This document shows positions 1-64,000 of a DNA stretch of 64,000 nucleotides, piece after piece (the first letter of the stretch is position 1; every line of letters begins with the position of its first letter). This stretch comes from Chloroflexota bacterium (GTDB taxonomy: Bacteria > Chloroflexota > UBA11872): the NCBI GenBank assembly GCA_022824865.1, contig JAJDZD010000013.1:1-64000 (forward strand), read 5' to 3'. The notes below the pieces were generated by a model. The model had not been told where the DNA came from. It saw nothing but the letters and a program-made list of their open reading frames with translations, and did not search any database. The position numbers and the translations under genes were made by a program.

Positions 1-89
1 AATATTGAACATATTTTGGCGGTACACTCGCCTCGTGATGACGTTCCCCCGCACGCCGAGCTGACCGCAAGCCCGCTCCAGAGACTCGC

Positions 90-857
90 GTGCACCGCTT
101 CTCCACTATCGCTCTTGGCAGCATCAGGGATCTGCTGCCGATCGTGCTCGTGATCCTGTTCTTTCAGTTGTTCGTCCTGGATCGGCCCATCGGCGAACTC
201 GCGGCACTGATCGACGGCGTCATCGCGGTCGTGCTCGGCCTGACGCTCTTCACCTACGGTCTCGAACTCGCGCTCTTCCCGATGGGCGAGACGCTCGCAC
301 ATGCGCTAGCACGCCGGGGCAGCGTCGTCTGGCTCGTCGTGTTCGCCTTCCTGCTCGGCTTCGGCAGCACGATCGCGGAACCGGCCGTGACGGCGGTCGC
401 CGGTGAAGCGGCGGAGACATCGGCCGCGGCGGGATTCATCGCCAACAACGACGACGCGAAGTTCCTGTTCGCACTCGGGCTCCGAATCTCGATCGCGCTC
501 GCGGTCGGCTCGGCAATCGTCCTGGGCGTTCTCAGAATCATCGCCGGCTGGTCGCTCGTCAAACTCATCATCAGCGGGTACGCACTCGTCGTCGGCGTCA
601 CGTTCTTCGCGCCGGCCGAGATCATCGGGATCGCCTATGACTCGGGCGGCGTCACCACGTCGACCGTCACCGTGCCTGTTGTTGCTGCTCTCGGGCTGGG
701 CCTTGCCTCAAGTGTTCCCGGTCGAAGCCCGCTGATAGATGGATTTGGACTCATCGCTTTCGCCAGCGTCTTCCCAATCATGACCGTCCTGGGATACGCT
801 ATGGTGGCGTCCTGGCTGAGCCGCAGGCGAAAGTCGAAACTTCGTGAGGAGGCTTGA
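90..857 (+). CDS. DUF1538 family integral membrane protein
   Basis: Polytopic inner-membrane protein of 255 residues with about seven hydrophobic segments. It carries two features of the DUF1538 family (a family of unknown, probably transport-related, function): AEPAVT near residues 96-101 and [13 protein letters not shown] near 184-196. The start is the first GTG after an in-frame stop; no good ribosome site is visible. The next gene, a PII-like protein, begins 3 nt after the stop and a CBS protein overlaps that one, so the three look co-transcribed. This suggests a membrane protein whose activity is sensed or gated by a PII/CBS pair. Family assignment is firm; substrate is unknown. Confidence 0.85.
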
Positions 858-860
858 GCC

Positions 861-1211
861 GTGAAGCTAAAGTTAATTGTCGCCCTGGTGAGCGACGAAA
901 AGACTGACGTAGTAGTAGATGCGGCGCGGTCAGCCGGCGCAACCGGCGACACGGTCATTACCAGCGTACGAGGCGGCGGCCTCAGGCCCGAAAAGACTTT
1001 CTTCGGCCTTGACCTGTCAGCCAAGCGCGACGTTGCGCTGTTCCTGGTGGCCGACACCCGGGCGCGCGAAATCCTGGAGCAGATCCGCGACGCGGGAGGT
1101 CTTGACACCGAACCGGGCGCCGGCATTGCCTTCCAGATGCCGATTGAGGATGCTGTGGGCCTGGCGACGCAGTTACCCACAATCCTGGAGGAGGTGGAAG
1201 GCGAGATATGA
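861..1211 (+). CDS. PII-like signalling protein
   Basis: A 116-residue protein with the compact ferredoxin-like layout of PII regulators: an N-terminal MKLKLIVALV strand, a loop around VRGGGLRPEK (residues about 36-45) where PII proteins have the T-loop, and a second beta-alpha-beta unit. Start GTG at 861 has a strong GAGGAGG site just upstream inside the end of the DUF1538 gene. The stop overlaps the CBS gene start (ATGA). The uridylylated Tyr segment of GlnB/GlnK is not recognisable, so this is better called PII-like than GlnB. From its position it probably controls the DUF1538 membrane protein (inference). Confidence 0.8.
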   Translation: MKLKLIVALVSDEKTDVVVDAARSAGATGDTVITSVRGGGLRPEKTFFGLDLSAKRDVALFLVADTRAREILEQIRDAGGLDTEPGAGIAFQMPIEDAVGLATQLPTILEEVEGEI

Positions 1212-1609
1212 CCGAGGATATTTCCATACGTGTAAGGGATCTCATGGTCACGGAGATGCACACTATTGACGGGCTCGCGACCGTGACCCAGGCGATGGCG
1301 TTGATGAAGCGGCACCAGGTTGACTATCTCGTTGTCAATCGACGTAACAGTGACGACGAGTTGGGCGTAATAACGGTTGGTGATATTGCACGCGAAGTGA
1401 TTGCGAACAACCGTTCCCCAAAGCGAGTTAACGTCTACGAGATCATGTCCAAACCGCTGTTGACGGTGCCGGATGACATGCTGGCCAAGTACGCGGTCCG
1501 CCTGCTCGTACGCTTTGAACGCTCACGTGCCGTGGTTGTCGACCGGCAGCGCAATGCACTCGGCAGGGTGACTCTGCGCGACCTGATCATGGGGTACGCC
1601 GAGGAGTGA
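1208..1609 (+). CDS. CBS-domain pair protein
   Basis: A 133-residue stand-alone CBS pair. Both repeats are visible: VRDLMVTEMHTIDG...MKRHQVDYLVV in the first half, and VYEIMSKPLLTVPDDMLAKYAVRLL...RAVVVD in the second. CBS pairs usually bind adenine nucleotides and report energy state. The ATG overlaps the stop of the PII-like gene by 4 nt and has a GGAGGAGG site upstream, so translation is coupled. It is the third member of the DUF1538-PII-CBS set. Confidence 0.85.
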   Translation: MTEDISIRVRDLMVTEMHTIDGLATVTQAMALMKRHQVDYLVVNRRNSDDELGVITVGDIAREVIANNRSPKRVNVYEIMSKPLLTVPDDMLAKYAVRLLVRFERSRAVVVDRQRNALGRVTLRDLIMGYAEE

Positions 1610-1841
1610 CGTCGTAGTCCTAATCGGCCCCCCTCGCAAGCCGTGAAGGCAATCCGAGTCCTTTCACTCCACGTCTGATTCGTCGATCACTACGCTGGTC
1701 CCGCGTGGCCCGACTGGTGGAAAAGCCTCGAACCTGAACAGGTCGCGAACTGAGCCCGACGAGAGCCGCCACTACCCTTGGCAGGCTCAGCCGTAGGCCG
1801 CGGCCGAGGAGGTCGAGTCCCCGCAACCCGCAGCGATGAAC

Positions 1842-1918
1842 TGGTAGGGCATGCGGGATTCGAACCCGCGATCTCCGCCTTGAGAGGGCGGTGTCCTAGG
1901 CCGCTAGACGAATGCCCC
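1842..1918 (-). tRNA. tRNA-Glu (CTC anticodon)
   Basis: On the minus strand a complete cloverleaf can be folded: acceptor stem GGGGCAT/ATGCCCT (first pair G-U), D arm GTCT...GGAC, anticodon stem CCGCC/GGCGG with loop CTCTCAA, T arm GCGGG/CCCGC with TTCGAAT loop, discriminator A and an encoded CCA. The anticodon CTC reads GAG, which gives glutamate; the D arm also has the usual tRNA-Glu pattern. The stretch between the CBS gene and this tRNA (1610-1841) has no gene I can support. Confidence 0.95.
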
Positions 1919-2027
1919 ACGCGGACCGAAGTCCGATGCTGCCTATGCTACGAAACTTGACCGCGCTCTGGCCCGTCGCCGGCGCTCCGTACAATCGAAG
2001 CAGACCTTCGCACGACGATGACGCCTC

Positions 2028-3365
2028 ATGTTTGAAAGCCTGACCGAGCGCCTGTCCGGCGTCTTCGGAAACCTCGGCCGTCGCGGCCGCCTGTCCGAAA
2101 AGGACGTGGACGCGGCCCTGCGCGAGGTCCGCATGGCGCTCCTGGAAGCCGACGTCAACTTCCGGGTCGCCCGCCAGTTCGTCGCCTCGGTGCGCGAGCG
2201 CGCCGTTGGCCGTGAGGTCACCCAGAGCGTCACCCCCGCCCAGCAGGTCACCAAGATCGTCCACGACAACCTGGTGGAACTGCTCGGCGGCGAGACGGCG
2301 CGCCTGGCCACCGCGCAACGTCCCCCGTCGGTCATCCTCATGGTCGGACTCCAGGGCTCGGGCAAGACCACCGCCGCGGCCAAGCTGGCGCTGGCGTTTC
2401 GCAAGGACGGCGGACGACCGCTGTTGGTGGCCGCCGACACCTACCGGCCGGCCGCCATCGCCCAGCTTCAGACCCTGGGCAAGCAGATCGACGTGCCCGT
2501 ACACCAGCAAGGCACCAGGCCCAGTCCCGTTGACATCGCCGGGCGAGGCCTCGAACTCGGCGTCAGCAACGCCCACTCGCACGTGATCGTCGACACCGCC
2601 GGCCGGATCCAGCTGGACGACCGGATGATGGATGAGATCGAACAGGTCTCCCGCGCCGTCCAGCCGGTCGAGACCCTCTTCGTGGCCGACGCCACCACCG
2701 GCCAGGAAGCCGTCAACGTCGCCCAGGCCTTCCACGCCCGCACCCCGCTGACCGGCCTGATCCTCACCAAGATGGACGGCGACGCGCGCGGTGGCGCCGC
2801 CCTCTCCATCCGGTCCGTGACTGGCATTCCGGTCAAGTACGTCGGCACTGGCGAGCGCATCGAGCCGCTGGAGGTCTTCCATCCCGACCGCATCGCCTCC
2901 CGTATCCTCGGCATGGGCGACGTGGTCACGTTGGTTGAGCGCGCCGAAGAGGTCGTCGATCTCGAGCGAGCCGAAGAGCTGCAATCCAAGCTCCGCAAGG
3001 CCACCTTCGGCCTGGACGACTTCCTGGAGCAGCTGAACCAGGTGCGCCAGATGGGTCCGCTCAGCCAAGTGCTCGGCATGCTGCCCGGCATGGGCGCCAT
3101 GGCCAACAAGGCAGAGGTCCAGGCCGCGCTGGACGGCAACGTGGTCGGCCGTTTTGAGGCCATCATCCTCTCCATGACACCGGCCGAGCGCGCCAATCCC
3201 GACATCCTCAATGGCCGCCGCCGCCGCCGCGTGGCCCTCGGCAGCGGCACCTCGGTCCAGGAAGTCAATCAGCTCCTCAGCCAGTTCCGGCAGGCGCGCC
3301 AAGTCATGCAAATGATGAGCTCCGGCCGCATGCCCGCCGGCCTGCGCAACCTGACCGGCCTCTAG
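2028..3365 (+). CDS. ffh: Signal recognition particle GTPase Ffh
   Basis: SRP54 homologue, 445 residues, near normal length. The helical N domain (1-90) is followed by the GTPase G domain with GLQGSGKT (107-114), DTAGR (189-193) and TKMDG (247-251). The C-terminal M domain contains MGPLSQVLGMLPGMG, the basic RRRRRVALGSGTS segment and a methionine-rich end (RQVMQMMSSGRMP) that binds signal peptides and SRP RNA. It targets nascent membrane proteins to FtsY and the Sec translocon. The ATG start gives the canonical MFESL-type N terminus. No SRP RNA core motif was found next to it. Confidence 0.97.
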   Translation: MFESLTERLSGVFGNLGRRGRLSEKDVDAALREVRMALLEADVNFRVARQFVASVRERAVGREVTQSVTPAQQVTKIVHDNLVELLGGETARLATAQRPPSVILMVGLQGSGKTTAAAKLALAFRKDGGRPLLVAADTYRPAAIAQLQTLGKQIDVPVHQQGTRPSPVDIAGRGLELGVSNAHSHVIVDTAGRIQLDDRMMDEIEQVSRAVQPVETLFVADATTGQEAVNVAQAFHARTPLTGLILTKMDGDARGGAALSIRSVTGIPVKYVGTGERIEPLEVFHPDRIASRILGMGDVVTLVERAEEVVDLERAEELQSKLRKATFGLDDFLEQLNQVRQMGPLSQVLGMLPGMGAMANKAEVQAALDGNVVGRFEAIILSMTPAERANPDILNGRRRRRVALGSGTSVQEVNQLLSQFRQARQVMQMMSSGRMPAGLRNLTGL

Positions 3366-3440
3366 CAGCGGGCCTTCCAGGGCGCTTGATTCGATGCGTC
3401 CCGCCACTACCTCGAGTCAGGGTTCCAATGCGCTACAGAC

Positions 3441-3620
3441 GACACGCCGCCTGGCGGGACTCCGGAGCAGGCGGTGGCTCGGGTGCTCCGGCGGCGTCCC
3501 AGGCTCGGTGTCATCGAGCAGGCTTGGGCTGTCTGTGCCCAACTCGCAACATTGCGGTGCCTTCGTCGGGGAAGAACCCTGGGCTATCGCTTCCGAAGGC
3601 GGGCCGGAATAACGGCCCAC
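3441..3620 (+). other. Hairpin-rich intergenic segment (possible structured RNA)
   Basis: The 421-nt space after ffh holds no convincing protein gene: open frames here have coding-unlike, Arg/Ser/Pro-rich translations. It does contain several perfect inverted repeats: CCGCCTG (3447-3453) with CAGGCGG (3468-3474), GCTCG (3503-3507) with CGAGC (3515-3519), TTGGGC (3524-3529) with GCCCAA (3537-3542), and GGGCCG (3601-3606) with CGGCCC (3613-3618). This could be a structured RNA or just GC-rich chance pairing. Signature motifs of SRP RNA, RNase P RNA and tmRNA were looked for by eye and not seen. Confidence 0.25.
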
Positions 3621-3786
3621 ATCATGAAGAGACCAGCAAAAGCAACGATTCCCAGCAGCGCTTCAAGCGGCAACGGCAAACCTCCAAGCCCCGCCGGTCA
3701 TCCCGGCAGAGCGGCTATTGCCGCCGTATCACCTCCGAACCACCGCCTGTATCCGCGTCCAGTTTAGCCGCTAGCCGCGATGCGCG

Positions 3787-4077
3787 TTACAGGTGAATGA
3801 TCTCGATCGCGTCGTCGGTCACTTCCAAGTCCAGGTGCACGCGCTCGATGAACTCCAGGATCGCCCGCATCTGCGCGTCCAACCGTCGCGGATCGTTCGA
3901 TACGCACGAAACCCCAATGCGCGCTCGTCCTGGCACCGGATTCTCGTCCAGATCGGCCACCGCGGCGTTGAACGTGTTGCGGATGCGGCGCTTCAGCGAC
4001 TCCACCGACCGTCGCCGGTCCTTCAGCGACTGCGCGGCGTGAACCGCCAGCCCGACTTCCAGCGTCCCTACGTGCAC
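3787..4077 (-). CDS. DUF503 (YlxP-like) protein
   Basis: A 96-residue protein that matches DUF503/YlxP along its whole length: N-terminal VGTLEVGLAVHAAQSLKDRR (the family has a conserved SLKdKR turn), RIRNTFNAAVADLDENP, and a C-terminal helix ending IIHL. The family is a small ferredoxin-like fold often found near translation and ribosome-assembly genes; its function is not established. The start is GTG at 4077. It is divergent from the aldolase-like gene at 4170, with 92 nt between the two starts. Confidence 0.85.
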   Translation of the reverse strand: MHVGTLEVGLAVHAAQSLKDRRRSVESLKRRIRNTFNAAVADLDENPVPGRARIGVSCVSNDPRRLDAQMRAILEFIERVHLDLEVTDDAIEIIHL

Positions 4078-4169
4078 GGCCTTCGTCTCATGCGGGGTTG
4101 CCGCCCGGCGGCGGCTGGTCCAGTCTGACAGGCGAGCGCCGTCCGGTCCGCAAACTGAGGAGCCGATCC

Positions 4170-5264
4170 ATGCCCGCCACCCCCCGCACGCTAGCCGACA
4201 TCGATACGCCCGCGGTGGTGATCGACCTCGACCTGGTTCAGCGCAACATCGAGACCATGGAGCGGCACCTGGAGGGCACGGGCGTCCACGTGCGGCCCCA
4301 TGTCAAGCACCACAAGACTCCGGGAATCGCCCTCATGCAGATCGAAGCCGGCGCGCCCGGCGTCACCTGCGCCAAGGTCGGCGAGGCGGAAGCCATGGTG
4401 GAGGGCGGCGTTGGCGACGTACTAATCGCCAACCAGGTCGTCGGCCCAATCAAGATCTCGCGGCTCTGTGAGCTCGCCCGCAAGGCTGCCGTCACGGTCG
4501 CCGTGGACGATGCGCGCAACGTGCGTCAGCTGTCCGAAGCAGCCGTTGCCAGCGGCGTCACCATTGGCATCGTCATTGAGATCGAAGTCGGCATGAACCG
4601 CTGCGGCGTCCTGCCGGGCGAGCCCGCCCTGGCCCTGGCGAAGCAGATTGATGCCGCCCCAGGATTGGACCTGGTGGGCCTGATGGGCTACGAGGGTCAC
4701 GCCGTCGGCATCGTTGACCGCGCCGAGCGTGAAGCTGCTGCCCACAGCTCCCTGGCGGCCGTCATCGAGACCAAGGCCGCCTGCGAGGCCGCCGGCCTGG
4801 AAATCCGCGAGGTCACCGGCGGCGGCACCAACACCTTCGACATCACCAGCGCCATCGACGGCTGGACCGAACTGCAGTGCGGCACCTACGTGACCATGGA
4901 CGTCTGGTTTCGCCCGCATGCCGGCCACGCGTTCGACCAGGCCATGTGGATCCTGTCCAGCGTCGTGAGCACTCCCGCGCCCGGCCGAGCCATACTGGAC
5001 GTTGGCCGCAAGTCCATGGCCTTCGAGGCCGGCGGCCTGCCCCTCGTGGAAGACCCTCCGGGGATCGAGCTCCTCAGCCTCTCCGAGGAACACGGCAGCC
5101 TGGCCCTTCACGACGGAGCCCCGGACCTCCAGCCAGGCGACCGCCTCAAGGTCACCCCCTGGCACGGCTGCACCACCTTCAACCTGCACGACACCCTCTA
5201 CGTCATTCAGGACGACGAAGTCGTCGACATCTGGCCCATCTCTGGCCGGGGCAAGTTCACCTAG
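4170..5264 (+). CDS. D-threonine aldolase / D-serine dehydratase-like PLP enzyme
   Basis: Fold-type III PLP enzyme of 364 residues. The N-terminal alanine-racemase-like barrel begins DTPAVVIDLDLVQRNI and has the RPHVKHHKTP segment that carries the PLP lysine in this family. The C-terminal beta domain has the metal-binding pattern W-HGCTTFNLH, where His and Cys hold the divalent metal of D-threonine aldolase and eukaryotic-type D-serine dehydratase. The likely reaction is cleavage or dehydration of a D-beta-hydroxy amino acid. ATG at 4170 is preferred over an upstream frame extension because GAGGAG (4158-4163) lies 7 nt before it. The exact substrate is not determined. Confidence 0.88.
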   Translation: MPATPRTLADIDTPAVVIDLDLVQRNIETMERHLEGTGVHVRPHVKHHKTPGIALMQIEAGAPGVTCAKVGEAEAMVEGGVGDVLIANQVVGPIKISRLCELARKAAVTVAVDDARNVRQLSEAAVASGVTIGIVIEIEVGMNRCGVLPGEPALALAKQIDAAPGLDLVGLMGYEGHAVGIVDRAEREAAAHSSLAAVIETKAACEAAGLEIREVTGGGTNTFDITSAIDGWTELQCGTYVTMDVWFRPHAGHAFDQAMWILSSVVSTPAPGRAILDVGRKSMAFEAGGLPLVEDPPGIELLSLSEEHGSLALHDGAPDLQPGDRLKVTPWHGCTTFNLHDTLYVIQDDEVVDIWPISGRGKFT

Positions 5265-5381
5265 ATTCGGCGACGTCCTGTCTTGGTCGGTCCAGCGGCG
5301 TTGGTCGCTGCTCTTCCCCGGTGAGTCGGTGGCCGATCGGCTGTGGTTGGCCGGGCAAGTTCCCATGCCGTGTCGTCCCGC

Positions 5382-5411
5382 TTGACACTCAAAATCCCCC
5401 GGTGCTAGCGT
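5382..5411 (+). promoter_or_regulatory. Probable sigma-70-type promoter for rho
   Basis: TTGACA at 5382-5387, an 18-nt spacer and TAGCGT at 5406-5411. The -35 is a perfect match and the -10 is moderate. Transcription would start near 5418 and leave a leader of about 200 nt before the rho ATG at 5621. The rest of 5265-5620 holds no gene I can support. Confidence 0.55.
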
Positions 5412-5620
5412 TCACAGGTAGGCAATTGGCCGCACGGCGCTAGCCCAGCGGCCGGTCACTTTTCCGAGCCACCAGGTTGTTTTCCGTTCCTGCGTGGGCT
5501 CGCACGCCCCGATGTCAGGGCCTCGAATTCAGTACCAGCCCGTGATTTCGCACACATTGCGGTCCCGGCCGCGACCTCCAGCCGAGCTTGAAGGCCCGGC
5601 GCGACGTGGAGGAGGCTCGA

Positions 5621-6997
5621 ATGTCTAATTCCAGCGGACGCTCCGGCGGCTATCGCCGTCCGCGGCGCTCCGGCCGCAACCGTCGTGGTCCTCGCCGTCC
5701 GCGCCAGCTGCAACCCGATCCGGATCGCGAGTTGGCCGAACTCGAAGCCAAGCCCATGGAGGAGCTTCGCACTCTGGCGACCGAGCTCGAAATCGACGTC
5801 AACGGCGCCGCCGATCTGACCAAGGACGCTCTCGTCAATATGGTCCTCCAGGCCCGATCCGAGAAGGACGGGTCCATGTTCCTCGAGGGCAACCTCGAGC
5901 TCATGGACGAGGGTTACGGATTCCTGCGGCGCGAATTGGGATGGCTTGCGGGGCCCGACGACGTCTACGTCTCACAGGCCCAGGTGCGCCGCTTTGCGCT
6001 GCGCAACGGCGACCACGTCAGCGGCCACGTGCGGCCGGCGCGCGAGCACGACCGCTACCACGGCCTCGTCCGGGTCATGGCGGTCAACGGCCTAACCCCG
6101 GACAAGGCCAGCGCCCGACCCCAGTTCGAGCGCATGATCCCCATCTTTCCCAACGAGCAGCTGGTGCTCGAGTACTCCGCCACGGAACTCACCTCCCGCA
6201 TCGTCGACATCATTGCGCCCATCGGGCGCGGCCAGCGCGGGCTCGTGCTCTCCCCGCCCAAGGCCGGCAAGACCGAATTGATGAAGCGCCTGGCGCGCTC
6301 GGTGCTGAACAACTACAGCGACGTGCGCGTCATCGTGGCGTTGATCGGCGAGCGACCCGAGGAAGTCACCGACTGGCAACGCAGCGTCGAAGGCGCTGAA
6401 GTCATCAGCTCCACCTTCGACGAGCAGCCCCACAGCCACACGCGCGTCGCCGAACTCACTTCCGCCCGCGCCAAGCGCATGGTCGAAAGCGGCGAGGACG
6501 TGATGATCCTGCTGGACAGCGTCACCCGCCTCGTCCGCGCCTACAACCTCGTCCAGCCCTCCAGCGGCCGCACCCTCTCCGGCGGTATCGAGCCCCAGGC
6601 CCTGTATCCGCCCAAGGGGTTCTTCGGCGCGGCCCGCAACATCGATGGCGGCGGCAGCCTCACCATCATCGCCTCCTGCCTCATCGAGACCGGCAGCCGC
6701 ATGGACGAGGTGATCTACGAGGAATTCAAGGGCACCGGCAACTGGGAGCTGATGCTGGACCGCCGCCTGGCCGAACGCGGAACCTTCCCGGCCGTCAACG
6801 TGCTCAGCTCTGGTACCCGGCGCGTGGAGCTGATGCTGGACGCGGAGGGACTGAAGTACTTCTGGACCTTGCGCCGTATGCTCAACGCCCTCGATCCTCA
6901 CGACGCCTACGACTCGACGGAACTCATGTTCGACCGAATGAAGCGGACCGCGACCAACAAGGAATTCTTCGCATCGCTGAGCGATTCGTCCCGGTGA
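5621..6997 (+). CDS. rho: Transcription termination factor Rho
   Basis: RNA-dependent hexameric ATPase that terminates transcription; 458 residues. The order is: an Arg/Gly-rich N tail (1-30), a Rho_N helical domain (about 40-78, [17 protein letters not shown]), the cold-shock-like RNA-binding domain (about 85-155, GYGFLRR...[11 protein letters not shown]) and the RecA-type motor with Walker A SPPKAGKT (211-218), [14 protein letters not shown], and the Q and R loop regions. ATG at 5621 was chosen because GGAGGAGG lies 7-13 nt upstream; a TTG at 5588 is in frame but has no such site. The basic N extension is common in high-GC lineages. Confidence 0.97.
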
Positions 6998-7036
6998 CAT
7001 CGCTCGGCGACTGCGTGGATGAGGAGCACACGACCG

Positions 7037-7570
7037 ATGGCTGACGTGCAGGTGGTATTGCTGGAAACCGTGCCCGACCTGGGCGATATCGGCGACGTGC
7101 GATCGGTTGCCGCCGGCTACGCGCGCAACTTCCTGTTACCCCGTCGTCTGGCCATCCCGGCTACGAAGCGGCGCCTGGACGACGCCCAATTCCAGGCCGA
7201 GCTGCAGGACCGTCGTGAAGAGAATGCGCGTCGCGAAGCTCAGCACCTGGCGGACATGATCCAGGGCGTCATGCTCACGATCCACGTGCAGGTTGGCGAC
7301 CAGGGGCGTATGCATGGCCAGATCACCAACCGCGACGTAGCAGCGGCGCTGCTCGAGCAGAACGGTGTCGAGATCGATCGCCACCTCATCCAGATCGACA
7401 GCCCCATCCGTTCGCTGGGTCGCTACCTCGTTCCCATTCGTCTGGCCGCGGGCCTGGAGGCCTCGGTGATGCTGGATGTCGTGGAACAGGAAGACGAGCC
7501 TGAACCGACCGTGGAGGACGAAGCGGAAGAGACCGAGGACGACTTCGAGGTCTCTCGCCTCGGACGGTAG
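7037..7570 (+). CDS. rplI: 50S ribosomal protein L9
   Basis: L9, 177 residues. The N domain begins MADVQVVLLETVPDLGDIGDV and contains the conserved rRNA-binding stretch AAGYARNFLLPRRLA; then come the long connecting helix and a C-terminal domain with INRHL-like EIDRHLIQID and IRSLGRYLVPIRL. The C terminus is extended by an acidic tail of about 30 residues (EQEDEPEPTVEDEAEETEDD). ATG 7037 is favoured, with GAGGAG at 7021-7026; an ATG at 7019 would put that site inside the frame. The dnaB gene follows, the usual rplI-dnaB arrangement. Confidence 0.96.
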   Translation: MADVQVVLLETVPDLGDIGDVRSVAAGYARNFLLPRRLAIPATKRRLDDAQFQAELQDRREENARREAQHLADMIQGVMLTIHVQVGDQGRMHGQITNRDVAAALLEQNGVEIDRHLIQIDSPIRSLGRYLVPIRLAAGLEASVMLDVVEQEDEPEPTVEDEAEETEDDFEVSRLGR

Positions 7571-7650
7571 GGACGAGGCCGGCCGCCACCCGCGGCAACC
7601 CTCGGAGATTCCGGAAGCGCCTGGGGTAACGAATTCCTACCAGCGGTAAC

Positions 7651-7786
7651 TGGGGATAACTCCTTCAAGGACCGGGATCCGTAGTCGGTCACGGCCCGAT
7701 GCGCCGTCCGTATTCTGGATTCCACACCTAGCCGCCTTAAGCTGGAGTTGTACACGTCCCCCGCGAGTGATGCTGGCTGTGGAAAA
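7651..7786 (+). promoter_or_regulatory. DnaA-box-like sites upstream of dnaB
   Basis: TGTGGAAAA (7778-7786) fits the reverse DnaA-box consensus TGTGNAWAA, and TGGGGATAA (7651-7659) differs from TGTGGATAA at one base. A TGGGGTAA at 7622-7629 is weaker. They lie in the 351-nt gap between rplI and dnaB, which otherwise holds no gene I can support. Two sites are too few to call a replication origin; DnaA control of dnaB is possible. Confidence 0.25.
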
Positions 7787-7921
7787 CGGGGATAGTTGGA
7801 ATCGGACCTGCTATCTGCCGAATTCGCCAATTCGCGTAACGCGCGTCTCTTTTCCGCTTGGTCCGGCCCGCGTAACGTCCTGTCTCGGTCCGCCAGAACA
7901 CCAGCAAGCCATACGCCCAGC

Positions 7922-9274
7922 ATGACCGTAGCCACCATGGCGTCGGCCACCGACCGCCTGCCGCCCCAGAACATCGATGCCGAACGCTCATTGCTCGGCA
8001 GCCTGCTCATCGACCCCGAAGCCATCACCCGCATCGCCGGACAGATCGGGCCGGACGACTTCTACCGCGAAGCCCACCGGGCGATATTTGACGCCGTGAC
8101 CACCCTCGCCTCTCGCAACGAGAAAACCGACTACGTCACCCTCTGCGACCAGTTGGCGCGCGACGGCACGCTGGCTGACGTCGGAGGAGAGGACCGCGTC
8201 GTGGAGCTGGCATCGGCCGTTCCAACGCCCTTCCACGTGGAGCACTACGCCGGCATCGTGCGCCGCACCTCCGTCCTGCGGCAGATCATCCAGGGCGCCA
8301 CCCGCATGGTCGCCTCGGCCTACGCTCCGGAAGCTGTGCCCGAAGAAGTGCTGGACGAGGCCGAGAGCCTGATTTTCAGCATCGCCAACGAGGTTCACAC
8401 CCGCGACATCCTCCCGATCCGCGAGATCCTCCACGAGGTCAGCGACCAGTTGATGTTCCGGGTCGAACACCGCGGCGTGCCCACCGGGGTCTCCACCGGC
8501 TTCCGCAGCCTGGATGTCCTCACCGGCGGCCTCCAGCGGTCCGACCTCATCATCCTGGCAGCCCGGCCCGGTATCGGAAAAACGGCCTTTTCGCTCAACA
8601 TCGGACTGCACGCCGCCAAGCAGAACGACGTGCCGGTGGCCTTCTTCGCCCTGGAGATGCCGGCCGAACAGATCGTGCAACGCCTGATCGGAACGGAAGC
8701 GCGCATGGACGCCATGCGCATCCGCGACGGCGAGCTTGACGATGACCAGCTCCAGCGCGTCGTCCGCACCATGGGCCAGGTGGCCGAGTACCCGATTTAC
8801 ATCGACGACTCGCCGTCGCTCAGCGTGCTCGAACTGCGCGGCAAGGCCCGCCGCATGCACCTGGAACACAACATCGGGCTGCTGGTCGTGGACTACTTGC
8901 AGTTGATGACGGCTTCCGGCCACCGCGAAAACCGCGTCCAGGAAATCACCGAGATCACACGTTCACTCAAGGCGCTGGCCCGTGAACTCAACATCCCCAT
9001 CATCGCCTGCGCCCAGCTATCCCGCGCCGTGGAACAGCGCCCGAACTCCAGGCCCCGCCTCTCCGACCTGCGCGAGAGCGGGTCCATCGAACAGGACGCC
9101 GATCTTGTGGCGTTCCTGCATGAGCCCGAGGCGGGCGATGAAGAGTCAATCGGGCGCCCAGTTGACCTGAAACTCGACATCGCCAAGCACCGCAACGGGC
9201 CGGTCGGTAACGTGGACCTTCGCTTCATCCGCCCGCAGGGCCGTTTCGAGGAAACCGCGCGGCGTGACTACTAG
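7922..9274 (+). CDS. dnaB: Replicative DNA helicase DnaB
   Basis: Hexameric 5'-3' replication-fork helicase; 450 residues from ATG 7922. The N-terminal domain starts LPPQNIDAERSLLGSLLIDPEA, the characteristic DnaB opening. The RecA-like C domain has Walker A ARPGIGKTAF, the DnaB VAFFALEM segment, Walker B LLVVDYLQLM, and QLSRAVEQR plus SDLRESGSIEQDAD further on. No intein is present. An ATG at 7937 is an alternative start; frame upstream of 7922 is open but does not look like DnaB. It follows rplI in the conserved order. Confidence 0.96.
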   Translation: MTVATMASATDRLPPQNIDAERSLLGSLLIDPEAITRIAGQIGPDDFYREAHRAIFDAVTTLASRNEKTDYVTLCDQLARDGTLADVGGEDRVVELASAVPTPFHVEHYAGIVRRTSVLRQIIQGATRMVASAYAPEAVPEEVLDEAESLIFSIANEVHTRDILPIREILHEVSDQLMFRVEHRGVPTGVSTGFRSLDVLTGGLQRSDLIILAARPGIGKTAFSLNIGLHAAKQNDVPVAFFALEMPAEQIVQRLIGTEARMDAMRIRDGELDDDQLQRVVRTMGQVAEYPIYIDDSPSLSVLELRGKARRMHLEHNIGLLVVDYLQLMTASGHRENRVQEITEITRSLKALARELNIPIIACAQLSRAVEQRPNSRPRLSDLRESGSIEQDADLVAFLHEPEAGDEESIGRPVDLKLDIAKHRNGPVGNVDLRFIRPQGRFEETARRDY

Positions 9275-9291
9275 CGGCTGAGAACAGCCGC
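9274..9291 (+). terminator. Short hairpin immediately after dnaB
   Basis: GCGGCTG (9274-9280), loop AGAA, CAGCCGC (9285-9291): a perfect 7-bp GC-rich stem that begins at the last base of the dnaB stop codon. No T-run follows, so it would be a weak or Rho-assisted terminator, or an mRNA 3'-end stabiliser. Confidence 0.35.
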
Positions 9292-9358
9292 CTACAATGC
9301 GCTGAGAGCAACAGGGCGGGCTACGTTGGCCGGACCGCGGGAAAGTTGACAGGTTGAC

Positions 9359-9907
9359 ATGAGCGGTACGCGTGCAATCAGAGTGCTTGGCGGCCTGGCG
9401 CTTGTGCTGCTCGTACTGGGGGCCTGCGGCGAGAGCGGCCCGGCAGCGCCGTCCGGTGTGGGCGCCCAGGCCGTTGCCGTTATGTCGGAGCCTGACGGCG
9501 CATCCATGGGCCGCGTCACGCTGACGCAGGTCCCGTCGGGCGTCCTGGTCTCCGCCGACGTGCACGGGCTGTCCGCCGGCGGCCACGGTTTCCACATCCA
9601 CGCTGTCGGCGCCTGCGCCCCGGACTTCACCGCGGCCGGCGGTCACTTCGACCCCAACGAGACTGGCCACGGCCTCATGCACAACGACAACCCCCATCCT
9701 GGCGACCTGCCGAACCTCTTTGCCGGTGCCGACGGCGCCGCCCGCGCCGACGTTTTCACCGCCGCCGTCACCCTTGACGCCGGTGCCGATCACTCGCTGT
9801 TCGACGCTGACGGGTCCGCCATCATCATTCACGCCAAGCCCGATACCTACGGCGAGGAGCCCGAGGCCGGCGATCGTGTGGCCTGTGGCGTGATCGAGCG
9901 GGTCTAG
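9359..9907 (+). CDS. sodC: Cu/Zn superoxide dismutase, lipoprotein
   Basis: Extracytoplasmic enzyme converting superoxide to oxygen and peroxide; 182 residues. A signal peptide ends in the lipobox LVLGAC with lipid Cys at 23. Metal ligands are all visible: HGFHIH (Cu ligands H79, H81), AGGHFDP (bridging H96), HNDNPHPGDLPN (Zn ligands), and IIHAKPDTY (Cu ligand H158). The conserved disulfide would be Cys86-Cys176 (RVACGVI). It is monocistronic by position, followed 37 nt later by the alcohol dehydrogenase gene. Confidence 0.95.
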   Translation: MSGTRAIRVLGGLALVLLVLGACGESGPAAPSGVGAQAVAVMSEPDGASMGRVTLTQVPSGVLVSADVHGLSAGGHGFHIHAVGACAPDFTAAGGHFDPNETGHGLMHNDNPHPGDLPNLFAGADGAARADVFTAAVTLDAGADHSLFDADGSAIIIHAKPDTYGEEPEAGDRVACGVIERV

Positions 9908-9944
9908 GCAGACCAACCAGGTATGCGGGACATGCACCGGAATC

Positions 9945-11126
9945 GTGAGCGCCGCCACGACTGACCTGCAAGGCCGCGACTTCCGCGCGCCGCCCGTCAT
10001 CCACGTCGGACGCGGCGCGCTCAACCAATTGCCGGCCGCCCTGCGCGAACTGGGTGCCGAACGCGCCGCCATCATCACCGACCGCGTCATGGGCGCCTCC
10101 GAGTGGGCGCCCCGGCTCGAAGCGCTGGCCGCCGACGCCGACGTCACCACCACCATCCTGGCCGAACTCACCGGCGAACCCACCACCCGCGACGTTGATG
10201 CCGCCCTTGCCGCCATCCGCGCCGCCGACGCCGATGTCGTGATTGGCTTCGGCGGCGGCAGCGCCCTCGATACCGCCAAGCTGGCGGCCGTCCTGCACAC
10301 CAACCCGGGCAGCGGACCCGACTACGAGGGCTATGAGCGCATCCCCGACCCCGGCCTGCCCGTCATCGCCATCCCCACCACCGCCGGCACCGGCAGCGAA
10401 GTCACCCGCGGCGTCGCCATCACCGACCCCGACCGCGACGTAAAGATGCTGCTGATGAGTTCCCACCTCGTGCCCGCCGCTGCCATCGTCGACCCCGAGC
10501 CCACCTTCACCATGCCGGCCGGCGTGACCGCGTCGACCGGACTGGATGCCCTCACCCACGGCATCGAGGCCTACGTTTCACGCCGCCGCTTCCCCATCAC
10601 CGACGCGCTCGCCATCGACGCCATCGACCGCATCGGCCGCTTCATGGCCCGCGCCTACCACCACCCCGACGATGCCGAGGCCCGTGAGGAAATGCTGGTG
10701 GGATCGCTGCACGCCGGCCTGGCCTTTAACAACGCCTCGGTGGCCCTGGTGCACGGCATGTCGCGACCCATCGGCGCCTACTTCCACGTGCCCCACGGCC
10801 TTTCCAACGCCATGCTGCTGCCCACCGTCATGGAGTTCAGCCTCGGCGGCGACATCCCCCGCTTCGCCCACATCGCCCGCGTCCTCGGCGCAACCGAGAG
10901 CGACAACCACGCAGCCGCCGCCGCCGGCGTAGCCATCGTCCGCGACCTCGCGGCCAACCTCGAAGTCCCAACCCTCCGCGCCTGGGGCGTCGACGAGCCC
11001 CGCTTCCGTGAAGTCACCCCCGCCATGGCCCGCGACGCCCTCGCCAGCGGCAGCCCCGCCAACAACCCCCGCCTCGCCACCCAATCCGAAGTCGAGGACC
11101 TCTACGAGGCTGTCATAACCCTCTGA
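9945..11126 (+). CDS. Iron-containing (group III) alcohol dehydrogenase
   Basis: NAD(P)-dependent dehydrogenase of 393 residues. The N-terminal Rossmann-like half has FGGGSALDTAKL (nucleotide-binding GGGS-D-K pattern) and IPTTAGTGSEVT; the helical metal-binding half has GLDALTHGIEAYVS and HGMSRPIGAYFHVPHGLSNA, which carry the Asp/His ligands of the catalytic metal. The physiological alcohol cannot be read from the sequence; homologues include butanol, 1,3-propanediol and hydroxyacid-oxoacid dehydrogenases. The start is GTG at 9945. Confidence 0.92.
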   Translation: MSAATTDLQGRDFRAPPVIHVGRGALNQLPAALRELGAERAAIITDRVMGASEWAPRLEALAADADVTTTILAELTGEPTTRDVDAALAAIRAADADVVIGFGGGSALDTAKLAAVLHTNPGSGPDYEGYERIPDPGLPVIAIPTTAGTGSEVTRGVAITDPDRDVKMLLMSSHLVPAAAIVDPEPTFTMPAGVTASTGLDALTHGIEAYVSRRRFPITDALAIDAIDRIGRFMARAYHHPDDAEAREEMLVGSLHAGLAFNNASVALVHGMSRPIGAYFHVPHGLSNAMLLPTVMEFSLGGDIPRFAHIARVLGATESDNHAAAAAGVAIVRDLAANLEVPTLRAWGVDEPRFREVTPAMARDALASGSPANNPRLATQSEVEDLYEAVITL

Positions 11127-11246
11127 CTTAGTTTCGCCGGCTCCGCCGCCGACTGTCGTGATCGCCCGGGTTCTCACACAGCCTCTCGATATACTCGAAT
11201 AACGTCCCGCGCCTGCCGTGGGCGCCACCGCACTTAATCGACAGAC

Positions 11247-13895
<2,649 letters not shown>

Positions 13896-13912
13896 CCGGG
13901 AGCCGCCTTGCC

Positions 13913-15044
13913 ATGACCGAAGCCGTCGATACCGCCGATCTCGAGGGGCGCGCCCGCCGCGCCCGGCAGCGGGTCACCGAGATTCGGAGGCATCTTTGAC
14001 CTGGCGGCCAAGCGCGCGACGCTAACCGAACTCGACCGCCAGGTCGCCGCCCCCGACCTCTGGGACGACCCCGACCGCGCCCGCGACGTCATGCGCCGCC
14101 ACCGGCGCGTCCAGGACGAAGTTGACCTCTGGGACGAACTCGACACGCAAGCCGACGATGTGGTTGGGTTGGTTGAACTCCTGGACCCCGACGACCACGA
14201 TCTCCAGCAGGAAGTCGCGAGTGAGGTCGCGGCCCTCGAAAACCGCCTGGCCTCCCTGGAGTTTCAACTCCTGCTCGGAGACGAATACGACGAGCACGAC
14301 GCCTTCCTGACGGTCCAATCCGGTGCCGGCGGCACCGAATCCCAGGACTGGGCCGAGATGCTGCTGCGCATGTACTCCCGCTGGGCCGATTCGCGTTCGT
14401 TCGCGCCCGACGTCGTGGACATCTCGCACGGTGAAGAGGCCGGCATCAAGAGCGCCACCCTGCGCGCCTCCGGCCGCTACGCCTACGGCTACCTCAAGGC
14501 CGAGCGCGGCGTCCACCGTCTCGTGCGTCTCTCCCCCTTCGACGCCAGCAACCGCCGCCACACCTCGTTCGCCCGCGTCGACGTCGTACCCGTGCTGGAG
14601 GACGTGGACGAGGTGGCGATCAGCCCTGAGGATCTCCGTGTCGAGACCTTCCGCGCCAGCGGCGCCGGCGGCCAGTACGTCAATAAAACCGATTCCGCCG
14701 TGCGCATCCGTCACGAACCCACCGGCATCGTGGTCTCCTGTCAGAACCAGCGCTCGCAGCACCAGAACCGCGAGGTCGCCATGGAGATGCTCGGCGCGCG
14801 TCTCCTGGAGCGCCAGATCGCCGAGCGCGAAGCTGAACAGGCCCGCCTGCGCGGCGAGCAGGCCGCCGTCGACTTCGGCAGCCAGATTCGCTCGTACGTC
14901 CTGCACCCCTATCGTCAGGTCAAGGACTTGCGCACCGGGCTCGAAGTCGGCAACGCCGACGCCGTCCTCGACGGCGCGATTGACCCCTTCATCGAGGCCT
15001 GGCTCCGCGCGTCCATTTCCTCTGGAAACGAGACCGACGCATGA
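13913..15044 (+). CDS. prfB: Peptide chain release factor 2 (programmed +1 frameshift)
   Basis: RF2 recognises UGA and UAA. The gene starts at ATG 13913; frame 0 reaches CTT (13994-13996) then an in-frame TGA (13997-13999). Skipping T13997 continues GAC at 13998 and stays open to 15044. The product is 376 residues and the joined sequence (RRHL-DLAAKRATL) aligns with normal RF2. The stop-codon tripeptide SPF (LVRLSPFDAS) and the peptidyl-hydrolysis motif GGQ (GAGGQYVNKTDS) are present. The frameshift makes RF2 control its own level: scarce RF2 stalls at UGA and favours shifting. It sits 17 nt after secA and its stop overlaps the next ATG. Confidence 0.96.
13985..14000 (+). promoter_or_regulatory. 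RF2 frameshift site
   Basis: CGGAGG CAT CTT TGA C: an internal Shine-Dalgarno-like GGAGG three bases before the CTT slippery codon, followed by TGA and C. The spacing and order are the same as the known Escherichia coli prfB site (AGGGGG TAT CTT TGA C). Ribosomes shift +1 from CTT to TTT. Confidence 0.95.
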
Positions 15045-16249
15045 CCACGGGGCTCGCCTACCGGCCGTTCAGCCGCTGGCTGCCCAGGCGCCTTGCCCTG
15101 ACGCTCATCGGGATCATCGTTGCGTGGCTCGCACTCGGCGCCTCACCCGTTGCTGCGGCCCAGTCAATCCCGGCGGATCTTGAGGCCGAAGTCGAAATCC
15201 GATCCGCCATCACGTTCCGGCTCGACGCGCCCTGGACCGGCCCGCCCCCTTCCAGGGTGTCCATCCTGTTTGGCCTGCCGGACGGCGCGGTCACTCGGCG
15301 CGGACGCGCCACGTTCGAACTCGACGACGGCCGCCTGGTCGCCTCCCACCGCTGGCGGCCGCGCGGGACGCTCCTGCCGGGCGCCGAGATCGAGTACCAG
15401 TTCGAAGTTCGCGGCACTGACGGTCCCGCGCACACCACCACCAGCACCGTGGTCTACATCGACCCCGAGCTTCCCTGGCAGACCCAGTCCGAGGGCCTGG
15501 TGGACATGTGGTGGTATGCGGGCGGCGACGGCCTGGCTACCGATGCCGTGGCTGGCATCCGCCGCGGACTGACCGCCCTTGAGGAGGACTTCGGCCTCGA
15601 ACTCCAGCGCCGCACGCGGCTCGTCTTCTATGCCGACGGTGACCGCATGCGCGCCGACATGGGCCGGGGCACCCGCCCCTGGGTGGGAGGCGTCGCGGCC
15701 GCCCGGTTCAACCTGATCGTGCTCTACGCCTCCGAATTCGACTGGGGGCGCAGCACGCTCGCCGCCACCATCGCCCACGAGCTCACGCACATCGCCATCG
15801 AGCACGCCGTCGGCGATCCGCCGCGCAACCTGCCTACCTGGCTCCACGAGGGCGTGGCCACCGTCGTCGAGAGCGCCGTCGCCGAGCGCTTTTCCTATGA
15901 AGACATCGTGCAAGCGGCGTTTGAAGCCGACCGGCTGATCTCCTTACGCGGCCTCACCGGGTCGTTTCCGGTCCAGAGCACCGGCGCATTGCTCGCCTAC
16001 GCCCAGAGCAACTCGTTCGTAAAATTCATCATTGACCGCTGGGGTGAATCCGCGATCACCAAAATCCTGGACGCCTACCGCGAGGGCGCGTCCCAGGACC
16101 GGGCCTTGCGGCAGGCCGTGGGTCTCAGTCTCAATGCCCTCGAAGCCGAATGGCTCGCTACGCTGGACCAGTCCGACGCCGAACCCACGGCCAGCGCCCG
16201 CGTCCTGACGACCGCGTCGGCCCTTGCGCTGCCCCTCCCGCAACCATGA
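15041..16249 (+). CDS. Secreted peptidase-MA-like zinc protein
   Basis: A 402-residue exported protein. A basic N region and hydrophobic segment (about 18-38) end in SPVAAA, a probable signal-peptidase site. The middle holds a beta-rich domain, and the C half has a gluzincin pattern: HELTH at 246-250 and a downstream Glu at 270 in WLHEGVA, as in the peptidase MA-like family. It is probably a zinc-dependent enzyme or fold at the cell surface; the substrate is unknown. Its ATG overlaps the prfB stop and its TGA overlaps the ftsE ATG, so it is translationally locked into the secA-prfB-ftsEX run, which hints at an envelope or division role. Confidence 0.75.
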   Translation: MTTGLAYRPFSRWLPRRLALTLIGIIVAWLALGASPVAAAQSIPADLEAEVEIRSAITFRLDAPWTGPPPSRVSILFGLPDGAVTRRGRATFELDDGRLVASHRWRPRGTLLPGAEIEYQFEVRGTDGPAHTTTSTVVYIDPELPWQTQSEGLVDMWWYAGGDGLATDAVAGIRRGLTALEEDFGLELQRRTRLVFYADGDRMRADMGRGTRPWVGGVAAARFNLIVLYASEFDWGRSTLAATIAHELTHIAIEHAVGDPPRNLPTWLHEGVATVVESAVAERFSYEDIVQAAFEADRLISLRGLTGSFPVQSTGALLAYAQSNSFVKFIIDRWGESAITKILDAYREGASQDRALRQAVGLSLNALEAEWLATLDQSDAEPTASARVLTTASALALPLPQP

Positions 16250-16926
16250 TCGTTCTCCAGAACGTCACCAAGGTCTACCCCAACGGAACGCGGGCGCTTG
16301 ACGACGTCAGCCTCCAGATCGACGAGCGTGAATTCGTTTTCCTGGTTGGCCCCAGCGGTGCGGGCAAGACCACCCTCATCCGGCTCATCAACCGCGACAC
16401 CAGGCCCGACAGCGGCAACGTCTTCGTCGAGAACACCGAGGTCACCCGCATTCCGCGCCGCGAGGTCCCCAAGCTGCGCCGGCGCGTGGGCGTTATCTAC
16501 CAGGACTACAAGCTGCTCCCGGGGCTCAACGTACGCCAGAACGTGGAGTTTGTCCTCAAGTCCACCGGCGAGTTCAACGGCCGCACCTCCGGATGGGTAG
16601 ACGAAGCCCTCGCCCTGGTCCAACTCAGCGACCGCGCCGACCACCACCCCCACGAGCTCTCGGGCGGCGAGCAGCAGCGCACTGCCATCGCCCGCGCCAT
16701 CGTGCGCCGCTGCCCCATCCTGGTCGCCGACGAACCCACCGGAAACCTGGATCACGCCGCCAGCTGGGACACGATTCAACTATTGGTACGAATCAACGCC
16801 CTCGGCGCCACGGTCCTGATGGCGACGCACAATCGGGAGATCGTGAACACCATGCGGCGTCGCGTCATCGAGATCGCCAACGGCAAGGTCGTCCGCGACG
16901 AACTCGGCGGCGGCTATGACGGCTAA
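16246..16926 (+). CDS. ftsE: Cell division ATPase FtsE
   Basis: ABC-type ATPase that, with FtsX, regulates peptidoglycan hydrolases at the division site. 226 residues: [14 protein letters not shown] start, Walker [11 protein letters not shown]-loop [12 protein letters not shown] (the FtsE-typical 'YQDxKLL'), signature LSGGEQQR, Walker [14 protein letters not shown]-loop [11 protein letters not shown] at 16246 overlaps the previous stop (ATGA) and gives the canonical FtsE N terminus. The stop lies 11 nt inside ftsX. Confidence 0.96.
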
Positions 16927-17809
16927 GCTCAACGTCCTGCGCTACATCCTCGGCGCGGCCATGCTCGGCCTCTGGCGCAACCGCACCATGACCCTGGGCG
17001 CCATCGTCACCACCGCCGTCATGCTGGTCACCCTGGCCGCATTCCTGGCCATCAACGACACGCTCAACGAGATGGTCACCGCCCTCGGCCGCAAGAGCAA
17101 TCTCATCGCCTACGTCCGCGACGACGCCCGACCCTCCCGCGTCACCGAAATCATGCGCGACCTGGAGCAGCGCCCCGGCGTCGGCGAGGTCGTCTTCGTC
17201 ACCAAGGAAGACGCCCTCCGCACGTTCCAGGAACGCTTCTTCGACCAGCGCGACGTCATCGACATCCTGCAAGCCAATCCCCTGCCCGCCAGCGTCGAAC
17301 TCCGCATGGACGACCCTGCCGTGCTTCCCGGACTCGCCGATGAGCTTCGCGGCATGACCGAGGTTTTCGAGAGCGTCGCGGTCCCCCTGGACGTCGTCGA
17401 ACGCCTCATCTCCATCAGCAACGTCTCGCGCGCCGCCGGCACCGCCATGATCATCGCCCTCACCGGCGTCGCCCTGTTCGTCATCGCCAACACGATCCGT
17501 ATCGCCGTCTACGCCCGCCGCCAGGAGATCGAGATCATGAAACTCGTCGGCGCCACCGACTGGTTCGTCCGCGGCCCGTTCCTCATTGAGGGCGCGTTCA
17601 TTGGTCTGGTCGGCGCCACCCTCGCGGCCGTCGCCTTGGTCGTGCTCTACCTGCAGGCCGCACCCACGGTGACCCGCATCATCTCGTTCCTGCCTATCGC
17701 CACGGATGTGTCCTTCGTCCGCAACCTGGCCGTCTTCATCATCCTGGTCGGGTTGGTTGTCGGCAGCATCGGGAGCTACGTCTCCGTGCGCCGCTACCTC
17801 GCCGTATAG
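16916..17809 (+). CDS. ftsX: Cell division membrane protein FtsX
   Basis: Permease-like partner of FtsE; 297 residues. TM1 is near residues 25-48 (AIVTTAVMLVTLAAFLAI), followed by an extracytoplasmic domain (about 50-165) of the FtsX type with DVIDILQANPLPASVELRM, then three further TM segments (about 175-195, 225-245, 265-285). The EIEIMKLVGATDWFVRGPFLIEG segment is the conserved FtsX/MacB cytosolic loop that contacts the ATPase. The start overlaps ftsE by 11 nt. Confidence 0.95.
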   Translation: MTAKLNVLRYILGAAMLGLWRNRTMTLGAIVTTAVMLVTLAAFLAINDTLNEMVTALGRKSNLIAYVRDDARPSRVTEIMRDLEQRPGVGEVVFVTKEDALRTFQERFFDQRDVIDILQANPLPASVELRMDDPAVLPGLADELRGMTEVFESVAVPLDVVERLISISNVSRAAGTAMIIALTGVALFVIANTIRIAVYARRQEIEIMKLVGATDWFVRGPFLIEGAFIGLVGATLAAVALVVLYLQAAPTVTRIISFLPIATDVSFVRNLAVFIILVGLVVGSIGSYVSVRRYLAV

Positions 17810-17819
17810 GAGCGCGCCG

Positions 17820-18500
17820 CTGATCGTCGTCCAGGGAGTCACCAAGCGCTACGACGGCGAGCCCGCTCTCGCCGACGTCTCGATCGCCATCGCCCGCGGC
17901 GAGTTCGCCTTTCTCATCGGGACCAACGGCGCGGGCAAGACCACCCTGCTTCGCATCCTTCTGCGCGAAGAGGCCTTCGATTCCGGCGTTGTCCTCGTCA
18001 ACGGCGTCGACGTGTCCAGGATTCGCGGCGCCGCGCTTACCAAGTTCCGCCGCCGCATTGGCGTCGTATTTCAAGACACCCGCCTGCTGCCGAACGCTAC
18101 CGTCCGCGAGAACGTGGGTCTGCCGCTTCAAGTCCGCGGGCGCGCCAACCGCGAAATCGACTTGGCGGTGGACGACGTGCTGGATCGCGTGGCCCTGTCC
18201 GATAAGTCCGAGCGATTTCCCCGTCAACTCTCCGGCGGCGAACAGCGCAAAGTCGCCCTCGCCCGCGCCGTCATTTCCAAGCCCGATGTCCTGCTCTGCG
18301 ACGAGCCCACCGACAGCATCAACCCCACGCACGCGCGCGAGATCATGGGCCTATTGCTCGAAATCAACAGCGACGGCGTCACCACCCTCGTCGCCACCCA
18401 CGACAGCGAAATCGTCAACAACCTCCGCCGCCGCGTCATCCGCATGGACGCCGGCGCCATCCTCGCCGACGAACCCGTCGGCGTCTTCAGCGCCACCTAA
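17820..18500 (+). CDS. Second FtsE-like ABC ATPase (apparent CTG start)
   Basis: A 226-residue ABC ATPase clearly related to FtsE: Walker A GTNGAGKTTLL, Q-loop FQDTRLLPNATV, signature LSGGEQRKVALARA, H-loop ATHDSEIV. Walker B reads LLCDEPTDSINP in place of the usual DEPTGNLDP, a change in the D-loop neighbourhood. The alignment with FtsE starts exactly at a CTG codon (17820, LIVVQGVTKRY against [11 protein letters not shown]) and TAGGAG lies 8-14 nt upstream, so CTG is the likely start; no ATG, GTG or TTG lies nearby in frame except far inside ftsX. It could form a heterodimer with FtsE under FtsX, or have diverged to another permease. Confidence 0.85.
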   Translation: MIVVQGVTKRYDGEPALADVSIAIARGEFAFLIGTNGAGKTTLLRILLREEAFDSGVVLVNGVDVSRIRGAALTKFRRRIGVVFQDTRLLPNATVRENVGLPLQVRGRANREIDLAVDDVLDRVALSDKSERFPRQLSGGEQRKVALARAVISKPDVLLCDEPTDSINPTHAREIMGLLLEINSDGVTTLVATHDSEIVNNLRRRVIRMDAGAILADEPVGVFSAT

Positions 18501-18532
18501 TCCGGCGTTAGCTCACTCGGCGAGGAGAACGA

Positions 18533-19400
18533 TCAGACGGCAAGATCAAACGGGAGGTCGCTGATGTCCCGCAATCGGTCGCCCTCAATCATCGTCTCCA
18601 GCATCTCCGATTGGTCTCCAGCCTCGGGGTAAAGATGCGCAGACGCCCCGCAACTCGTTCAGCGCGAAGTGATACACGCAATCGAGATCACCCGTCCCAA
18701 GCGCCAGCGACGCAATCCGCATTGGAAGTGGTTCAGCCGTGACGGCGACGATATGCGGCAGGGTGCCCTTGCGATTCCTGATGAGATTCAGCGCTTCCGT
18801 GCGGGTGTTCTGAGAACGGTCACTCCGAATCGTCCACTTGCACGAAACACTCGCATGCAAGAATGGAAGGCTGGCTGCCTTATTTGTCTCGATAAACGGC
18901 GTCAGTGAGGCTGCTTTCGAGTCATCCAAAATGACGCGGTATTCATTGACCTCCTCCTGGGTCGTGGGGAGGCGCGATATGACGATGTCCGGCGTTACGA
19001 TATAGCCATGGCCAAGCGCTGCTGAGAGGTCTTGATTTGTGCTGACGACCTTGTCAAGGATCTCCAAATGCCGATACTGAACGAATCTAGAAATCCGTGT
19101 CTGTGTAGTAAGGTATTGCCAACGTCCAGGCCGTAAGTGACTGATAGCCGAAAACGCTTCTTCTATGAATTCGCATGTTAGCCTTTCAAATAGTGACCCT
19201 GCCGTCTGACCTGAAATACTCTCCGTGTCCTGCTCGTGGAATCCAAGCTGCCTTGCAATAGCATTTGATATCAAGACACTCGACCGGCTGCTTCCGTCCG
19301 CAAAATTAGGATGTGCCTGACCTCCACTGTCAGCGAACCGCACGATTTGGCTGCCAATCTTGGAATGATAGAGTCGCCGAAGTTCTGCAAGTGTTGCCAT
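18533..19400 (-). pseudogene. NgoMIV-like type II restriction endonuclease, C-terminal frameshift
   Basis: The intact frame (19400 down to 18585, 271 residues) matches NgoMIV, which cuts GCCGGC: SGQTAG, FERL (E72), TPDIVISR (D138), HASVSCKWTIRSDR (K188), RTEALN (E202), RKGTLPHIVAVTAEP and LALGTGDLDCVYHFAL. These correspond to the known NgoMIV catalytic residues E70, D140, K187 and E201. After residue 251 the frame is lost at a run of four C/G (18645-18648); removing one base restores a tail ending DRLRDISDLPFDLAV with stop at 18533, like the NgoMIV C terminus, and a length of 288 against 286 residues. All catalytic residues precede the break, so activity is uncertain: real mutation or sequencing error. 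AT-richer than neighbours; 21 nt downstream of its methyltransferase. Confidence 0.9.
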
Positions 19401-19421
19401 GTTGAGTGAAAGAGACAGTTG

Positions 19422-20300
19422 TTACAACGCTGGGATGCCCAAAACGCGCTGTACGCCATTGTCAATCCGTGATCTTGACTGCACGGCGTAGTCTTCGTTC
19501 AACTCAATCAGAATCGCCCTGCGATTCAACTCAGCCGCGGCGACACCGGTCGTCCCAGACCCGGAGAAGGGGTCAAGAATCACATCCCCTGTCCGACTCC
19601 CTAGGAGAATACACCGTCGTACCAACTCTCTTGGATAAGCGGCTGGGTGGGATGTGCCGCCTGGGTCAGGTCCAAGAAGCCAGTAGTTCCTAAGATTCGC
19701 TCCGGTTTCCTCCCGGATCGCCTGATTGTCGTAAAAATACTTGGGCTTCTTCGAGAAGAGAAAAACCTGCTCGGTCGCGTTTGAAGGTCGGTTTCTTACA
19801 CTCTCCGGCATGGGTGCTCTCTTTATCCACGTGATATTCGAGCGCAGAAGCCATCCATCCGCTTGTAGCGCGAAGGCTACCCGCCATGGCAGTCCCATCA
19901 AATCGCGGTCTTTCAGTCCCCAGCAGTCGGGCACCTTGCAATTTCGCTTCTGGATCAGCTTCTTCGTGTTACCAACTTGAGCATTTGGGCCGCTTCGTCC
20001 CGTCCCGCCGTTGCGGGCATATCCGTCGCCAACGTTCAACCAGAGCGTTCCATCATCCGAGAGTACGCGCCGAACTTCTCGGAAGATCCCCACTAGTCGT
20101 TCCACATAGTCTTCGGGCGATTCCTCGGCACCAATCTGGGCCTCGTGGTCGTAGTCTCTTAATCCCCAGTATGGAGGCGAAGTAATACAACTTTGAATGG
20201 ATTGGCTTACAAGCTTTGGCAACACGTCTTGGCTGTCGCCAATCAGTATTTCAACGTCGCCACTGGTGAAGCGAACGGGTACCGGACTGCTTGTCGCCAT
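19422..20300 (-). CDS. DNA (cytosine-N4 type) methyltransferase of the restriction cassette
   Basis: Class-beta amino-methyltransferase, 292 residues: catalytic motif IV TSPPYWGLRDY near the N terminus (SPPY 41-44) and the SAM-binding motif I LDPFSGSGTTGVAA near the C terminus (243-251). SPPY is typical of cytosine-N4 enzymes, though some adenine-N6 enzymes share it. It presumably protects the site cut by the adjacent NgoMIV-like nuclease (GCCGGC by homology, inferred). It is notable that the classical NgoMIV partner is a C5-cytosine enzyme, so this pairing differs. AT-richer than neighbours, consistent with transfer. 20301-20582 on its far side holds no gene I can support. Confidence 0.92.
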   Translation of the reverse strand: MATSSPVPVRFTSGDVEILIGDSQDVLPKLVSQSIQSCITSPPYWGLRDYDHEAQIGAEESPEDYVERLVGIFREVRRVLSDDGTLWLNVGDGYARNGGTGRSGPNAQVGNTKKLIQKRNCKVPDCWGLKDRDLMGLPWRVAFALQADGWLLRSNITWIKRAPMPESVRNRPSNATEQVFLFSKKPKYFYDNQAIREETGANLRNYWLLGPDPGGTSHPAAYPRELVRRCILLGSRTGDVILDPFSGSGTTGVAAAELNRRAILIELNEDYAVQSRSRIDNGVQRVLGIPAL

Positions 20301-20582
20301 CGAGTGGCCACGCTCCGAATCTGACCGATTGCTCCACCAGACACTACTGGATGAAGCAGTTGATTACATGCTAAGCCATGCTGGACGGATTTGCCAGAAG
20401 CTGGCTAGTGGCCCGCTGGCTGGTGAAGCCGCCTCCAGTCAGGGCCCAGGTTCCGCAGGGGCCGTCGAGGAGGCGTGAGACCCAGATGCGTCAGCGGCCA
20501 TCGTCAGACCGGACATAGGTTTTCACCGCCTCCTCACGCCGCTGCGCTACGGTGGAATCAGCCTCCCCTGGTCGAACGTCCC

Positions 20583-21827
20583 ATGCAACGCCCCCTCCGC
20601 ACCGCCCTCATGATGGCCAGCACCGTCATTGCGCTCTGTCTCGTGTTCTCCATCGGCTTCGTCGCTGGCGCCACGGCTCTCGGTCCGGGCATTCCGCCCC
20701 CGCAGATCGTTGCCGGCGACCCGCCGCCTGAGCTCAAGGCCGAGGACGAAGAGATTGACTTCAGCCTGTTCTGGGAAGCCTGGAACGTCATTCAGGACAA
20801 CTACTACGACGGTCCGCTGGCCGCCGAAACCTTGCGCGAAGGCGCCATCCGCGGTCTCGCCCAGGCCACCGAGGATCCCTATACCCTCTACCAGGATCCG
20901 GAGCAGGCCCGTCGATCCAGTGCGCACCTTTCCGGTTCGTTCGTCGGGGTTGGCATCCGGATCGAGGTGCGCGACAACTTCCCCTTCGTAATCCAGCCGT
21001 TGCCGCAATCACCCGCCGAGGCCGCGGGCATCGGCATCCACGAGTACGTCCTGGCCGTCGACGGCGTCTCGACCGAGGGCATGGCCCTTTCGGAATTCGG
21101 ACGACTCGTGCGCGGAGAGCGCGGGACGCCGGTCACCCTCACCTTGCGGCGCCAGGGTGAAACGAGCCAGCGCGACGTCACCATCGTGCGCGACCGGATC
21201 ATCGTGCAATCCGTCACCACCAGGGTCTTCGACGACGTCGGCTACCTTCGCATCTCCAACTTCTCGTCACGTACGTCAGGCGAGGTTCATCACGCCCTCA
21301 GCGGGTTTCAAACCGCGGGCGTTGATCGGCTGATTGTGGACCTGCGCAACAACCCTGGCGGGCTGCTTGACGCCAGCGTCTCAGCCACCAGCCGCTTCCT
21401 GCCCGAGGGCGAGTTGATCCTGCGCCGGGAAAGCCGCAAGGAGCCGACACAGGTCTACAACGCCGTCACCGGATTCCGCGACCTGCGGACCCCGATGGTC
21501 GTCCTGGTCAATTCCGGGTCGGCCAGCGGCTCTGAGGTGTTCGCGGGCGCCCTCCAGGCCCATGGCCGCGCCACGCTCATCGGCGAACAGACGCACGGCA
21601 AGGGCTCCGTGCAGGAACTGCACAGGCTCTCCGACGGCTCCATCATGCGCGTCACCACCGGCATCTGGTTCACCCCGGCCGGCGTCGCGCTGGCTGGCGG
21701 CGACAGCGGCCTCACGCCCGACCTCCAGGTCGAAATGTCCGACGGCCAGCTCGGCGGTGACGACGATCCCGTGCTCGCGGCCGGCCTTGAAGCCGTGCGC
21801 GCCCTGCCGCTGGACGTCAGCCGCTAG
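20583..21827 (+). CDS. S41 family C-terminal processing protease (CtpA-like)
   Basis: Serine protease of 414 residues that trims or degrades exported proteins. An N-terminal hydrophobic anchor (about 8-32) is followed by a helical region, a PDZ domain (about 110-190, GSFVGVGIRIEV...SPAEAAGI) and the S41 catalytic core with the substrate-site DLRNNPGGLL, nucleophile Ser in NSGSASGSEVFAGAL and the general-base Lys in HGKGSVQ. ATG at 20583 was chosen because hydrophobic anchor sequence follows at once; the frame is open further upstream. In many bacteria a ctpA gene follows ftsEX, so the restriction cassette may have split that pair. It ends 11 nt inside the convergent PASTA gene. Confidence 0.93.
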   Translation: MQRPLRTALMMASTVIALCLVFSIGFVAGATALGPGIPPPQIVAGDPPPELKAEDEEIDFSLFWEAWNVIQDNYYDGPLAAETLREGAIRGLAQATEDPYTLYQDPEQARRSSAHLSGSFVGVGIRIEVRDNFPFVIQPLPQSPAEAAGIGIHEYVLAVDGVSTEGMALSEFGRLVRGERGTPVTLTLRRQGETSQRDVTIVRDRIIVQSVTTRVFDDVGYLRISNFSSRTSGEVHHALSGFQTAGVDRLIVDLRNNPGGLLDASVSATSRFLPEGELILRRESRKEPTQVYNAVTGFRDLRTPMVVLVNSGSASGSEVFAGALQAHGRATLIGEQTHGKGSVQELHRLSDGSIMRVTTGIWFTPAGVALAGGDSGLTPDLQVEMSDGQLGGDDDPVLAAGLEAVRALPLDVSR

Positions 21828-22968
21828 CCGCCGGTGCGGGCGCGGGGCTTGGGGCCGCGGCCGGGATCGCCACGATCAGGCGCACGCCGTAGCCCCGCGC
21901 CACCTTGGCCCCGGGACCCGGTTCCTGGCCCACCACGATCTCGCCGGCCGCGCCGGGGGTAGGGATCAGCCGGATTGATCCGACCAGCAGACCGTTGTCG
22001 AACAGCATCCGCTCGGCCACGTCTATGGCTAGCCCCACCAACTCGGGAACCACGACCTCCCCGATACGTACCACTGTCAGTTGCACGTCGGACCCACTCG
22101 GCATGCCTTCGCCGCTGGCCGGAACTTGCGCAACCACGACGCCATTCGGTGCCGAGTCGTTCTCGACGTAGGTGGTCTCGCCAACCGACAGCCCCGCCAG
22201 TTCGATAGCGCGCCGCGCGTCGTCTTCCGCCCGCCCTACCACCAGCGGCGCCGGCACGATCTCAACGCCGCGGCTGATCTGCAGCACCACCACCGATCGC
22301 CGATCCACAATCGCCCCCGCCAGCGGTTCCTGGCCAAGCACCGTTCCGGCCGGCACGTCCTCGTTGAAGGCGGAAACTTCAATCACCTGGAATCCCCCCT
22401 GGTCCAAGCTGGCGCGCGCGTCCCCCGCCGAGAGCCCAACGACGTTGGGCAGCGGCGCCAGCGACGGCCCGCGGCTCACGGTCACGATCACCAGTTCCAG
22501 GCGCCCGAGCGACGCTCCGGCCGGCGGTTCCTGGCTGATCACCAGCCCTTCCGCCACCGTGTCGTCGAAGGTCTCTTCGATCTGCGGTCGGAAACCCGCG
22601 TTTTCCAGGGTCTGCCGCGCCGACTCCCGATCCAGGTTCACGACGGACGGCACCTCCACAACGTCGGCGCTGGGGTCCTCCCGTCGCGGCACCAGGCGCT
22701 CGTCGCTGGTCGTCGCCGGTGCCTGCGGCTGGAGCAGCGCGGCGGCGTCCTCCACCAGCGGCCGCAGCCCGGCCAACGGATCCGCCACGGCGGCCAGGAC
22801 GAGCATGAAGACAACCACGGACGTCCCCAGCGCCAGGGCGAGTCCCCATACCGGGACTGGAGTTCGCCGCGCGCGCGGTCGACTGCGGCGTCGCACGATT
22901 TGGCGAGGTCGACGGGGCGGGCCGTAACGCCGGACCGGCCGTCGGGGTCGGTTCGCGACGCTGCTCAT
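21817..22968 (-). CDS. Membrane-anchored protein with four PASTA domains, no kinase
   Basis: 383 residues: a very basic cytoplasmic N tail (1-38, Arg-rich), one TM segment (about 41-61), a short linker, then four PASTA repeats at about 104-167, 171-235, 236-302 and 304-369, each with the V-P-xVVGL...A...L...G opening and an EP-x-GA turn. The end is Ala/Pro-rich. PASTA domains bind muropeptides or beta-lactams in PknB kinases and PBPs; here there is neither kinase nor transpeptidase. It is a possible cell-wall sensor or scaffold. It lies 72 nt downstream of smc on the same strand, probably in the rnc-smc transcript. Confidence 0.85.
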   Translation of the reverse strand: MSSVANRPRRPVRRYGPPRRPRQIVRRRSRPRARRTPVPVWGLALALGTSVVVFMLVLAAVADPLAGLRPLVEDAAALLQPQAPATTSDERLVPRREDPSADVVEVPSVVNLDRESARQTLENAGFRPQIEETFDDTVAEGLVISQEPPAGASLGRLELVIVTVSRGPSLAPLPNVVGLSAGDARASLDQGGFQVIEVSAFNEDVPAGTVLGQEPLAGAIVDRRSVVVLQISRGVEIVPAPLVVGRAEDDARRAIELAGLSVGETTYVENDSAPNGVVVAQVPASGEGMPSGSDVQLTVVRIGEVVVPELVGLAIDVAERMLFDNGLLVGSIRLIPTPGAAGEIVVGQEPGPGAKVARGYGVRLIVAIPAAAPSPAPAPAASG

Positions 22969-23040
22969 ATGCCTGGGTCAGTCAGGAAACGGTCTCGTTC
23001 TGCGCCTCTTGAGCGTACGCCGCGGTGGCGGCCAGTGGCC

Positions 23041-26000
23041 TCACGCGGCGTTGGCGGCACTCCGTTGCCTGGAGGTGCGGCGCGTCGGCGCGGGCGCGTG
23101 GCCGTTGGTCGGCTCACCGTCCGTCGGCACGCCGTCCAGGCGCAACGACAACAACTCCGAGACGCCGTCTTCGCGCATCGTCACACCGTAGACCGTGGAC
23201 GCCGCTTCAACGCTGAGGGCGTTGTGGGTAATCAACAGTATCTGCGTGCGCTCGCTCAGGCTCAGGACCTGCCGGCAAAACCGCATCACATTCTGATCGT
23301 CCAGCGCCGCGTCCACTTCGTCCAGGATGCAGAACGGCGGCGGGCGAATCTTCAGCAGCGCCAGGATCAGCGCCGCCGAAACCAACGCTCGCTCGCCGCC
23401 CGATAGGGCGGCCAGCTGCTGCGGCCGCTTGCCCGGCATTCGAATCGAGAACTCCACCCCGGTCTGTTCGATGTCGTTTGGCGACGTCAGCGTCATGTGC
23501 GCCTCGCCGCCCCCGAACAGGTCGGTAAAGGTCTCGCTGAATGCCGCGTTCATGGTCTCGAAGGTGGCCATGAATTCGGTGTGCAGTTGCTGCTGGAGAT
23601 CGCGCGCCAGCGTCTGCAGGTTGGCCTCGGCGCCCTCCAGGTCCGCGATCTGTCGCCGCGCGTCCTCCACCCGGTTGCGCTCCTGCTCGTATTCCTCAGG
23701 GGCCAGCGGGTTGATCGGCCCCAGCCGGCCCAGCATCTGCCGGAGCTCGGCGGTGCGGCGTTCGATTTGGCCGACCGGCCTCGTGGCCTTGGCTGCCTCA
23801 AGGCGTTCGATGTCCAGGTCGTCGCGAGCCTGGGTCCGAATCTCGGCGCGCCGTTCCACCAGGCGTTCGGTCTCGCGCTGCGCCGCCGCCACCTCCGCTT
23901 CGGCCCGGGCCTGCTCTTGCGCTCGCACTTCCGTCCGCATTTGCAGGCGCTGGAGCTCCAGGCGAGCCTCCAATGCCTCGGACTCCAGCCGTCGCACCAG
24001 ATCATCGTCCGGTGCGTCGGCGTCCTCGGCTTGTGCGTCCATCTCCTCCAGCGCGGCCGTCGCCGCGTTCCGCGCGCGCTCGGTATCCAGCCGATCGCGT
24101 TCCAGGGTCTCCGCTTCCGACTGCGCTAGCGCTGCCGCCATGCTTCGCTGGGCCGCCTGTGTCCGTAGATCGGCGACGCGGCGCTCGTTCACGCCCAGCG
24201 CCGCCTCCAGCGCCGCCAGTTGCGCCTCCGCCTCCGCGGTACCCGTCGCGGCTTCTCCCGATTGATCGAGTTCCTCGCTCAGCCGCGTCACGTCGCGCTC
24301 GGACTCCTCGACGCGCGGCGCCAACTCCTCCAGGCGACCCTTGATGCCGCCCAGGCGTTCCTCGGCGTCGTGGGTTCTCGCGCCAAGGGCTCGGGCTTCG
24401 GCCTCGGCACGCTGATGCTGCCGGATCGCCGCGGTCGCCGCGGCGTGCGCGTGCTGATGCGAGCTGGCCGCGGCGGCGCTGTCCGTTTCGGCGCCACGCA
24501 GGGCGGCATCCGCGGCGCGCAACGCCTCGTCGGCGGCCCTCGCGGCGTGTTCCAACTCTGGTTGTCGACGACGAGCCTCGGCCAACGCCCGTTCCGCCTT
24601 GGCGAGCCGCTTGCTGATGTCCCGTCCCGCCGCGTCCTGCGCGCTCAGTCGCACTGTCCCATCGGCATCGATAGCGTCGCCGTCCAGCGTCACGATCTGA
24701 TAGTCGGCAAGGTCGGTCTGGTCCTGGCGCGCCCGCAGCGCGGCGCTCAGGCTCTCGGCCACTACTACTCGGCTCAGCAACCGCCGCACCAGGTCGGCGT
24801 CGGGACCGATGGCGTCCACCATGTCGCCCAGCGTCCCGCGCAGGCCCGCCGCCGGCGCCGCGACGGCGTCGCCCTCGTACGGCCACCCCCTGAACCCGGC
24901 CGCCGGCCGCCAGCGCAGCCGGCGCAATTGCAAGTCCCGTGCGGCCGCGCGCAAGGCCGTCCCGTCGGTTGGTCGAGCGACCAGCAACGTATCCAGACTG
25001 CCGGCAAACGCCGCCTCCATGAGACGTGCGGCCTCGGAGCTGCGCGGGCGCATTCGATCGCGTAATCGGCCGATCACCGTGCCCGGCGCCGATGCCGCCA
25101 ATGTCCGTACCGCCTCGTCGGTTCCGCCGTCCTGCGCGTGGGCGTCCTGCAGCGCGTCCAGTTCCCGTTGCAGCGCGGTCAGGGCGTCGGCGCCCGCTCG
25201 TTGGTCTGCCTGCGCGCGCGCCTGGGCCTGCTGCGCGGCTCGAGCCGCGTCTACGGCGGCGCGCTGCGCGTCCGTAGCCTGGTCAACGCCTGCCGCGGCT
25301 GCTTGCGCGCCGCGCTCCGCCGCCTCCGCCGCCGCACGCGCCGCCGTGGCCAGTTCGCGTGTGTCCTTCACTTGGACCGTCAGCCGCGTGAGCTCGGCCT
25401 CCAGCAACTCGCCTTCGCCCGACAGGTGCCGCTGGCGTTCCCGCAACGACGTTCGCCGGTCCCGTGCGCTGGCCAGCTGGCTGGCCAGCGTCTGCATTCG
25501 ACCCCGCCGTTCGCGCTCTGGGGCCAGCGTTTCGAGCAGCCGCTGCCGTTCCCTCTGCACCTGCGCCACGTGGGCATCCAGTTCTGCCAGCGACTGTTCG
25601 GCAACTCGCGCTTCCTCCGCCAGCGCCTCGGCGCGCGCCGCCAGGCCCGCGCCCCGTGCGCTCAGGTCGGTGTGGCGGCTTTCCAGATGTCGCTGCCGTT
25701 CCACCAGCCGCGCGCGTTGCGCCGCCCGCTCCGCCGCCTCGCGTCGGGCCTGCTCGACCTGCCGGCGCGCCGCCGATAGTTCGTGCTCCAGTTCTGAACT
25801 CCGCAGCGACGCCTGCGCGGCCTGTCGGCGCAGTTCTTCCACCGGTTCGGCCAGGATCGCCGCCAGCGTCTCGGTGGCCTGCTGCTCGCGCTCTTCCGCG
25901 GTCTCCAGTTGCCGGTTCACCGTGAAGAGCCGGTGGCGAGCCAGCGTCATCTGGCCCTCGCGCAGTTCGCGTTGCAGGTCCGCCCCGCGCTCGGCGACCT

Positions 26001-26628
26001 GCGCCTGCTCACGCAGCGTGTCCAACCGGGACTCGATCTCTGCCGCCAGGTCCCGCAGGCGCTGGAGATTCCGCCGCGTCTCCGTCAGACGGCGCCAGGC
26101 CTGATCGCGCCGCGCGTAGAAGCGAGCCACCCCCGCGGCTTCTTCCAGGAACGCCCGCCGATCCTCCGGCCGCTGCTGCAACACCTGCTCCACTTGGCCC
26201 TGATTGATCACTGAGTGCCCGCCATGACTCGCGGAGCCCGCGCTCATCAGGTCCAGCACATCCCGCAGGCGCACCCGCGCCCCATTGATCGTGTATTCCG
26301 AGGCGCCCGTCCGGAACAGCCGACGCCCGATCACCACCTCGTCGAACTCGGTCGGCAGCCAGTCGGCGGCGTTGTCGAAAGTCAGTCGCACGTCCGCCAT
26401 CCCGGTACGCCGCCGCGACTCCGAGCCGCCGAAGATCACGTCCTCCGCCCGGCGAATTCGCAGCAGCCGCGGCGCCTGCTCGCCCATCGCCCAGCGGATC
26501 GCGTCCGACAGATTGCTCTTCCCCGCGCCGTTCGGACCCACGATGGCGGTCACCCCAGGGCGAAACTCCAGCGTCGCCCGCAGGGGGAAGGTCTTGAACC
26601 CCTGCAGGTCAATTCGCCGCAGGTACAT
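23041..26628 (-). CDS. smc: Chromosome segregation ATPase SMC
   Basis: 1,195-residue SMC protein: head half with Walker A GPNGAGKSN (about 32-40) and MYLRRIDLQGFKTF start, first coiled coil (about 170-490), hinge (about 510-660), second coiled coil (about 670-1010) and the second head half with signature LSGGERALVSAALILALL and Walker B FCILDEVDAALDD. It dimerises at the hinge and organises the chromosome with ScpA/ScpB, which are not in this window. The coiled coils are unusually Ala/Arg/Glu-rich, which generates long false open frames on the opposite strand. Its start overlaps the 3' end of rnc by 20 nt. Confidence 0.97.
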   Translation of the reverse strand: MYLRRIDLQGFKTFPLRATLEFRPGVTAIVGPNGAGKSNLSDAIRWAMGEQAPRLLRIRRAEDVIFGGSESRRRTGMADVRLTFDNAADWLPTEFDEVVIGRRLFRTGASEYTINGARVRLRDVLDLMSAGSASHGGHSVINQGQVEQVLQQRPEDRRAFLEEAAGVARFYARRDQAWRRLTETRRNLQRLRDLAAEIESRLDTLREQAQVAERGADLQRELREGQMTLARHRLFTVNRQLETAEEREQQATETLAAILAEPVEELRRQAAQASLRSSELEHELSAARRQVEQARREAAERAAQRARLVERQRHLESRHTDLSARGAGLAARAEALAEEARVAEQSLAELDAHVAQVQRERQRLLETLAPERERRGRMQTLASQLASARDRRTSLRERQRHLSGEGELLEAELTRLTVQVKDTRELATAARAAAEAAERGAQAAAAGVDQATDAQRAAVDAARAAQQAQARAQADQRAGADALTALQRELDALQDAHAQDGGTDEAVRTLAASAPGTVIGRLRDRMRPRSSEAARLMEAAFAGSLDTLLVARPTDGTALRAAARDLQLRRLRWRPAAGFRGWPYEGDAVAAPAAGLRGTLGDMVDAIGPDADLVRRLLSRVVVAESLSAALRARQDQTDLADYQIVTLDGDAIDADGTVRLSAQDAAGRDISKRLAKAERALAEARRRQPELEHAARAADEALRAADAALRGAETDSAAAASSHQHAHAAATAAIRQHQRAEAEARALGARTHDAEERLGGIKGRLEELAPRVEESERDVTRLSEELDQSGEAATGTAEAEAQLAALEAALGVNERRVADLRTQAAQRSMAAALAQSEAETLERDRLDTERARNAATAALEEMDAQAEDADAPDDDLVRRLESEALEARLELQRLQMRTEVRAQEQARAEAEVAAAQRETERLVERRAEIRTQARDDLDIERLEAAKATRPVGQIERRTAELRQMLGRLGPINPLAPEEYEQERNRVEDARRQIADLEGAEANLQTLARDLQQQLHTEFMATFETMNAAFSETFTDLFGGGEAHMTLTSPNDIEQTGVEFSIRMPGKRPQQLAALSGGERALVSAALILALLKIRPPPFCILDEVDAALDDQNVMRFCRQVLSLSERTQILLITHNALSVEAASTVYGVTMREDGVSELLSLRLDGVPTDGEPTNGHAPAPTRRTSRQRSAANAA

Positions 26629-27352
26629 CCGTCGTCCTTTCGGCGTCCAGAATCGCCGTCAACGCCGCGCAGGCGGCCGCCTGCTCCGCGCGCTGCTTGC
26701 TCGAGCCTTCGCCTGACGCCAGCACCCTCTCACCAACCCGCACCGCCATCGTGAACAAGCGGTGGTGGTCGGGCCCCTCCACCGAAACGAACTCATACTC
26801 AGGCGTGGGCCCCGCGTCGGCCTGCAGGTGTTCTTGCAGTTGCGATTTGAAGTCCTTGGCTGGGCCTTCCCAGCCGTACCGGTCCAGTTCGGCGATCAGG
26901 ATTGGTTCCAGCAGCGTTCGCAGCGTGTCCAGTCCCTGGTCCAGGTAGACCGCGCCCAGCACCGCTTCCAGGGCCCGGCCCACCACGCTCTGTCGCTCTC
27001 GGCCGCCGCTCAGGTCCTCGCCGCGCCCCAGTTGCACAAACTCGCCCAGGCCCAGCGCCCCGCCAATGTCACCCAATGACTCCAGGTTCACCAGCGACGC
27101 CCGCGCGTGCGTCAGTCGGCCTTCCGCACGGTCCGGGTAACGCTGGTACAGCAGTTCGGCGGCCACCAGGCCTAGCGCCGCGTCGCCCAGGAATTCCAGC
27201 CGCTCATTGCAGTCCGCATCCGCCAGGTCCGCCTCGTTGACCAGCGACCGGTGAACCAGGGCCTGCAGCAACAGGGACCGATCTTTGAACCGGACGCCCA
27301 GGCGCGCTTCCAGGCGACCCAGCGTCGGCTCGTCGAGTTGCAGGTTTGACAT
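26609..27352 (-). CDS. rnc: Ribonuclease III
   Basis: Double-strand RNA endonuclease that processes rRNA and mRNA precursors; 247 residues. The catalytic domain has the signature NERLEFLGDAALGLV (about 48-62) and the second metal-site segment ALEAVLGAVYLDQG (about 127-140); the C-terminal dsRNA-binding domain starts at DFKSQLQEHLQ and ends GEGSSKQRAEQAAACAAL. The ATG is at 27352. It is followed by smc, an arrangement found in many bacteria. The 130 nt upstream (27353-27485) separates it from ilvE. Confidence 0.96.
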   Translation of the reverse strand: MSNLQLDEPTLGRLEARLGVRFKDRSLLLQALVHRSLVNEADLADADCNERLEFLGDAALGLVAAELLYQRYPDRAEGRLTHARASLVNLESLGDIGGALGLGEFVQLGRGEDLSGGRERQSVVGRALEAVLGAVYLDQGLDTLRTLLEPILIAELDRYGWEGPAKDFKSQLQEHLQADAGPTPEYEFVSVEGPDHHRLFTMAVRVGERVLASGEGSSKQRAEQAAACAALTAILDAERTTDVPAAN

Positions 27353-27485
27353 AGCTCAGGCGCGGCGCCGCGGGTGGAGTCGAAAGAGTCGGTGAGCTAC
27401 GGATCGTGAGGCGGGATCGCCCACGCGGGTGGGCTGGAGGAGGCGATTCGCGGTCAGCGCGGCCGTGCCTCCTTTCGCCTCCCGG

Positions 27486-28442
27486 TCATGCGTGCTGCGC
27501 GGCAGCCTGTTCCTGCACGCTCAGACACCACCCACGATACTTCGCTGAGCGGCCGCGCACGATGTCAAAGTAGAGATCCTGCAACGCGCCCGTCACCGGA
27601 CCGATCTCGCCGTCGCCGATGATGCGTCCGTCGATCTCCCGCACCGGCGAAATCTGCGCCCCCGTTCCCACCAGGAACAGCTCGTCCGCGATGTAAAGCT
27701 CCGTACGGTCGATCGGGCGCTCGATCGTCTCGATCCCCAGGTCGTCCAGCGCGATCTGCATCACCGTGGCCCGCGTCACGCCCTCCAGGATGTCCTCGCT
27801 CAGCGACGGCGTCAGCAGCTTGCCGCCGCGCACGATAAACAGGTTCTCGCCCGAACCCTCGCTCACGTGCCCGTCGTGCGTCAGCATGATCGCCTCGTCG
27901 AACCCCGACTCCAGCGCTTCCGTCTTCGCCAGCGACGAGTTCACGTAAATCCCCGTCACCTTGCCGCGCGCCGGGATCATGTTGTCGTTCACCCGCCGCC
28001 ACGCCGAAATCGTGCAGCGGATCGGCTTCTCGATGTCCAGGTAATTGCCGAACGGCAGCGCGAACAGCGTGAATCCGTTCTCGATGGGCCGCAGACCGTC
28101 CGGCCCCATCGCCACCATGTTCAATCCGACCTGCAGCGCGCTCTTGAACGCCAGCGGCCGCACGTACACGTCCTCGCGGAAATTGCCCGCCCGCAGCACG
28201 TTCACGCAGATATCGATGAGCTCGTCCACCGAGTAGTCGATCCCGATCCGCAGGATCCGGGCCGACTGGTGCATCCGCTCGAAATGCTCGCGCACCCGGA
28301 ACAGCAACAACTGCTCCTCTTCGTCGTCCCAGTAGGCGCGGATGCCTTCGAACACCCCGGTCCCGTAATTCAGCGCGTGCGTCATCACGTTGACCTTGGC
28401 GTCCGCCAGGTCCATGTATTCGCCGTTAAGAAACGCTTGCAT
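27486..28442 (-). CDS. ilvE: Branched-chain amino acid aminotransferase
   Basis: Fold-type IV PLP transaminase, 318 residues, last step of Leu/Ile/Val synthesis. It shows MTHALNYGTGVFEGIRAY, the PLP lysine K161 in ARGKVTGIYVNSSLAK, and SEGSGENLFIV with the conserved Glu about residue 195. The ATG at 28442 is preceded in frame by a TTG codon at 28445; the ATG gives the standard MQAFLNG-type N terminus. No leader peptide or attenuator was recognised upstream. Confidence 0.95.
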   Translation of the reverse strand: MQAFLNGEYMDLADAKVNVMTHALNYGTGVFEGIRAYWDDEEEQLLLFRVREHFERMHQSARILRIGIDYSVDELIDICVNVLRAGNFREDVYVRPLAFKSALQVGLNMVAMGPDGLRPIENGFTLFALPFGNYLDIEKPIRCTISAWRRVNDNMIPARGKVTGIYVNSSLAKTEALESGFDEAIMLTHDGHVSEGSGENLFIVRGGKLLTPSLSEDILEGVTRATVMQIALDDLGIETIERPIDRTELYIADELFLVGTGAQISPVREIDGRIIGDGEIGPVTGALQDLYFDIVRGRSAKYRGWCLSVQEQAAAQHA

Positions 28443-28701
28443 CAAGACCCCCGCCGGCGGACTCTCGCCCGCAAAACGCGCGCAACCGCGCGACGCTCAC
28501 CGCGCCAGCGCGGACGCGCCGCATGGTATCACCGCACCTCCGCCTGAACCGCTGCCCTGTAGTCCACCTCAAGGAGATCAACCCAGCTAATCACCGCCCG
28601 CCTCGAACTCCGCATCGTCCTGGCGCAGAACTTTGTGGCCAGCGGAATCTGTCGAATTTCCCTGCGCCCTCCGAGATGCGAGCGAACCGCCTAAATCGCA
28701 G

Positions 28702-28723
28702 ATGTTTTGTACAAACATATACT
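28702..28723 (+). promoter_or_regulatory. Likely operator/promoter of the Phd/YefM gene
   Basis: A near-palindrome ATGTTT...AAACAT (28702-28718, one extra T) is centred on TGTACA (28708-28713), the hexamer known as the core of YefM-YoeB operators. A -10-like TATACT (28718-28723) overlaps its right arm, so binding would block transcription. The antitoxin ATG follows 55 nt later. The rest of 28446-28701 contains nothing I can assign. Confidence 0.6.
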
Positions 28724-28778
28724 TTTGTGACACGATCAGGCGAAGTGCGTTCGCCAGTTTTGACGGGAGGAACTGGAC

Positions 28779-29039
28779 ATGAACGAAGTGCCCGTGTCGG
28801 AGGCTCGGCGGGATCTCTCCGAACTCACCAACCGAGTCGCATACGGAGATGAGCGAATCGTGCTGACCCGCCACGGAAAAGGCCTCGTGGCCTTGGTACC
28901 CATTGCCGACGCTGAATTGCTCCAGCGCCTTGAGGACGAGTCAGACCTTGAGATTGCCCGCCAGCGGCTCAAGGACACCGATCCCTCGGACTACATCCCG
29001 CACGAGGAAATCGAGGCCGAAATCAACAGCGATGCCTGA
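28779..29039 (+). CDS. Phd/YefM family antitoxin (no toxin partner seen)
   Basis: 86-residue protein with the Phd/YefM N-terminal DNA-binding domain: VPVSEARRDLSELTNRVAYGDERIVLTRHGKGLVALVPI, then a toxin-neutralising acidic/helical tail. A good GGGAGGAA site lies 9-16 nt before the ATG. Normally the toxin follows immediately; here the next 24 nt lead into the 3' end of a convergent acetyltransferase, so this is an orphan antitoxin. It may be a remnant, may neutralise a toxin elsewhere, or act only as a repressor. Confidence 0.85.
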   Translation: MNEVPVSEARRDLSELTNRVAYGDERIVLTRHGKGLVALVPIADAELLQRLEDESDLEIARQRLKDTDPSDYIPHEEIEAEINSDA

Positions 29040-29063
29040 CGTCGAGGCGTTTGCTGAGTCGAC

Positions 29064-29603
29064 TCATCGCACTTCCGCCGGCACCGCCGCCTCGAAGACC
29101 TCCCGCCGCATGAACACCAGGTCCCCCCGCAGGTCAAAGCTCTCGTAGTACCCCTCGAATCCCCACTTCGCGTACAGCCGTCGCGCCGCCTCATTCGGCC
29201 GGTCCACCCCAATGGTCACGTGCGTACAACCCCGCGTCACCGCCAGGGCCGAGGCGCTCCGCACCAGCCCCTCCGCTACCCCCAGCCGACGGAACTCCGG
29301 CATCACCACCAGCGTATGCACGTACGCCACCCGCAAGCCGGCCTCGATGGACGGATCGATGTGCCGCAATCGCACCCACAGCTGCCCGATCGGATTCCCG
29401 TTGAAATCCGCCACCAGCCCCCGTTGCACCCCGTCCGCCTGTTCGCGGAAATAGCGCCGCAGCAGCCGCTGCCGCGAAGCCTTCCCCGCCGGACCCCACA
29501 GCTCGCTCAGCCGCCGCATCTCGCTCACCCGCGCGGCCCGTACGGTCACCGGCACATCGATCCTGATCTCATGCCCACCACCCGCCGCCCGTTCCACGCC
29601 CAT
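29064..29603 (-). CDS. GNAT family N-acetyltransferase
   Basis: 179 residues. The acetyl-CoA-binding motif A is VAYVHTLVVMPEFRRLGVAEGLVRSA (beta-4 followed by the R-x-x-G-x-A loop), preceded by IGQLWVRL and followed by VTIGVDRPNEAARRLYAKWGFEGYYE, the usual GNAT N-x-A-x-x-x-Y-x-K-x-G-F motif. It transfers an acetyl group to an amine; the substrate is unknown. It is divergent from the nitrilase-like gene. Confidence 0.88.
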   Translation of the reverse strand: MGVERAAGGGHEIRIDVPVTVRAARVSEMRRLSELWGPAGKASRQRLLRRYFREQADGVQRGLVADFNGNPIGQLWVRLRHIDPSIEAGLRVAYVHTLVVMPEFRRLGVAEGLVRSASALAVTRGCTHVTIGVDRPNEAARRLYAKWGFEGYYESFDLRGDLVFMRREVFEAAVPAEVR

Positions 29604-29746
29604 CGCGTCCCCCGCCCCTGAAAGCCATGGGAGCCTACTCGGTTCTGCCCTTGCACACCCCGGCAGGAGCGGCGCTAACGGCGCGCACGATATCCACGAC
29701 CGTGCGAGCCTTATGGGCTACCCGAAACCCTCCCACTGAGACCCTG

Positions 29747-30574
29747 ATGCGCATCGGCTTGGTTACCCTCTGCTCCCTGCGCGGAAAGACCGACGCCAAC
29801 CTGGCAAAGATCGAGACCTACACCGGGCGAGCCGCCCACGCCGGCTGCGACCTCGTCCTCTTTCCAGAGTTCTCCGTGCACGGCCCCTGGGTCACCTACG
29901 ACGCCGCCGCCGACCCCGCCGAACTCGAACGCCAGGCCGAGCCCATTCCCGGCCCCGCCACCCGCCGCCTCACCCAGATGGCCAAAAGCCACGGCCTCGC
30001 CATCGGCGCCGGCATTGCCGAACGCGGCCTCGCCCCCAAACCCTTCAACGCCTACGTCACCGTGGATGCCGACGGCCTCCGCCACGTCCAGCGCAAGCTC
30101 CAACCCACCACCAGCGAAATGGACTTCTACCGCGGCGGCGGCGACGACATGGCCCCGTTCCGGCTTGGCGACACCTCCATCGGCGTCACCATCTGCGCCG
30201 ACAACGAGTCGCCCGCCATCCACGACACCCTGGTCGGCCTCGGCGCCCGCGTCATCGTCCAGCCCCATTTCGACTGCATCAAGGACTTCCAGAACGCCGG
30301 AACCTCATGGGACCAGATCCTCGACTTCAACCGCCGCGACACCCTCAAGCGCCGCGCTCAAAACCTGGCCCAACGCCTGGGCGTCTTCGCCCTTTACTTC
30401 GACGCCAAGGACCCCCGCGCCAACTTCCACGAACGCCCCCACTGGCCTCACCGCGTCACCGGCCGCTCCGCCGCCTTCGCCCCCGGCGGCCACCTCCTCG
30501 CCACCAACCCCGGCAACCACGAATCCCTCCTCACCGTCGACATCGACCCAAAGGCCTCTACCCGTTCGTGGTGA
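29747..30574 (+). CDS. Carbon-nitrogen hydrolase (nitrilase superfamily)
   Basis: 275 residues with the full Glu-Lys-Cys catalytic set: E41 in FPEFSVHG, K117 in VQRKLQPTTSE and C150 in TICADNESPA. It hydrolyses an amide or nitrile; the exact substrate is not evident. ATG at 29747 gives the standard MRIGLVTL opening. The last three codons and stop (R-S-W-TGA) come from a dispersed repeat (see 30562), so the natural C terminus may have been replaced. A decayed second copy of its 3' end lies at about 32151-32313. Confidence 0.9.
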   Translation: MRIGLVTLCSLRGKTDANLAKIETYTGRAAHAGCDLVLFPEFSVHGPWVTYDAAADPAELERQAEPIPGPATRRLTQMAKSHGLAIGAGIAERGLAPKPFNAYVTVDADGLRHVQRKLQPTTSEMDFYRGGGDDMAPFRLGDTSIGVTICADNESPAIHDTLVGLGARVIVQPHFDCIKDFQNAGTSWDQILDFNRRDTLKRRAQNLAQRLGVFALYFDAKDPRANFHERPHWPHRVTGRSAAFAPGGHLLATNPGNHESLLTVDIDPKASTRSW

Positions 30575-30686
30575 GCCGGTGCGCAGTCCGCGGAGCACCG
30601 TGTCGAACCACAAGATGCAGCAACCAAGCCCGCCGCTCGGTCCATCAGCCCACTCGCAGGCCCGGCCGCTCCGTTCGTGGTGAGCC
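30562..30686 (+). repeat. Dispersed repeat CGTTCGTGGTGAGCC, two copies
   Basis: CGTTCGTGGTGAGCCG occurs at 30564-30579 and again at about 30671-30686, with a reverse-type partner TGTCGAACCACAAG at about 30601-30614 between them. The units can pair as a stem (TTCGTGGT with ACCACAA). This is the layout of a common REP-like intergenic repeat. The first copy supplies the nitrilase stop codon. Confidence 0.6.
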
Positions 30687-30817
30687 GGGCCTGGGCCTGT
30701 CAGATGGGCCACGCCAAAGTCCTCGGCCCAATCGAACTTGCCAGCAAGCTCCCCGTAACCGTGCCGAGCGTCCCGACGCTACCGACGATCCATCTGGTGC
30801 GAGTACTGGAACCGGGT

Positions 30818-31312
30818 TTACGGCCCCAGCACCCTGAAATCGGTGATCTGGTCAGCCAACTCGTTCGCAATCTGTATGACCTCGGTACTGGCAAGCTCGC
30901 CACCGGCCGGGACCACCCGCCCGCTGCCGTGCATTTCCCGAACCGCAAACCCCTCCGAGTCCAGAAACGTCGGTCGGATCTGGCTTTCGTAAACCAGCAC
31001 GTCGCGGTTCGTCTTGTTGCGCAGCGTGTACTTGTACGAGACGTGCGATTCGTAGTCTGACTGGTACAGCAGCTTCCAATCCTCGGAACCTTCCACGACT
31101 TCCAGCATTCGGTAGAGATCCAGGTTGTCGTAATCGGAATAGGCTCGGTAGCCGCTGATTCGCTCGATGGTCGCAAAGTAGCTGAAGGCCACCTGCCCAA
31201 TCACCACCCCGGCGCCAACCATCACCGCCAGCACCAGCGAAGCCGCCAGGAAAACCGCCACGCGAAACGCCCCACCACCCAGCCCCCGCACCCGCATCGG
31301 AATACCTCTCAT
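30818..31312 (-). CDS. Hypothetical membrane-anchored protein
   Basis: I do not recognise the family. 164 residues: a short basic N tail, one TM segment (about 16-44, VAVFLAASLVLAVMVGAGVVIGQ), then a soluble extracytoplasmic part with YKYTLRNKTNRDVLVYESQIRP, which looks like a beta-sandwich strand pattern. An internal ATG (31297) is an alternative start. The neighbouring minus-strand gene at 31462 has the same single-anchor plan, so both may be exported proteins of one locus. Codon use is ordinary for the window. Confidence 0.6.
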   Translation of the reverse strand: MRGIPMRVRGLGGGAFRVAVFLAASLVLAVMVGAGVVIGQVAFSYFATIERISGYRAYSDYDNLDLYRMLEVVEGSEDWKLLYQSDYESHVSYKYTLRNKTNRDVLVYESQIRPTFLDSEGFAVREMHGSGRVVPAGGELASTEVIQIANELADQITDFRVLGP

Positions 31313-31364
31313 GCGAGACCCTCACAAAACGCCCCTCGTCTTCGAAGGTGGGGCCGCTTTTGCT

Positions 31365-31384
31365 CCCTCTCCTCGGGGAGAGGG
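31365..31384 (+). repeat. CCCTCTCC...GGAGAGGG hairpin repeat
   Basis: CCCTCTCC (31365-31372), loop TCGG, GGAGAGGG (31377-31384), followed by TTGGGGTGAGAGG. This composite is a familiar dispersed intergenic repeat in GC-rich bacteria. It lies between the two anchored hypothetical proteins and could also end transcription. Confidence 0.6.
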
Positions 31385-31461
31385 TTGGGGTGAGAGGTCT
31401 TCCGGGCACCCAACCCTGGGTTATGCAAGGGTCTCTCCTTGGGGTGTCGAGACCGGGGATA

Positions 31462-31926
31462 TCACGGGCACGCAACCGGCTCAAGCAGAACCGTCCACGG
31501 CCCGTCCGTATCCACGCTCAAATCCACCGGTCCTTCAGGCGCGCCCAGGTCCGCATCCTCATGACCCGGGCCCACGCGCACCATGACCGGACGGTCCGAG
31601 AGCCAGTGGATCGCGCCCGGGCCCCAGTTCAGATCTACGCTCGTTGGCGCCGTGTTGTCCCGGGGTTGAATCAGCTCGATCGTCCACACCCCGGCGGCCA
31701 GGTCAATCCCTACCGGCGCCGGGCCCTCTCCGTCGACGGTCCACAGGTCGGCCACGTCCACCTCGGTCTCAATAGCACTGTGGGCGCCCAGCGGCGCGTA
31801 ACCAAACCACCCGGCGGTTCCCCACCATCCCAGTTCCTGCCGAACCGTCTGCCAGGCCAGCGAAACGGCAATCACAACAAGCGCCGCAGCCATCACACGC
31901 TGGCTCGTCACCTTCGGGCGCCTCAT
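31462..31926 (-). CDS. Hypothetical membrane-anchored protein
   Basis: Family not recognised. 154 residues from the ATG at 31926: a basic start (MRRPKVTSQR), one hydrophobic anchor (about 10-28, VMAAALVVIAVSLAW), then a mostly beta-rich extracytoplasmic part with Asp/Gly-rich turns (VWTIELIQPRDNTAPTSVDLNWGPG is part of it). The open frame runs upstream to 32049, but that part translates a GC-rich repeat and is not taken as coding. It sits 149 nt upstream of the similar-plan gene at 30818 on the same strand. Confidence 0.55.
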   Translation of the reverse strand: MRRPKVTSQRVMAAALVVIAVSLAWQTVRQELGWWGTAGWFGYAPLGAHSAIETEVDVADLWTVDGEGPAPVGIDLAAGVWTIELIQPRDNTAPTSVDLNWGPGAIHWLSDRPVMVRVGPGHEDADLGAPEGPVDLSVDTDGPWTVLLEPVACP

Positions 31927-32025
31927 CGCGACCCCCACATTCCACATTCGGAACCGTCCCCATCCCCGGACGCCGCCGCGCCACCCGATCCTATACCCGG
32001 CGTCAATCGCATCCCGTCGGGCTAC

Positions 32026-32142
32026 CCCTCGTGGGCACCCTCTTCCCATCCAGCCGCAATCCCTGACCCGTAAGTGCGCCCCTTGTGAGTGCCCTCTTCA
32101 TTACCAAGCCCTACTCCCCCGCCACAGCCGCTCCGTCACCTA
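32026..32142 (-). pseudogene. Decayed copy of the TauE/SafE gene 3' end and its flanking repeat
   Basis: About 65 nt at 32077-32142 align by eye with 36313-36379, which is the 3' end and downstream flank of the TauE/SafE gene; on the minus strand VTERLWRGS-stop parallels VTERLRREE-stop. The unit CCCCTTGTGGGTACCC (36317-36332) has further versions at 32027 (CCCCTCGTGGGCACCC) and 32080 (CCCCTTGTGAGTGCCC), so a short dispersed repeat is also involved. Confidence 0.55.
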
Positions 32143-32150
32143 CCCCTCAA

Positions 32151-32313
32151 ACCCAAGGACCTCGCGCTAACTTCCACGAGCGCGCCCACTTACCCCACCA
32201 CGCCAATCGTCGCCGCGTCGCCTTTGTCCCCCAGCAACCACCTCCCCGCTGTAAACTCCAGAAACGACGAGCTCCTCCTCACAGTCAACATTGACCCGAC
32301 CAAGTACGCATAA
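32151..32313 (+). pseudogene. Remnant of a nitrilase-superfamily gene 3' end
   Basis: Two frames together match the C terminus of the intact nitrilase-like gene at 29747. One frame reads PRANFHERAHLPHHANRRR then VAFVP (intact copy PRANFHERPHWPHRVTGRS then AAFAP); after one base shift the other reads SNHLPAVNSRNDELLLTVNI then DPTKYA (intact copy GGHLLATNPGNHESLLTVDI then DPKA). It is a partial, frameshifted duplicate. The region up to 32524 holds no further gene I can support. Confidence 0.75.
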
Positions 32314-32524
32314 GCAAAACGCATGTGGCCGAAGGACAATCGGGACGGTCGCATAGTGGGCACGCGGGGATCGTTGAGGCGTTACCCGCTATCAAAGTCG
32401 GTGAGCTAGACAGCAGGTTGTTGACGTATGTAAAAAGGAATCACCGACTCGCACACCAAACCAGAGGTGGAAGGGACATACCAAAGGGCTTTAGTTCCAC
32501 GTTCAGGGTCCTGACCGGCAACGG

Positions 32525-32552
32525 TTGCCCAATATGAGCGTGAGTGTATACT
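32525..32552 (+). promoter_or_regulatory. Probable promoter of the two-gene unknown operon
   Basis: TTGCCC (32525-32530), a 16-nt spacer, TATACT (32547-32552). Transcription would begin near 32560, ahead of both candidate starts of the first gene (32607 and 32631). Confidence 0.5.
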
Positions 32553-32606
32553 CACCGCCATCAAGGCGATAAACTCCTTCGTCGCGTTCGGACTGCGAAT
32601 TCTATT

Positions 32607-33479
32607 ATGCCAACACGACGCGTGTATTTCATGCAGATTACGACAATTGACCGCCACCCTGTCCAATTGTCCTTTTACGATACACAGAATCTCGTTGATC
32701 ATATTGACGAGAGTCTCAATCCGGAATCGTATCTAATGTACCGGGGACGTCAGTGGAGACTTTCTCTGCCAATTATTTCAAACGATGGTGAGTTTGTGGC
32801 CGGCAGATTAGGGTTTCAAGCCGTCGATGTTCGGCATGAGATGGCTTACAATGAAGACACCTTTGACTTTGAAAGGCGTGAGGCACCACCTGCGCGCGGG
32901 ACATTGATTCACTATATAATACACTATCCATCTGGCTGTATTGCTATAGAGACGAATAAGGATATTTCACAAAGAGCCGCCAGAGCAGTATTAGAGAAAT
33001 TTCTCAATAAGCCATATAGTCCCCGCAAGTATAAAGTTGAATTCATTCCTGATACGACTTTTGATGAATGGCTGAGCGAAGTACGTGAAATCAAGACGCT
33101 GCAAGTACGAATAGATCGGCCGAATCCGAACTGGGCCGCACTGCCAGGAATCGGGCGTAGGATTATGCAGCCTTCAGATGCACAGCATCTTGACCTTATC
33201 CTACGAACATCTGTTGCGCGCCCATTGAATCTTGATAATGAGGAAATTGAGGATTTGACGAGGTATTCGATATCTCACGACCAAGGAGTGTCAGCTGAGA
33301 GCATTAGGGGACGCAGGTTCAATACGAGAACCAATGCCAAGAACCGTCGGATGCAAGTGGAAGAGGACGACATACCGAGACGCAGATTCATGCGACTTTA
33401 CGATCTATTTCAATTGACCCTTCCTGACCCAGATGATAATCATGATGAAAATGATGGTGAAGGTCACAACGGTGAATAG
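32607..33479 (+). CDS. Unknown soluble protein, first gene of a RexAB-like pair
   Basis: I cannot assign a family. 290 residues from ATG 32607 (ATG 32631 is also possible). It has no TM segment. The middle is beta-rich (SYLMYRGRQWRLSLPII, GTLIHYIIHYPSGCIAIETN) and is followed by a helix-strand unit (RAARAVLEKFLNK...YKVEFIPDTTFDEWL), and the C terminus is Arg-rich then acidic (PDDNHDENDGEG). It overlaps a four-helix membrane protein by 8 nt. A soluble protein of roughly 280-300 residues followed by a small four-TM protein is the layout of lambda RexA (sensor) and RexB (ion channel); sequence homology is not demonstrated. Marked AT-richness against neighbours indicates acquisition. Confidence 0.7.
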   Translation: MPTRRVYFMQITTIDRHPVQLSFYDTQNLVDHIDESLNPESYLMYRGRQWRLSLPIISNDGEFVAGRLGFQAVDVRHEMAYNEDTFDFERREAPPARGTLIHYIIHYPSGCIAIETNKDISQRAARAVLEKFLNKPYSPRKYKVEFIPDTTFDEWLSEVREIKTLQVRIDRPNPNWAALPGIGRRIMQPSDAQHLDLILRTSVARPLNLDNEEIEDLTRYSISHDQGVSAESIRGRRFNTRTNAKNRRMQVEEDDIPRRRFMRLYDLFQLTLPDPDDNHDENDGEGHNGE

Positions 33480-34044
33480 AATTCTCCTTCGTGCTTTGAT
33501 TGTGCGATGGAAGGATGTCTTCATCCATTGGGATTTTGGGCTTGCGGTGTTGATCACGGTAATTATTGGAATTGCGCCTAACTACAATGCTTCGGAGTGG
33601 AACTTTCACCGACTAGTATGGATTGAGGTTACAGTAGCAGGTGCCTTGCTTGGCATGGTGTTGGCTGGTGTTTCCATTCTGATTGCGTTGATGAGAGAGG
33701 ATTTTATGATCTTCTTGTATAGGGTGGGGCTAGAAGAGGATGCGATGGACGATGGCATGTTTGAGGCAATCTTGCCTTTCTGGTTCATGGCTTGGCTTGT
33801 CGTGATTGTGATTATCAGCGGAATTCTTGGCATTGCTCTAGTTCCATCATCTTGTGTGTTGATGCAGCGCATTTGGCTGTCATGGGTAACCTTCTTTCTC
33901 GCTTGGGCTGTGTTCAATGTGATTCCGGTGGTTGGTTTTCTAGGTCGTCTCGGTCAGCTTCGTATCGATCAATATGTGGCAAGCATTGTAGAGCGAGAAA
34001 GAGCGGCAAAAGACAATACTGAGGAGCAAGATCTTGCCGAGTGA
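33472..34044 (+). CDS. Unknown four-TM membrane protein, second gene of the pair
   Basis: 190 residues from GTG 33472, which overlaps the upstream stop as GTGAATAG with AAGG a few bases before; ATG 33433 is an alternative start with a longer overlap. Four TM segments are clear: about 21-40 (GLAVLITVIIGIA), 52-76 (EVTVAGALLGMVLAGVSILIAL), 100-126 (FMAWLVVIVIISGILGIALV) and 134-160 (LSWVTFFLAWAVFNVIPVVGF). A charged helix ends the protein (VERERAAKDNTEEQDLAE). Its plan fits a small membrane effector such as an ion channel; no enzymatic motif is visible. AT-rich like its partner. Confidence 0.7.
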   Translation: MNRILLRALIVRWKDVFIHWDFGLAVLITVIIGIAPNYNASEWNFHRLVWIEVTVAGALLGMVLAGVSILIALMREDFMIFLYRVGLEEDAMDDGMFEAILPFWFMAWLVVIVIISGILGIALVPSSCVLMQRIWLSWVTFFLAWAVFNVIPVVGFLGRLGQLRIDQYVASIVERERAAKDNTEEQDLAE

Positions 34045-34373
34045 GATTGTCACAATTGTCGGTCGGCGTGATTGTCTTTTGACCATCGTTGGTAGGTGTC
34101 TGCTGCGATTTCGAAGTGGAGCCAGTTAGTGCCGTAGGTGAATGTCGGCACCAACTCGGATGCATCCCTGACGTCAGTCTTGCTCACGTATCCGTCGCGT
34201 CGCCTAGACCTGCACAGTCAGCATGCACTGAGCGGCGTAAACCAAGAGCACTGCAATCAGCCTGCGGCTTACTCAGCCTTAGCCGGCAACCACATCAGGA
34301 TGACCTTCGCGACATCAATTCACCTCCCTGCCGAATTTATGGGCGAGCGAAGAGAACCGGACTGCATCCACAG
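34045..34373. other. Gene-free stretch, probably decayed DNA
   Basis: No complete gene can be supported. The minus strand reads without interruption through DASELVPTFTYGTNWLHFE at about 34095-34151, which has natural-looking composition and may be a scrap of a lost gene, but it has no start and no recognised family. Confidence 0.4.
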
Positions 34374-34782
34374 TCAGCCTTCCCTGAATCGCTGCAGTAA
34401 GCTGGGAGAGTTGAGGACTCTTGCGCCCTAGTGCTCCTCGAGCCGCAACAGGTGCCGACAGTCCCCGGTCCACCTGGTAGGTGGCGGGAACCTCTACCGC
34501 AAATTCCTGAATGCGGTTGTCGGGGTGACTGCCCTTGATCGCCTCAAGTAGGGGATCTGGTTCATCGACGGTGGCGGCATCCGCCAGTGCCCTGCCGGCA
34601 TGCGACGGGCATTCCTCGGCACAATCGAGCTTGTGTCCAAGCACCCCGGCAACCTACTCCAGGATGAAGGGAGACAGCGAAATCTCGAACCGCCCTCTCA
34701 GAGCCAGTTCGAGGATGAGTCGCTCGTTCCGTGAGAAACTCAGACCGGAGACGATGACGTTGGTGTCTAGGACGACACTCAT
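34374..34782 (-). pseudogene. PIN-domain toxin, inactivated
   Basis: From ATG 34782 the minus strand reads MSVVLDTNVIVSGLSFSRNE... LELALRGRFEISLSPFILE, a typical PIN toxin N terminus with catalytic Asp in LDTNV, then meets TAG (34654-34656) where the family has a Glu codon. The same frame continues VAGVLGHKLDCAEE... to PDNRIQEFAVE; after a frameshift the C-terminal TGDCRHLLRLEEH and GARVLNSPSLLQRFREG are readable with a second TAG (34428-34430) between them, ending at TGA 34374. Multiple lesions show a dead toxin. Its ATG overlaps the stop of a dead antitoxin. Confidence 0.85.
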
Positions 34783-34925
34783 GGACGGGAGGAGCTGACC
34801 TCGGCCCGGCACTCATCCACCAGACCGGCCGCCTACTCCGGGCCGATGCTCTTCGCACTGGCCCTCGCCTCGCCGTACTGGGACACTTGTCTCCACTCGC
34901 ACTCCTCAATGTAGGGAGAACCGCG
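34779..34925 (-). pseudogene. Antitoxin of the dead PIN module
   Basis: The frame just upstream of the PIN pseudogene, overlapping it as ATGA, reads SPYIEECEWRQVSQYGEARA, then SAKSIGPE, TAG (34833-34835), then AAGLVDECRAEVSSSRP and stop. The EWRxVxxYGEARAxxxGIGPEDV-like pattern is that of small antitoxins paired with PIN toxins. The start is not identifiable, and the TAG stands where Glu or Asp is expected. Confidence 0.65.
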
Positions 34926-35042
34926 GTCCGAACAAACCCGCTTCTGGATCGTTCCTGCTGCCTCATGGCCTCATTCATCCGCCCAACCGTCAAAGGCGGC
35001 CCACTCGACCTTCGCCGGCATAGGCATCATCCTTTACTCCAT

Positions 35043-35438
35043 TCACCGGGCGAACGCCAATTCCCATCTGACCTCTTCTGTCGTTACCGTGACGGCAACG
35101 CTGTCGCTTGACACTTGCCGGCCTGTACTGAACGCGTCCTCGATGAGGCTGCCTGTTTCCTTGACGCGTTGTGCTCCAAGGCTCTCGTCGCATCTGAATC
35201 CAATGAGTCCCATCTGCTGAGCGCTACGCCGAGTGATGCCAAGCCGTTGCCTTAAGATCGGCCTGAAGTGCCTGATGTTCCATGTAACCACGATGGCTCC
35301 GCGGAGTTCTGCAATGCGTGCGACAGCCTGATCCGGCGCACGCGAGTTTTCGTCGCGCACATAGATGGTCTCATGGCCCAGAGCTTCAAACGCCTTGGCG
35401 GTGGAGTCTGGCACATTTTCGTCGATCAGTAACCGCAT
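35043..35438 (-). CDS. DUF5615 PIN-like toxin
   Basis: 131 residues with the DUF5615 pattern: MRLLIDENVPDSTAKAFEALGHETIYVRDENSRAPDQAVARIAELRGAIVVTWN shows the acidic LIDEN, the D-xx-V/I repeat and the V-x-T-x-N nuclease-fold strand; FRPIL follows. The family is a PIN-like ribonuclease toxin. It lies 33 nt downstream of a DUF433-containing gene, the usual antitoxin partner, on the same strand, so this looks like an intact toxin-antitoxin pair. The C-terminal 40 residues are longer than the core domain. Confidence 0.82.
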   Translation of the reverse strand: MRLLIDENVPDSTAKAFEALGHETIYVRDENSRAPDQAVARIAELRGAIVVTWNIRHFRPILRQRLGITRRSAQQMGLIGFRCDESLGAQRVKETGSLIEDAFSTGRQVSSDSVAVTVTTEEVRWELAFAR

Positions 35439-35471
35439 GGTGCTCGAATCACAGTGCGGCCAGCGTAGAAG

Positions 35472-36134
35472 CTACGTTTTCAATGCTTCGGCTTCGGCCT
35501 CATGAAGACGAATAGCCTCGTCCACGTCTGCCGGTTCTAAGCGCGGATACTCTTCGATGATCTGTTCTGTTCGATATCCGGCCTTATGGAAGTTCCAAAT
35601 GGCCGACGTGGGGATGCGTGTTCCAGCTACGACACGTTGGTTATGCGCAACGTACCGGTGCCGCGAAGTCCGACCGATCTCCTCTGCCTTTCGCTCGCGC
35701 ATTCGCCGTACAAGGTTCAACATCTTGTCGCTGATTTCTTGCAGGTCGATGGTGAAAGTAGTCTGCGACTTGGTGTTGGCTACCACGAACGTCTCGTCGT
35801 TGACCCCAAAGAATATGGTGGGCTCGTCGGCTCGCGTGTAGAACCGAAGATTGGCCCACGGATAGTTGCTGTGCTGGTGAAGCATGCCGGCGGCGCCCCG
35901 GAGTGCCTGGAGCGACGTGTGCTTGCGTAGGAGAGCCAGCGTCCGAAGCCCGACGACATCGCGGAACGAGTAAACGCGCGAGTACGGACCCATCCGTAGT
36001 GAACCCGCCTCTGGCTTGAAGAACCCTGTCTTGTCCCAGTAGCGCAGCTGGCTGCGTGACAGTTCGGTCAGCTCGCACACCTGGTCGGCGGTGAACGCAC
36101 CAATCGGACCGTTGGGCGGAAACTCAGACGACAT
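35472..36134 (-). CDS. MerR-type HTH fused to DUF433 (antitoxin)
   Basis: 220 residues. The N terminus is a MerR-like winged helix (about 12-75): FTADQVCELTELSRSQLRYWDKTGFF...YSFRDVVGLRTLALLRK. A middle domain (about 80-150) of unknown type follows. The C terminus (about 158-215) is DUF433: NQRVVAGTRIPTSAIWNFHKAG...EQIIEEYPRLEPADVDEAI. DUF433 proteins are antitoxins for DUF5615 toxins; here the repressor domain is fused on, so the protein probably both neutralises the toxin and represses the operon. The ATG is at 36134. Confidence 0.85.
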   Translation of the reverse strand: MSSEFPPNGPIGAFTADQVCELTELSRSQLRYWDKTGFFKPEAGSLRMGPYSRVYSFRDVVGLRTLALLRKHTSLQALRGAAGMLHQHSNYPWANLRFYTRADEPTIFFGVNDETFVVANTKSQTTFTIDLQEISDKMLNLVRRMRERKAEEIGRTSRHRYVAHNQRVVAGTRIPTSAIWNFHKAGYRTEQIIEEYPRLEPADVDEAIRLHEAEAEALKT

Positions 36135-36348
36135 GTTGCTCTACGTTCCCGTAAAGGCCATGACTTGGAATCCGATCCGGAATGTGAGCGCTTCGCGAAC
36201 GCGTATGGGGGAACCTTGATACGACCGTAGCACCCAAGCGGGACACAGCACACGCGTCAATCACCGTTGCCGGCATCCTCTTCCGACCGCAGCGTCATGC
36301 ACGACTGGCAGGGGTGCCCCTTGTGGGTACCCCCTTTCCATCAAGGCC

Positions 36349-37158
36349 CTATTCCTCCCGCCGCAGCCGCTCGGTCACCCACGTCTGGACGCCCAGCATC
36401 CGCTGCGAGGAGTACAGCAGGAACACCGCGAACAGCGCCCGCAGCACCACCCGCGGCAGCAGCTGCGCCACCTGCGCACCGCCAAACCCGCCGATCAGGC
36501 CGCCGATCCCGATCGTCAGCGCCCGCCGCACGTCCACGTGGCCCAGCCGGTAGTGCTGCGTGGCCCCTGACAGCGCCGTCGGAATGATCACCGCCAGGCT
36601 GATGCCTTGCGCAACCACCTGGTCGATTCCCATGAAGATCACCATCGCCGGCACCATCACGATCCCGCCGCCCACGCCCATCGTTCCGCTCACCAGCCCC
36701 GCTACCACGCCGGTGATCACCGCGGCGATGATGCGTTCCGTGCCGTCCAGGTTCATCAGGGCCACGTCCTGCAGCGAGACGAACATGCGCAGCGCCCCCG
36801 CCAGCAGCACCAGCGCGAACAGCCGGCGCAGCAGCTTCTCGTTGATGTAGGCCGTCGCCCGCGCCCCCACCGCCGCGAATACGACTGACGTGGCCGCCAG
36901 CGCCAGCGCAACCGACCAGTCGATCGGATTCGAGGTGGCGTAGCGAATGGTCGCCGCAAACGCCGTCGGTACGATGATGGCCAACGACGTCCCGTGCGCA
37001 CGGTGCTGTGACATCCCCAGCAGGCCAACCATCAACGGAATCAGGATGATCCCGCCGCCCACCCCGATCAGCCCGCTGACCACGCCCCCGGCCAGCCCGA
37101 TCCCGATCAGCACCGGGACCGGCGCCTGCCGTTCGGTCGTCGTCGCCGCGCGTTCCAT
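36349..37158 (-). CDS. TauE/SafE family membrane permease
   Basis: 269 residues with about eight TM segments in two similar halves, each opening with G-GGGI-x-x-P (GVGGGIILIPLMVGLLG near 33-49 and GVGGGIVMVPAMVIFMG near 161-177), the signature of the TauE/SafE (sulfite/organosulfonate exporter) family. The transported anion is unknown. A -10-like TATACT (minus strand, 37170-37165) is only 6 nt before the ATG, so the mRNA may be leaderless. Confidence 0.9.
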   Translation of the reverse strand: MERAATTTERQAPVPVLIGIGLAGGVVSGLIGVGGGIILIPLMVGLLGMSQHRAHGTSLAIIVPTAFAATIRYATSNPIDWSVALALAATSVVFAAVGARATAYINEKLLRRLFALVLLAGALRMFVSLQDVALMNLDGTERIIAAVITGVVAGLVSGTMGVGGGIVMVPAMVIFMGIDQVVAQGISLAVIIPTALSGATQHYRLGHVDVRRALTIGIGGLIGGFGGAQVAQLLPRVVLRALFAVFLLYSSQRMLGVQTWVTERLRREE

Positions 37159-37300
37159 CGGCGGAGTATATGGACCCCACCGCCGCCGGGAGGCGCCAGG
37201 GCAGCGACTGCCTCGCCCCGAGGCGCCGGCCGCCAGCGCCCCGCGTCAATCGCTGCGCTCGCCGGGGAACCCCGCTCGCCCCCGCCCGCCTGCTTCGCCC

Positions 37301-37329
37301 TTGCCCTCTGTCACCAGTCAGTGTACACT
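37301..37329 (+). promoter_or_regulatory. Probable promoter upstream of the debranching-enzyme gene
   Basis: TTGCCC (37301-37306), 17-nt spacer, TACACT (37324-37329); the -10 lies within the palindrome AGTGTACACT (37320-37329). Transcription would start around 37336, about 320 nt before the debranching-enzyme ATG and right at an ATG (37337) of a proline-rich frame. Confidence 0.45.
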
Positions 37330-37336
37330 AGCCCCG

Positions 37337-37657
37337 ATGTCTCCGCAACCCCGCCCGCAAGTGCCCCCACCCCGCCCGCCGCACCCCAACGTCGCCACCC
37401 CCTCGCCTGGTGACGCCCCGCGACGGCTCCCGATCCCTTCCCTCGCCACCGCGAGCCGCGACCTGCGCGGTCCGGTGACCTGCGGCCGCGCCGTCCTCGC
37501 CCCGGCCCCGCTCACAGACACCCCGGATTCACGCCTCCATTCCGCCCCCCAAACCCCGCCCAAATGCGCCCCGAAAGAACCGAAGAGTTTTTTAGAAAAA
37601 ACTCTTAACGCGCACGAACCCACCCCATTCCGCACCCCCCGCCAGACCCTCCCATGA
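37337..37657 (+). CDS. Doubtful proline-rich open frame
   Basis: A 106-codon frame rich in Pro/Arg (PRPQVPPPRPPHP...), directly at a predicted transcription start and ending in ATGA overlap with the debranching-enzyme gene. Third positions are GC-rich as in real genes, but the whole stretch is C-rich and the translation resembles no family. It could be a leader peptide giving translational coupling, or chance. Confidence 0.2.
   Translation: MSPQPRPQVPPPRPPHPNVATPSPGDAPRRLPIPSLATASRDLRGPVTCGRAVLAPAPLTDTPDSRLHSAPQTPPKCAPKEPKSFLEKTLNAHEPTPFRTPRQTLP
37583..37606 (+). repeat. Perfect AT-rich inverted repeat
   Basis: AAGAGTTTTTT (37583-37593), spacer AG, AAAAAACTCTT (37596-37606): 11 perfect pairs in otherwise C-rich DNA, 47 nt before the debranching-enzyme start. 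It does not look like an intrinsic terminator (AT stem, no following T-run). An operator or a curved DNA element is possible. Confidence 0.6.
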
Positions 37658-39642
37658 GCGACCTCCACCTCCCCGCCGACCTCTTCACCGGCGCCCCCGA
37701 CCCGCTGCTGGAGCGCGAGTGGCTCGTCACCAACGGCGTCGGCGGCTTCGCCTCCGCCACCCTCGCCGGCGTCGCCACCCGCCGCTACCACAGCCTCCTC
37801 GTCGCCGCCGACCCACCCCCCAACGCCCGCTGGGTCCTCGTCTCCGGCGCCGACGAGTTCATCCGCCACGGCGACGCCCCCGAGGTCCCGCTCAGCACCC
37901 AGGAGTACGACGGCGGCGTGCTCCACCCCGCCGGCTACCCCGCCATCGCCGCCTTCACCCTCCGCGGCCAGCGCCCCATCTGGCGCTTCGACACCGACGC
38001 CGGCACCGTCGAGAAGACCATCTGGATGGAACGCGGACGCAGCCGCACCTTCGTCCGCTACACCAACCACGCCGAGCACCCCTTACGCCTCCGCGTCCGG
38101 CCCTTCGTCACCCTCCGCTGGTTCCACGCCCTGCGTCGCGGTGCCGACTCGTCCTTTGAAGCGCTGCAGACCGGACCCGGCTCGCTCTCCGTTCGCGCCG
38201 ACGGCGGCGCTCCCTGCGTCCACCTCGGCGGCAGCGGCTGGCGGCTTGAGATGCAGTCTGACTGGTACTGGAACTTCCACCGCCGCGTCGAACAAGCCCG
38301 CGGCTTCGACTACATCGAGGACGCCTTCGCTCCCGCGGACTTCGTTGCCGAGGTACGCCCCGGACACGGCGTGACCCTGCAACTTGTTACCGATGAGCTT
38401 CAGTCCGCGGCCGATGTCGATGCCTCCCTGGCCAGGTTTGACGCGCGCTCCGTCTCGCTGGTGGCCTCCGCCGCCGATCCGTTGGAGCAGCGCTTGCGGC
38501 TGGCCGCGGACCAGACCCTCGTGCATCGCGGCCCGTCGCTTCCTGGCTTCGCCCCGGAGCCCAACACCGTCATCGCCGGCTATCCCTGGTTCGGCGACTG
38601 GGGCCGCGACACCCTGATCTCGCTGCCCGGCCTCTGCCTGGAAACCGGCCGCGCCTCCACCGCCAAGACCATCCTCCTCAACTACGCCCAGGCCATTGAC
38701 CAGGGCATGGTCCCCAACCGCTGGCCTGATGCCGGCGACGAGCCCGAGTACCACGCCTTTGATGCCGCCCTCTGGTTCACCCACGCCCTGGCCGCCTACG
38801 TACGCGCTACCGACGACACCGAAGTCCTGGACGTACTCGGCACCGCCTTGCTCGAGATCATCGACTGGCACATCCGCGGCACCCGCCACGGCATCCGCAT
38901 GGATCCGAACGATGGCCTGCTGACCGGCGGCGAAGACGGCCTCCAGCTGACCTGGATGGACGCCAAGTTCGAGGACTGGGTCGTCACCCCGCGCCGCGGC
39001 AAGCCCGTGGAAATCAACGCCCTCTGGTACGCCGGCCTCAAGTTCGCGGAGGAGGCGTTCGCCCGCATCGGCTGGCGCGACGCCTTCGACACCGACATTC
39101 TCTCGCTGATTGAGGACTCGTTCGCGACACGCTTCTGGAATCCAGAGACCGGCGGCCTCTTCGACGTCGTCGATGGTCCCGATGGCTCCGACCCCGCCAT
39201 TCGTCCCAACCAGGTCATCGCCCTCGCGGTCGCTGGGGACCTGCTCTCACCGCAGCAGCGCGCCTCGGTCCTCGCACAGGCCCGTGTGGCCCTATTGACG
39301 CCGGTCGGACTTCGCTCCCTGTCGCCCGACCACCCGGCCTACTGCCACTACTACGGTGGCGGACCGCGCGAACGCGACGGGTCTTATCACCAGGGCCCGG
39401 TGTGGAGCTGGTTGCTGGGCATGTACATCCAGGCCAGTCTCAAGGTCGGTGCTCCGGCCGATGAACTCCGCGGCCTGCGCGAGGCCATGCTGGCGCACCT
39501 GAGCGACGGCGTGGTGGGCGCCGTCAGCGAACTCTTCCAGCCCGAAGCCCCCTTCGCCCCCGAAGGCGCGCCGGCCCAGGCCTGGGGCGCCGCCGAATGG
39601 CTGCGGGGCCTGCGCCTGCTGCGAGCCGCCAATGGCCGCTGA
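37654..39642 (+). CDS. Glycogen debranching enzyme (amylo-alpha-1,6-glucosidase type)
   Basis: 662 residues. The N-terminal GDE_N domain (about 10-240) starts REWLVTNGVGGFASATLAGVATRRYHSLL; the C-terminal (alpha/alpha)6-barrel amylo-1,6-glucosidase domain shows VIAGYPWFGDWGRDTLISLPGL, TWMDAKFEDWVVTPRRGKPVEINALWY and a C-terminal AWGAAEWLRGLRLL; the Asp and Glu residues in these blocks are the usual catalytic and substrate-site residues. It hydrolyses alpha-1,6 branch points of glycogen or maltodextrin. The next gene overlaps its 3' end by 11 nt. Confidence 0.94.
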   Translation: MSDLHLPADLFTGAPDPLLEREWLVTNGVGGFASATLAGVATRRYHSLLVAADPPPNARWVLVSGADEFIRHGDAPEVPLSTQEYDGGVLHPAGYPAIAAFTLRGQRPIWRFDTDAGTVEKTIWMERGRSRTFVRYTNHAEHPLRLRVRPFVTLRWFHALRRGADSSFEALQTGPGSLSVRADGGAPCVHLGGSGWRLEMQSDWYWNFHRRVEQARGFDYIEDAFAPADFVAEVRPGHGVTLQLVTDELQSAADVDASLARFDARSVSLVASAADPLEQRLRLAADQTLVHRGPSLPGFAPEPNTVIAGYPWFGDWGRDTLISLPGLCLETGRASTAKTILLNYAQAIDQGMVPNRWPDAGDEPEYHAFDAALWFTHALAAYVRATDDTEVLDVLGTALLEIIDWHIRGTRHGIRMDPNDGLLTGGEDGLQLTWMDAKFEDWVVTPRRGKPVEINALWYAGLKFAEEAFARIGWRDAFDTDILSLIEDSFATRFWNPETGGLFDVVDGPDGSDPAIRPNQVIALAVAGDLLSPQQRASVLAQARVALLTPVGLRSLSPDHPAYCHYYGGGPRERDGSYHQGPVWSWLLGMYIQASLKVGAPADELRGLREAMLAHLSDGVVGAVSELFQPEAPFAPEGAPAQAWGAAEWLRGLRLLRAANGR

Positions 39643-40528
39643 CCCCGTCGCCGACTGGTCGCCCCCACCGGGCCGGCACGTCCAGGTCCCCGCCGGCGAC
39701 TGCTTTGTCCGCGAAGCTGGCGACGGCCAGCCAACCATCGTCCTGCTGCACGGTCTGCCTGACGACTCCCGCATTTACGGCTGCCTGCAACCCAGGCTGG
39801 CAGCGACTCACCGCACCGTCGCGCCCGACTTCCTCGGCTGGGGATCCTCACAGCCGAACGACGGACTCTCGCTCGGTTTCGACATGTTGGATCGCACCCT
39901 CACGCAGATCCTCGATGCCCTTGAATTGCAACGCGTCGTCCTGCTGGCCCACGACATGTCCGGTCCCGCTGCCCTTCGCTGGGCCGCCGCCCACCCCGAG
40001 CGCGCCCACGCCCTGGTTCTACTCAACACCTATTACGGCTGGAACTCCGCCCGCATGCCCTTTGCCCTCAAGCTGCTCCACCTGCCCTACGTCGGACGGC
40101 TGGTCCGGCGCTTTCTCGATATCGGCCGAACCGGTCTGTCGTGGCACGTCTACCGTTGGCAAGTCGGTCAGGTCTTGCCCGGCTGGACGGCCGACTTCGA
40201 TCGCTTGCTACGGATCTTTCACAGTGTCTTCCGGCACTCACCGACGGCCCGACGGGCCTTCCACACCGTCAACAATGAACTCGTTGACCAGATCGAATCC
40301 AACCAGCGCAGCCTGGAAACGCTCACCGCCCTGCAAACGCCCACGCTCGTCCTTTGGGGCGCCCGCGACCCCTACCTCAAACCGGCCGTTGCCCGCCAAT
40401 TCCACCGGCTGATTCCCAACTCTGAACTGCACATGGTGGCCGACGCCGGCCACTTCGTTCAGCTTCAGGCGCCCGACGAGATGGCCGACCGAATCCTGCG
40501 CTTCATTGGCGAGGCGGACCGAGGCTAG
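39632..40528 (+). CDS. Alpha/beta hydrolase with Asp nucleophile (haloalkane dehalogenase/epoxide hydrolase type)
   Basis: 298 residues: oxyanion-hole motif LLHGLPDDS (about 38-46), nucleophile elbow LLAHDMSGPA with Asp108 where esterases have Ser, acid Asp in VLWGARDPYLK, and catalytic His in DAGHFVQLQAP. The H-D-x-x-G elbow points to ester-intermediate enzymes such as haloalkane dehalogenases, epoxide hydrolases or fluoroacetate dehalogenases; the cap domain is about residues 140-215. The substrate is unknown. It overlaps the debranching gene by 11 nt and converges on the DUF6062 gene with a 4-nt overlap. Confidence 0.88.
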   Translation: MAADPVADWSPPPGRHVQVPAGDCFVREAGDGQPTIVLLHGLPDDSRIYGCLQPRLAATHRTVAPDFLGWGSSQPNDGLSLGFDMLDRTLTQILDALELQRVVLLAHDMSGPAALRWAAAHPERAHALVLLNTYYGWNSARMPFALKLLHLPYVGRLVRRFLDIGRTGLSWHVYRWQVGQVLPGWTADFDRLLRIFHSVFRHSPTARRAFHTVNNELVDQIESNQRSLETLTALQTPTLVLWGARDPYLKPAVARQFHRLIPNSELHMVADAGHFVQLQAPDEMADRILRFIGEADRG

Positions 40529-41307
40529 CGCGAACGGCGCTTTCTCGGAGGGTGCCGGTTGGATCGAATCGCGTTGGACCCACCGCGCCGCAGCTTCCGC
40601 GTCTCCGCCTTTGCGTCGTCCCGCGGCCGCTCGCGAATGCCGGTAACCGCGCGTACCCCGCCCACAATCGCCGCCCGCTCCTCGTCCGTCAGCGTCTCCC
40701 ACCGGTAGTTGTGATCCGACTTGCGAATGAACTCCAACAGCCGATCCCGCAGCGCCGACCAGCCCCGATGCTGACGGGCTTGTAGCGCCGCGAATCCAGG
40801 CCGCCGTCGCAGCGCCTCCCGCGCATGCGGCAAACAGAACGGATCGCCTTCGGCCAGCGCCTCGGCAATCTGATCGCCATGCTGCGTCAGCACGTCCAGC
40901 GCCCGCCCCGCCGCCGCCTCTTCCGCCTCGCACACCGGACACGTCGCCGGCAACCTCGGGCTCTGCGACCGACCTCTCGCCAGCCCTCGCAGTCGCGCCC
41001 GCATCCCGGTCGATCCGTCCGGACCAGCCTCCGCCGCGCCATCAAGCTCCTTGACCAGCGTATTCAGGATGTCGCGGTACGTAATCGCCACCGCCAGCGC
41101 GTCCAGCTTCTCCAGGAAGTGCCCGGCATGCACCTCGCAGAACCCGCGCGCTTCACGAATGGTCGCTCGCAGGTCTACGTCGTTGACGTGCTCATAGATG
41201 TACGAACCCAGGAACCGATCCGCTCGGCGCGTGGATAGCCGGCAGATCGCGCAGCCTGGACGCCCAAGCGCGTCCAGCAGGTCCTCAAACGTCGCTTCCG
41301 TGCTCAC
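40525..41307 (-). CDS. DUF6062 family protein with zinc-type Cys motifs
   Basis: 260 residues. Two paired Cys/His units are visible: GCAICRL with GFCEVHAGHF in the N half (about 18-22 and 55-64), and CPVCEAEE with FCLPHAR in the C half (about 120-124 and 155-162). This four-part arrangement is that of DUF6062, a family of unknown function mostly seen in Chloroflexota and Firmicutes. The C terminus is basic. The start is GTG at 41307. Confidence 0.8.
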   Translation of the reverse strand: MSTEATFEDLLDALGRPGCAICRLSTRRADRFLGSYIYEHVNDVDLRATIREARGFCEVHAGHFLEKLDALAVAITYRDILNTLVKELDGAAEAGPDGSTGMRARLRGLARGRSQSPRLPATCPVCEAEEAAAGRALDVLTQHGDQIAEALAEGDPFCLPHAREALRRRPGFAALQARQHRGWSALRDRLLEFIRKSDHNYRWETLTDEERAAIVGGVRAVTGIRERPRDDAKAETRKLRRGGSNAIRSNRHPPRKRRSR

Positions 41308-41414
41308 CGGCTATCGCTGTAGGTTCATATCCCTACGCAAGGTGCCACAACGCCGCTGCGGGCCGTGGTGTCGCCGCCCGTATACTCTGCCCGCTCGCTC
41401 CCGGAGCCGGTGCC

Positions 41415-42488
41415 ATGTCCACGCACTCGATTGCTGTAGTTCCCGGCGACGGGATCGGTCTCGAGGTCATTCGCGAAGGTCGCCTGACCCTCGAAACGCT
41501 GTCCGAGGTCACCGGCGACCTCATCCTTGAGTTCGAGGACTTCCCCTGGGGCTGCCAGTACTACCTCGATCACGGCGAGATGATGCCGTCGGATGCCTTG
41601 AAGACCCTGGAGCAGTTCGACGCAATCTATTTCGGCGCTTGCGGCTTCCCCAGCGTTCCCGACCCCATCTCGCAGCGCGAGATGATCCTGCTGATACGCC
41701 AGAGCTTTCAGCAGTACGCCAATATCCGCCCGGTCCGCATCTGGCCGGGCGTCCCTAGTCCACTCGCGCCCGACCGGCTGGAAGACATTGACTTCATCTG
41801 CGTCCGCGAGAATTCCGAGGGCGAGTACGCCGGCACCGGCGGTCGCGTGCATCGGGGCACCTCCTACGAGGTCGCGCTCCAGACGACTGTCTTTACCCGC
41901 GTGGGCGTCGAGCGTGTAATCCGGCACGCCTTCGACCTGGCCGAGCGCCTGGGCCGACGCCATGTCACCAACGTCACCAAGTCCAACGCCCTGCAATTCG
42001 CACCGGTGTTTTGGGACGAGATCTTCGACGAGGTTGCGAGTGAGTACCCGGCCATCACCACCGACCGCAACCTGGTGGATGCCTGCGCCGCGCGCATGGT
42101 GGGCAATCCCCAGACCCTGGATGTGCTGGTTGCATCGAACTTATTCGGTGACATCCTGTCCGACATCGGCGGCGCGCTGATGGGCAGCCTGGGCGTGCCT
42201 CCCAGCGCCAATCTCAGTCCGGGCACCGGCTATCCGCCAATGTTCGAACCCGTTCACGGCTCCGCGCCCGACATTGCCGGCCAAGAGATCGCGAACCCGC
42301 TCGCATCGATCTGGTCGGCGGCGATGATGGTGGAGGATTTCGGAAACACTGAGGCCGCCAACCTGTTGCTGGATGCCCTGGCGGATGTAACCAGTTCCGG
42401 CGTCCTCACCGTGGATTTGGGCGGCAATGCCTCCACTGGCGAGTTCGGCGAGGCCGTGCGCACGGCCCTCAAAGCCCGCGCATCGTGA
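41415..42488 (+). CDS. Tartrate/D-malate dehydrogenase (decarboxylating beta-hydroxyacid dehydrogenase)
   Basis: NAD-dependent isocitrate/isopropylmalate dehydrogenase superfamily, 357 residues: VVPGDGIGLEVI opening, FPWGCQYYLDHGEMMP (an aromatic block seen in TtuC/DmlA-type enzymes), the Arg-rich substrate region YANIRPVRIWPG, catalytic RENSEGEYAG and SNLFGDILSDIGGALMGSLGV, cofactor loop FEPVHGSAPDIAGQ. The tartrate dehydrogenase/D-malate dehydrogenase subgroup is preferred over LeuB from the WGCxYY-MMP block. A TATACT (41381-41386) lies 28 nt before the ATG and may be its -10. Confidence 0.9.
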   Translation: MSTHSIAVVPGDGIGLEVIREGRLTLETLSEVTGDLILEFEDFPWGCQYYLDHGEMMPSDALKTLEQFDAIYFGACGFPSVPDPISQREMILLIRQSFQQYANIRPVRIWPGVPSPLAPDRLEDIDFICVRENSEGEYAGTGGRVHRGTSYEVALQTTVFTRVGVERVIRHAFDLAERLGRRHVTNVTKSNALQFAPVFWDEIFDEVASEYPAITTDRNLVDACAARMVGNPQTLDVLVASNLFGDILSDIGGALMGSLGVPPSANLSPGTGYPPMFEPVHGSAPDIAGQEIANPLASIWSAAMMVEDFGNTEAANLLLDALADVTSSGVLTVDLGGNASTGEFGEAVRTALKARAS

Positions 42489-42577
42489 GAGGAACCCTTG
42501 TCGCGGTGTCCCGCGCTGCCTACGATTGAGCACCTAGGCCCCTGACGTTTGGCCGCCGTCGGCCGCTCTGATCCTTC

Positions 42578-43906
42578 ATGTTCGGCATTGGTGTCGCCGA
42601 GTTCTTCGCTGTTCTGGTCCTGGCGCTCATTGTGTTGGGACCGGAGCGGTTGCCGCGCGCCATGCGCACGCTGGGCCGTTGGGTGCGTCAACTGCGCCAG
42701 ATGACACGCGAGTTTCGCAAGGAATTCGCCGAAGAATTCTCCATCCTTTACGAGGAAATGGACGTCCTGCGCCAAGAAGCCGAGAACACGCGCCAGGAAC
42801 TGGCCGACATCCGGTCGGAACTCTCGGACACGTTGCAAGGCGCAGCGGACGATGTGAACGTGGCCGGCCAGGGCATCGCGGAAGACCTGCGCGGCGCGGT
42901 CAGCGCGGGTCAGGCTGGAGCTGAGGCATCGCCGGGAGCTTCTGGTCCGTCGGCTGGAACCACGTCGGCGCCGGCCTTGCCAGCGCCGGAGGCTAGTGAC
43001 TCGGCGACGTCAGCGCCGTCTGCGCTCCCGACCCCAGCGTCCGCTACTACGTCGTCGACGCCAGCGACGGCGTCCGAACCTCTGCCGGCGGCCGACGCCA
43101 TGGCACTGGCGATTAAGGACACCTTTGCTCCCTCGACCAACGGCCAGGCCGACGAGGCGCCGCCGACCGCCGCCGTCGAAGCCGCGCCCGAGCCTGCTCC
43201 GGTGGCCGAATCGGTGGCCCCGCAGCTGACCGGTCAACGATTGTCGGCCTACGCCCCAGACGTTAACGGTCCGACTGAAGCAGCCCCACCGGCGGGCCCG
43301 CCGTCGGTAGCCGCGCCCGCGCCTGAGCAAACCGCCGCAGCCGCCGCCACCACGCCGGACGAGCCAGAGGCACCTGCGGCGGCCCTCGGCCCGCCCACCC
43401 CGGGACTGCAAAACCAGATGGGCGGCTTCATGCGGCTCATGGTCATGCAGGCGATTGATGCCGATCCGGACTTTGCCGAGCAGGCCGAGGCCGCGCTTCG
43501 CAGCCAGGCTCGCGCCGATGCCGAGAGCCTCGGCGATCTTGAAGACCCCGAGCCGATGGATATCGCACAAGCATGGGCGGCCCGACGTCGGCATCTGGTC
43601 CCACACGACGCCGTGGAGGTCGACCAGCGAGCGGAGTCGTCAGCGGTGATTGAGTTCGGAACCTGCCCCTACGGCCTGACGCCGGGCAAGGACCATCCGG
43701 TCTGCAGCGTCAGCAACGTCTACGACGACGAGTTCTTCAAGCACTTCGACATGAAAGCCACCTACACCACGCGCATGAGCGATGGCGCCGATGGGTGCCA
43801 GCTCATCATCCTTACGCATGCCCGGATGCGGCAGTTCGGCCTCAAGATTGAGGACGACAAGCGCGAGCGCGAGGAAGTCGACGCCTGGGAAGAGGTGGAG
43901 GTCTAG
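42578..43906 (+). CDS. TatA/TatB-like protein fused to a C-terminal Cys-rich sensor-like domain
   Basis: 442 residues. Residues 1-45 are a Tat-type N terminus (FGIGVAEFFAVLVLALIVLGPERLP, TM helix, hinge, amphipathic helix), followed by a coiled helical stretch (about 46-95, EFAEEFSILYEEMDVLRQEAE), as in TatB. A low-complexity Ala/Pro/Ser/Thr linker runs from about 110 to 285. The C terminus (about 290-430) is a separate folded domain with FGTCPYGLTPGKDHPVCSV...DGADGCQLIIL; the CP-x(n)-HPVC-x(n)-DG-C pattern recalls V4R-like small-molecule domains. TatA/TatB proteins normally lack such a domain. No tatC is in the window. Confidence 0.8.
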   Translation: MFGIGVAEFFAVLVLALIVLGPERLPRAMRTLGRWVRQLRQMTREFRKEFAEEFSILYEEMDVLRQEAENTRQELADIRSELSDTLQGAADDVNVAGQGIAEDLRGAVSAGQAGAEASPGASGPSAGTTSAPALPAPEASDSATSAPSALPTPASATTSSTPATASEPLPAADAMALAIKDTFAPSTNGQADEAPPTAAVEAAPEPAPVAESVAPQLTGQRLSAYAPDVNGPTEAAPPAGPPSVAAPAPEQTAAAAATTPDEPEAPAAALGPPTPGLQNQMGGFMRLMVMQAIDADPDFAEQAEAALRSQARADAESLGDLEDPEPMDIAQAWAARRRHLVPHDAVEVDQRAESSAVIEFGTCPYGLTPGKDHPVCSVSNVYDDEFFKHFDMKATYTTRMSDGADGCQLIILTHARMRQFGLKIEDDKREREEVDAWEEVEV

Positions 43907-44001
43907 TGGTTCTCAGGAACGTGGAACGGGCTGACCGTTCTAGCGCCGTCGGCTACGTGCCGTCCGTGACTGGCAGCTGACTTCTGACCGGGATCCCGCG
44001 C

Positions 44002-44493
44002 ATGATCGACCGCCGCTCGTTCGGCGTGATCATGTCGGCCACTCTCCTGGCCGCCTGCGGCGCGGCGACCCAGGCATCGGATGCAACGCCGACCGAATCG
44101 GCGGATCTTCAGCGCCGGCAATACAAGGAAACGGTTGCGACGATCCTGGCCGACGAGCGGGCCGCGTTTGAAGCCTTCTTTGGTCCGGAGGCCGACACCT
44201 GGGCCACGTTGGAAGGCATTTCCGGCGCCGCGCAGCAGACGATTGAGTTTCGCGACATCATGCGTGACGCCCAGGCGCGCGCCGCCGAGCTCGAGGCTCC
44301 AACGCTGGGCACGCTATTCCATGGCACGTTTCTCGAACACTTCGACCGATTCGTCGGTGACGCCGAGGTGATTCGCGACGCGATCAGCGCTGGCCAGGCC
44401 GAGAAGGCCCTCGCTACCTACCAACGACTCCGCCGAGGCGCGTTTGAGCGCCTTGACTTCCTGTCCGACCGGCTGGCGCTCATCGACGGGTAG
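44002..44493 (+). CDS. Putative lipoprotein of unknown function
   Basis: 163 residues. A basic start (MIDRRSFGVIMSATLLAAC) leads to a lipobox LAAC with Cys at 19; a mature helical protein follows (AAQQTIEFRDIMRDAQARAAELE...). No family was recognised. The leading RR is compatible with Tat export but the motif is incomplete. It stands between the Tat-fusion gene and the convergent FtsH-like gene; a link with Tat export is only suggested by position. Confidence 0.6.
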   Translation: MIDRRSFGVIMSATLLAACGAATQASDATPTESADLQRRQYKETVATILADERAAFEAFFGPEADTWATLEGISGAAQQTIEFRDIMRDAQARAAELEAPTLGTLFHGTFLEHFDRFVGDAEVIRDAISAGQAEKALATYQRLRRGAFERLDFLSDRLALIDG

Positions 44494-44556
44494 GAGGGCC
44501 AGTCGACCAGACGCGCGCCCGGTGAAAGCCGGACGCGCATCTGGCGGTTCTGCTGG

Positions 44557-46437
44557 CTAGGAGTCCTCGGCGCCGCGAGGCTTGTATCGGTCTCGGAGTC
44601 TGCTGCGTCGCCGGGCACGGCCGGGCGAATCGTCGGAGTGTCCGTTGCGACCGTTCGCGCCATTGCCGCTACCGTTGCCGCCGTAGGCGTATGGCTGCGG
44701 CTCGGCGTCGACGCCGACCAGAACACCGCCTTCAGGCAGTGCCTTGAGTGACTTGCCCTCGGCGATCTTCTCGTCCCAGCGCTTGACCATGTCCTCAACG
44801 TCCTGGCCGTCCACCTCGTCGTTCTCGATCAATTCCTGGGCCAGTTCATGCACCGCGCCCGAGTACTCCGAGAGCAAGCCTTTGACCTTGCGGTATTCCT
44901 GCTCCAGTACCTGGTCGATCTTGCGCTTCATGCGCGGATCGTTGGCGTCCACCATCGGACCGAATGGCAGCGACGAATAGAAGCTGCCGTCCATGCCCCA
45001 GAAGCTGAGCATCTGGAAGGCCAAATGCGTCGCGCCGGCGAAGTCGGAGGTCACGCCCAGCGTCTGCGACCCAAGGAAAAGCTCCTCGGCGGCACGGCTG
45101 GCCAGGCTGACCTGAATGCTGGCCAGCAACTCTTCGCGGATGAGCACGCGCTTTTCCTCCACCGGCTTCCAGGCCGCCAAGCCCAGCGCGTCGCCGTGGC
45201 GGACGATGGTCACCTTGGTTAGCCGTTCCCACTCCTTGAGCTTGACCTGGGCGATGGCGTGCCCGGCCTCGTGGTAGGCCAGCCGCCGCCGATCCTCGTC
45301 GGTCAGCCCGCGAATCGGTTCGCGCAGTCCCCATTCATGGTTTTCGCGCGCCCGCGTGAAGTCGTCGTAGCTGATCGCGTCGCGCCCGTCGAAGTGCGCG
45401 TGAATGACAGCCTCGTTGATTACGAACTTGATCGCCACCGGCGTGTACAAGATCGTGTCGTTGGCCATGCGGTCCACCGGCATGTCTTCGTGCCGTACCT
45501 TGGCCAAGTAGTACTCAATGATGTCTTTGCGGCCGTCCAGGTCCGGCAGGTCCACGTGGATCTTGCGGTCGAAGCGGCCTGGACGCAGGAGTGCGTGATC
45601 CAGCGCCGACGCCAAGTTGGTGGCGCCCATCGTCAGGACGATTGGCGGCATGGCTCTGGTCTTCCGAAGTCCGATCGTTCGCAGAAGTCGTGAGAACCAA
45701 CCGTTGTCGAAGTTGGGCGGGTCCATCTGCAGCAACAACTCGTTCAGCAGGCCGAAACCGGCCCCGCCGCCAAACAAGCCGCCCATCATCATGCCGCCGC
45801 CTGTCTGCCCGGCGCGGGCCATGCCAATCGCGTCAATTTCATCAATGAAGATGATGGCGGCGCCGTGCTTGCGCGCCATCTTGCGGGCCTTGCCATAGAG
45901 CATTCGCACCCGCAGGTTGCCGATACCCATGAACATGTTTTGGAAACCCGGCGCCGAGGCGTAAGCGAAAGGAATGCCAGCCTCGTTGGCAATGACCTGC
46001 GCCAGGTAGCTCTTACCGGTACCCGGCGGACCCTCTAGAAGAACGCCGCGGGTGATCTCGCCGCCCATGCGCTTGAAAGACTTCGCGCCCTGCAGCAGCC
46101 GCACGACCCGACGCGCGACTTCCAGCACCTGGTCGTTCCCGCGATAGTCCGTGAAGTAGACCCCGGTTTCGCCCGGCTGGACCCAGTAGACGCGGCCCCT
46201 GCCCAATATGTAGAACAGAAAGCCGAATTGGACGACCATGAACATCATGGCGTAAACCAGCGTGAAAGCGAAGCTCAGAATCCCCAGCGTGATTTCTGAC
46301 GCATTCGTCAGGCCGTAGACCAACAGGCCTGTGAGGCCAAGGTAGAGGAGAATCGCGCGCCAGTGATCACGCACGAAGGTAAGCGGGCTGCGGCGCATAT
46401 GTGCCTGGCGCCGCACTTCAGAGTCCATGGAGGCCAT
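44557..46437 (-). CDS. FtsH-like membrane AAA+ zinc protease
   Basis: 626 residues from ATG 46437 (GAGGT 7 nt upstream; an in-frame GTG lies 6 nt earlier). Two close TM regions (about 28-44 and 49-78) replace the usual FtsH pair flanking a periplasmic domain. The AAA module has Walker A GPPGTGKS (136-143), Walker B IIFIDE (195-200), a Gly/Met-rich insertion just after it (about 210-230, TGGGMMMGGLFGGGAGFG) and the second region of homology RPGRFDRKI. The peptidase domain has HEAGH (389-393). The C-terminal tail is Asn/Gly-rich then basic. It probably degrades membrane or cytosolic proteins; it is a divergent relative and may not be the sole FtsH of the cell. Confidence 0.9.
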   Translation of the reverse strand: MASMDSEVRRQAHMRRSPLTFVRDHWRAILLYLGLTGLLVYGLTNASEITLGILSFAFTLVYAMMFMVVQFGFLFYILGRGRVYWVQPGETGVYFTDYRGNDQVLEVARRVVRLLQGAKSFKRMGGEITRGVLLEGPPGTGKSYLAQVIANEAGIPFAYASAPGFQNMFMGIGNLRVRMLYGKARKMARKHGAAIIFIDEIDAIGMARAGQTGGGMMMGGLFGGGAGFGLLNELLLQMDPPNFDNGWFSRLLRTIGLRKTRAMPPIVLTMGATNLASALDHALLRPGRFDRKIHVDLPDLDGRKDIIEYYLAKVRHEDMPVDRMANDTILYTPVAIKFVINEAVIHAHFDGRDAISYDDFTRARENHEWGLREPIRGLTDEDRRRLAYHEAGHAIAQVKLKEWERLTKVTIVRHGDALGLAAWKPVEEKRVLIREELLASIQVSLASRAAEELFLGSQTLGVTSDFAGATHLAFQMLSFWGMDGSFYSSLPFGPMVDANDPRMKRKIDQVLEQEYRKVKGLLSEYSGAVHELAQELIENDEVDGQDVEDMVKRWDEKIAEGKSLKALPEGGVLVGVDAEPQPYAYGGNGSGNGANGRNGHSDDSPGRARRRSRLRDRYKPRGAEDS

Positions 46438-46578
46438 CGCCACACCTCGTTTCCGGGCCGGTCCGTCCCGGCGGACGCCGGTTACCCGACAGCCGCCAGC
46501 GGGGAGTATTGGAGTATAGCCGCGGCTCTAGGGCCGTAAGGTGTCGAACATTACGCCCAGACGAGAAAACCGACCATC

Positions 46579-47733
46579 GTGACGCGTCTTGACGGCGTCG
46601 CCGCGCGCTTGGATCGGCTGCCCGTCCTTGCCGCGCTAGCGACTGCGGCTCTGGCCGTGGCGCTCACGCTGCGTTCGCTGGAGGGAAAGACGTTTCTCTA
46701 CGGCGATCTGCAGCACTTCTTCGCCTTTGCCGAGGTCCTCTACACCTCAGAGCACTTCAACTATTACGCCAATAACTCGGACCAATCATTCACCTACGCC
46801 CATCTACCGCTCTTCCCGATGTTGCTCGCCCCGTTGCAGCGCGTCTTCGACATGCAGGGCTGGGACCGGATCCTGGCCGTCAAGGTCATCGTGCACATCT
46901 TCGAGGTCGCGACCGCAGCGCTTCTGATACTCCTGGCCCGCCGGCAAGGTCTGTCGCGGCCGCTGGCGCTGGGCATCGGGACACTGTGGCTGTTCACGCC
47001 GTGGGTCTTTGAAGCCGGCGCGCTCAACGGACACGCATCGGCCGTCGCGGTTTTCTTCTTGGTGGCCGCTATGCTTCGGCTCAGGGTGCCGTGGCAGGCT
47101 GGCGCGCTGATAGGTCTAAGCGTCGTCACGCGGTCCGAGTTCATCGTGGCAGGTCTGGCCCTTACGGGTTTCTACATCCGTAACGATCGGCAGTCGTTTG
47201 TCGCCTACACGTTGGGCGCGGCCGCAATCGGGACGCTCATCGTGGGTCCATATCTCATCAGGGACGCGGCCGCTGTGCATTGGGCCGTCGTGGGCCACCT
47301 CCAGGATCGAGGCGATGGGCTGCCGGTGATCCGTGGGGTGATGCGTACCTTCACCGGTGACATGCCCGACAATCTCAAGGGTCCGCAGGATTGGGCATTC
47401 CTGTTAGTCCTGGTGGCGGCGCCAGCGTTCGGCTGGCTAAGTCGCGATCCTCGGTGGGGGGTATTTCGCGCCTCGCTGCTCTATGGCTTTGCGCTCACGT
47501 TGGGGCACGGTCGCTACTACGTTCTGCCGCTCACTGCGGGTCTCATCGTCGCCGCCCGACCTGGGCGTGCCGTCTGGTTGATTCCCGTCTATGTCGTGGA
47601 GTTCCTGCTCCCGCTCACGCGCGACTTGCTCTGGGTTGTGCGCTCTGGCGCCGCGTTCATCTTGACGTTGTGGCCGTTGCTCAAGGGCGCCGTCGCGCTT
47701 CGCTTCTCCGCGAAATCAACCGACTCAGCCTAA
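46579..47733 (+). CDS. Polytopic membrane protein, GT-C glycosyltransferase-like
   Basis: 384 residues with about nine to ten TM segments. An acidic loop after TM1 (YGDLQHFFAFAEVLYTSEHFNYY) and an early Y-x-H-L-P-L-F-P-M stretch resemble GT-C/DUF2029-type mannosyltransferase-like proteins that use polyprenyl-linked sugars; this is a weak assignment. The start is GTG 46579. The next membrane protein begins in the stop codon (TAATG), so the two are coupled. Confidence 0.6.
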   Translation: MTRLDGVAARLDRLPVLAALATAALAVALTLRSLEGKTFLYGDLQHFFAFAEVLYTSEHFNYYANNSDQSFTYAHLPLFPMLLAPLQRVFDMQGWDRILAVKVIVHIFEVATAALLILLARRQGLSRPLALGIGTLWLFTPWVFEAGALNGHASAVAVFFLVAAMLRLRVPWQAGALIGLSVVTRSEFIVAGLALTGFYIRNDRQSFVAYTLGAAAIGTLIVGPYLIRDAAAVHWAVVGHLQDRGDGLPVIRGVMRTFTGDMPDNLKGPQDWAFLLVLVAAPAFGWLSRDPRWGVFRASLLYGFALTLGHGRYYVLPLTAGLIVAARPGRAVWLIPVYVVEFLLPLTRDLLWVVRSGAAFILTLWPLLKGAVALRFSAKSTDSA

Positions 47734-49088
47734 TGACCGCAGCGTCGTCCAAGCTTCGCCCCGTACTTGCCGTGCTGGCCTTGCTCGCCGCATGGGTATT
47801 GGTACTCGCGCACACCCTGGTCACTCTTGAGCCTGACTTGATATCGCAGGATCTGCGCGGCTTTCTCGATCCGTCGGTTGAGTTTGGGCCGGCCAATGCC
47901 ATGTCGGCCGGCTTCTTTGCATTGCTCGCTGCACTTGCCGGCCGGAATGCCCTGGCGAGCGCCCGCGGTTGCGGACGCCGTCGACGGCAAGTCTTGGGAT
48001 GGATGGGGTTCGCGCTGCTGGCTGGCGGCTTGGCAATCGACGAGCTAACCGATGCTCACCTGCGGCTGCTCTCCGAGGCGTATTTGGGACAGGTTGGTCG
48101 CGAGCTGGCGTTCCTACGCGGTTATGCCGTCTGGGTGGGGCTCGCCGCGCCAATAGCGGTGCTGGTGGCTGTGCTCTTTGTGGTGTTCATTCGTCATGAG
48201 TTGGCATCGCGACCCCTGTTGCGGCGCGCAGCGTGGACTGCGGGACTCTTGTGGATGACGGTCCTCATGCACGAAGCACTGGCCGACCTTGTGTTCGCAA
48301 CTCGCGCTCCGGCGCTGGAGAACCTGCTCGAGGAAGGCGCGGAAATCCTGGGGACCGCTGTGTTCATCGCCGTCGCCGCGTTGGCCCGCGGGCCAGGTGC
48401 CACGACCCACGGACGTTCAACTCGACGAGTCGCCTTGATTCTGGCCGCGTTTGCCCTCGTCGCTGGAGTTTGGTTGGGCTGGCGTGCAGAGGTTCCTCTC
48501 AACGACTGGGGGACGACCAGCGTATGGATGGGCCCGTTTCCGGCGGGCACGGCTGCCGACCAGACCCTGGCGCTGCCAGGAGGTCCACTGGGTCGTATCG
48601 ATATCCAAGCGTCCTATGCCGCTGACGATAGTAGTCCCGGCATTCTTGCCATCCGCTTGCGCCGACCCGACGGCGCTTCCATCCGCGAAGCCTCGACGGC
48701 TGTTGTTCCAGGGGAGATCATGGCGGAGCACGCGGCTCGGTTTACACCGGTTCTCACGGCGGCTGGTGAGCCCGCCGTGCTGCAGGTAGCGGCGCATCCC
48801 TCAGTTTCTGGCGCCTTTACGCTGTCGGTTACGAGCGACGATCTGCAGGCGGACGGCGCAGTCTTTCCAAACGGCCAACCTGCGCCAGTCGGCCAGGATC
48901 TGAACTACCGGCTTTATGGCCCGCGCGATGCCTCGTTTGCCAAGCTGGCGGCAATTGTTCGGCTCGTCCAGCGCGACCCTCTGATGTTGGCGATACTCGT
49001 CGATTCCGTGCTACTCCTCGCTGCCGCTGTTTCCGCCACGGTGATCTTGCTAAGAGTCAGTCTCAGTTCTCGTGGCCGACGTAGATGA
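47733..49088 (+). CDS. Membrane protein of unknown function
   Basis: 451 residues. The N half has about six TM segments (from residue 10 to about 245); the C half (about 255-410) is a soluble, beta-rich extracytoplasmic domain (GRIDIQASYAADDS, FTLSVTSDDLQAD); a last TM segment lies near the C terminus (about 420-440). No family was recognised. ATG 47733 overlaps the upstream stop. The 3' end overlaps the convergent sugar-dehydrogenase-like gene by 26 nt. Confidence 0.6.
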   Translation: MTAASSKLRPVLAVLALLAAWVLVLAHTLVTLEPDLISQDLRGFLDPSVEFGPANAMSAGFFALLAALAGRNALASARGCGRRRRQVLGWMGFALLAGGLAIDELTDAHLRLLSEAYLGQVGRELAFLRGYAVWVGLAAPIAVLVAVLFVVFIRHELASRPLLRRAAWTAGLLWMTVLMHEALADLVFATRAPALENLLEEGAEILGTAVFIAVAALARGPGATTHGRSTRRVALILAAFALVAGVWLGWRAEVPLNDWGTTSVWMGPFPAGTAADQTLALPGGPLGRIDIQASYAADDSSPGILAIRLRRPDGASIREASTAVVPGEIMAEHAARFTPVLTAAGEPAVLQVAAHPSVSGAFTLSVTSDDLQADGAVFPNGQPAPVGQDLNYRLYGPRDASFAKLAAIVRLVQRDPLMLAILVDSVLLLAAAVSATVILLRVSLSSRGRRR

Positions 49089-51156
49089 TTCGCCATATCG
49101 CCGCGGTGCCCGCGGAGGGGTCTCCGCCGACCGGGTGCTCCGGAAACAGATCGAGAAAGTACAACCCGTCAGGCCCGAATGCGATACCGCTAATGCTTGA
49201 TCGACCTTCGCCCGCGTAAGCGATCAACTCGGAAACTGGCTCGGCCACGACGCCGTCTTCCAGGTTCAACTCCCAGATCCGCTTGCCGGTCGCCTGAGGC
49301 CCGCGCACGAAATTCCGACCGGACGTCGCCATATACAGCGTGCCGTCCGGGGCTGGGAACTGCCGTGCGTTCAGCGCGGCTAGCCCAGTCGGGGCGTGCG
49401 CGGGAGGGCCAAATACGCGTAGTGCCTGTGGCACCAGCGACGTGTCTTCACCGTCGTATCCAAGATCCAGCCCGGCTGTCACGCGCGCTACGCGGTCCAA
49501 GTCCTCGCCGTTTTCGGAGATGTAGAGTTGACCGTCGGCTCCGCGCCAGGCGGCTCCGAATGCGTTGCGAATTGCCTTCGCGAAGATGTAACTGCGTGGG
49601 TGTGAAGGTCGGTCAGTGTCGTAGAACGGATTGTCTGACGGCGCGCTGCCGTGGAGGTTCATACGCAGAATCTTCCCGTTAGACGTGTCCGGGTGCTGCG
49701 ACTGGTCAGCACTGAACGCGTTGCCGACGTTCGCGTAGAGCTTGCCGTCAGGTCCGATCGTCACGGCATGTACCTGATGCGAGGCTGAAGTTGGCGCCGA
49801 ATCCATCTCCAAAATGCGTTCAACCGGGCCGGCCTGAGTTCCATCGTTACGGCGCCCAATGCTCACGATCGCGTTGTACAGCTGGCCATCGCGCTCAAAC
49901 ACGAGCGACGCGAAGAGGTCGCCGCTTTCGGCATCCAGCACGATGCCTGAGAGCCCGTTTTCCCCTGGCAGGCTTTCCGGAGGTGCCGCCGGGTCGTAGT
50001 TGAGCAGGCCGTCAGCGAACGGGACGAGGTCGCCGGTACGCGTGAGCGCCTTAATGCTGCCGCCAAGTTCGGCGATGTATGCCACGACGGCATCCTCGCC
50101 TGGAGGTGCCCCGGGATCGAAGGTGAGATGCACGGGGAACCGCAGTCCGCCGGCGATACGCTCAACTCGGTAGCCAGCTCGGGCCAGCCAACCATTGGGC
50201 GCGTGGCGGGCTGGGGACTCCAGGCGCGGTTGCACCGGTCCAGCCGTATCAAGGAGATCGTCAGGTTCCCAAGACGTCGAGCCGGTGGTTGCGACTGAGA
50301 GCAGGATGGTCTGATTGGGGCCAAGGGCAAGTCCGGGCAAATACACGCTAACTTCACGCCCGAGCGTGTCGACAAAGCGCAGCGTTGAATCGGGCACCAG
50401 CAGCACGTCCGCGTCTCCCGAAGTGATCCGGACCACGAGGCTCTCAAGTCGTCCGCCGGGAGACCCCGCCGCAATCTGGACTGGCACGCCGGGATGCGCG
50501 GTTACGGTCAAGAGCGGTCGCCGCCCGGCCAGAATCTCAGCTGAACTCGGCTGCGAATCGCCAGAAGGCAATTCGATCGGCTGGCCGTCGGGTCCGGTCC
50601 ACGCAAAGGTGTCTGGCTTGACGCCGGCGACGCGGCGCGGGTAGCTGGACGGGCGTTCGCCAGTCACCGGGGCCGCCACGATCCGCAACACGGAACTCGA
50701 CCATGGCGACCACTCCGTCTGTCGGTCACCACTGTCATCGCGCACCCGAGCGCGAAATGCATACACGCGGCCCATCTCGAGACCGAGCCGCCCAGTTAGT
50801 GGCCCTATGAAGGTTCCAGATCGAAGGTCTGCCCTCGTGATGGGCCCATCCAGGGTCGCGCGCCAAACGTGCGTGCTCAGCGCGGTGTCGAAAACTTCGA
50901 ACTCCGTAACTGTCTGACCGTCATCGACGTCCGAGTCATTGAACGGCCCGATCTCGAACCAAACGAAGTAAGGTGAACCGTCGCCACCCGGGCCGGGTAT
51001 CGGATCGGTCAGTACCGGCGCGGTAGGGGACGTATTCGTGGTGCCGGCGGCCCCTTTGACTGGCGTGGGGATGGGCGCGGGATGGCTGACAGGTGTTCCG
51101 ATTGGACTAGGCGCTGGCGGGACTGTGACGATTGACGTAAAGGCCTCACCGCGCAA
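49063..51156 (-). CDS. PQQ-dependent sugar (glucose/sorbosone) dehydrogenase-like beta-propeller
   Basis: 697 residues. The N part has a Pro/Thr-rich linker and fibronectin-like beta region (about 45-320); the C part (about 335-690) is a GSDH-type six-blade propeller with LPGENGLSGIVLDAESGDLF, HQVHAVTIGPDGKLYANVGN, NPFYDTDRPSHPRSYIFAKAIRN-like and ISGIAFGPDGLYFLD blocks. Members oxidise sugars or act as binding proteins. The only available start is TTG 51156 and no signal peptide follows, which is odd for a protein of this type; the true N terminus may be missing or shifted. It lies 42 nt downstream of the Lon-like gene. Confidence 0.8.
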   Translation of the reverse strand: MRGEAFTSIVTVPPAPSPIGTPVSHPAPIPTPVKGAAGTTNTSPTAPVLTDPIPGPGGDGSPYFVWFEIGPFNDSDVDDGQTVTEFEVFDTALSTHVWRATLDGPITRADLRSGTFIGPLTGRLGLEMGRVYAFRARVRDDSGDRQTEWSPWSSSVLRIVAAPVTGERPSSYPRRVAGVKPDTFAWTGPDGQPIELPSGDSQPSSAEILAGRRPLLTVTAHPGVPVQIAAGSPGGRLESLVVRITSGDADVLLVPDSTLRFVDTLGREVSVYLPGLALGPNQTILLSVATTGSTSWEPDDLLDTAGPVQPRLESPARHAPNGWLARAGYRVERIAGGLRFPVHLTFDPGAPPGEDAVVAYIAELGGSIKALTRTGDLVPFADGLLNYDPAAPPESLPGENGLSGIVLDAESGDLFASLVFERDGQLYNAIVSIGRRNDGTQAGPVERILEMDSAPTSASHQVHAVTIGPDGKLYANVGNAFSADQSQHPDTSNGKILRMNLHGSAPSDNPFYDTDRPSHPRSYIFAKAIRNAFGAAWRGADGQLYISENGEDLDRVARVTAGLDLGYDGEDTSLVPQALRVFGPPAHAPTGLAALNARQFPAPDGTLYMATSGRNFVRGPQATGKRIWELNLEDGVVAEPVSELIAYAGEGRSSISGIAFGPDGLYFLDLFPEHPVGGDPSAGTAAIWRIIYVGHEN

Positions 51157-51198
51157 TGAGCGCCGACCAAGCGCCGCGCGGACGGGACAGCCCGGGCG

Positions 51199-53622
51199 TC
51201 AGTGTGGCGGGCCGTCGTGCCAACGGCGGGCGAATTGGTCCAGCCGCGCTTGCGCCGCACCGAACACCGTGTCGGAAGCGAAGCGGCCCACCGTGTCTGG
51301 TGTACCGGCGGAGCGGCCGGTCAGCCGATCAACAGCCTCGGCGACGTGAGTTGCAGCGTAGATGTGAAATTTTCCCTCGTCTACCGCGCCCGCCACATCC
51401 CAGCGCAGCGTCAGATTCCGAACGTTGCTTGCCGGGATCAGCACGCCCTGGTGTCCGCTAAGCTCCTGGCGCGCGCACAGGTCGTAGAACCCTTCGATCT
51501 TCTGCGACACACCGCCCACGGCTTGCACATCGCCGTGCTGATTCACAGACCCCGTGACTGCCGTGCCTTGGTCCAGGGGGTAGTCGGACAGCGCTGAAAG
51601 CAGGGCCAACAGTTCGGCCAGCGAGGCGCTGTCGCCCTCCACCCCCCAGTACGACTGCTCAAACGCAATGGTTGCGCTCATCGTCAGCGGTCCGCTGAGG
51701 CCGAACGTGCCGTTCAGGAACCCGGTCAGAATCATGGCGCCCTTGTCGTGGATGGGTCCCGACAGCTTGGCTTCGCGATCGATGCTGATCACTCCGTCGC
51801 GTCCCGCGAATACGCGAGCCGTAATTCGGTTGGGCTGTCCGAATTCATGACTGCCAACGCCAACAATCGTGAGGCCATTAACCTGGCCGACGGCCGAGCC
51901 TTCGGCGTCGATCATGACCGTGCCGTCGGCCATGCGGTCGCGAATCTGCATTTCCAGGCGGTTGGAGCGGCGGATGCGCTCGTCGATGGAGGCCCACACG
52001 TCTTCCTCGGTGACCAGATCGCCCCCGCGGCGCCGTGCCCAGTACTCCGCCTCGCGCACGATATCGCTGATGTCCCCGAAGCGAGTGGAAAGCTTGGTTC
52101 GGTCGCCGGCCAGCCGGACGCCCTCTTCCACGATCCGAGCCACGGCAGCGCGGTCGAAGGGATGCAGGTCTTCATCGACGCAGCGGGCGGCGATGAACTG
52201 CGCGTAGCGCATCGTGTTCTCATCGTTTAGCTCAATCTCGGTTTCGAACTCCGCCAGAACCTTGAACAGCTGCCCGAAGTCGGGGTCAAGCTCGTACAGC
52301 AGTACATACACGTCCGGTGGCCCGACCAATGCCACTTTGAGATCCAGCGGGATGGGCTGCGGCTCGAGTCGCGCCGCCAACGGCAGGCCAAGTTCCTCGG
52401 CGGCGCTTTCAATGCGAACCCGCTCATTGCGCAGGGCGCGCTTGAGAGCCGCATAGGACGTGCCGGACTGCAGCAGGTCGTTCGCGTCCAGCACCAGGTA
52501 ACCGCCGTTCGCCCGGTGCAGCGCCCCGGGCTGAATCAGCGTGAAGTCGGTGACGCTGACACCCAGTTCCGTCCGCGTCTCTACCCGCCCAAACAGGTGC
52601 GGGTGCGTGGGATGGGTATCGCGCACCAGCGGTGCGCCGGTCCCAGGCTCGTGCGTGACCAGCACGTTGACGCGATACGGGACGTACGGGTCAGGCGCGG
52701 GACCCGGCCGCTGCGATGGCAGCGTGGTGGCGTCGGACTCCAGGAAGTTGGCGTGATTCTGCGTTACATGTATCTCGATGGCGTCCAGATGCGCGGTGAC
52801 GTCCGGCAACGCTTCGTATTCTTCGCGCAGGTCGTCCAGGAGAGGGCGCGCGACGCTGCGCGCCACGTCGGCGCTCAATTCGCTGAGCGTGGAACGTGCC
52901 GCGCGCTGGCGTCGTCGCAGTCGCCGCATCAGACGCCCGAGCCGGTCTTCGAGTTCCTGGCTGATTGCCTGGATGTGTTCGCGCTCAGCCTCGGGAAGGT
53001 CCCGCAGCGTCTCGGTCGACATCGAGCGGCCGTCCCGAATCGGCGACACGCCCAGTCCCGCCGGCAGTTGTCTGACCTCAAAGCCGCGTTCCGAGGCCTG
53101 CTGTTCGAACGCGGTAAACGCCTCGCGCCGCTCGGTTTGCACGGCCTGCGTCACTGCGTCGCGCTGGTTCTGGTACTCCTCGGTGTCGAAGGCGCGCTGC
53201 ATGTCATGGCGCAGGGTCTCCACAACCTCACGCAGCTGGGCGCGAAAGGTGGGGGCCTGGCCGGCCGGCAGACGCAGGGCTCGGGGTCGGTGGCTGTCGT
53301 CGAAGTTGTGGACGTAGCACCAGTCGTCCGGGGTGGGGCGGCGGGCGGCTTCTGCCTGCAGCCGCGCCATGACCATTGAGGTGCGGCCGGTGCCCGGCGT
53401 ACCGGCGGCGTAGATGTTAAACCCGCGGCTACGAATGTCGACGCCGAACTCAAGCGAGCGTTCGGCCCGCTCCTGGCCGATCAGCGCGTCAGGCGGCGTC
53501 AGCTCCGCCGTGGACTGAAACGGCAGGTCGTCTGGCCCACAAGTCCACCGGACCTCGGCTGCCCTGAGCCGCCGCGCCCCGCCACCTGTCTTGTCTCGAT
53601 TGGACACGCCCGAACTGGCCAT
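51199..53622 (-). CDS. Lon-like ATP-dependent protease (AAA_32 type)
   Basis: 807 residues. The N-terminal AAA_32 segment includes LIGQERAERSLEFGVDIRSRGFNIYAAGTPGTGRTS; Arg in place of the Walker A Lys is normal in this branch. A long helical insert (about 130-290) and a second ATPase part (ANGGYLVLDANDLL, Walker B) follow. The C-terminal Lon proteolytic domain has nucleophile Ser in EGDSASLAELLALLSALS and Lys in GGVSQKIEGFYDLC. It is probably a quality-control protease of the cytosol. The ATG has GGAGGG about 7 nt upstream and a possible TACACT -10 near 53652-53657 (minus strand). Confidence 0.92.
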   Translation of the reverse strand: MASSGVSNRDKTGGGARRLRAAEVRWTCGPDDLPFQSTAELTPPDALIGQERAERSLEFGVDIRSRGFNIYAAGTPGTGRTSMVMARLQAEAARRPTPDDWCYVHNFDDSHRPRALRLPAGQAPTFRAQLREVVETLRHDMQRAFDTEEYQNQRDAVTQAVQTERREAFTAFEQQASERGFEVRQLPAGLGVSPIRDGRSMSTETLRDLPEAEREHIQAISQELEDRLGRLMRRLRRRQRAARSTLSELSADVARSVARPLLDDLREEYEALPDVTAHLDAIEIHVTQNHANFLESDATTLPSQRPGPAPDPYVPYRVNVLVTHEPGTGAPLVRDTHPTHPHLFGRVETRTELGVSVTDFTLIQPGALHRANGGYLVLDANDLLQSGTSYAALKRALRNERVRIESAAEELGLPLAARLEPQPIPLDLKVALVGPPDVYVLLYELDPDFGQLFKVLAEFETEIELNDENTMRYAQFIAARCVDEDLHPFDRAAVARIVEEGVRLAGDRTKLSTRFGDISDIVREAEYWARRRGGDLVTEEDVWASIDERIRRSNRLEMQIRDRMADGTVMIDAEGSAVGQVNGLTIVGVGSHEFGQPNRITARVFAGRDGVISIDREAKLSGPIHDKGAMILTGFLNGTFGLSGPLTMSATIAFEQSYWGVEGDSASLAELLALLSALSDYPLDQGTAVTGSVNQHGDVQAVGGVSQKIEGFYDLCARQELSGHQGVLIPASNVRNLTLRWDVAGAVDEGKFHIYAATHVAEAVDRLTGRSAGTPDTVGRFASDTVFGAAQARLDQFARRWHDGPPH

Positions 53623-53727
53623 GCTCCAGCCCTCCGGGCGGCAAGCGCGCGAAGTGTAGCAGCGACGCCTGCCCGTAAATCCGGCGAAATCTCTAAACTG
53701 CTGACGCCCGAATCAGGGTTTCACCGA

Positions 53728-54684
53728 ATGAAAATCCTCATTTATATGCCCAGCCACTGGGCGGACGAGTGGGCCGAGATGCCGGCGATATTCCCGGACC
53801 ACGACTTCGCATTTGCCTCCGACGTCACGACCGCGGTCGCCGAGATTCGGGACGCCGAAGTGTTGGTCGTGCTTGGCGCGGCGGTGGAGCCCGAGGTGCT
53901 TGACGCTGGCACGTCCCTGAAGTGGCTACAGGTGGCCAGCGCCGGGATCGACTCCCTCGCCGCGCTTGGCGCCGACCGCTACGGTCATCTCCTCGTCACC
54001 AACGCGCGTGCCCTGCTGGCGTCGCACGTGGCCGAGTCGGCGGTGGCGTTATTGACGGCATTGACCCGCGGCATTCACTTCTCCGCCCTGCGGCAGGCCG
54101 AACATCGCTGGGACAACAGCTACAACTACGACGAGGTGGCCGGCAAGCGGGCGCTGATCGTCGGCGTGGGCGGCATTGGTCGCGCCGTCGCCCGTCGGTA
54201 TCACGCCCTCGAAATGGAAGTCCGTGGGGCCGACGTGGTCGCGGGAGAGCCGGACGAGGCCTTGCAGTCGGTTCACCCGGTGTCGGACTTGCTCGAACTA
54301 CTCCCCGAAACCGACGTGCTGACCCTGTGTTGTCCCTACACGCCGCAGACACATCACATCGTCAACCAGGCGGCTTTTGACGCGCTGCCTGACGACGCCT
54401 ACCTCATTAACGTGGCCCGCGGGCCGTGCGTCGATACGGCCGCTCTGATTCGGACCGTGCGCGCCGGCCGGCTGCGAGGTGTGGGGCTGGACGTCGTGGA
54501 ACAAGAACCACACCCGCCGGACAGCGAAGTCTGGGATCTGCCGAACGTCCTCATGACGCCCCACATGGCTGGGGCCTCACCCCGCCGCGGCGAACGTGTG
54601 GTCCCCTTCGTGGTAGAAAACCTGCGTCGCTATCTGCGTGGCGAGCCGCTGAACAACGTGGTGGACCTGGTCCGAGGGTTCTAG
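53728..54684 (+). CDS. D-2-hydroxyacid dehydrogenase
   Basis: NAD-dependent oxidoreductase, 318 residues: flavodoxin-like substrate domain at both ends and a Rossmann domain with RALIVGVGGIGRAVARRYHALEM (GxGxxG), the conserved NVARGPCVDTAAL block with substrate Arg, GVGLDVVEQEP with the catalytic Glu, and MTPHMAGASP with catalytic His. It reduces a 2-keto acid; substrate unknown. ATG 53728 is about 28 nt after a TAAACT -10-like hexamer (53694-53699), divergent from the Lon-like gene. Confidence 0.92.
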   Translation: MKILIYMPSHWADEWAEMPAIFPDHDFAFASDVTTAVAEIRDAEVLVVLGAAVEPEVLDAGTSLKWLQVASAGIDSLAALGADRYGHLLVTNARALLASHVAESAVALLTALTRGIHFSALRQAEHRWDNSYNYDEVAGKRALIVGVGGIGRAVARRYHALEMEVRGADVVAGEPDEALQSVHPVSDLLELLPETDVLTLCCPYTPQTHHIVNQAAFDALPDDAYLINVARGPCVDTAALIRTVRAGRLRGVGLDVVEQEPHPPDSEVWDLPNVLMTPHMAGASPRRGERVVPFVVENLRRYLRGEPLNNVVDLVRGF

Positions 54685-54956
54685 CCGCTTCGCAGGCCGC
54701 CTGTCCGCGAATCCACCGCCGAGTTCGGGCCGGCGTGCAGCCGAGGGCCGGCGGACCGATTGTGGTCGCGCGCCCAGGCCATCGGGTTGGCCCTTGACGC
54801 CGGGGGCTGTTCAGCGCGACCGCCTCGAGCTTGAGGCGCACAAGCAGTTTCCGCTGGCGGGTGTTCGAAAACTCGATCGAGTACGCCGTGCTGGGCGACG
54901 GAGAGAACGGCATTGAGTCCCTGCGGGTTCGAAATCCGTACGTGGCCCCGTGGCAC

Positions 54957-55010
54957 TGTGTAGACCGGAGACATCATGAACACCCGTTCGGAGACATGGT
55001 GGACACCTTG
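54957..55010 (+). repeat. Left terminal inverted repeat of the IS
   Basis: Pairs with 56167-56220. It has two tandem sub-units, one with ACCGGAGACATCATGAACA and one with GTTCGGAGACATGGTGGACA, likely transposase binding sites. Confidence 0.88.
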
Positions 55011-55054
55011 GGGAGCCATGAGGGTATGAGCCGGTGCCGTTCGAGGATCGATCG

Positions 55055-56168
55055 ATGACGGAGCAGCGGGCGGAGTTTGTGGCGTTGGCGCGGCAGCCGG
55101 GGGCCAACCGGCGGGCGTTGTGCCGCCACTTTGGGATCGCGCCGGCGACCGGGTACAAGTGGCTGCAGCGCTACGCGGCCGAGGGGCCGGTCGGCTTGCA
55201 GGACCGCTCGCGGCGGCCGCACCAGAGTCCGGCGCAGACCGCCCCGGCCATCGAGCGGGCGGTGCTGGCCCTGCGCGCCCAGCACCCCACCTGGGGCGGC
55301 CGCAAGCTGCGTGTGCTGCTGGCTCGGCAGGGCGTCCAGCCGCTGCCGGCCGCGTCCACCATCACCGCCATCCTGCGCCGTCACGACCGGCTGGATCCGG
55401 CGCAGGGGGCCGGCCAGCCGCGGGCGCTGCGGCGCTTCGAGCATCCCTATCCCAACGCCCTGTGGCAGATGGACTTCAAGGCGGGCTGGCCCTGCGGCCC
55501 CGGGCGCTGCCACCCCCTGACCATCCTCGACGACCACTCGCGCTACGCCCTCGGCCTGGTGGCCTGTCCCAATCAGCGCACCGCCACCGTGCAGGCCCAC
55601 CTGATCACGGCCTTCCAACGCTACGGGCTGCCGGACCGCCTGCTGGTCGACAATGGCAGTCCCTGGGGCCATCACCCGGCCCATCCCTACACGCCCTTGA
55701 CGGTCTGGCTGCGCCGCTTGGACATCGCCGTCAGCCACAGCCGGCCGTACCACCCCCAGACGCTCGGGAAGGACGAGCGCTTCCACGGCACCCTCGAGCG
55801 CGACCTCGGGCGGCAGCCGCCGCGCCCCGATCTGGCCAGCTGGCAGACCGCGTTCGATGCGTGGCGGCAGGAGGACCAACCAGGTGCGCCCCCATGAGGC
55901 GCTGGCCTTGGCGGTGCCCGCCAGTCGCTATCACGTCAGCCCCCGGTCCTATCCGGCCCAACTGCCGCCGCTGCCCTATGGCCCCGACGATCAGGTGCGC
56001 AAGGTCCAGGCCGGCGGCTGGGTGTCCTTCCAGGGGCGCCACCTGCGGTTGCCCAAAGCCTTGCGCGGCCAGGCCGTCGCCTTTCGTCCGACCTCCACCG
56101 ACGGCGCCTGGACGATCCGCTTTCTGACCGACGACCTGGGGACCCTCGACCTGCGGGAGCCCGCTTGA
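55055..56168 (+). pseudogene. IS481-family transposase, one frameshift
   Basis: Frame one (ATG 55055 to about 55897) gives an N-terminal helix-turn-helix (NRRALCRHFGIAPATGYKWLQRY) and most of the rve/DDE core: WQMDFKAGW (first Asp), LLVDNGSPWG (second Asp), GKDERFHGTLERDL (Glu). At 55874-55877 one extra base shifts the frame; the next frame continues NQVRPHEALALAVPASRYHV to 56168, the usual IS481 end. The catalytic triad lies before the break. It is either a defective copy or a sequencing slip; programmed frameshifting is not typical for IS481. Confidence 0.88.
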
Positions 56169-56220
56169 AAGTGTTCACCATGTCTCCGAACACCTGTTCA
56201 CCATGTGTCCGGTCTGGACA
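56167..56220 (-). repeat. Right terminal inverted repeat of the IS
   Basis: Reverse partner of the left repeat; it contains GTGTTCACCATGTCTCCGAA and CTGTTCACCATGTGTCCGG in tandem and ends GGACA at the target duplication. Confidence 0.88.
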
Positions 56221-56370
56221 GGCACGGAAAGGGAGGGCACCAGGCAGGCGTATTGGGCGTGCGTGAGTTCCATACGTGGATCGCAGCAACGTTGGACCCT
56301 TGAGTGTGAATGGACCCCTAGCTATACCGGACTCGTCCTAACCGAACATTGGATACCCACGCGCCTGCGC

Positions 56371-57687
56371 TTAGCTGGTCGGGAGGTCAGGTCCGGCGGT
56401 CACCAGCGTGTAGGCCGGGTCGGCCATAACGGCGGCAGTCACGTCGCGGACGTCGTCGGCCGTTACTGCGTCAACCAGGGCTGGATACCCGCCCAGGTAG
56501 TCAAGGCCCAACTCGTAGCGCTCCATCATCAGTAGCATGTTCGCGATTCCGTCGTTGCGCTCCAGGCGCAATGGCAGCGACCCAACCAGAGCCCGCTTGC
56601 TCAAGCGCAACTCCTCGTCGTCAGGCGGCGTTTCGGCTAACTGGCGCGCTTCCTTCAAGCTGGCCTCGATGGCGCGGTCCACGTTGGCGGGGTTGATGCC
56701 GGCCCGGATCGACCAGGGCTGGCGGGTCAGGCCGGGCACCGCGTAGCTGGAGGCGTGATACGCCAGTCCCTGCGTGTCGCGCACATTCGAGCCTATGCGT
56801 CCTCCCAGACCCAGTTGGCCAAGGATGAAGTTAGCGACGATGGTTGCGTAGTAAGACGGGTCGGTGCGCCGGATCCCCATCCAGCCGAGCAGAAACTCCG
56901 TTTGCGTCTTGCCTTCAATGGCAATGTCCTCGCGCCTGGACTCGGTGGGCGCCGCCTGAGGCGCGTCGGCCGCCGCCAGCGCCTCCCGCCAGCTTGCCTC
57001 CGTGACCGCGCCTGCTGGCGGCGCCCAGGCGCCGATGGTTCGTTCGGCCAGGTCGCGCACGGCGGGTGGATCCACGGCGCCGACCACAGCCAGCACCATG
57101 GAGCTGGGCGCAAAAGCGCGTGCGTGAAATGCCCGCAGGTCGTCCGCCTGAATCTCGCGAACGGTCCCGGCGTAGCCGTCTTCCGGCCAGCCGTTCGGAT
57201 TGGTTGGACCGTACAGCAGCTCGCGGAGGCGTCGGGCCACCCGCGATCCGGGGTTGTCCTCGGCGTGGGCCAGCACAGTCAGCGTCTGCTCGCGTACGCG
57301 CCCCACTTCGTCATCGGGGAAGGTCGGGTTCGACAAGACGTCGGTCGCCAGCGTCAGCAGGAGCTCCAGGTCGTCGGCCAGCGCGCGGCCTCCGAAGGCC
57401 GCGTATTCGGTGTCGGCGTGGAACGCCAGCGAGGCCCCTACCTGGTCCAGCTCTTCGCTGAATTCCAGGAACGTGCGGTTCGCGGTGCCGCGGTTCAGGG
57501 CGTCGGCGGTCAGGCTGGCCAGCCCGGCGTGCTCGCGCGTCTCGAGCACGGCGCCGGCCGCGTGGTAGGCGCCGATTGCGACCGACGGCGAGGCCGGATT
57601 CGGGTACACCAGCAGCGTCGCGCCGTTTTGCAGCGTGTGCCGCGCGACGCTCTCCGCGTTGATCGCGTGACGGCCTCCTAAAGTCAC
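56371..57687 (-). CDS. M16 peptidase-like subunit without HxxEH
   Basis: 438 residues with the M16 (insulinase/processing peptidase) fold: VARHTLQNGATLLVYPNPASPSVAIGAYH start, then EHAGLASLTADAL where active members have HxxEH, a mid domain (RELLYGPTNPNGWP), and the C-terminal repeat with GLAYHASSYAVPG. The zinc motif is missing, so this is the non-catalytic partner of the neighbouring M16 protein. GTG at 57687 overlaps the upstream stop (GTGA); an AGGAGG inside the first codons leaves some doubt on the start. Confidence 0.88.
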   Translation of the reverse strand: MTLGGRHAINAESVARHTLQNGATLLVYPNPASPSVAIGAYHAAGAVLETREHAGLASLTADALNRGTANRTFLEFSEELDQVGASLAFHADTEYAAFGGRALADDLELLLTLATDVLSNPTFPDDEVGRVREQTLTVLAHAEDNPGSRVARRLRELLYGPTNPNGWPEDGYAGTVREIQADDLRAFHARAFAPSSMVLAVVGAVDPPAVRDLAERTIGAWAPPAGAVTEASWREALAAADAPQAAPTESRREDIAIEGKTQTEFLLGWMGIRRTDPSYYATIVANFILGQLGLGGRIGSNVRDTQGLAYHASSYAVPGLTRQPWSIRAGINPANVDRAIEASLKEARQLAETPPDDEELRLSKRALVGSLPLRLERNDGIANMLLMMERYELGLDYLGGYPALVDAVTADDVRDVTAAVMADPAYTLVTAGPDLPTS

Positions 57688-58970
57688 GCCGCCGCGCCGT
57701 TGGCCGCCGCCGGCAGGAACCAGCCGGTAACTCGCGACGTCTCCCGCAGGTACGTGCGGGCCACGCGCTGCACGTCGGCCGGGGTGACTTTGCGCAGGTC
57801 GTCCGTCAGCGTCTGCGCCAGCCGCCAGTTGGCGGCCATCTCCAGCATTCCCAACTGCACGGCCTGCGCCGTCACGCTCTCCAGCGCGATGGCCCGCTTG
57901 GCGTAGGTCTGCCGGACGACCCGGTCCAATTCCTCCTGGCTGGGTTCCTCGTCATGCAGCCGTTGAATCTCATCCAGGACCGCTTCCTCGATCGGCTCGG
58001 GCACGCCGCCCGGGTGCAGGATCACCAGCACCCGGTGGAGCGACGGGTCAATGTTCACCCCAACGTCCGCGCCGACCGACGCGGCAACGCCGGACGCGAC
58101 AAATCGCTGGTAGAGCCGCGACGTACGCAGCGTCCCCCCGCCGCCAAATGGACCGCTGGGCGGTCCGGACAGGAGTGCGTTCAGAACCAGCAGGGGAGCG
58201 CAGTCCGCGTGTGAGCGTTCCGGCGTGTGGTGACAGAGCATCAGCACCGGGAAGGGACCGGGGTGGCGCACTTCCACGCGCCGGGCCTCATGCTGCGGAG
58301 GTTCCCGCTCGGCCAACGGTAACGGCGGGCTGCCGGCGGGAAATTCTCCAAAGTGCTGAGCGATGCGCTTCAACAGGTCGTCCGTGGCGAAATCTCCCAC
58401 GGCCACAATCACCGCGCTGTTCGGACCGTAGTGTTTCTGGTAGTGACCGAAGAGGTCGTCGCGCGTCATCGAGCGCAAGTCCGCCTTGCTGCCGATCACG
58501 CCGTGTCCGTAGGGATGCACCTTGAAGGCCGTGGATTCCACGGCTTCCATCAGCCGGAACATGGGCGAGGCCTCGTGCCCTTCCCGCTCCGAGATGATGA
58601 CCGTGCGCTCCGCCTCCACGTCGTCCGGGTCGAACACCGCGTTCAGCATGCGGTCGGACTCGATCTCCAGCGCCAGGTCCAGGTGCTCAGCGGGCAGGGT
58701 TTCGTGGTAGGCGGTGGCGTCCTCGTAGGTGAAGGCGTTGAAGGTGCCGCCGACGCCTTCCACCATGCGACCGATGTCGCCGGGCGCCAGCTTCTGGGTA
58801 CGCTTGAACATCATGTGCTCGACCCAGTGGGAAGCGCCGCTCATGCCCCGCGGTTCGTCCCGCGCGCCAACGCGGTACCAGATGAAAAAGGTGGCGATGG
58901 GAGCGGTGTGTACCTCGCGGGTCAGCACCGCCAGCCCGTTCGCGAGCGCGTGCTCGCGCACGTCATCCAT
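57684..58970 (-). CDS. M16 family zinc peptidase (catalytic subunit)
   Basis: 428 residues. The inverted zinc motif HWVEH is at 48-52 (GASHWVEHMMFKRTQK), with the downstream Glu in YHETLPAEHLDLALEIESDRM. The C-terminal half is the second M16 domain. With the following gene it forms the usual active/inactive M16 pair that encloses peptides and unfolded substrates; the substrate is unknown. The ATG is at 58970, divergent from the zincin gene 78 nt away. Confidence 0.93.
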   Translation of the reverse strand: MDDVREHALANGLAVLTREVHTAPIATFFIWYRVGARDEPRGMSGASHWVEHMMFKRTQKLAPGDIGRMVEGVGGTFNAFTYEDATAYHETLPAEHLDLALEIESDRMLNAVFDPDDVEAERTVIISEREGHEASPMFRLMEAVESTAFKVHPYGHGVIGSKADLRSMTRDDLFGHYQKHYGPNSAVIVAVGDFATDDLLKRIAQHFGEFPAGSPPLPLAEREPPQHEARRVEVRHPGPFPVLMLCHHTPERSHADCAPLLVLNALLSGPPSGPFGGGGTLRTSRLYQRFVASGVAASVGADVGVNIDPSLHRVLVILHPGGVPEPIEEAVLDEIQRLHDEEPSQEELDRVVRQTYAKRAIALESVTAQAVQLGMLEMAANWRLAQTLTDDLRKVTPADVQRVARTYLRETSRVTGWFLPAAANGAAA

Positions 58971-59048
58971 GCTGGCGCGTGGCTCCCGATTCGAGGGCGC
59001 GGGATGCTATCACAGGGACCTGCCGAGCCCTCTGAGCGAGACCTGAGC

Positions 59049-59426
59049 GTGGCGAAGCTGACACCGTCCGCTTTCGAAGAAGTCGTGATGGAGGCCATCG
59101 CCTCGATTCCCGAGGCGCTGCGCGCGCGCCTGGCCAACGTGGACGTGCTGATCGAGAACTGGCCATCGGCCGCCGATCTGGCAGCCGCCGAAGTTCCCGA
59201 GGGCTACACCTTGTTTGGCCTGTACACCGGCGTGCCGCTGACCGAGCGGACGTCCGGCTACAACATGGTGCTGCCCGACCGAATCACCATCTACCGCGGC
59301 CCGCTGCTGGCGGCCTTCAGCGATGTCGATGAGTTGAAACACGAGATTCGCGCCACCGTCATCCACGAGTTCGCCCACTTCTTCGGCCTGTCTGATGCCG
59401 ATCTCGTGCGACTGGGAGTTGCCTAG
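59049..59426 (+). CDS. Small metallopeptidase-like zincin
   Basis: 125 residues, Zincin_1 family (minimal zinc-protease domain). LTPSAFEEVVMEAIASIPEA opens the protein, then YTGVPLTERTSGYNMVLPDRITIYRGPL, and VIHEFAHFFGLSD with HExxH at 106-110 and Asp116 as third ligand. Function is not established for the family. The start is GTG 59049; the next gene's ATG follows the stop directly. Confidence 0.85.
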   Translation: MAKLTPSAFEEVVMEAIASIPEALRARLANVDVLIENWPSAADLAAAEVPEGYTLFGLYTGVPLTERTSGYNMVLPDRITIYRGPLLAAFSDVDELKHEIRATVIHEFAHFFGLSDADLVRLGVA

Positions 59427-60503
59427 ATGAATGCACCGGAACCGCTGAAGTTAACGTCGTTGCCGGACGCCGCGGCGGGCTGGACGGCGTTACGCGATCC
59501 GGACAGATCCGGCATCTGGCGGCATCGTCCCGCCTTTGGGGTTCCTGCGGACATCCCGGAGATCAGCTTGGGTGAAGGAGACACTCCGATCGTTCCACTG
59601 CCGCGTTGGGGTGCGGCACACGGGTTGCCGCACGTGCTGGCCAAGCTGGAGTACGTGTCGCCGACCGGGTCGTTCAAAGATCGGGGTGCGGCAACGGTCA
59701 TATCCGTGCTGGCCGGGGCGGGCGTGACTTCGGTGGTTGAGGACTCATCGGGTAACGCCGGAGCGGCCATGGCCGCCTACGCGGCACGCGCCGGCCTGCG
59801 GGCGCAGATCTTCGTGCCTGAGTCAGCGCCCGCCGCCAAACGCGACCAGATTGCGGGCTACGGCGCCGAGGTTGTAGCCGTCGCCGGCACGCGCGAGGAC
59901 GTGGCCACGGCGGCCGAACATGCGGCTCACGCCCCGGACGTGGCCTATGCCTCCCATGCCCGCCACCCAGCCTTTGTGGAGGGCACCAAGACCTTTGGCC
60001 TGGAGATCGCGGCCGCGCTGGTTGACGACCCGCCGCTGCACATCGTCTTGCCGGTGGGCAACGGTGGGCTGCTGCTAGGTGCCTTCAAGGCCTACCGCGA
60101 ACTGGCGGCGGCGGGTTTCCGCGCGTCACTGCCCCGGCTGCACGCCGCGCAGGCCAAGGCCTGTGCGCCCCTGGCCGCGGCGTTTGCCAAAGGCGCCGAC
60201 GCGCCGTTGTCCGTCCAAGCTCAACCCACGGTGGCCGGCGGCGTGGCCGTGGGCCGGCCAGCGCGGGGCGTCGAGGTGCTGGCGGCCATTAGGGCCTCGG
60301 GTGGCAGCACCGTCCAGATCAACGATGACACGGCCCGCCGCACGCGCGCCGAACTGGCCCGACTTGAAGGCCTAGACCTGGAGTACACGTCGGCCGTCGC
60401 TCTTGCCGCCGCGTCGCGACTTCGCGCGTCGGGCGTGATTAAGTCCGATGACCAAGTGCTGATCGCGGCGACCGGCATCGGCCTAAAGGACGCCGGCGTC
60501 TAG
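59427..60503 (+). CDS. Threonine synthase-like PLP enzyme
   Basis: Fold-type II PLP enzyme, 358 residues: LGEGDTPIVPLPRWG, PLP lysine in SPTGSFKDRGAATV, EDSSGNAGAAMAAYAARAGL, and PLP-phosphate loop VGNGGLLLGAFKAY. This order is that of threonine synthase (O-phosphohomoserine to threonine); related threonine deaminase-like enzymes cannot be excluded. It directly abuts the zincin stop, so the two probably share a transcript. Confidence 0.88.
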   Translation: MNAPEPLKLTSLPDAAAGWTALRDPDRSGIWRHRPAFGVPADIPEISLGEGDTPIVPLPRWGAAHGLPHVLAKLEYVSPTGSFKDRGAATVISVLAGAGVTSVVEDSSGNAGAAMAAYAARAGLRAQIFVPESAPAAKRDQIAGYGAEVVAVAGTREDVATAAEHAAHAPDVAYASHARHPAFVEGTKTFGLEIAAALVDDPPLHIVLPVGNGGLLLGAFKAYRELAAAGFRASLPRLHAAQAKACAPLAAAFAKGADAPLSVQAQPTVAGGVAVGRPARGVEVLAAIRASGGSTVQINDDTARRTRAELARLEGLDLEYTSAVALAAASRLRASGVIKSDDQVLIAATGIGLKDAGV

Positions 60504-60520
60504 ACCCGCGCATCATTGCG

Positions 60521-61135
60521 CTAGACCGGCCGCATCGGTGAGTCGGAGTCGCTGGGCTTGACCCGAATCACGCGCGTCTGAACCGTCAGGTCATGGAGGC
60601 TGCGCCGGTCCGGCCGGTGGATCACCACGTACACCAGAAGTACCTGCACGAGGGCCGGCAGGATGGCCCAGCCGGTGGCTTGGGCGACCCCAAGCATGAC
60701 GCCCAGGGCGATCTCGCGAACCAGGATCTGCAAGGGTCCGGCCGGGCCTCCGTCTGAACCGACGAGCCGCAGTCCGAGGGCCAGCTTGCCCAACGTGAAT
60801 CCAAAGGCGGACTGCACCGACCAGCGGTACAGCACCTCGAAGATCAGCATCCAGAGCGCCAGCGACGGATCAATGGCCGGCGCTTCGAGGTCCATGCTGA
60901 TAATGCCCGAGGCGACGCCAATCACGGTCGTCGTCAGCGCGACGAGCAGCGAGTCGATGACGTACGCGCCCACGCGCCGGTAGACCAGCCCGGAGTCGGC
61001 GGCGAAGCCTCCCAGCCCTCCGGTCGCCGGCGGCCGGTCGTTCGAATCCGTCGGTTCGGGCCAATCGCGGTTGGTTGCCGACTCGTCCGGCGACTCCGGC
61101 GGCGGTTCGCGGTCGCGGTCAGTCGGATCCCTCAC
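60521..61135 (-). CDS. RDD family membrane protein
   Basis: 204 residues. A Pro/Asp-rich cytoplasmic N tail (1-45) is followed by the RDD domain: GLVYRRVGAYVIDSLLVALTTT (R-x-x-A-x-x-I-D), two more TM segments, SAFGFTLGKLALGLRLV with the conserved T-x-G-K, and a C-terminal RRSLHDLTVQTRVI (D-x-x-x-x-T-x-V). Some family members influence Na+/H+ exchange or transport; the role here is unknown. GTG start at 61135; convergent with the threonine-synthase-like gene. Confidence 0.88.
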   Translation of the reverse strand: MRDPTDRDREPPPESPDESATNRDWPEPTDSNDRPPATGGLGGFAADSGLVYRRVGAYVIDSLLVALTTTVIGVASGIISMDLEAPAIDPSLALWMLIFEVLYRWSVQSAFGFTLGKLALGLRLVGSDGGPAGPLQILVREIALGVMLGVAQATGWAILPALVQVLLVYVVIHRPDRRSLHDLTVQTRVIRVKPSDSDSPMRPV

Positions 61136-61266
61136 GCCGCCTCCGTATGCGTTCGGGCAGCACCGCCGGGCGGCGCTGGCCCTGGTATCCCTCGCGGCAG
61201 TATCTCACCGGCGCGGCCTCGGCGCGCGGCCACTGCCGCCCGGTGCCACGCGTACACTCGGTCACA

Positions 61267-62016
61267 ATGCCAATTCGCGGTGTGATCTTCGATGTCGGCG
61301 ACACGCTCCTCACGCAGGAGCCGTTGGTCGGCTCCCCAAGCAATCTGCGCGGCGCCGCCGCCATCGCGCCGTTCGTTCGGCCATTTCTGAAAACGGAACT
61401 CACCGATGAACAACTGGCCGAATCCTTAGGCGAAGCCTTGCAGGAGGCGCTGGTGGACGCGTATCAGCACGAATGCGCCCTGCCCGACGCGCACCGCATA
61501 TTGGCCCAGGTGCTCGACGAAATGGACTGGGAACCCTCCGCCGAGGCCATCGAGGTGTTATTGCCCGCCTACTTTGATCCCTGGTTCAAGGCCATGCAGC
61601 CGCTGCCTCAGGCCGTGCGCGTACTGCAGCTGCTTCGCGAAGCCGGTTTGCGGATCGCCGCGATTGCCAACGTGCTCTACGGCGAAGACCTGTTGCTCGA
61701 GCGCCTGCGCACGCTGGGTCTGGCCTCGCTTCTGGACGCGGTGGTGTTCAGCACGGAGTTGGGCTGGCTCAAGCCGCATCCCGCCCCCTATCGGGCAGCG
61801 GCGCAACGCCTGGGCCTGTCCTCACGGGCCCTGGTGATGGTTGGGGACGACTGGGAGATTGACGTGCGCGCCGCGCAGCGGTTGGGGATTCGAGCCATTT
61901 GGCTGCGCTCGGCCGACGTGCGACCCCACGACGAGTCCGCCGCGGCCGTCATCGATGACCTCGGCCACCTGATCCCGGCGATCGCCGAACTGGACCAGCA
62001 GGAACGCGCCGCGTGA
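61267..62016 (+). CDS. HAD superfamily hydrolase
   Basis: 249 residues with motif I FDVGDTLL (D9; Gly11 in the position of the second Asp of DxDxT, as in some HAD groups), a helical cap (about 15-100), motif II region VFSTELGWLKPHP with Lys, and motif IV VGDDWEIDVRAAQRLGI. It is probably a phosphatase or haloacid-type hydrolase of unknown substrate. A TACACT (61253-61258) lies 8 nt before the ATG, so the mRNA may be leaderless. The methyltransferase gene overlaps its stop (GTGA). Confidence 0.9.
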   Translation: MPIRGVIFDVGDTLLTQEPLVGSPSNLRGAAAIAPFVRPFLKTELTDEQLAESLGEALQEALVDAYQHECALPDAHRILAQVLDEMDWEPSAEAIEVLLPAYFDPWFKAMQPLPQAVRVLQLLREAGLRIAAIANVLYGEDLLLERLRTLGLASLLDAVVFSTELGWLKPHPAPYRAAAQRLGLSSRALVMVGDDWEIDVRAAQRLGIRAIWLRSADVRPHDESAAAVIDDLGHLIPAIAELDQQERAA

Positions 62017-62747
62017 CGGGACGCACTCGCGCACGGCTGATGGGCATTGCCCGGCGCGTCTACCGCGTGCCCAGCCCCACCTATAACCACGCCTCGCGTC
62101 GCAATCTGCAGCGCCTTGGCAGCCTCCTCTCGGAGCCGACCCGACGCGATGGTGTGCGCGTGTTGAACGTTGGCGGCGGCGGTCGGCAGTTTCCACCCGG
62201 CACGCTGGATGGCTTCGTGCGACAGGCCATCGTCAACATTGACGTCGAACGTCACCCTGGCGTGCATGTGCTGGCCGACGCGGCTCGCCTGCCGTTTGCC
62301 TCCAATGCCTTCGGAGGCGCCCTCTCCACGGCGGTGCTGGAGCACGTGCGCCGTCCCGGCGAGGCCATGGCCGAGGTCGCGCGCGTCTGTGCGCCCGGCG
62401 CGTTGATCTACATCGAGGTGCCCTTTCTGCAGGGCTTCCACGCCTCGCCCCACGACTACCAGCGCTACACCAGCAGCGGCGTGGCCGAACTGCTACGAGA
62501 TTTCGAGGACGTGGAAGTCGGCGTGTGCGTGGGCCCCAGTTCCGCCCTCAGCTGGGTGCTGCGCGGCTACGTCAAGGGCCTGCTCAGCGGCTTTTCCCGC
62601 CACCGGCTGCGCGAACGCGCCGCCGAATTCGTCGCCGCCTGGCTCACCACGCCGATCAAGTTCCTGGATCGCTTCGTCGCCGACAGCCCCGCCGCCGAAG
62701 ACCTGGCCTCCGGCTTCTACGCCTTCGCCCGCGCCCCCAAGGACTGA
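62013..62747 (+). CDS. Class I SAM-dependent methyltransferase
   Basis: 244 residues. SAM-binding motif I is VRVLNVGGGGRQF, motif II IVNIDVERHPGVHVLADAARLPF and post-motif VLEHVRRPGEAMAEVARVCAPGALIYIEVPF, the pattern of methyltransferase type 11. The C terminus has no membrane segment. The acceptor is unknown. Its GTG overlaps the HAD stop, indicating coupled expression. Confidence 0.88.
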   Translation: MTGRTRARLMGIARRVYRVPSPTYNHASRRNLQRLGSLLSEPTRRDGVRVLNVGGGGRQFPPGTLDGFVRQAIVNIDVERHPGVHVLADAARLPFASNAFGGALSTAVLEHVRRPGEAMAEVARVCAPGALIYIEVPFLQGFHASPHDYQRYTSSGVAELLRDFEDVEVGVCVGPSSALSWVLRGYVKGLLSGFSRHRLRERAAEFVAAWLTTPIKFLDRFVADSPAAEDLASGFYAFARAPKD

Positions 62748-62779
62748 AAGCCCTCGGCGCACACTCACTTCGGCCTGGG

Positions 62780-63763
62780 CTAGAGCGTCACCACCCTGCT
62801 CTCAGCCGCTGAGGTATAGGCCGCGTCAATCACCCGCTGCACTTCCAGGCCACCCTCGCCGGTCAGAACGGGGGTGCCGCCATTTACGCCTTCGACGAAA
62901 TCGGCAATCAGCGGAAGATCGTGCAACTCGTGCTCGGCCAGGGTGAACGTCTCCGAGCGGTCGGGGCGCTCGACGGTGAATTCCTCGCCACGCGCGAAGG
63001 GCACGTTGATGTGGCCGTCGGTGCACCAGACTTCGTAGTCGCCGCGCGCCGGATTGATCGACCAGAGCGCCGAAATGGTGGCCTGGACGCCTGACTCGTA
63101 CTGGACGATTACGGAGGTCGTGTCCTCCACGTTGCCGGGGATCACGCGCTGGTCGCTGAAGGCGGCCACGCGCGCGGCCTTGCCGGCCAGGCTGTAGAAA
63201 ATGTCCAGCCGGTGGCTGCCCAGGTCCATCAGCGGGCCGCCGCCGCTCTGCGCCTGGTCGACGCGCCAGTACTTGGGGTCGTCCGGCGTCATGGTGAAGG
63301 GCCCTGAGGTGTTGGCGTGCAGGGCGATGAGGTCGCCCAGTTCGCCGGACTCCACGATCTCCCGCACGCGCAGGTTGATCGGATAGAACCGGTGGTAAAA
63401 CGCGATGCCCAGCCGCAGACCAGCCTGGTCCGCCGCCTCCACCATGCGCGCCGCCTCGGCCGCGTCCATGGCCATCGGCTTTTCCACCAGCACGTGCAGG
63501 CCGCGTTCCAAAGCCGCCAGCGTCTGCGGGCCGTGCAGGTTCACCGGCGTCGCCACGTACACGGCGTCCAGCCCGCCGGCCGCCAGCATGTCGTCGTAGT
63601 CGGTGTAGGCGTGCGAAGTCCCGAACTGCCGAGCGTATTGGTCGAGTAGCTCTGGATTGCGGCGGCAGATCGCCACGAGCTCGCTGCCCTCGTGGGCCTG
63701 GATGGCGGGCGCGACGGCCCTGGCCGCAATGTCTCCCAAGCCCACAATTCCCCAGCGCACCAT
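62780..63763 (-). CDS. Gfo/Idh/MocA family oxidoreductase
   Basis: NAD(P)-dependent sugar/inositol dehydrogenase family, 327 residues from ATG 63763: MVRWGIVGLGDIAARAVAPA (GxGxxA Rossmann), catalytic EKPMAMDAAEA, AFYHRFYPINLRVREIVESGELG, and GGPLMDLGSHRLDIFYSLAG with the active-site Asp/His. It probably oxidises a hydroxyl of a sugar or cyclitol. The frame is open further upstream, but the Rossmann motif begins at this ATG. Confidence 0.9.
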   Translation of the reverse strand: MVRWGIVGLGDIAARAVAPAIQAHEGSELVAICRRNPELLDQYARQFGTSHAYTDYDDMLAAGGLDAVYVATPVNLHGPQTLAALERGLHVLVEKPMAMDAAEAARMVEAADQAGLRLGIAFYHRFYPINLRVREIVESGELGDLIALHANTSGPFTMTPDDPKYWRVDQAQSGGGPLMDLGSHRLDIFYSLAGKAARVAAFSDQRVIPGNVEDTTSVIVQYESGVQATISALWSINPARGDYEVWCTDGHINVPFARGEEFTVERPDRSETFTLAEHELHDLPLIADFVEGVNGGTPVLTGEGGLEVQRVIDAAYTSAAESRVVTL

Positions 63764-64000
63764 CGGCCAGCCCTCGCGCACGGCTACAGCAGGCACGGTA
63801 CCCGCGTGCTGGCGCGTAAGCAATTCAAAGGACCGCCGCTCTCACCCGCCACAACGCTGCGGGGCGGCCTGCCACGCCAGCGAGTCCTGGAATCTTGGCC
63901 TATGGGCCGTCCCTACCGCGCTCGCTCAGGCCAAACCCCGGCCGGCGTGATGTCAGCCGGGAATCAGGACGAACGGCGCAGAGCCGCCAGGCGACTCCAC
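63764..64000. other. Gene-free right edge of the window
   Basis: No gene can be supported in these 237 nt before the window ends. It includes AGCGAGTCCTGGAATCTTGG, which resembles a dispersed intergenic repeat of the SESWNLG-translation type; a second copy was not found in this window. Confidence 0.4.

Follow-up and report, generated by a model that had tools for sequence, protein, structure and literature searches.

The analysed stretch of 64,000 nucleotides from a Chloroflexota genome, hereafter called the window, carries a compact type II restriction-modification pair, in which an NgoMIV-family nuclease has lost its C-terminus by a frameshift and the adjoining SPPY methyltransferase gene is intact. 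We consider it likely that a cassette for GCCGGC cleavage and cytosine N4-methylation was exchanged between lineages, and that a nuclease-disabling frameshift subsequently left it in a methyltransferase-only state. The system is an ordinary DNA-defence gene pair rather than a new kind, and the observation is new at the level of the variant. The cassette sits between an FtsE-like ABC-transporter ATPase gene and an S41 peptidase gene. Both of its genes lie on the minus strand, with the methyltransferase first and the nuclease downstream after a gap of 21 bases. In the following layout, the window belongs to genome G000, while L003, L004, and L013 are the nuclease loci of the congeneric genomes G004, G010, and G002, respectively.

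18585 to 19400, minus strand: NgoMIV-family type II restriction endonuclease, 271 residues as read, C-terminally truncated by the frameshift (PF09015, 1FIU)
18626 to 18629, minus strand: frame-break run, with one base more than its counterparts in L003 and L004 (comparison with the intact congener copies)
18533 to 18625, minus strand: intact family tail, 30 residues and a stop codon, now out of frame (family profile; relatives)
19422 to 20300, minus strand: SPPY methyltransferase of the N6_N4_Mtase family, predicted to form m4C, 292 residues (PF01555; tree)
18497 to 20424: tract of about 98% identity to congener G004 (L003), with flanks at 87-88%
18501 to 20540, right edge approximate: insertion relative to congeners with an empty site (locus comparison in the genus)

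No convincing terminal repeats that would mark a mobile element were found at either end of the cassette, and a search for structured RNA within it gave none.

The window nuclease is a broken member of the PF09015 family, and not an outsider. It matches the NgoMIV_restric profile with an E-value of 2.8e-87 and 292.9 bits (cut-off 23.2) over profile positions 1-242 of 275, and a sequence search against the NgoMIV structure 1FIU gives an E-value of 4.4e-65; NgoMIV itself (1FIU/4ABT) is the sole solved relative by sequence. The predicted fold of the intact congener protein aligns with 1FIU over its whole length (TM 0.89/0.90), and the next structural matches, Bse634I and PspGI, are weak. Glu72, Asp138, Lys188, and Glu202 of the window nuclease are the equivalents of the NgoMIV residues Glu70, Asp140, Lys187, and Glu201, and all four are kept. 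Likewise, the residues with which NgoMIV contacts GCCGGC (D34, Q63, R191, S192, D193, R194, and R227), whose site-reading roles are taken from PMC4652773, are all present in the window protein and nearly invariant across the family. Judging from its family and these kept residues, the enzyme would probably cleave GCCGGC, as NgoMIV does. The preliminary description had recognized an NgoMIV-type nuclease with its catalytic residues in place, which is confirmed here, and the site that it predicted, GCCGGC, is supported by the retention of the site-reading residues.

Where does the reading frame fail? As compared with the intact copies L003 and L004, it departs at the run 18626-18629, and the protein ends in CASLP-RGWRPIGDAGDDD, with 13 unrelated residues (RGWRPIGDAGDDD) in place of the 30 that are lost (259-288 in the L003 numbering). 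The family tail, EAGDQSEMLETMIEGDRLRDISDLPFDLAV, is still encoded out of frame; its protein sequence is identical to that of both congeners, and alone it scores 34.4 bits against PF09015. The loss of frame near the C-terminus and the intact tail in the shifted frame were therefore correctly noticed in the preliminary description, but the break is not at 18645-18648, as was stated there, and 30 rather than 37 residues are lost; the C run that had been named (18646-18649 on the plus strand) is of equal length in L003. Phase variation at the frame-break run was rejected by inspection, since 3-4 bases are too short and there is no repeat tract.

The pattern GxRLRDISDLPxDLAx in the tail is nearly invariant in the 84 relatives, and the tail is entirely missing only in the window and in L065. 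When the intact protein is modelled, the tail folds as two helices separated by a short strand (block pLDDT 90-96), while the replacement end in the model of the truncated protein is unstructured (pLDDT about 51). Because the lost tail is nearly invariant among the relatives and structured in a confident model, the truncated nuclease is probably inactive or unstable, despite its retained catalytic residues. Since all of the catalytic and DNA-reading residues are located before the break, one may suppose instead that the truncated enzyme still acts in a reduced or altered assembly, for example as a dimer in place of a tetramer. This is unlikely, as the model places the lost segment within the folded core and 1FIU aligns with the intact congener model through to its end.

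The frameshift could also have come from a mistake in the assembly or from a minority variant, with a full-length, working nuclease in the cell. We regard this alternative as possible, though doubtful. The window genome is a multi-contig assembly with 92% completeness, its congeners carry intact nuclease copies, and the tail past the break is unchanged, its 90 bases differing from those of L003 at a single synonymous position. However, in the roughly 26 kb that align with the congener, no other conserved gene shows a clear uncompensated frameshift (a one-base difference at 29676 is not assigned either way); two other isolated one-base differences apparently lie outside conserved genes. Moreover, a four-base run is an atypical site for a short-read error. 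Four other relatives (L028, L040, L055, and L065) also have a broken nuclease beside an intact SPPY methyltransferase, although these are candidate breaks in which assembly errors are possible, and a few relatives are found in the reverse state, with the methyltransferase broken, or are truncated at a contig edge. As the sole clear case in the aligned region, the frameshift is favoured to be a real mutation in the cells.

The neighbouring gene was described at the outset as an SPPY methyltransferase of the cytosine-N4 type, unlike the C5 partner of NgoMIV. The SPPY motif and the difference from C5 are confirmed: the protein is of the N4/N6 type and matches PF01555 with an E-value of 3.6e-49, and motif IV (TSPPY) precedes motif I (DPFSGSGTT), with an FxGxG motif also present. 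Its dN/dS values, 0.095 to L003 and 0.083 to L004, indicate that the gene is under purifying selection, most of that time predating the frameshift. The SPPY motif alone is insufficient proof of m4C. The enzyme most likely protects GCCGGC by cytosine N4-methylation, with the chemistry predicted from the family and the specificity from the pairing. In the literature searched, we found no published case of m4C at GCCGGC, and the entries for Thioflexothrix (predicted) and for the gonococcus at this site are m5C.

The closest named relatives of the methyltransferase that we found, at 46-48% identity, lie beside XcyI-family nucleases, which cut CCCGGG and thus share the CCGG core, and the best plasmid relatives adjoin XcyI-family nucleases; phage methyltransferases are about equally similar to the window enzyme. 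PMC8557920 counts M.XcyI and M.Cfr9I among the cytosine-N4 enzymes. These relationships would allow the window methyltransferase to target another site, such as CCCGGG, and to be paired with its nuclease by accident, which we consider highly unlikely. The methyltransferases paired with NgoMIV-type nucleases (the short SPPY type) form one clade with the window enzyme inside it, separate from the XcyI-paired ones with a support of 100/100. Nuclease and methyltransferase distances also co-vary across 19 genomes (Mantel r 0.858, with 0 of 5000 permutations as high), and a mismatched pair would be lethal wherever the nuclease is intact. Thus, the methyltransferase phylogeny, in which the preliminary description had seen a possible refutation, does not place the enzyme with those of an unrelated site, the XcyI-side relatives sharing its CCGG core. 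The genus has other TSPPYW methyltransferases (L145-L149 and G000:C32:20452-21204), at 42-49% identity, which form a clade separate from the window enzyme, the G000:C32 copy being outside the tree.

We examined the partner types in a nuclease tree that comprises the best 80 of 350 loci in the genome collection, biased to near relatives, together with relatives from whole genomes. In this sample, 82 of 85 relatives have an SPPY partner of one of two types. The rows comprise 22 with the short SPPY type, including the window, and 61 with the long type, a few rows being the same genome fetched twice. C5 partners are confined to the branch of NgoMIV (its partner being taken from the literature on the gonococcal GCCGGC system), L080, and L083. 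The pairing with an SPPY enzyme, which had seemed odd, is therefore the rule among these relatives. The short-SPPY nucleases form one clade (100/93), spanning Chloroflexota, Cyanobacteriota, Planctomycetota, Nitrospirota, and Pseudomonadota.

The Vsr repair gene serves m5C. Among the plasmid-borne NgoMIV-type nucleases examined, the partner is C5 in four of four and a Vsr gene is present in two of four. When the nuclease loci were searched for Vsr, the sole match lay beside the C5-paired L080, and none lay beside the SPPY-paired nucleases at the loci searched; a search for a C5 methyltransferase gene near the window nuclease also found none. A Vsr mismatch-repair gene occurs elsewhere in the window genome (G000:C21:42018-42236), on another contig and unlinked to the cassette. 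We give about even credence to the broadest reading, in which a widespread NgoMIV-type subfamily bears m4C rather than m5C at GCCGGC, its partner was swapped twice (among C5, long SPPY, and short SPPY, in a direction that the tree does not root), and the window copy was exchanged and then lost its nuclease with the mark kept. In this nuclease family, the residues that read the DNA have been kept, whereas the partner methyltransferase has changed and, with it, probably the chemistry of the methyl mark.

In 10 of the 12 other species of the genus the site is empty, with 95-234 bp between the ATPase and S41 peptidase genes; the cassette is present at this locus in the window, G004, and G010, and G002 has a related cassette elsewhere in its genome. 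Between the window and L003, the 1.9-kb cassette (18497-20424) is about 98% identical with sharp edges, while both flanks are at 87-88%. The corresponding dS values are 0.055 for the nuclease and 0.079 for the methyltransferase, as compared to 0.50 and 0.36 for the two flanking genes, which indicates that the cassette allele moved recently between the window lineage and this congener. Slow evolution of the cassette was rejected as the cause of the high identity, since the same genes are at dS 0.47-0.65 to L004, like the flanking gene (0.475). Neither edge of the tract extends beyond the inserted segment, which would be consistent with the replacement of an older resident copy. The frameshift is placed after this transfer, in support of the earlier suggestion that it is recent.

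Counts of GCCGGC had also been suggested as a check. The site is not avoided in 395 kb of the window genome, window included (observed/expected 0.95), and its density is similar across the congeners apart from two, whether or not they carry the system. Avoidance was consequently dropped as a sign of activity, and its lack neither supports nor opposes activity. In the same 395 kb, the palindromes AAGCTT (0.26), ATGCAT (0.36), and CGATCG (0.69) are under-represented, possibly as traces of other restriction systems. Separately, at 13717-15044 of the window, a release factor 2-like reading frame from 14091 is preceded by one in another frame (13717-14025), a pair that could be a programmed RF2 frameshift.

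We propose the following sequence of events. The cassette was inserted between the ATPase and S41 peptidase genes, with a nuclease built to cut GCCGGC and a methyltransferase most likely guarding the same site through an N4-methylated cytosine. It was exchanged recently between the window lineage and its congener. Subsequently, the nuclease would have gained the one-base frameshift that removed its last 30 residues, most likely abolishing its activity and leaving an orphan-like, methyltransferase-only state. Orphan methyltransferases are well known to arise in this way, when a system loses its nuclease and retains the methyltransferase, and the sharp exchange tract with its later frameshift shows on a small scale, and in order, how a cassette spreads and its nuclease is then lost.

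Among the known systems, that of NgoMIV from Neisseria gonorrhoeae (1FIU, 4ABT) shares with the window the nuclease family, the fold, and the catalytic and GCCGGC-reading residues. In contrast, its partner is a C5 enzyme, whereas the window cassette has an SPPY partner of the N4 type, no Vsr gene alongside, and a truncated nuclease. The XcyI and Cfr9I systems (CCCGGG, N4-cytosine) resemble the window in their methyltransferases, which share the TSPPYWGLRD motif, and in the CCGG core of the site, but they differ in the nuclease family (XcyI), in the outer bases of the site, and in their separate methyltransferase clade. Pairs of this type also occur at L005-L018, in genomes of Candidatus Synechococcus spongiarum, Nitrospira, Planctomycetota, and Dehalococcoidia; they have the same gene order and belong to the same nuclease and methyltransferase clades; unlike in the window, the nuclease frame in these pairs is intact.
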